A stretch of 11,183 nucleotides of DNA, taken from the NCBI RefSeq assembly GCF_000284415.1, contig NC_017059.1, positions 2,109,537 through 2,120,719 on the forward strand, in the 5' to 3' direction. Under the pieces are notes generated by a model. The model was not told the origin of the DNA. It made no database searches and saw nothing but the letters and a program-made list of their open reading frames with translations. How positions within the stretch are numbered: position 1 is the first letter of the stretch; each line of letters begins with the position of its first letter. The stretch is from Pararhodospirillum photometricum DSM 122 (GTDB lineage: Bacteria; Pseudomonadota; Alphaproteobacteria; Rhodospirillales; Rhodospirillaceae). Made by a program: the position numbers and the translations under genes. Positions 1 through 11,183 of this stretch are shown piece after piece.

Positions 1-1008
1 CTGCAATACCGGCGAGCGGTAGCGGAACTCGGAGGCCACGTCCATGTCCACCGGCACCCGGGCAATCTGCTCGATCCAGTAGCGCGCCACCATGCCAGCA
101 TAATAAGAAGTGCCGCAAGCGACCAGGGTCACTCGCTCGACGTCCGCCAGATCAAACGGCAAGGCGGGGAGGCTGACACTGCCATCGGCCGGGTTGAGAA
201 AGGCGTTGAGGGTGTCGCCAATGACCTGGGGCTGTTCGAAGATCTCCTTGGCCATGAAATGGCGGTGGCCATCCTTGCCCAGAACCGCGCCGGACAGACC
301 GGTGACATGCACCGGCCGCTCGACCGGCTTGCCCTCCAGATCGTAAAGGTCCACCCGATCGGGGTGCAGCACGGCCCAATCGCCGTCTTCCAGATAGATC
401 AGGCGGTCGGTGAGGTGGGCCAGGGCCAGGGCGTCCGAGCCCAGGTACATTTCCCCCTCGCCCAGGCCCACGGCCAGGGGGCTCCCGCGCCGCGCCGCGA
501 TCAACAGATCATTGTGGCCCGCGAACAAGATGCCCAGCGCGAACGCCCCCTCCAGCCGTTGCAAGGCGGCATGGGTGGCGGCCTGGGGATCCAGACCCTG
601 GCGCAGCCCGGCGCTGATTAGATGAACGATGGTCTCGCTGTCGGTATCGGACGAAAACACGCAGCCCGCCGCGCGCAGCTCGCGTTGCAGCTCCTGGTAA
701 TTTTCGATAATGCCGTTGTGCACCACCGCCACCTGGCCATCCGAGTGGGGGTGGGCGTTGCGCTCAACCGGCACGCCGTGGGTCGCCCAGCGGGTATGAC
801 CAATGCCGGTCGTGCCCCCCAGGGGGTCTTGGGTCAGGCGCGCGTGCAGATTGGCAATTTTGCCCTCGGCCCGACGACGCTCGATCTTGCCTTCAACCAG
901 CGTGGCAATGCCGGCGCTGTCGTAGCCGCGATATTCCAGGCGTTGCAGCCCTTCCATCAGCCGCGGCACTGCGTCAGTACGGCCGATAAGACCGACGATC
1001 CCGCACAT
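1..1008 (-). CDS. glmS: Glutamine--fructose-6-phosphate aminotransferase (isomerizing), 3' end outside window
   Basis: GlmS makes glucosamine-6-phosphate from fructose-6-phosphate and glutamine, the first committed step towards UDP-GlcNAc for peptidoglycan and LPS, in the cytosol. The 336 visible codons (family about 610) begin MCGIVGLIG, so Cys2 is the N-terminal nucleophile after Met removal. The class II glutaminase domain spans about residues 2-240, with HTRWATHG at 71-78 and HNGIIENY at 97-104. The linker motif EIFEQP is at 255-260, and the first SIS sugar-binding domain opens at about 290 with ACGTSYYA at 297-304 and SEFRYR at 326-331. The frame is open to base 1; the second SIS domain lies beyond the edge. 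The start is fixed by the invariant MCGI and by an AAGGGA ribosome-binding site just upstream. The methyltransferase gene lies 174 nt upstream on the same strand, so co-transcription is possible but not evident. glmU, a common neighbour of glmS, is not seen here. Confidence 0.97.
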   Translation of the reverse strand, partial: MCGIVGLIGRTDAVPRLMEGLQRLEYRGYDSAGIATLVEGKIERRRAEGKIANLHARLTQDPLGGTTGIGHTRWATHGVPVERNAHPHSDGQVAVVHNGIIENYQELQRELRAAGCVFSSDTDSETIVHLISAGLRQGLDPQAATHAALQRLEGAFALGILFAGHNDLLIAARRGSPLAVGLGEGEMYLGSDALALAHLTDRLIYLEDGDWAVLHPDRVDLYDLEGKPVERPVHVTGLSGAVLGKDGHRHFMAKEIFEQPQVIGDTLNAFLNPADGSVSLPALPFDLADVERVTLVACGTSYYAGMVARYWIEQIARVPVDMDVASEFRYRSPVLQ

Positions 1009-1182
1009 GGTATCCCTTGATCCGCTTGAATAAAGAGGGGGGCTCGGGCGTCTTGTCCCGGAGCACGTCGCCTTGGGGCGCTGGGGGATGCTACCCCCGT
1101 TGCCGGGGGCCTTCAACCATCGCCTTTGGCGCCAGGGGAGCGGGAGCAAAGGCTGAAAGGAAGCGCGAACGCCCTCGGTCCC

Positions 1183-2295
1183 TCAAAGAGGATCGGTGCG
1201 ATAGAGCCGAACCGGAACGCCGCCGTGGGAAATCACCGGCCCGGGGGGCAGGAACGGCAGGCCGGTCGCCTGAGCCAAGGTCGCCTCGCTGGTGATCAGG
1301 CCGACCCGCCAGCCCTGAAAGTAAGAGCGCAGCCGTCGCCCCAGGGTTTGATAAAGGCCCTTCAGCTCTCGCTTATCGCCCAGGCGGGTACCATACGGCG
1401 GATTGACCATGACCAACCCCGGCGCCAGCCCAGCGGGAGGCCACAGGTCACTGACCGGGCGCTCCTGAAAGCGAATGACGTCGGCCACCTGGGCCCGCTC
1501 GGCATTGGCCCGGCTCATGCGAATGGCCCCGGGATCGCGATCGCTGCCAAAGAATCGCACGCCCGATAGCGGCTCACTCGCCCGCTGGCGCAAGGCGCTC
1601 CAGGCCTCGGGATCAAAGGTCGCCATCTGCTCGAAGGCAAAGGTCCGCGAGCGCCCGGGCGGCAGCCCCGCCGCCATTTCCGCCGCCTCAATCACAAAGG
1701 TGCCCGAGCCGCACATCGGGTCCACCACCGCCTCCTGCCCGTCATAGCCGCAGGCCCGCAGGAACAAGGCGGCCAAAGTCTCGCGCAACGGAGCCTTGTT
1801 GACGGCTTCCTTGTGCTGGCGCCGGTGCAACAGTTCCCCCGAGGTGTCCACGCTGAGGGTGCACCAATCGTCGTCGAGCCGCGCCATGACCCGGATCGGC
1901 GCCTCGGGACTGACCGGCACCCCCAGCGTTTCGGCCACGGCTTGCTCCAGGCGCTGGGCCGCCGCCTTGGCGTGATAAATCCGCGAGCCCGAACAGGTGG
2001 CCTCGACACTCACCGCCACATCGGCACGCAGGACCTTCCCCCACGCCACCTTGCGCGCCCGCTTGTCGAGCTGGGCCAAGTGCATGGCGCGAAAAGCCGC
2101 CACCCGGGCCACCACCCGGCTCGCCCCGCGCACCTCCAGGTTGGCCCGCCACACCTCGGGCCAGCCCCCTTGGATTACCACGCCGCCCTTGACCACCTGG
2201 GGATCACCAAACCCCAACGCCGCCACCTCGGCCCGCAGCACGTCCTCAAGACCAGGGGGCGTGACCAAAAAAATCTCAAAGCTCGTGTCTGTCAT
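1183..2295 (-). CDS. THUMP-domain class I SAM-dependent rRNA methyltransferase (RlmL-like, 23S rRNA N2-guanine type)
   Basis: The 370-residue protein resembles the N-terminal (RlmL) half of E. coli RlmKL, which makes m2G2445 in 23S rRNA. Visible are an N-terminal ferredoxin-like segment (FLVTPPGLEDVLRAEV, residues 9-24), a THUMP RNA-binding region at about 40-150, then a Rossmann methyltransferase with SAM motif I DPMCGSGTF at 192-200 and the catalytic N-P-P-Y at 298-301, which in N-methyltransferases holds the target amine. QHKEAVNKAPLRETLAA before motif I is also typical of the family. The exact target base is inferred. The open frame runs 80 codons further upstream, but that extension translates the palindromic repeats, so I chose the ATG at 2295, where homology starts; its ribosome-binding site is weak (AGG six bases upstream). 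It is divergent from the SMR gene at 2550 and lies upstream of glmS. Confidence 0.92.
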   Translation of the reverse strand: MTDTSFEIFLVTPPGLEDVLRAEVAALGFGDPQVVKGGVVIQGGWPEVWRANLEVRGASRVVARVAAFRAMHLAQLDKRARKVAWGKVLRADVAVSVEATCSGSRIYHAKAAAQRLEQAVAETLGVPVSPEAPIRVMARLDDDWCTLSVDTSGELLHRRQHKEAVNKAPLRETLAALFLRACGYDGQEAVVDPMCGSGTFVIEAAEMAAGLPPGRSRTFAFEQMATFDPEAWSALRQRASEPLSGVRFFGSDRDPGAIRMSRANAERAQVADVIRFQERPVSDLWPPAGLAPGLVMVNPPYGTRLGDKRELKGLYQTLGRRLRSYFQGWRVGLITSEATLAQATGLPFLPPGPVISHGGVPVRLYRTDPL

Positions 2296-2386
2296 GGTGC
2301 CTGTCTGTGGGGGAAAGGGCGGTTGCCTCCCGGAGCTTATCCCGCGCCCCGCGGTGTTCCAACCCCTGGCACGGGCGAGAGGCGAA

Positions 2387-2419
2387 GGAAGGCTGGGGAG
2401 GCGGGCCTCCCCAGACCCC
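2387..2419 (+). repeat. Palindromic dispersed repeat, copy 1
   Basis: A 33-nt unit whose core is a palindrome at 2393-2414, with arms CTGGGGAGGC and GCCTCCCCAG separated by GG. The same 33 nt recur inverted at 2465-2497, and the first 28 nt of the GGCTGGGG... part recur at 11156-11183. It lies between divergent genes and overlaps no plausible coding sequence. Confidence 0.9.
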
Positions 2420-2464
2420 ACATTCCCATGGGCCCTGCGAGCGAGACCAGTCCCCCGGAACGGA

Positions 2465-2497
2465 GGGGTCTGGGGAGGCCCGCCTCCCCAGCCTTCC
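2465..2497 (-). repeat. Palindromic dispersed repeat, copy 2 (inverted relative to copy 1)
   Basis: Exact reverse complement of copy 1 over 33 nt, 45 nt away, so the two could also fold into one long stem with a 45-nt loop. The core palindrome is at 2470-2491. On the plus strand it is followed by CCTTCCCTTTTTCCC, so it looks like an intrinsic terminator read rightwards. No plus-strand gene runs into it here; it sits 50 nt upstream of the SMR start and might insulate that gene from read-through. That role is inference. Confidence 0.9.
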
Positions 2498-2549
2498 CTT
2501 TTTCCCGTATGCTGTCCCCAGCACGACTCGACCATAATAGAGGCAGACC

Positions 2550-2879
2550 ATGCACTGGGTTTATCTCGCCGTCGCCATCGGCGCCGAAATCATCGCCACG
2601 TCGGCCCTCAAAGCCTGCGACGGCTTTACCCGCCTCGCCCCCTCGGCCTTAGTCGTGGTGGGCTATCTGGTCTCCTTTTACGCCTTGTCCCACGCCTTAA
2701 AAACCCTTCCCGTGGGCATCGCCTACGCCATCTGGTCCGGCCTCGGGATCGTCATCATCACCGCCGTCGGCTGGGTTCTCTACGGCCAGAAACTGGAAGC
2801 ACCGGCCCTGATCGGTATGGCCCTGATCGTCGCCGGCGTCGTCCTCATGAACGCCTTCCCCTCCTCGACCGACTCCTGA
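2550..2879 (+). CDS. Small multidrug resistance (SMR) efflux protein, EmrE/Qac type
   Basis: A 109-residue inner-membrane protein with four hydrophobic helices (about 3-21, 30-52, 57-76, 84-103), matching the length of E. coli EmrE (110). SMR dimers exchange protons for cationic drugs such as quaternary ammonium compounds. The essential membrane glutamate is Glu13 ([12 protein letters not shown]), equivalent to EmrE Glu14. The stretch [13 protein letters not shown] at 56-68, with the EmrE-like IWSG, favours the EmrE/Qac subtype over the Gdx/SugE guanidinium exporters. The ATG at 2550 has a modest AGAGGC ribosome-binding site. The gene stands alone, divergent from the methyltransferase, with the repeat pair upstream. 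The substrate cannot be read from the sequence. Confidence 0.93.
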
Positions 2880-2920
2880 TCCACCTTCCACATGGAACAC
2901 AAAACCGGTTGCCAGACCCA

Positions 2921-2949
2921 AGCGGGATCGGCTGACCGGTCTTCCCGCT
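2921..2949 (+). other. Hairpin downstream of the SMR gene
   Basis: AGCGGGA at 2921-2927 pairs with TCCCGCT at 2943-2949, and inside the loop CGG and CCG can pair as well. It lies 42 nt after the SMR stop and may end that transcript, but no T-run follows, so it is not a typical intrinsic terminator. Nothing else is recognisable between 2880 and 3067 except a short palindrome TTCCACATGGAA at 2886-2897. Confidence 0.3.
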
Positions 2950-3078
2950 GAGGGAGCCCGATAACGACGTGTTCCGGGCCAACAAGGGGAAAGGCCCGCT
3001 GGATCGTGCCAAGCCCTGGACCAGGAACCGAGGGAGGCTCGACAAGCCCCCCTTGCATCTCGCCCCCTACCGGATTAT

Positions 3079-3090
3079 GTTTCATGAAAC
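3079..3090. promoter_or_regulatory. Perfect palindrome, candidate operator of the toxin-antitoxin operon
   Basis: GTTTCATGAAAC is a perfect 12-nt palindrome ending 22 nt before the antitoxin start. A weak promoter may overlap it: TTGCAT at 3053-3058, an 18-nt spacer and TATGTT at 3077-3082. MazE-type antitoxins usually repress their own operon by binding palindromes at the promoter, so this is the obvious operator candidate. The palindrome is seen; its role is inferred. Confidence 0.45.
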
Positions 3091-3112
3091 GGTATAAGGA
3101 AGGAAAACGCCC

Positions 3113-3334
3113 ATGTCATCGAGCGTGACGAGGCGGGTGAGCAAGCATCGAGCAGGCCTGCGGGCTGCCGGGATGCGCCCGATTCAGATTTGGGTACCCG
3201 ACACCCGGCGCCCCGGCTTTGCCGAGGAATGCCGCCGGCAATCGGCCCTGACTGCCGAAAGCGATGCCGCCGACAAAGACCTGCAAGACTTCATGGAGGC
3301 CGCACTTGCGAAGATGGAGGGCTGGACAGAGTGA
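3113..3334 (+). CDS. MazE-like antitoxin (DUF3018 family)
   Basis: A 73-residue protein with the signature RPIQIWVPDTRRPGFAEE at 22-39 followed by CRRQS, characteristic of DUF3018 antitoxins paired with MazF-type toxins. The N-terminal part is basic and likely binds DNA. The C-terminal part (about 45-73, acidic and ending in EAALAKMEGWTE) is the likely toxin-neutralising segment. The ATG at 3113 has a strong purine-rich ribosome-binding site (AGGAAGGA, 3097-3104). Its stop overlaps the toxin start as GTGA, typical of translational coupling that ties toxin to antitoxin synthesis. Autorepression through the upstream palindrome is likely but inferred. Base composition is like the host core genes, unlike the AT-rich gene that follows. 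Confidence 0.87.
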   Translation: MSSSVTRRVSKHRAGLRAAGMRPIQIWVPDTRRPGFAEECRRQSALTAESDAADKDLQDFMEAALAKMEGWTE

Positions 3335-3654
3335 AGCGCGGGGATCTGGTCACGATTGCCCTGCAAGGGGACTTCGGAAAGCCACGCCCCGCTCTGATTA
3401 TCCAGTCCGACCAATTCCACCAGAGCGCCACCCGCGCGGTCCTTTTGCTGACCGGCACCCTGGTTGACGCACCTCTGATCCGGCTGATGCTCGACCCGAC
3501 ACCGGAAAACGGGCTGTTGAAGCCTTCTCAAATCATGATCGACAAGCCGATGACGGTCCCCGTGACAAAGATCGGCCCGGGGTTCGGACGGGTCGATGAC
3601 GGGACCTTGCTCGCTGTCAACCGAGCTCTGGCGGTATTCCTGGGGTTTGCCTAG
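3331..3654 (+). CDS. MazF/PemK-family endoribonuclease toxin
   Basis: A 107-residue protein starting at GTG 3331, in frame and overlapping the antitoxin stop by four bases. The frame is open further back to 3190, but that part only shadows the antitoxin gene. MazF toxins are small cytosolic RNases that cut mRNA or tRNA at short sequences when the labile antitoxin is lost. Visible family marks are the N-terminal KRGDLVTIALQGDFGKPRPALII (residues 2-24, with the conserved Arg19-Pro20), the strand RAVLLLTGTL, and GLLKPSQIMIDKPMTVP at 61-77, which matches the L-x-x-P-S segment of MazF. It ends in ALAVFLGFA, a normal family ending, so it appears complete. Its TAG stop is also the first three bases of the 18-nt direct repeat at 3652. 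The cleavage site is unknown. Confidence 0.88.
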   Translation: MKRGDLVTIALQGDFGKPRPALIIQSDQFHQSATRAVLLLTGTLVDAPLIRLMLDPTPENGLLKPSQIMIDKPMTVPVTKIGPGFGRVDDGTLLAVNRALAVFLGFA

Positions 3655-3669
3655 CAGGCTATTGAAAAA
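3652..3669 (+). repeat. Left 18-nt direct repeat flanking the AT-rich gene
   Basis: TAGCAGGCTATTGAAAAA matches TAGCAGGCTGTTAAAAAA at 5115-5132 in 16 of 18 positions and in the same orientation. The pair brackets a segment whose composition differs sharply from its surroundings, as expected for insertion or for recombination between repeats. The first three bases are the mazF stop codon. Confidence 0.75.
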
Positions 3670-3711
3670 CCCTATGCCTTTCCCCGAAGCCGGAGAGGTC
3701 AACCTGAAACA

Positions 3712-5067
3712 TCAAATCCCTACAAAAATATTATGATTGCCCTTACTTTCATCTGGCCCTTGATATGCCCTCAGTCTTTCGGCAATTTCAATAAGAGATA
3801 CTCTCGCCACTTTTACAGAACAACTTCTAATCTCAAAAAGCTGCCTCAGTCTATCGTTGTTCGCTCCATGCAACGTTTTTGATCTACATTCATTATAAAT
3901 CAGTTGAATAAGGTTGTTTAAGGTGCGCGAAGGGAATCGCGTTACTTCTTCATCTCGGTTGGTGCCTGTTAAGTGCGCAACCATGCTTGTTATACCAGGA
4001 CACTGTCCTCCACCGGATAGTACATCTAGGCAGGTTGCTAACTTTGCTACCGCAATGGCATCATTTGATTCGCGACACCCCTCACCAAACCAATCCAGTG
4101 CGGTAACCCAGCGATTGGCGAGCTTGGGGTGTTTGTAATTTGATGGATCGAGAACCCCCCCAATAATTTCGCCAAAACCACTGATAATATTATTATTTTC
4201 TTTTAATAGCGCATCAATTTGATTTGGCGACAGAATGCAAAAGATCCTCCCCTTGGATATTACACGAGACCATCGGCGATCGTTTTTTTCTATTAGAGTA
4301 TACACCATTCTCGGATAAAATCGTTCCCCATGAATTAACTGCTGGCAGAAACAATCTTCTCGACCAACAGCAAGCGATATGGCGTCAAGAGAAGATTTTG
4401 CGATTATTCTAGCAAATTTTTCAGAAATTTTTTCTTCGTAGCCGCGAGTAATAACCTTAATTATAGCAGATCCCTCTAAAAGAAAATTGTAAATTTCCTC
4501 AGAATCTCTGCATAACTCGATATTTTCATGGTTTTCATTAATTTTTTTATTAATAAATTCTTTCCATTGGCTGTTTTCTTTTGAGCTTATTGGGATATCA
4601 ACGGAATCCAACCAATGAAGACGATTAAATACTGTCACTGGGCCGATTGAGAACGGAGCCCTCTCCTCTACACCAATGGTATGCGCAGGAAAATAGTGGG
4701 TGTACTCTTGCGACATAAGAATGAGTCTCTCATGAACAAGAGATCTAAATCTTGGTATAATCTTTCCTTGATCACCTTCATCGAAACCTAAAAAATCGCC
4801 AGCAGCGTGCATATTTGCGATGATTTGGCGAATAATATTTGCGTATTCTTTAATTTCAATCTTAGGAGATTCGGGAGGAAGATTGTTATAGAGGATCTTT
4901 GATATGCTCCATATCGCGTTAAGTGACGACTGATTAAAGTATCGTACAGATCCATTTTCTGCGTGGGTAAAATTTGGAAGACCATTTTCTTTCCACCGAG
5001 GTTTATCGCCTCTATGGACACGATCCAACTCATCAACAAGAGATTTAAGATCAGATGCTAGTGTCAT
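3712..5067 (-). CDS. Putative ApeA-like HEPN-domain protein, candidate RNA-targeting defence protein
   Basis: A 451-residue protein with no assigned relative that I can name. The last third resembles ApeA-like HEPN domains: a helix with ALDWFGEGCRESNDAIA at about 323-339, AKLATCLDVLSGGG, then LIQLIYNECRSKTLHG at 386-401. The latter contains Arg395-x4-His400, the R-x4-6-H motif of HEPN ribonucleases. Residues 1-280 form a separate region with RERAPFSIGPV-like beta structure near 134-144 and no motif I recognise; it could be a sensor. No membrane segment or signal peptide is evident. The ATG at 5067 has an AGAGGG ribosome-binding site. The gene is visibly AT-rich, with AGA and AAT/ATA codons unlike all its neighbours, and is bracketed by direct repeats, indicating transfer. 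It converges on mazF with 57 nt between stops. A role in phage defence is inferred from HEPN/ApeA families only. Confidence 0.8.
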   Translation of the reverse strand: MTLASDLKSLVDELDRVHRGDKPRWKENGLPNFTHAENGSVRYFNQSSLNAIWSISKILYNNLPPESPKIEIKEYANIIRQIIANMHAAGDFLGFDEGDQGKIIPRFRSLVHERLILMSQEYTHYFPAHTIGVEERAPFSIGPVTVFNRLHWLDSVDIPISSKENSQWKEFINKKINENHENIELCRDSEEIYNFLLEGSAIIKVITRGYEEKISEKFARIIAKSSLDAISLAVGREDCFCQQLIHGERFYPRMVYTLIEKNDRRWSRVISKGRIFCILSPNQIDALLKENNNIISGFGEIIGGVLDPSNYKHPKLANRWVTALDWFGEGCRESNDAIAVAKLATCLDVLSGGGQCPGITSMVAHLTGTNRDEEVTRFPSRTLNNLIQLIYNECRSKTLHGANNDRLRQLFEIRSCSVKVARVSLIEIAERLRAYQGPDESKGNHNIFVGI

Positions 5068-5099
5068 CTCATCCCTCTCAAAATCGCATCTCTCGAAGT

Positions 5100-5128
5100 C
5101 AAATAAGAGGCCGATAGCAGGCTGTTAA
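5100..5128 (-). promoter_or_regulatory. Possible promoter of the HEPN gene, using the right repeat
   Basis: Reading leftwards, TTAACA (5128-5123, five of six matches to the -35 consensus) lies inside the right-hand direct repeat, and 17 nt further is TATTTG (5105-5100, three of six matches to the -10 consensus). A start near 5093 would leave a leader of about 25 nt before the ATG at 5067. The -10 is poor, so this is tentative. Confidence 0.25.
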
Positions 5129-5132
5129 AAAA
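5115..5132 (+). repeat. Right 18-nt direct repeat flanking the AT-rich gene
   Basis: TAGCAGGCTGTTAAAAAA, the partner of the copy at 3652-3669. The AT-rich composition stops here; from about 5135 the sequence returns to host-like GC-rich DNA leading to the tRNA-Arg terminator. It lies 47 nt upstream of the HEPN start codon. Confidence 0.75.
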
Positions 5133-5239
5133 GTCTCTCGGATCGTCGGCGGTCTCGAATTCCAAAAGAGATCGTGACCCTTGGACGCTGATCCGGGCCG
5201 GGGAAAACGCTTCGCCCGCTGGCTACATTGTGGCTACAT

Positions 5240-5266
5240 AAAAAACGAAAGACCCCACCAAGGGGG
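5240..5266 (-). terminator. Rho-independent terminator of tRNA-Arg
   Basis: Reading leftwards from the tRNA, a stem of CCCC (5265-5262) and GGGG (5256-5253) around a TTGGT loop is followed by TCTTTCGTTTTTT. It begins about 20 nt past the tRNA 3' end, the usual place. It appears intact, so the acquired segment downstream did not disrupt tRNA termination. Confidence 0.65.
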
Positions 5267-5286
5267 CCATGCGTGCTTTGAGAGAG

Positions 5287-5363
5287 TGGCGCGCCCTACA
5301 GGATTCGAACCTGTGACCTACGGCTTAGAAGGCCGTTGCTCTATCCAGCTGAGCTAAGGGCGC
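5287..5363 (-). tRNA. tRNA-Arg(TCT)
   Basis: A 77-nt cloverleaf with 3' CCA encoded (5289-5287). The acceptor stem pairs GCGCCCT (from 5363) with AGGGCGC, with G as discriminator. The D-loop region reads TTAGCTCAGCTGGATAGAGCA. The anticodon stem ACGGC/GCCGT holds the loop CTTCTAA, giving anticodon TCT, which reads AGA and AGG. The T-arm is ACAGG-TTCGAAT-CCTGT. The adjacent AT-rich HEPN gene uses AGA codons that are rare in the host-like genes. The tRNA 3' side faces the accessory segment, a common position for integration, but no duplicated tRNA end or integrase was found. Confidence 0.97.
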
Positions 5364-5418
5364 TTACGGAACGGCGGTGGAAGTTTTCTGATTCCGGGCC
5401 GCACGTCCAGCAAAATTT

Positions 5419-5715
5419 TTAGGAAATCTTCTGAAAAGCGAAATTGTCGGCATACGACTTGGGCTGCGGGGACCGGACCTGGGGATCACGCACCTGGGCC
5501 ACGTACCCTTTGCGCTTGGCATAGGCCAGGGCCTCGGCCTTGGAGGCGAAGCTCAGGCGAATCTGACGGTTGACGTCTCCCGAACCGACCCACCCCATCA
5601 AGGCATCGTTGAGCGGGCGCTCGGTCGGCTCGAACTCCAGAACCCACTGACGCGTGTTGCCTTTGCCCGACTGCATGGCGGTTTTGGCCGGCTGGTAAAT
5701 GCGCACGCGAACCAT
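5419..5715 (-). CDS. NDUFS4-family NADH dehydrogenase (complex I) accessory subunit
   Basis: A 98-residue protein of the ETC complex I subunit conserved-region (NDUFS4, 18-kDa) family, an accessory subunit on the peripheral arm of complex I in mitochondria and alphaproteobacteria, near the NADH-oxidising N module. Visible family features are the start MVRVRIYQPAKTAMQSGKG, then WVLEFEPTERPLNDALMGW at 24-42, the polar SGDVNRQIRLSFASKAEALAYAKRKG (45-70), and the near-terminal PKSYADNF (86-93). There is no transmembrane segment, as expected for a matrix- or cytosol-facing subunit. The ATG at 5715 follows an excellent ribosome-binding site (AAGGGGAAGGGA). The gene sits between two tRNA genes on the same strand, 72 nt after tRNA-Pro and 56 nt before tRNA-Arg; shared transcription with them is possible. 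Other complex I genes are not in this window. Confidence 0.93.
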   Translation of the reverse strand: MVRVRIYQPAKTAMQSGKGNTRQWVLEFEPTERPLNDALMGWVGSGDVNRQIRLSFASKAEALAYAKRKGYVAQVRDPQVRSPQPKSYADNFAFQKIS

Positions 5716-5786
5716 GGTCCCTTCCCCTTATCGTGTCACGCCACCCGATTGTCGCCGCCTCCCTTTCACACCGGTGGGGGCCCGAG

Positions 5787-5863
5787 TGGTCGGGGCGAGA
5801 GGATTCGAACCTCCGGCATCCAGCTCCCAAAGCTGGCGCTCTACCTGGCTGAGCTACGCCCCG
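5787..5863 (-). tRNA. tRNA-Pro(TGG)
   Basis: A 77-nt cloverleaf with CCA encoded (5789-5787). The acceptor stem is CGGGGCG/CGCCCCG with A as discriminator. The D-arm reads TAGCTCAGCCAGGTAGAGCG. The anticodon stem CCAGC/GCTGG encloses TTTGGGA, giving anticodon TGG. The T-arm is GGAGG-TTCGAAT-CCTCT. It begins the leftward tRNA-Pro, NDUFS4, tRNA-Arg cluster. The 261 nt upstream (5864-6124) hold no gene that I can support. Confidence 0.97.
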
Positions 5864-6057
5864 GCGACGACGGCACCCCTGAGAGCTAACGGTTTTCTCC
5901 GAGAAAGGCAAGCGCCCCAACGTGAACAAACGCGGCTTTTTCTGAGGGAATCCGAGGGTTTTGGGATTTTGTCCCGAAAAATTCCCGAAGACGCGTTCCT
6001 CAAACGTTCCAAGAGGTACTGACGTGGCTGTCCACACCAAGCCGCTTGACATACGGA

Positions 6058-6102
6058 CAAAATGCCCGGCGAACCGACCGGAATCACCGGACAGTTCGCC
6101 GG
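6058..6102 (-). terminator. Terminator-like hairpin downstream of the holin gene
   Basis: CCGGCGAAC (6066-6074) and GTTCGCCGG (6094-6102) form a perfect 9-bp stem. Inside it CCGG (6078-6081) pairs with CCGG (6087-6090) around AATCA, after a 3x3 internal loop. Read leftwards, the stem is followed by GCATTTTG, a short T-run. It starts 22 nt after the holin stop, so it probably ends that transcript and shields tRNA-Pro. The T-run is weak. Confidence 0.5.
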
Positions 6103-6124
6103 AAGGGTACAAACTCTGCGTAGA

Positions 6125-6559
6125 TCAGTGGCGCCCCGCCTTGCGCCGACGGTTCCATTCGGCGATGGCGCCATCCGGCATTGGCTCCGGGCTGCTCATT
6201 GCAAATCGAAAATCCCCGTCGCCCATCGACGCAGCTTCCGGTGGGGGCGTCGGGGCGCCCATGGCTTTGAGCGCGGCCACGTCGGCCATCACCTGGGCCA
6301 CTTCGGCGGGCGCAACGCTCTTCGCGTCCAGGCGCTTCTCGAGGTGCCGCGCCGCGAAGTAAAAGGCAGCCACACCCCCAAGAAGGCCGGTCAACCACTC
6401 GGGCACCAGGGCGTAGACCCGCATGGCCTCCGCGAAGCCGATCGGGTCCAAGGGCGCCCAGGCCATCACCGCCAGCACCCCGAAAGCCATAAAGGGGCGC
6501 GGCAAGCGGTTCAGCGCAAGCCCGCCCGCGCCCGCCCGGCGCCGGCCGCGGCGCCACAA
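6125..6559 (-). CDS. 3-TM holin-like protein (GTA holin family), orphan and N-terminally short
   Basis: The frame encodes up to 144 residues. From about residue 17 it reads like the membrane part of the 3-TM holins used by gene transfer agents and related phages: NRLPRPFMAFGVLAVMAW at 17-34, DPIGFAEAMRVYALVPEWL at 38-56, and GLLGGVAAFYFAARHLEKR at 58-76. A polar tail ends in IAEWNRRRKAGRH. Such holins form inner-membrane lesions that let lysis enzymes out. Family members usually have several dozen residues before the RPF motif; here a stop at 6572-6574 limits the frame and the first 16 residues are low-complexity G/R/A. The only starts are TTG 6559 and ATG 6490, neither with a convincing ribosome-binding site. 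No endolysin, terminase or other phage gene is nearby. It is most likely a phage or GTA remnant. The 5' end lies antisense to the TonB-like gene. Confidence 0.6.
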   Translation of the reverse strand: MWRRGRRRAGAGGLALNRLPRPFMAFGVLAVMAWAPLDPIGFAEAMRVYALVPEWLTGLLGGVAAFYFAARHLEKRLDAKSVAPAEVAQVMADVAALKAMGAPTPPPEAASMGDGDFRFAMSSPEPMPDGAIAEWNRRRKAGRH

Positions 6560-6956
6560 GCCCCGCAGACCTCACCGGCCCCGGCAACCGAAAACACCGG
6601 ACCCGCCGCCCCCGGCCCCTCGGGTCCCACGGGCGAGGGGCCGCCAGCCCCCGGGGAACGCCCCGGCCCCGGCCCCGACCCCGCCCCCGACCCCGGCGGT
6701 GATCGAGTGCCGCAAACCCAGCTATCCCGCCGCCGCTCGTCGGGCGGGGGAGAGTGGGGTGGTGGTCCTGGCCTTGCTGATCGACACGGCGGGGGCGGTC
6801 ATTGACCAGCGCGTCGAGCGCTCCAGTGGTTTCCCGCGCCTTGATGCCGCGGCCCTGGAGGCTCTGGGGCGCTGCCGCTTTCAGCCGGCCACCCTGGACG
6901 GCCGGCGCGAACCGACGTGGGCACGCCTGCGTTATGTGTGGAAACTGGAGGATTAG
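6423..6956 (+). CDS. tonB: TonB-like protein: C-terminal domain and linker only, 5' end apparently lost
   Basis: TonB spans the periplasm and transmits ExbB/ExbD energy to outer-membrane transporters. The last 85 residues are a TonB C-terminal domain: KPSYPAAARRAGESG (the YP motif), VVVLALLIDTAGAVIDQRV, ERSSGFPRLDAAALEAL and a WKLED ending. A proline-rich linker precedes it (NAPAPAPTPPPTP). The membrane anchor that TonB needs at its N-terminus is absent: the first 30 or so codons (6423 to about 6512) are just the antisense of the holin gene, and ATG 6423 has no ribosome-binding site. Homology probably begins near 6516. The upstream linker also reads more naturally in the frame one base behind (PAPAAAPQAPQTSPAPAT), hinting at a frameshift near 6660-6710. 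It is probably a pseudogene or a truncated product; its stop lies 2 nt before exbB. Confidence 0.65.
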   Translation: MASAKPIGSKGAQAITASTPKAIKGRGKRFSASPPAPARRRPRRHKPRRPHRPRQPKTPDPPPPAPRVPRARGRQPPGNAPAPAPTPPPTPAVIECRKPSYPAAARRAGESGVVVLALLIDTAGAVIDQRVERSSGFPRLDAAALEALGRCRFQPATLDGRREPTWARLRYVWKLED

Positions 6957-6958
6957 AC

Positions 6959-7741
6959 ATGTGTCGCGTCTCGTGGCGGAGGCTCCTTCGCGGGGGAGGA
7001 GCCTTGGGGATCGCGCTGATCGGGGGGGGGAGTCCGGCCTGGGCCGAGCCGCTCGTGCCCCTGGCGGACCCACTCCCTCCCGCCCCTCCGGCCGAACGCT
7101 TGGCCGCGCTTTGGGTCCAGGGCGACGGGGTGGCCCTGGGCACCTTGATCGTGCTGCTGGCGATGTCGGTGGCGAGTTGGTCCGTCATCGTTGTGCGCAC
7201 ACTGGGCGGAATCCAGCAGGCCCGGCAGGCAGGGCGGGTCGCCCGCTTCTGGGCAGGGGGCGGGCTTGCGGCCCTGGTGCCAGGCTCCCCCCAGGCCGCC
7301 TTGGTCGAAGCCGCCCAGGAGGCCGACGCCTTGTTCCGCGCGGGCCAGGTCACGGGGGTCGATCGCCACACCTGGCTGGGCCTCGCGCTTCATCGCGTGA
7401 TCGCCGAAACCCAAAGCCGGGTGCAAGAAGGGCAGACCCTCCTCGCCACCGTGGGGGCCACGGCGCCTTTTGTCGGGCTGTTTGGCACGGTGTGGAGCAT
7501 TCATCGGGCCCTGACCGCCTTGGGAGGCACCGTCCCGGCCTCCCTGGAGACGGTGGCGGGGCCGGTGGGCGAGGCCTTGATCATGACGGCCCTTGGCCTC
7601 CTGGTCGCGGTCCCGGCGGTGCTGGCCTACAATGCCCTGATCCGCTCGGGCAAAAACACGATCGACCCCTTGCGTCTGTTCGCCGCCGATATCGAGAGCG
7701 CTCTTTTGTCCGGGCGATGGCCCGGGGCGGGCAGGCCATGA
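6959..7741 (+). CDS. exbB: ExbB, TonB-system proton-channel subunit with signal peptide
   Basis: The 260-residue ExbB-type protein forms, with ExbD, the inner-membrane proton-driven motor for TonB. Residues 1-29 look like a signal peptide (RRLL, a hydrophobic core GALGIALIGGG, cleavage after AWA), a form found in several alphaproteobacteria. TM1 is at about 58-79, TM2 at 160-180 with LLATVGATAPFVGLFGTVW, and TM3 at 204-226 with GEALIMTALGLLVAVPAV. Glu205, Thr210 and Thr177 correspond to the functional E. coli residues Glu176, Thr181 and Thr148. The cytoplasmic loop at 82-150 is complete. I chose ATG 6959 because GGAGG lies 7 nt upstream and it opens the signal peptide; the frame is open to 6917. 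It follows tonB by 2 nt and overlaps exbD1 by ATGA. It looks functional although its tonB is not. Confidence 0.93.
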   Translation: MCRVSWRRLLRGGGALGIALIGGGSPAWAEPLVPLADPLPPAPPAERLAALWVQGDGVALGTLIVLLAMSVASWSVIVVRTLGGIQQARQAGRVARFWAGGGLAALVPGSPQAALVEAAQEADALFRAGQVTGVDRHTWLGLALHRVIAETQSRVQEGQTLLATVGATAPFVGLFGTVWSIHRALTALGGTVPASLETVAGPVGEALIMTALGLLVAVPAVLAYNALIRSGKNTIDPLRLFAADIESALLSGRWPGAGRP

Positions 7742-8157
7742 TCGACGAGCCGGTCCATGACGCCCCCGAGCCCATCGCCACCTTAAACACCACGCCCCTG
7801 GTGGACGTGATGCTGGTCTTGCTCATCATCTTCCTGATCACCGTACCGGTGGTCGCGACCCAGGCCCCCGTGCGTCTGCCCCACGCGACCGCAAGCCCGG
7901 TCGAGGAGGCCAGGGACAGCGTTAGCGTGGTGGTGCATCGGGACGGGCGGGTCAGCGTGGCGGGAGCCGAGGTGGCGGGGCCGGCCCTGAGTGCCGCCCT
8001 CCAGGAGGTGGCGGGGCGCCAACCGGTGCCCCCGGTTCATGTGCGCGCCGACGCCGAGGTCCCCTATGCGGCGGTGGGCCGGGTGCTGGCCGCCTGCCGA
8101 CGCGCCGGCCTCAGCCGGATTGGCTTCATCACCCAGCCCGCGGAGCCCGGCGCATGA
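7738..8157 (+). CDS. exbD: ExbD, TonB-system proton-channel subunit, first copy
   Basis: A 139-residue ExbD/TolR-family protein: a short cytoplasmic tail, one membrane helix (about 21-40, LVDVMLVLLIIFLITVPVVA) and a periplasmic domain. LNTTPLVDVMLVLL carries the essential membrane aspartate, here Asp23 (Asp25 in E. coli), which is thought to shuttle protons inside the ExbB pentamer. The periplasmic part includes VVHRDGRVSVAG and VHVRADAEVPYAAVGRVLAACRRAG, typical of the family. It starts at ATG 7738, overlapping the exbB stop as ATGA, so translation is likely coupled. The next gene also overlaps by ATGA. Two exbD genes after one exbB is a known arrangement for specialised TonB systems. Confidence 0.93.
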   Translation: MIDEPVHDAPEPIATLNTTPLVDVMLVLLIIFLITVPVVATQAPVRLPHATASPVEEARDSVSVVVHRDGRVSVAGAEVAGPALSAALQEVAGRQPVPPVHVRADAEVPYAAVGRVLAACRRAGLSRIGFITQPAEPGA

Positions 8158-8684
8158 CTCCTGACCTGTTCGAGGGCGACCCCGACCCCAGGCCCCTCGG
8201 CGAGATGAACACCACGCCGCTGATCGACGTCTTGCTGGTGTTGCTGATCATGATCATCGTCACCCTCCCGGTCCTGCCGCACCTGACCCCACTGGGGCTT
8301 CGGGCCGCGCCCGGCGCCAGCGCGTCCGATGCGGTCCGGGTGTGGGTGGATGAGACGGGCACGGTGTTCTGGCAGGGGGAGGCCCTCCCCGACCGGGCCA
8401 GTTTGGACGCCCACCTCGCCGCCCTGGTGGCCCAGCCCCATCCGCCCCCGCTTCATTTTGATGCCGATGGCCGGGGAGCGTTTGCGCCGGTCATGGCGGT
8501 TCTGGCCGCCGTCCAGCGCCACGGCGTGCCGTCTTTTGCCGTGACCGGCACCGAGCGGTTTCTGGACCGGGGAGGGAGACGCCCGGCCCCCCCCCAGGAG
8601 CCAGGGGCGATCACCCCTGGGAGGTCTCCCGCGGCTCTTCGGTCAAGCTCCGGGCCTCGGGCCGACCGTGACGGAGTTCCTTGA
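8154..8684 (+). CDS. exbD: ExbD, TonB-system proton-channel subunit, second copy with unusual C-terminal tail
   Basis: A 176-residue ExbD/TolR-family protein. MNTTPLIDVLLVLLIMIIV at 18-36 holds the single membrane helix with the conserved Asp25. The periplasmic domain includes RVWVDETGTVFWQGEAL and APVMAVLAAVQRHGVPSFAVTGTERF. The family normally ends near Phe136; here 40 more residues follow (RGGRRPAPPQEPG and onwards), rich in Pro, Arg and Ser and without family resemblance. This tail runs through a nested hairpin and overlaps the convergent trmJ gene by 74 nt (8611-8684), so the native stop may have been lost. It starts at ATG 8154, overlapping the exbD1 stop. It differs clearly from exbD1 in sequence, so the two may form a heteromeric stator. 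Confidence 0.88.
   Translation: MTPDLFEGDPDPRPLGEMNTTPLIDVLLVLLIMIIVTLPVLPHLTPLGLRAAPGASASDAVRVWVDETGTVFWQGEALPDRASLDAHLAALVAQPHPPPLHFDADGRGAFAPVMAVLAAVQRHGVPSFAVTGTERFLDRGGRRPAPPQEPGAITPGRSPAALRSSSGPRADRDGVP
8574..8630. terminator. Nested hairpin at the exbD2/trmJ convergent ends
   Basis: An outer stem GGGAGAC (8574-8580) with GTCTCCC (8624-8630) encloses an inner perfect stem CCAGGGG (8601-8607) with CCCCTGG (8614-8620). It straddles the trmJ stop codon (8611-8613) and lies in the exbD2 tail. Its position suggests a bidirectional transcript end, but neither side has a T-run, so a Rho-independent role is uncertain. Confidence 0.4.
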
Positions 8685-9426
8685 CGATGCCATGCAAGGT
8701 GCGGATCTCCTGCTCGGTCAGGGCGGCGCGCTCGAACAGGCCCCGGATATTGCGCACCATGCCCGGGCGTTTCTCGGCATTGCGCAAAAAGCCACAGGCA
8801 TCAAGTTCGCGCTCCAGGTGGGCAAAGAAGCCCAAGAGATCGGCCCGCGTCGCCGGGCGGGTGGCATTGACCACCAACTGCTCGGGGGGGGCGTCGCTGG
8901 CGGCCTGGAACCACTCGTAGCCCAAGAGGAGCACCGCCTGGGCCAGATTGAGCGAACAATAGGCCGGGTTGAGCGGCACCTCGATGACGGCATCGGCCAG
9001 GGCCACGTCGTCGTTGTTAAGACCGGTACGCTCGGGACCAAACAAGACACCCGCCGGCTCGGCCACGTCGGCAAAGGCCCGCAGGTGGGCCGCCGCCGTG
9101 CGCGGGGTTAGCACGCGCTTGATCATATCGCGCCGCCGCGCCGTGGTGGCGTAGACCCGGCGCAAGTCGGCAATCGCCGCCTCGACGGTCTCGAAAGGCT
9201 GGGCGTCGCGCAGCAAGGCATCGGCGCCCGAGGCGGCCGCCACGGCCTTTTCCGCCATCCAGTCCTCGCGCGGGGCGACAAGGCGCAGGCGGGTCAGGCC
9301 GCAGTTGAGCATGGCGCGGGCCACCATCCCGACGTTTTCCGCCAGTTGGGGCCGCACCAGCACGATGACGGGCGCGCGCTCAGGGTCGGCCATCACAGCC
9401 GCCCGGGTGTGGTCAGTTCCTGCCAC
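8611..9426 (-). CDS. trmJ: TrmJ-like tRNA (Cm32/Um32) 2'-O-methyltransferase, SpoU/TrmH family
   Basis: A 271-residue SPOUT (TrmH-class) enzyme; TrmJ methylates the ribose of C32 or U32 in the tRNA anticodon loop using SAM. The three family motifs are visible: motif 1 VRPQLAENVGMVARAMLNCGL (about 24-44), motif 2 LFGPERTGLNNDDVALAD (128-145, with Glu and Arg of the active site), and motif 3 VIEVPLNPAYCSLNLAQAVLLLGYE (147-171), which forms the SAM-binding knot. A helical C-terminal extension (about 195-255, including NAEKRPGMVRNIRGLFERAALTEQE) is characteristic of TrmJ rather than shorter TrmL or TrmH. I chose GTG 9426 because GAGGA lies five bases upstream; ATG 9393 is an alternative 11 codons in. 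It follows cimA by 20 nt, so the two are probably co-transcribed. Confidence 0.92.
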   Translation of the reverse strand: MAGTDHTRAAVMADPERAPVIVLVRPQLAENVGMVARAMLNCGLTRLRLVAPREDWMAEKAVAAASGADALLRDAQPFETVEAAIADLRRVYATTARRRDMIKRVLTPRTAAAHLRAFADVAEPAGVLFGPERTGLNNDDVALADAVIEVPLNPAYCSLNLAQAVLLLGYEWFQAASDAPPEQLVVNATRPATRADLLGFFAHLERELDACGFLRNAEKRPGMVRNIRGLFERAALTEQEIRTLHGIVKELRHGRPEARSLTEEPRETSQG

Positions 9427-9446
9427 GGGGTCCTCGTCTTACAAAC

Positions 9447-11045
9447 TCAGCCGGGATGGGGGACCTGACCGCTTTTGAACAAGCGGTAGGTCAGCGCATC
9501 TTGCAAGGCGTTGAAGCTGGCGTCGATGACGTTGGACGACACCCCCACGGTGGTCCAGCGGGTTCCCTCGGCATCGGCGCTTTCGATCATGACCCGGGTC
9601 AGGGCCGCCGTGGCCGCGTCGGGGGTCAGGATCCGCACCTTGTAATCCACCAAACGCAGGTCGGCCAGCACCGGATAGACCGGCACCAACACCTTGCGCA
9701 AGGCGGCGTCCAGGGCATTGACCGGGCCGTTGCCCTCGGCCACCACCATGTGGCGCTCGCCTTGGATGTCCATTTTGACCGTGGCTTCCGAGAGGGTGAT
9801 CAACTCGCCGCGCGCGTTCCAGCGCCGTTCGTCGATGACCCGAAAGCTGGTCAGGCGAAAGTACTCGGGCACCTCGGCCAACTCGCGCCGGGCCAGCAAC
9901 TCGAAGCTAGCCTCGGCGCCATCGAAGGCGAAGCCCTGCGCCTCCAGGCGTTTGATGGTCTCCAGCAGGCTGCCGATCCGGGGATCGCTGGCCTCCATGT
10001 CGAGGCCAATCTCGCGAAAGCGCGCCATCACGTTGGAGCGGCCGGCCTGATTAGAGACCAGGATCTGGCGCGTGTTCCCCACCGACTCGGGGGTGACGTG
10101 TTCGTAACAGCGCGGATCGCGCTCCACCGCCGACACGTGCAAGCCGCCCTTGTGGGCAAAGGCGCTGTCGCCCACGTAAGGGGCGCGGCGGTCCGGGGCG
10201 CGATTGAGGCGCTCGTCGAGCAGGCGCGAAACGTGCTTGAGCCGGGTCAGGTCGTGGCTCGACAGGCCGGTCTCGAAGCCCATCTTAAGCATCAGGCTGG
10301 GGATGATGCTGATCAGGTTGGCGTTGCCGCAGCGCTCGCCCAGGCCATTCAAGGTGCCCTGGATCTGGCGCACCCCCGCTTGCACCGCCGCCAGCGAATT
10401 GGCCACCGCGTTTTCCGTGTCGTTGTGGCAGTGGATACCCAGGCGGTCGCCGGGCAACTGCCGGGTGATGGCGGTCACGATGGCCTCGACCTCGCTGGGC
10501 AAGGTGCCGCCATTGGTATCGCACAGCACCACCCAACGGGCGCCCGCATCGAGCGCCGTGCGCAGGCAGGACACAGCATACTCAGGGTTGCTCTTGTAGC
10601 CGTCGAAAAAGTGCTCGGCATCAAACACCGCCTGATCGACCCGCTGGGCGGTGAGGGCGATGGAGTCAGCGATCATGCGCAGGTTTTCGTCCAGTTCCAC
10701 GCCCAGGGCAACGCGACACTGGAAATCCCAGGTCTTGCCCACCAGCGTGACCACCGGGGCGCCGCTGCTCAACAGGGTTTGCAAGGCCGGGTCGTTGTCG
10801 GCGCTGCGCCCGGCCCGCCGGGTCATGCCAAAGGCCGCCAGCCGGCCCCGGACCATGTGGGGAGCACGGGCAAAGAAGGCGTCGTCGGTATCGTTGGCCC
10901 CGGGCCAGCCGCCTTCAATGTAGTCAATCCCCAGTCCGTCCAGCTCCCGGGCGATCGCAATCTTGTCGGCCGCCGAAAAATCCACGCCCTGAGTCTGCGC
11001 GCCGTCGCGCAGGGTGCTGTCGTACAGGTAGACGCGCTTGCTCAT
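9447..11045 (-). CDS. cimA: (R)-citramalate synthase
   Basis: The 532-residue enzyme condenses acetyl-CoA and pyruvate to (R)-citramalate, giving a threonine-independent route to 2-oxobutyrate and isoleucine. The start MSKRVYLYDSTLRDGAQTQGV is the DRE-TIM signature of the family (RDGAQTQG at 13-20, with metal ligand Asp14). The TIM barrel continues to about 270 with VLCDTNGG at 173-180 and GIHCHNDTENAVAN at 203-216, where His205 and His207 are metal ligands, followed by GERCGNANL. AHKGGLHVSAV at 298-308 lies in the subdomain, and residues from about 390 form the LeuA-type allosteric domain (EGNGPVNALDAALR), the expected site of isoleucine feedback. Length and motifs favour CimA over LeuA. The frame extends 27 codons upstream, but homology begins at ATG 11045; its ribosome-binding site is poor. 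Confidence 0.95.
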   Translation of the reverse strand: MSKRVYLYDSTLRDGAQTQGVDFSAADKIAIARELDGLGIDYIEGGWPGANDTDDAFFARAPHMVRGRLAAFGMTRRAGRSADNDPALQTLLSSGAPVVTLVGKTWDFQCRVALGVELDENLRMIADSIALTAQRVDQAVFDAEHFFDGYKSNPEYAVSCLRTALDAGARWVVLCDTNGGTLPSEVEAIVTAITRQLPGDRLGIHCHNDTENAVANSLAAVQAGVRQIQGTLNGLGERCGNANLISIIPSLMLKMGFETGLSSHDLTRLKHVSRLLDERLNRAPDRRAPYVGDSAFAHKGGLHVSAVERDPRCYEHVTPESVGNTRQILVSNQAGRSNVMARFREIGLDMEASDPRIGSLLETIKRLEAQGFAFDGAEASFELLARRELAEVPEYFRLTSFRVIDERRWNARGELITLSEATVKMDIQGERHMVVAEGNGPVNALDAALRKVLVPVYPVLADLRLVDYKVRILTPDAATAALTRVMIESADAEGTRWTTVGVSSNVIDASFNALQDALTYRLFKSGQVPHPG

Positions 11046-11095
11046 CCATCTGGGTCCGGTACCGGGGGGAGTAAATCCCGTCATGAGGAAACCAG

Positions 11096-11145
11096 GGAGG
11101 ATGCCTCCTTTGGCTCCCTCCCTCAAGTGAAAGTGCGGGAGGGAG
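11096..11145 (-). promoter_or_regulatory. Overlapping hairpins in the cimA leader
   Basis: CTCCCTCCC (11114-11122) pairs with GGGAGGGAG (11137-11145) around a 14-nt loop. Just nearer to cimA, GGAGG (11096-11100) pairs with CCTCC (11104-11108), or could instead pair with part of the large stem, so alternative folds exist. No leader peptide rich in Ile, Leu or Val codons and no T-run were found, so control of cimA by attenuation is only a possibility. Confidence 0.3.
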
Positions 11146-11155
11146 GAAAAGGGCA

Positions 11156-11183
11156 GGCTGGGGAGGCGGGCCTCCCCAGACCC
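11156..11183 (+). repeat. Palindromic dispersed repeat, copy 3, cut by the window edge
   Basis: These 28 nt are identical to 2391-2418, with the palindrome at 11158-11179. The flank GGAAAAGGGCA resembles the flank of copy 2 read on the minus strand. Read leftwards, the hairpin is followed by CCTGCCCTTTTCC, so this copy could terminate a leftward gene beyond the edge and insulate cimA. Confidence 0.85.

Follow-up and report, generated by a model that had tools for sequence, protein, structure and literature searches.

A predicted HEPN ribonuclease carried by mobile elements, with a probable role in defense, in Pararhodospirillum photometricum

The window, the whole 11,183-nucleotide stretch of Pararhodospirillum photometricum DSM 122 DNA analyzed here, carries a gene for a 451-residue protein (3712..5067, minus strand) whose C-terminal part is, as judged from an alignment and predicted structures, a HEPN bundle whose R-x4-H site is invariant. 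We regard it as fairly likely that the product is a single-protein, mobile-element-borne HEPN endoribonuclease, probably one that defends by shutdown of the infected cell. The open reading frame begins with ATG and has no internal stop, and GAGAGGGATGAG, 5′ of the start codon, is by eye a plausible ribosome-binding site. The gene is present once in its own genome, which consists of one contig of 3,876,289 bases, and a profile match identifies its product as a member of phrog_38039.

The HEPN fold that the original prediction assigned to the C-terminal part is borne out by the predicted structure together with structural matches to HEPN chains. Residues 314-434 (3766..4128, minus strand) are predicted to form a four-helix HEPN bundle, with helices at 314-332, 336-350, 355-367, 383-399, and 411-434 and strands at 374-377 and 380-382. 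Residues 295-446 folded alone gave the HEPN bundle again (pLDDT 90), in agreement with the whole-protein model, and the VIA matches of the predicted HEPN part are to HEPN chains, with HEPN-MNT toxins among the best structural matches.

Both peptides quoted in the original prediction occur in the protein, ALDWFGEGCRESNDAIA as residues 323-339 and LIQLIYNECRSKTLHG as residues 386-401, and Arg395 (codon 3883..3885, minus strand) and His400 (codon 3868..3870, minus strand) of the R-x4-H motif lie where it had placed them. The motif in one sequence is no evidence because 62% of 20,000 shuffles of the query protein contain R-x4-H; one occurrence is seen where composition leads to an expectation of 0.9. 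Conservation among homologues, proposed as a check, was found in alignment A1, whose 95 rows include the query: Arg and His are present in 94 of the 94 rows with letters at these positions. The only row with a gap there is P0055 (400 residues), and both residues are among the 22 columns identical in every lettered row, counted over columns with at least 80 letters. Two later searches yielded 25 further proteins (P0096-P0120), many of them 20-26% identical over the aligned part, and R-x4-HG is found in 22; of those without it, P0096 (231 aa) has an altered sequence just before the motif, P0116 (177 aa) is an N-terminal fragment, and P0117 (390 aa) is missing the motif end of the protein. All 95 rows of A1 have Glu329 and Arg332, and 94 have Glu333, a spacing of E-x2-R as against the E-x3-[KR] of many HEPN families. 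The R-x4-6-H site of HEPN proteins cuts RNA in a metal-independent manner, as described in the portion of the source available to us (PMC3710099).

Assignment to a named family was less straightforward. The query matched no family in Pfam (E up to 1), NCBIfam, or PADLOC; no HEPN family appears among the matches listed (25 of 30 Pfam families) for the 95 rows of A1 or in the Pfam matches of ten further relatives, and none was matched by two relatives that public sources name as HEPN proteins (P0005 and P0084). The match to phrog_38039 (PHROGs v4, E 1.1e-69) spans query residues 30-442 of 451 on profile positions 27-448 of 457, and eight of ten further relatives match the same profile over most of their length, the other two with the C-terminal part only. 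phrog_38039 is a sequence cluster listed with unknown function in the PHROGs v4 library. Because it was the only strong match that the profile searches gave, membership in ApeA is not supported, and the "ApeA-like" label of the original prediction falls away: no HEPN_Apea match was seen among those listed for the query and its relatives, PF18739 has no match at E 0.001 in the P. photometricum genome, and the N-terminal region is predicted to be alpha/beta and not mostly beta, as ApeA-NTD1 is described in the accessible part of PMC3710099. Nor is the pairing of the N- and C-terminal parts undescribed, as had been supposed, since it is already public as this unnamed family, a few members of which bear automatic HEPN or "Apea-like HEPN" names. 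We found no experimental test of the function of the phrog_38039 family in the literature. Two of ten relatives match MauJ (PF17419) at 22.1 and 18.2 bits, under the curated cutoff of 28, and the query does not match it. These weak matches fall in the HEPN part of two phage-borne members (residues 326-411 of the L001 protein and 343-444 of the L012 protein), and a kinship of MauJ with HEPN proteins is possible.

The N-terminal region (residues 1-290; 4198..5067, minus strand) is presumed to be a sensor or lock. Its predicted structure has ten helices and eight strands, helices first and then an alpha/beta part with an [IL]GPV stretch, which is conserved in alignments A1 and A4, as are Trp152 and Trp168, with Gly142 invariant. 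No domain was found in this region with Pfam, NCBIfam, or PADLOC. A profile of the region alone, searched against proteins of about 157-499 residues, matched 29 proteins, 20 of them new, most with 20-26% identity in the aligned part; the named sources of the new matches are Sinorhizobium, a Hyphomicrobiaceae bacterium, and Pseudohoeflea. R-x4-HG is also present in 18 of these 20, the exceptions being the fragment P0116 and the end-truncated P0117, and no N-terminal region with another effector was seen within that size range. Full-length relatives, as aligned and modeled, join a HEPN bundle to one kind of N-terminal region. Short predicted relatives count against a fixed two-part plan: nine A1 rows begin at a query residue of at least 53, P0096, P0097, P0098 (167 aa), and P0115 are also short, and P0097, at 158 aa and with 13 member sequences, is nearly HEPN alone. 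Those that have the HEPN part but hardly any or no N-terminal region (P0097, P0098, and the short A1 rows) could come from genes that are truly short, from errors in gene calling, or from decayed copies.

The gene is element cargo, with relatives in phages, prophages, and integrating conjugative elements (ICEs). The suggested neighborhood survey found mobile or defense genes near many relatives (phage, ICE, integrase, and PADLOC matches), expressed as raw locus counts. In L001 and L012 the gene is co-directional within the head gene cluster and adjoins a minor capsid or Mu F-like gene. Eight loci came from the viral collection. At L012 the gene neighbors Mu-type portal, Mu F-like, and terminase genes; nearby genes elsewhere include a gpA terminase and a holin (L007), a tail completion gene (L011), a helix-turn-helix regulator and an M78 peptidase (L005), and an integrase-like gene (L010), and in L007 and L010 the HEPN gene is opposite in direction to its phage neighbors. 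Annotated phage records gave two matches, a 6-kb scaffold without annotation and a member in phage vB_AbaSI_5 that is annotated "HEPN domain-containing protein", follows a minor capsid gene, and is itself followed by a 33-residue ORF and then a DUF2213 gene.

The genome collection contributed 21 loci, none of them Gram-positive. Six (L016, L017, L018, L020, L021, and L022) have common conjugative-element neighbors, identified in L016 as TIGR03746, RAQPRD, TIGR03747, TraD, and PilL and in L021, for one gene, as TIGR03752; L016, L017, L020, and L022 are probably one element because their match scores are the same and their neighbor clusters are shared. Integrases are found at L013 (below NCBIfam cutoffs), L026, and L028, and phage tail-fiber and lysozyme genes lie near the HEPN gene at L019. 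Six of ten hand-picked neighbors matched PADLOC, with PDC-M68B at L014, AbiEi at L030, and PDC-S26 at L032. No mobile or defense gene was recognized when the neighbors at L015, L023, L024, L025, L027, L029, L031, and L033 were read by eye. Sinorhizobium plasmids carry distant relatives, one with a transposase gene on either side and the other with a transposase gene 2.5 kb away. Altogether, 5 of 398 genomes of the phylum, our own included, have a family member.

At the P. photometricum locus, the HEPN gene differs in composition from its surroundings, with a GC content of 0.40, compared with 0.67 for the window outside 3655-5286, and a third-position GC of 0.34, compared with 0.80 and 0.86 in two other window genes. 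Its neighbors are unremarkable: a MazE-like (PF11455)/MazF-like (PF02452) pair at 3113-3654, convergent with it, a tRNA-Arg (TCT) that adjoins the insert (5287..5363, minus strand), and an NDUFS4-type gene at 5419-5715; no phage gene was recognized near it in the window. The gene is found in its own genome only among the 41 searched (this one, one of the same genus, and the rest of the family and order, 30 of the 41 having a completeness of 90% or more and low contamination). In the same-genus genome G383, the bases that align with window positions 3270 and 5231 have 9 bases between them, and therefore 3271..5230, a stretch comprising the HEPN gene and the greater part of the MazF-like gene, has no counterpart at that place. 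The MazE/MazF-like pair is intact in the window, whereas G383 (C43, L051, ∼8515-8663) retains only part of the MazE-like gene; the missing mazF part may have been lost from G383, and for the low-GC HEPN part a gain in this genome is the best reading.

An insertion-sequence-like end, AGCAGGCTATTGAAAAA (3653..3669, plus strand), lies on one side of the HEPN gene, and a second copy in the same orientation, AGCAGGCTGTTAAAAAA (5116..5132, plus strand), lies on the other. With one mismatch allowed, the pattern AGCAGGCTRTTRAAAAA occurs five times in the genome, always in the same orientation; two of the copies are those beside the HEPN gene, the remaining three are at G000:C1 positions 2843627, 2855412, and 1522895, and the reversed control pattern has no copy in the genome. 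One of the non-flanking copies is followed by an ORF that weakly matches an IS4/5-type transposase, and the copies are likely leftover insertion-sequence ends. The best organism-named matches of the protein, at 46-49% identity, are from Thauera, Trinickia, Paraburkholderia, and Burkholderia gladioli. The best explanation is that the gene is cargo that entered the genome by horizontal transfer beside tRNA-Arg. We also note two occurrences of TGGCTACAT at 5220-5239, where the stretch absent from G383 has its right edge, with the insert on one side and the terminator of tRNA-Arg on the other; read by eye, they may be an integrase site remnant. Elsewhere in the window, a palindromic GC-rich repeat, GGCTGGGGAGGCGGGCCTCCCCAGACCC, perhaps an intergenic repeat family, forms an inverted pair at 2387-2497 and recurs at the window end (11147-11183), and an ExbB/ExbD-type cluster at 6423-8684 has, by eye, a TonB-like C-terminal domain at its start.

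Several known HEPN systems invite comparison. AbiV, Csm6, and the HEPN-MNT toxins differ from the window protein in partners and architecture, Csm6 having a CARF sensor and HEPN-MNT a separate antitoxin. ApeA (Gao et al. 2020) is alike in joining an N-terminal region of ∼300 residues to a C-terminal HEPN domain, as described in the sections available to us of PMC7699616 and PMC10952713; it differs in PF18739, seen in neither the query nor its relatives among the matches listed. Tha, compared here by description, is a tail-activated HEPN antiphage system of S. aureus prophages that acts as an RNase once a phage tail protein is present and needs H270 of R265-x4-H270 for defense (PMC11087260, in the portion available). 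Like the present family, Tha is a single phage-borne protein with a C-terminal HEPN R-x4-H site (R265NSIMH270) and, as far as that portion describes it, an N-terminal part in which no domain is recognized (PMC11087260). It has 301 residues rather than 451, and its N-terminal model is of low confidence, whereas the window protein is mostly well predicted throughout; it also has an overlapping antisense inhibitor gene, ith (PMC11087260, same portion), and the ORF list for our window comprises ORFs of at least 80 aa. DS-11 of DefensePredictor is a one-protein HEPN defense that is lost when the catalytic HEPN residues are changed; compared by description, it carries CBS domains, whereas no Pfam domain was found in the N-terminal region here (PMC13092281, partial text). 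PD-T4-2, PD-T4-5, and PD-T7-3, listed as HEPN in the consulted part of PMC10952713, resemble the window protein, again by description only, as defense systems with HEPN domains.

By analogy with Tha, DS-11, and other HEPN proteins, a one-gene defense that arrests the infected cell is the most likely role. The protein would dimerize through its HEPN part, and the N-terminal region would hold the RNase off as a lock and, we infer, sense infection. Infection by a phage or competing element would be the trigger, whereupon the predicted RNase would cut RNA, growth and phage production would stop, and the cell would arrest. What the present analysis supplies toward this scheme is a predicted fold, conservation of the putative active site, and mobility. 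For the trigger, known HEPN systems offer two models, phage structural proteins as in Tha and small nucleotides as in ApeA. Deoxydinucleotides reportedly activate ApeA, according to the title of a 2026 preprint. A more specific version, in which the [IL]GPV region is a new phage sensor that binds a conserved head protein (portal, Mu F-like, or capsid) and thereby unlocks the RNase, strikes us as a long shot; if it were true, phages with the gene in their own head cluster would need a means of sparing themselves.

Other roles deserve weighing against this one. The protein could be a toxin that mainly keeps the element in place through addiction or stabilization, with an unseen partner or its own N-terminal region keeping it inactive and with phage defense secondary. 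HEPN-MNT type toxins among the best structural matches and the status of the gene as cargo at many loci speak for this, but no recurrent partner gene was seen among ORF clusters present in at least three loci, and the non-HEPN clusters are confined to like elements (ICE loci L016-L018 and L020-L022; phage loci L007, L008, and L010) except for cluster 2, whose scanned members are integrase-like; we consider a toxin unlikely. Service to the phage or conjugative element itself, either in processing of element RNA or as an RNase directed late in infection at host RNA or a rival element, would suit the co-directional placement in the head clusters of L001 and L012. We judge it quite unlikely, however, because the family is also found in ICEs, on plasmids, and in a window without a recognized phage gene, and because the gene opposes its phage neighbors at L007 and L010. 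That the HEPN part binds RNA or nucleotides without catalytic activity and the protein is a regulator is very unlikely, considering the invariance of R-x4-H in the lettered rows of A1.

The original prediction was sound in observation and mostly so in interpretation; the effector type is already known and is no surprise, and the ApeA label is replaced by an unnamed HEPN family. These results provide phrog_38039 with a fold prediction, a probable catalytic site, and an evolutionary context, together with the prediction that intact members would block phages and that this ability would be gone with a changed H400. One gene is common to conjugative elements, prophages, and phages, and it would therefore be a compact case for studying how a protein can sense invaders yet remain silent in its carrier element.
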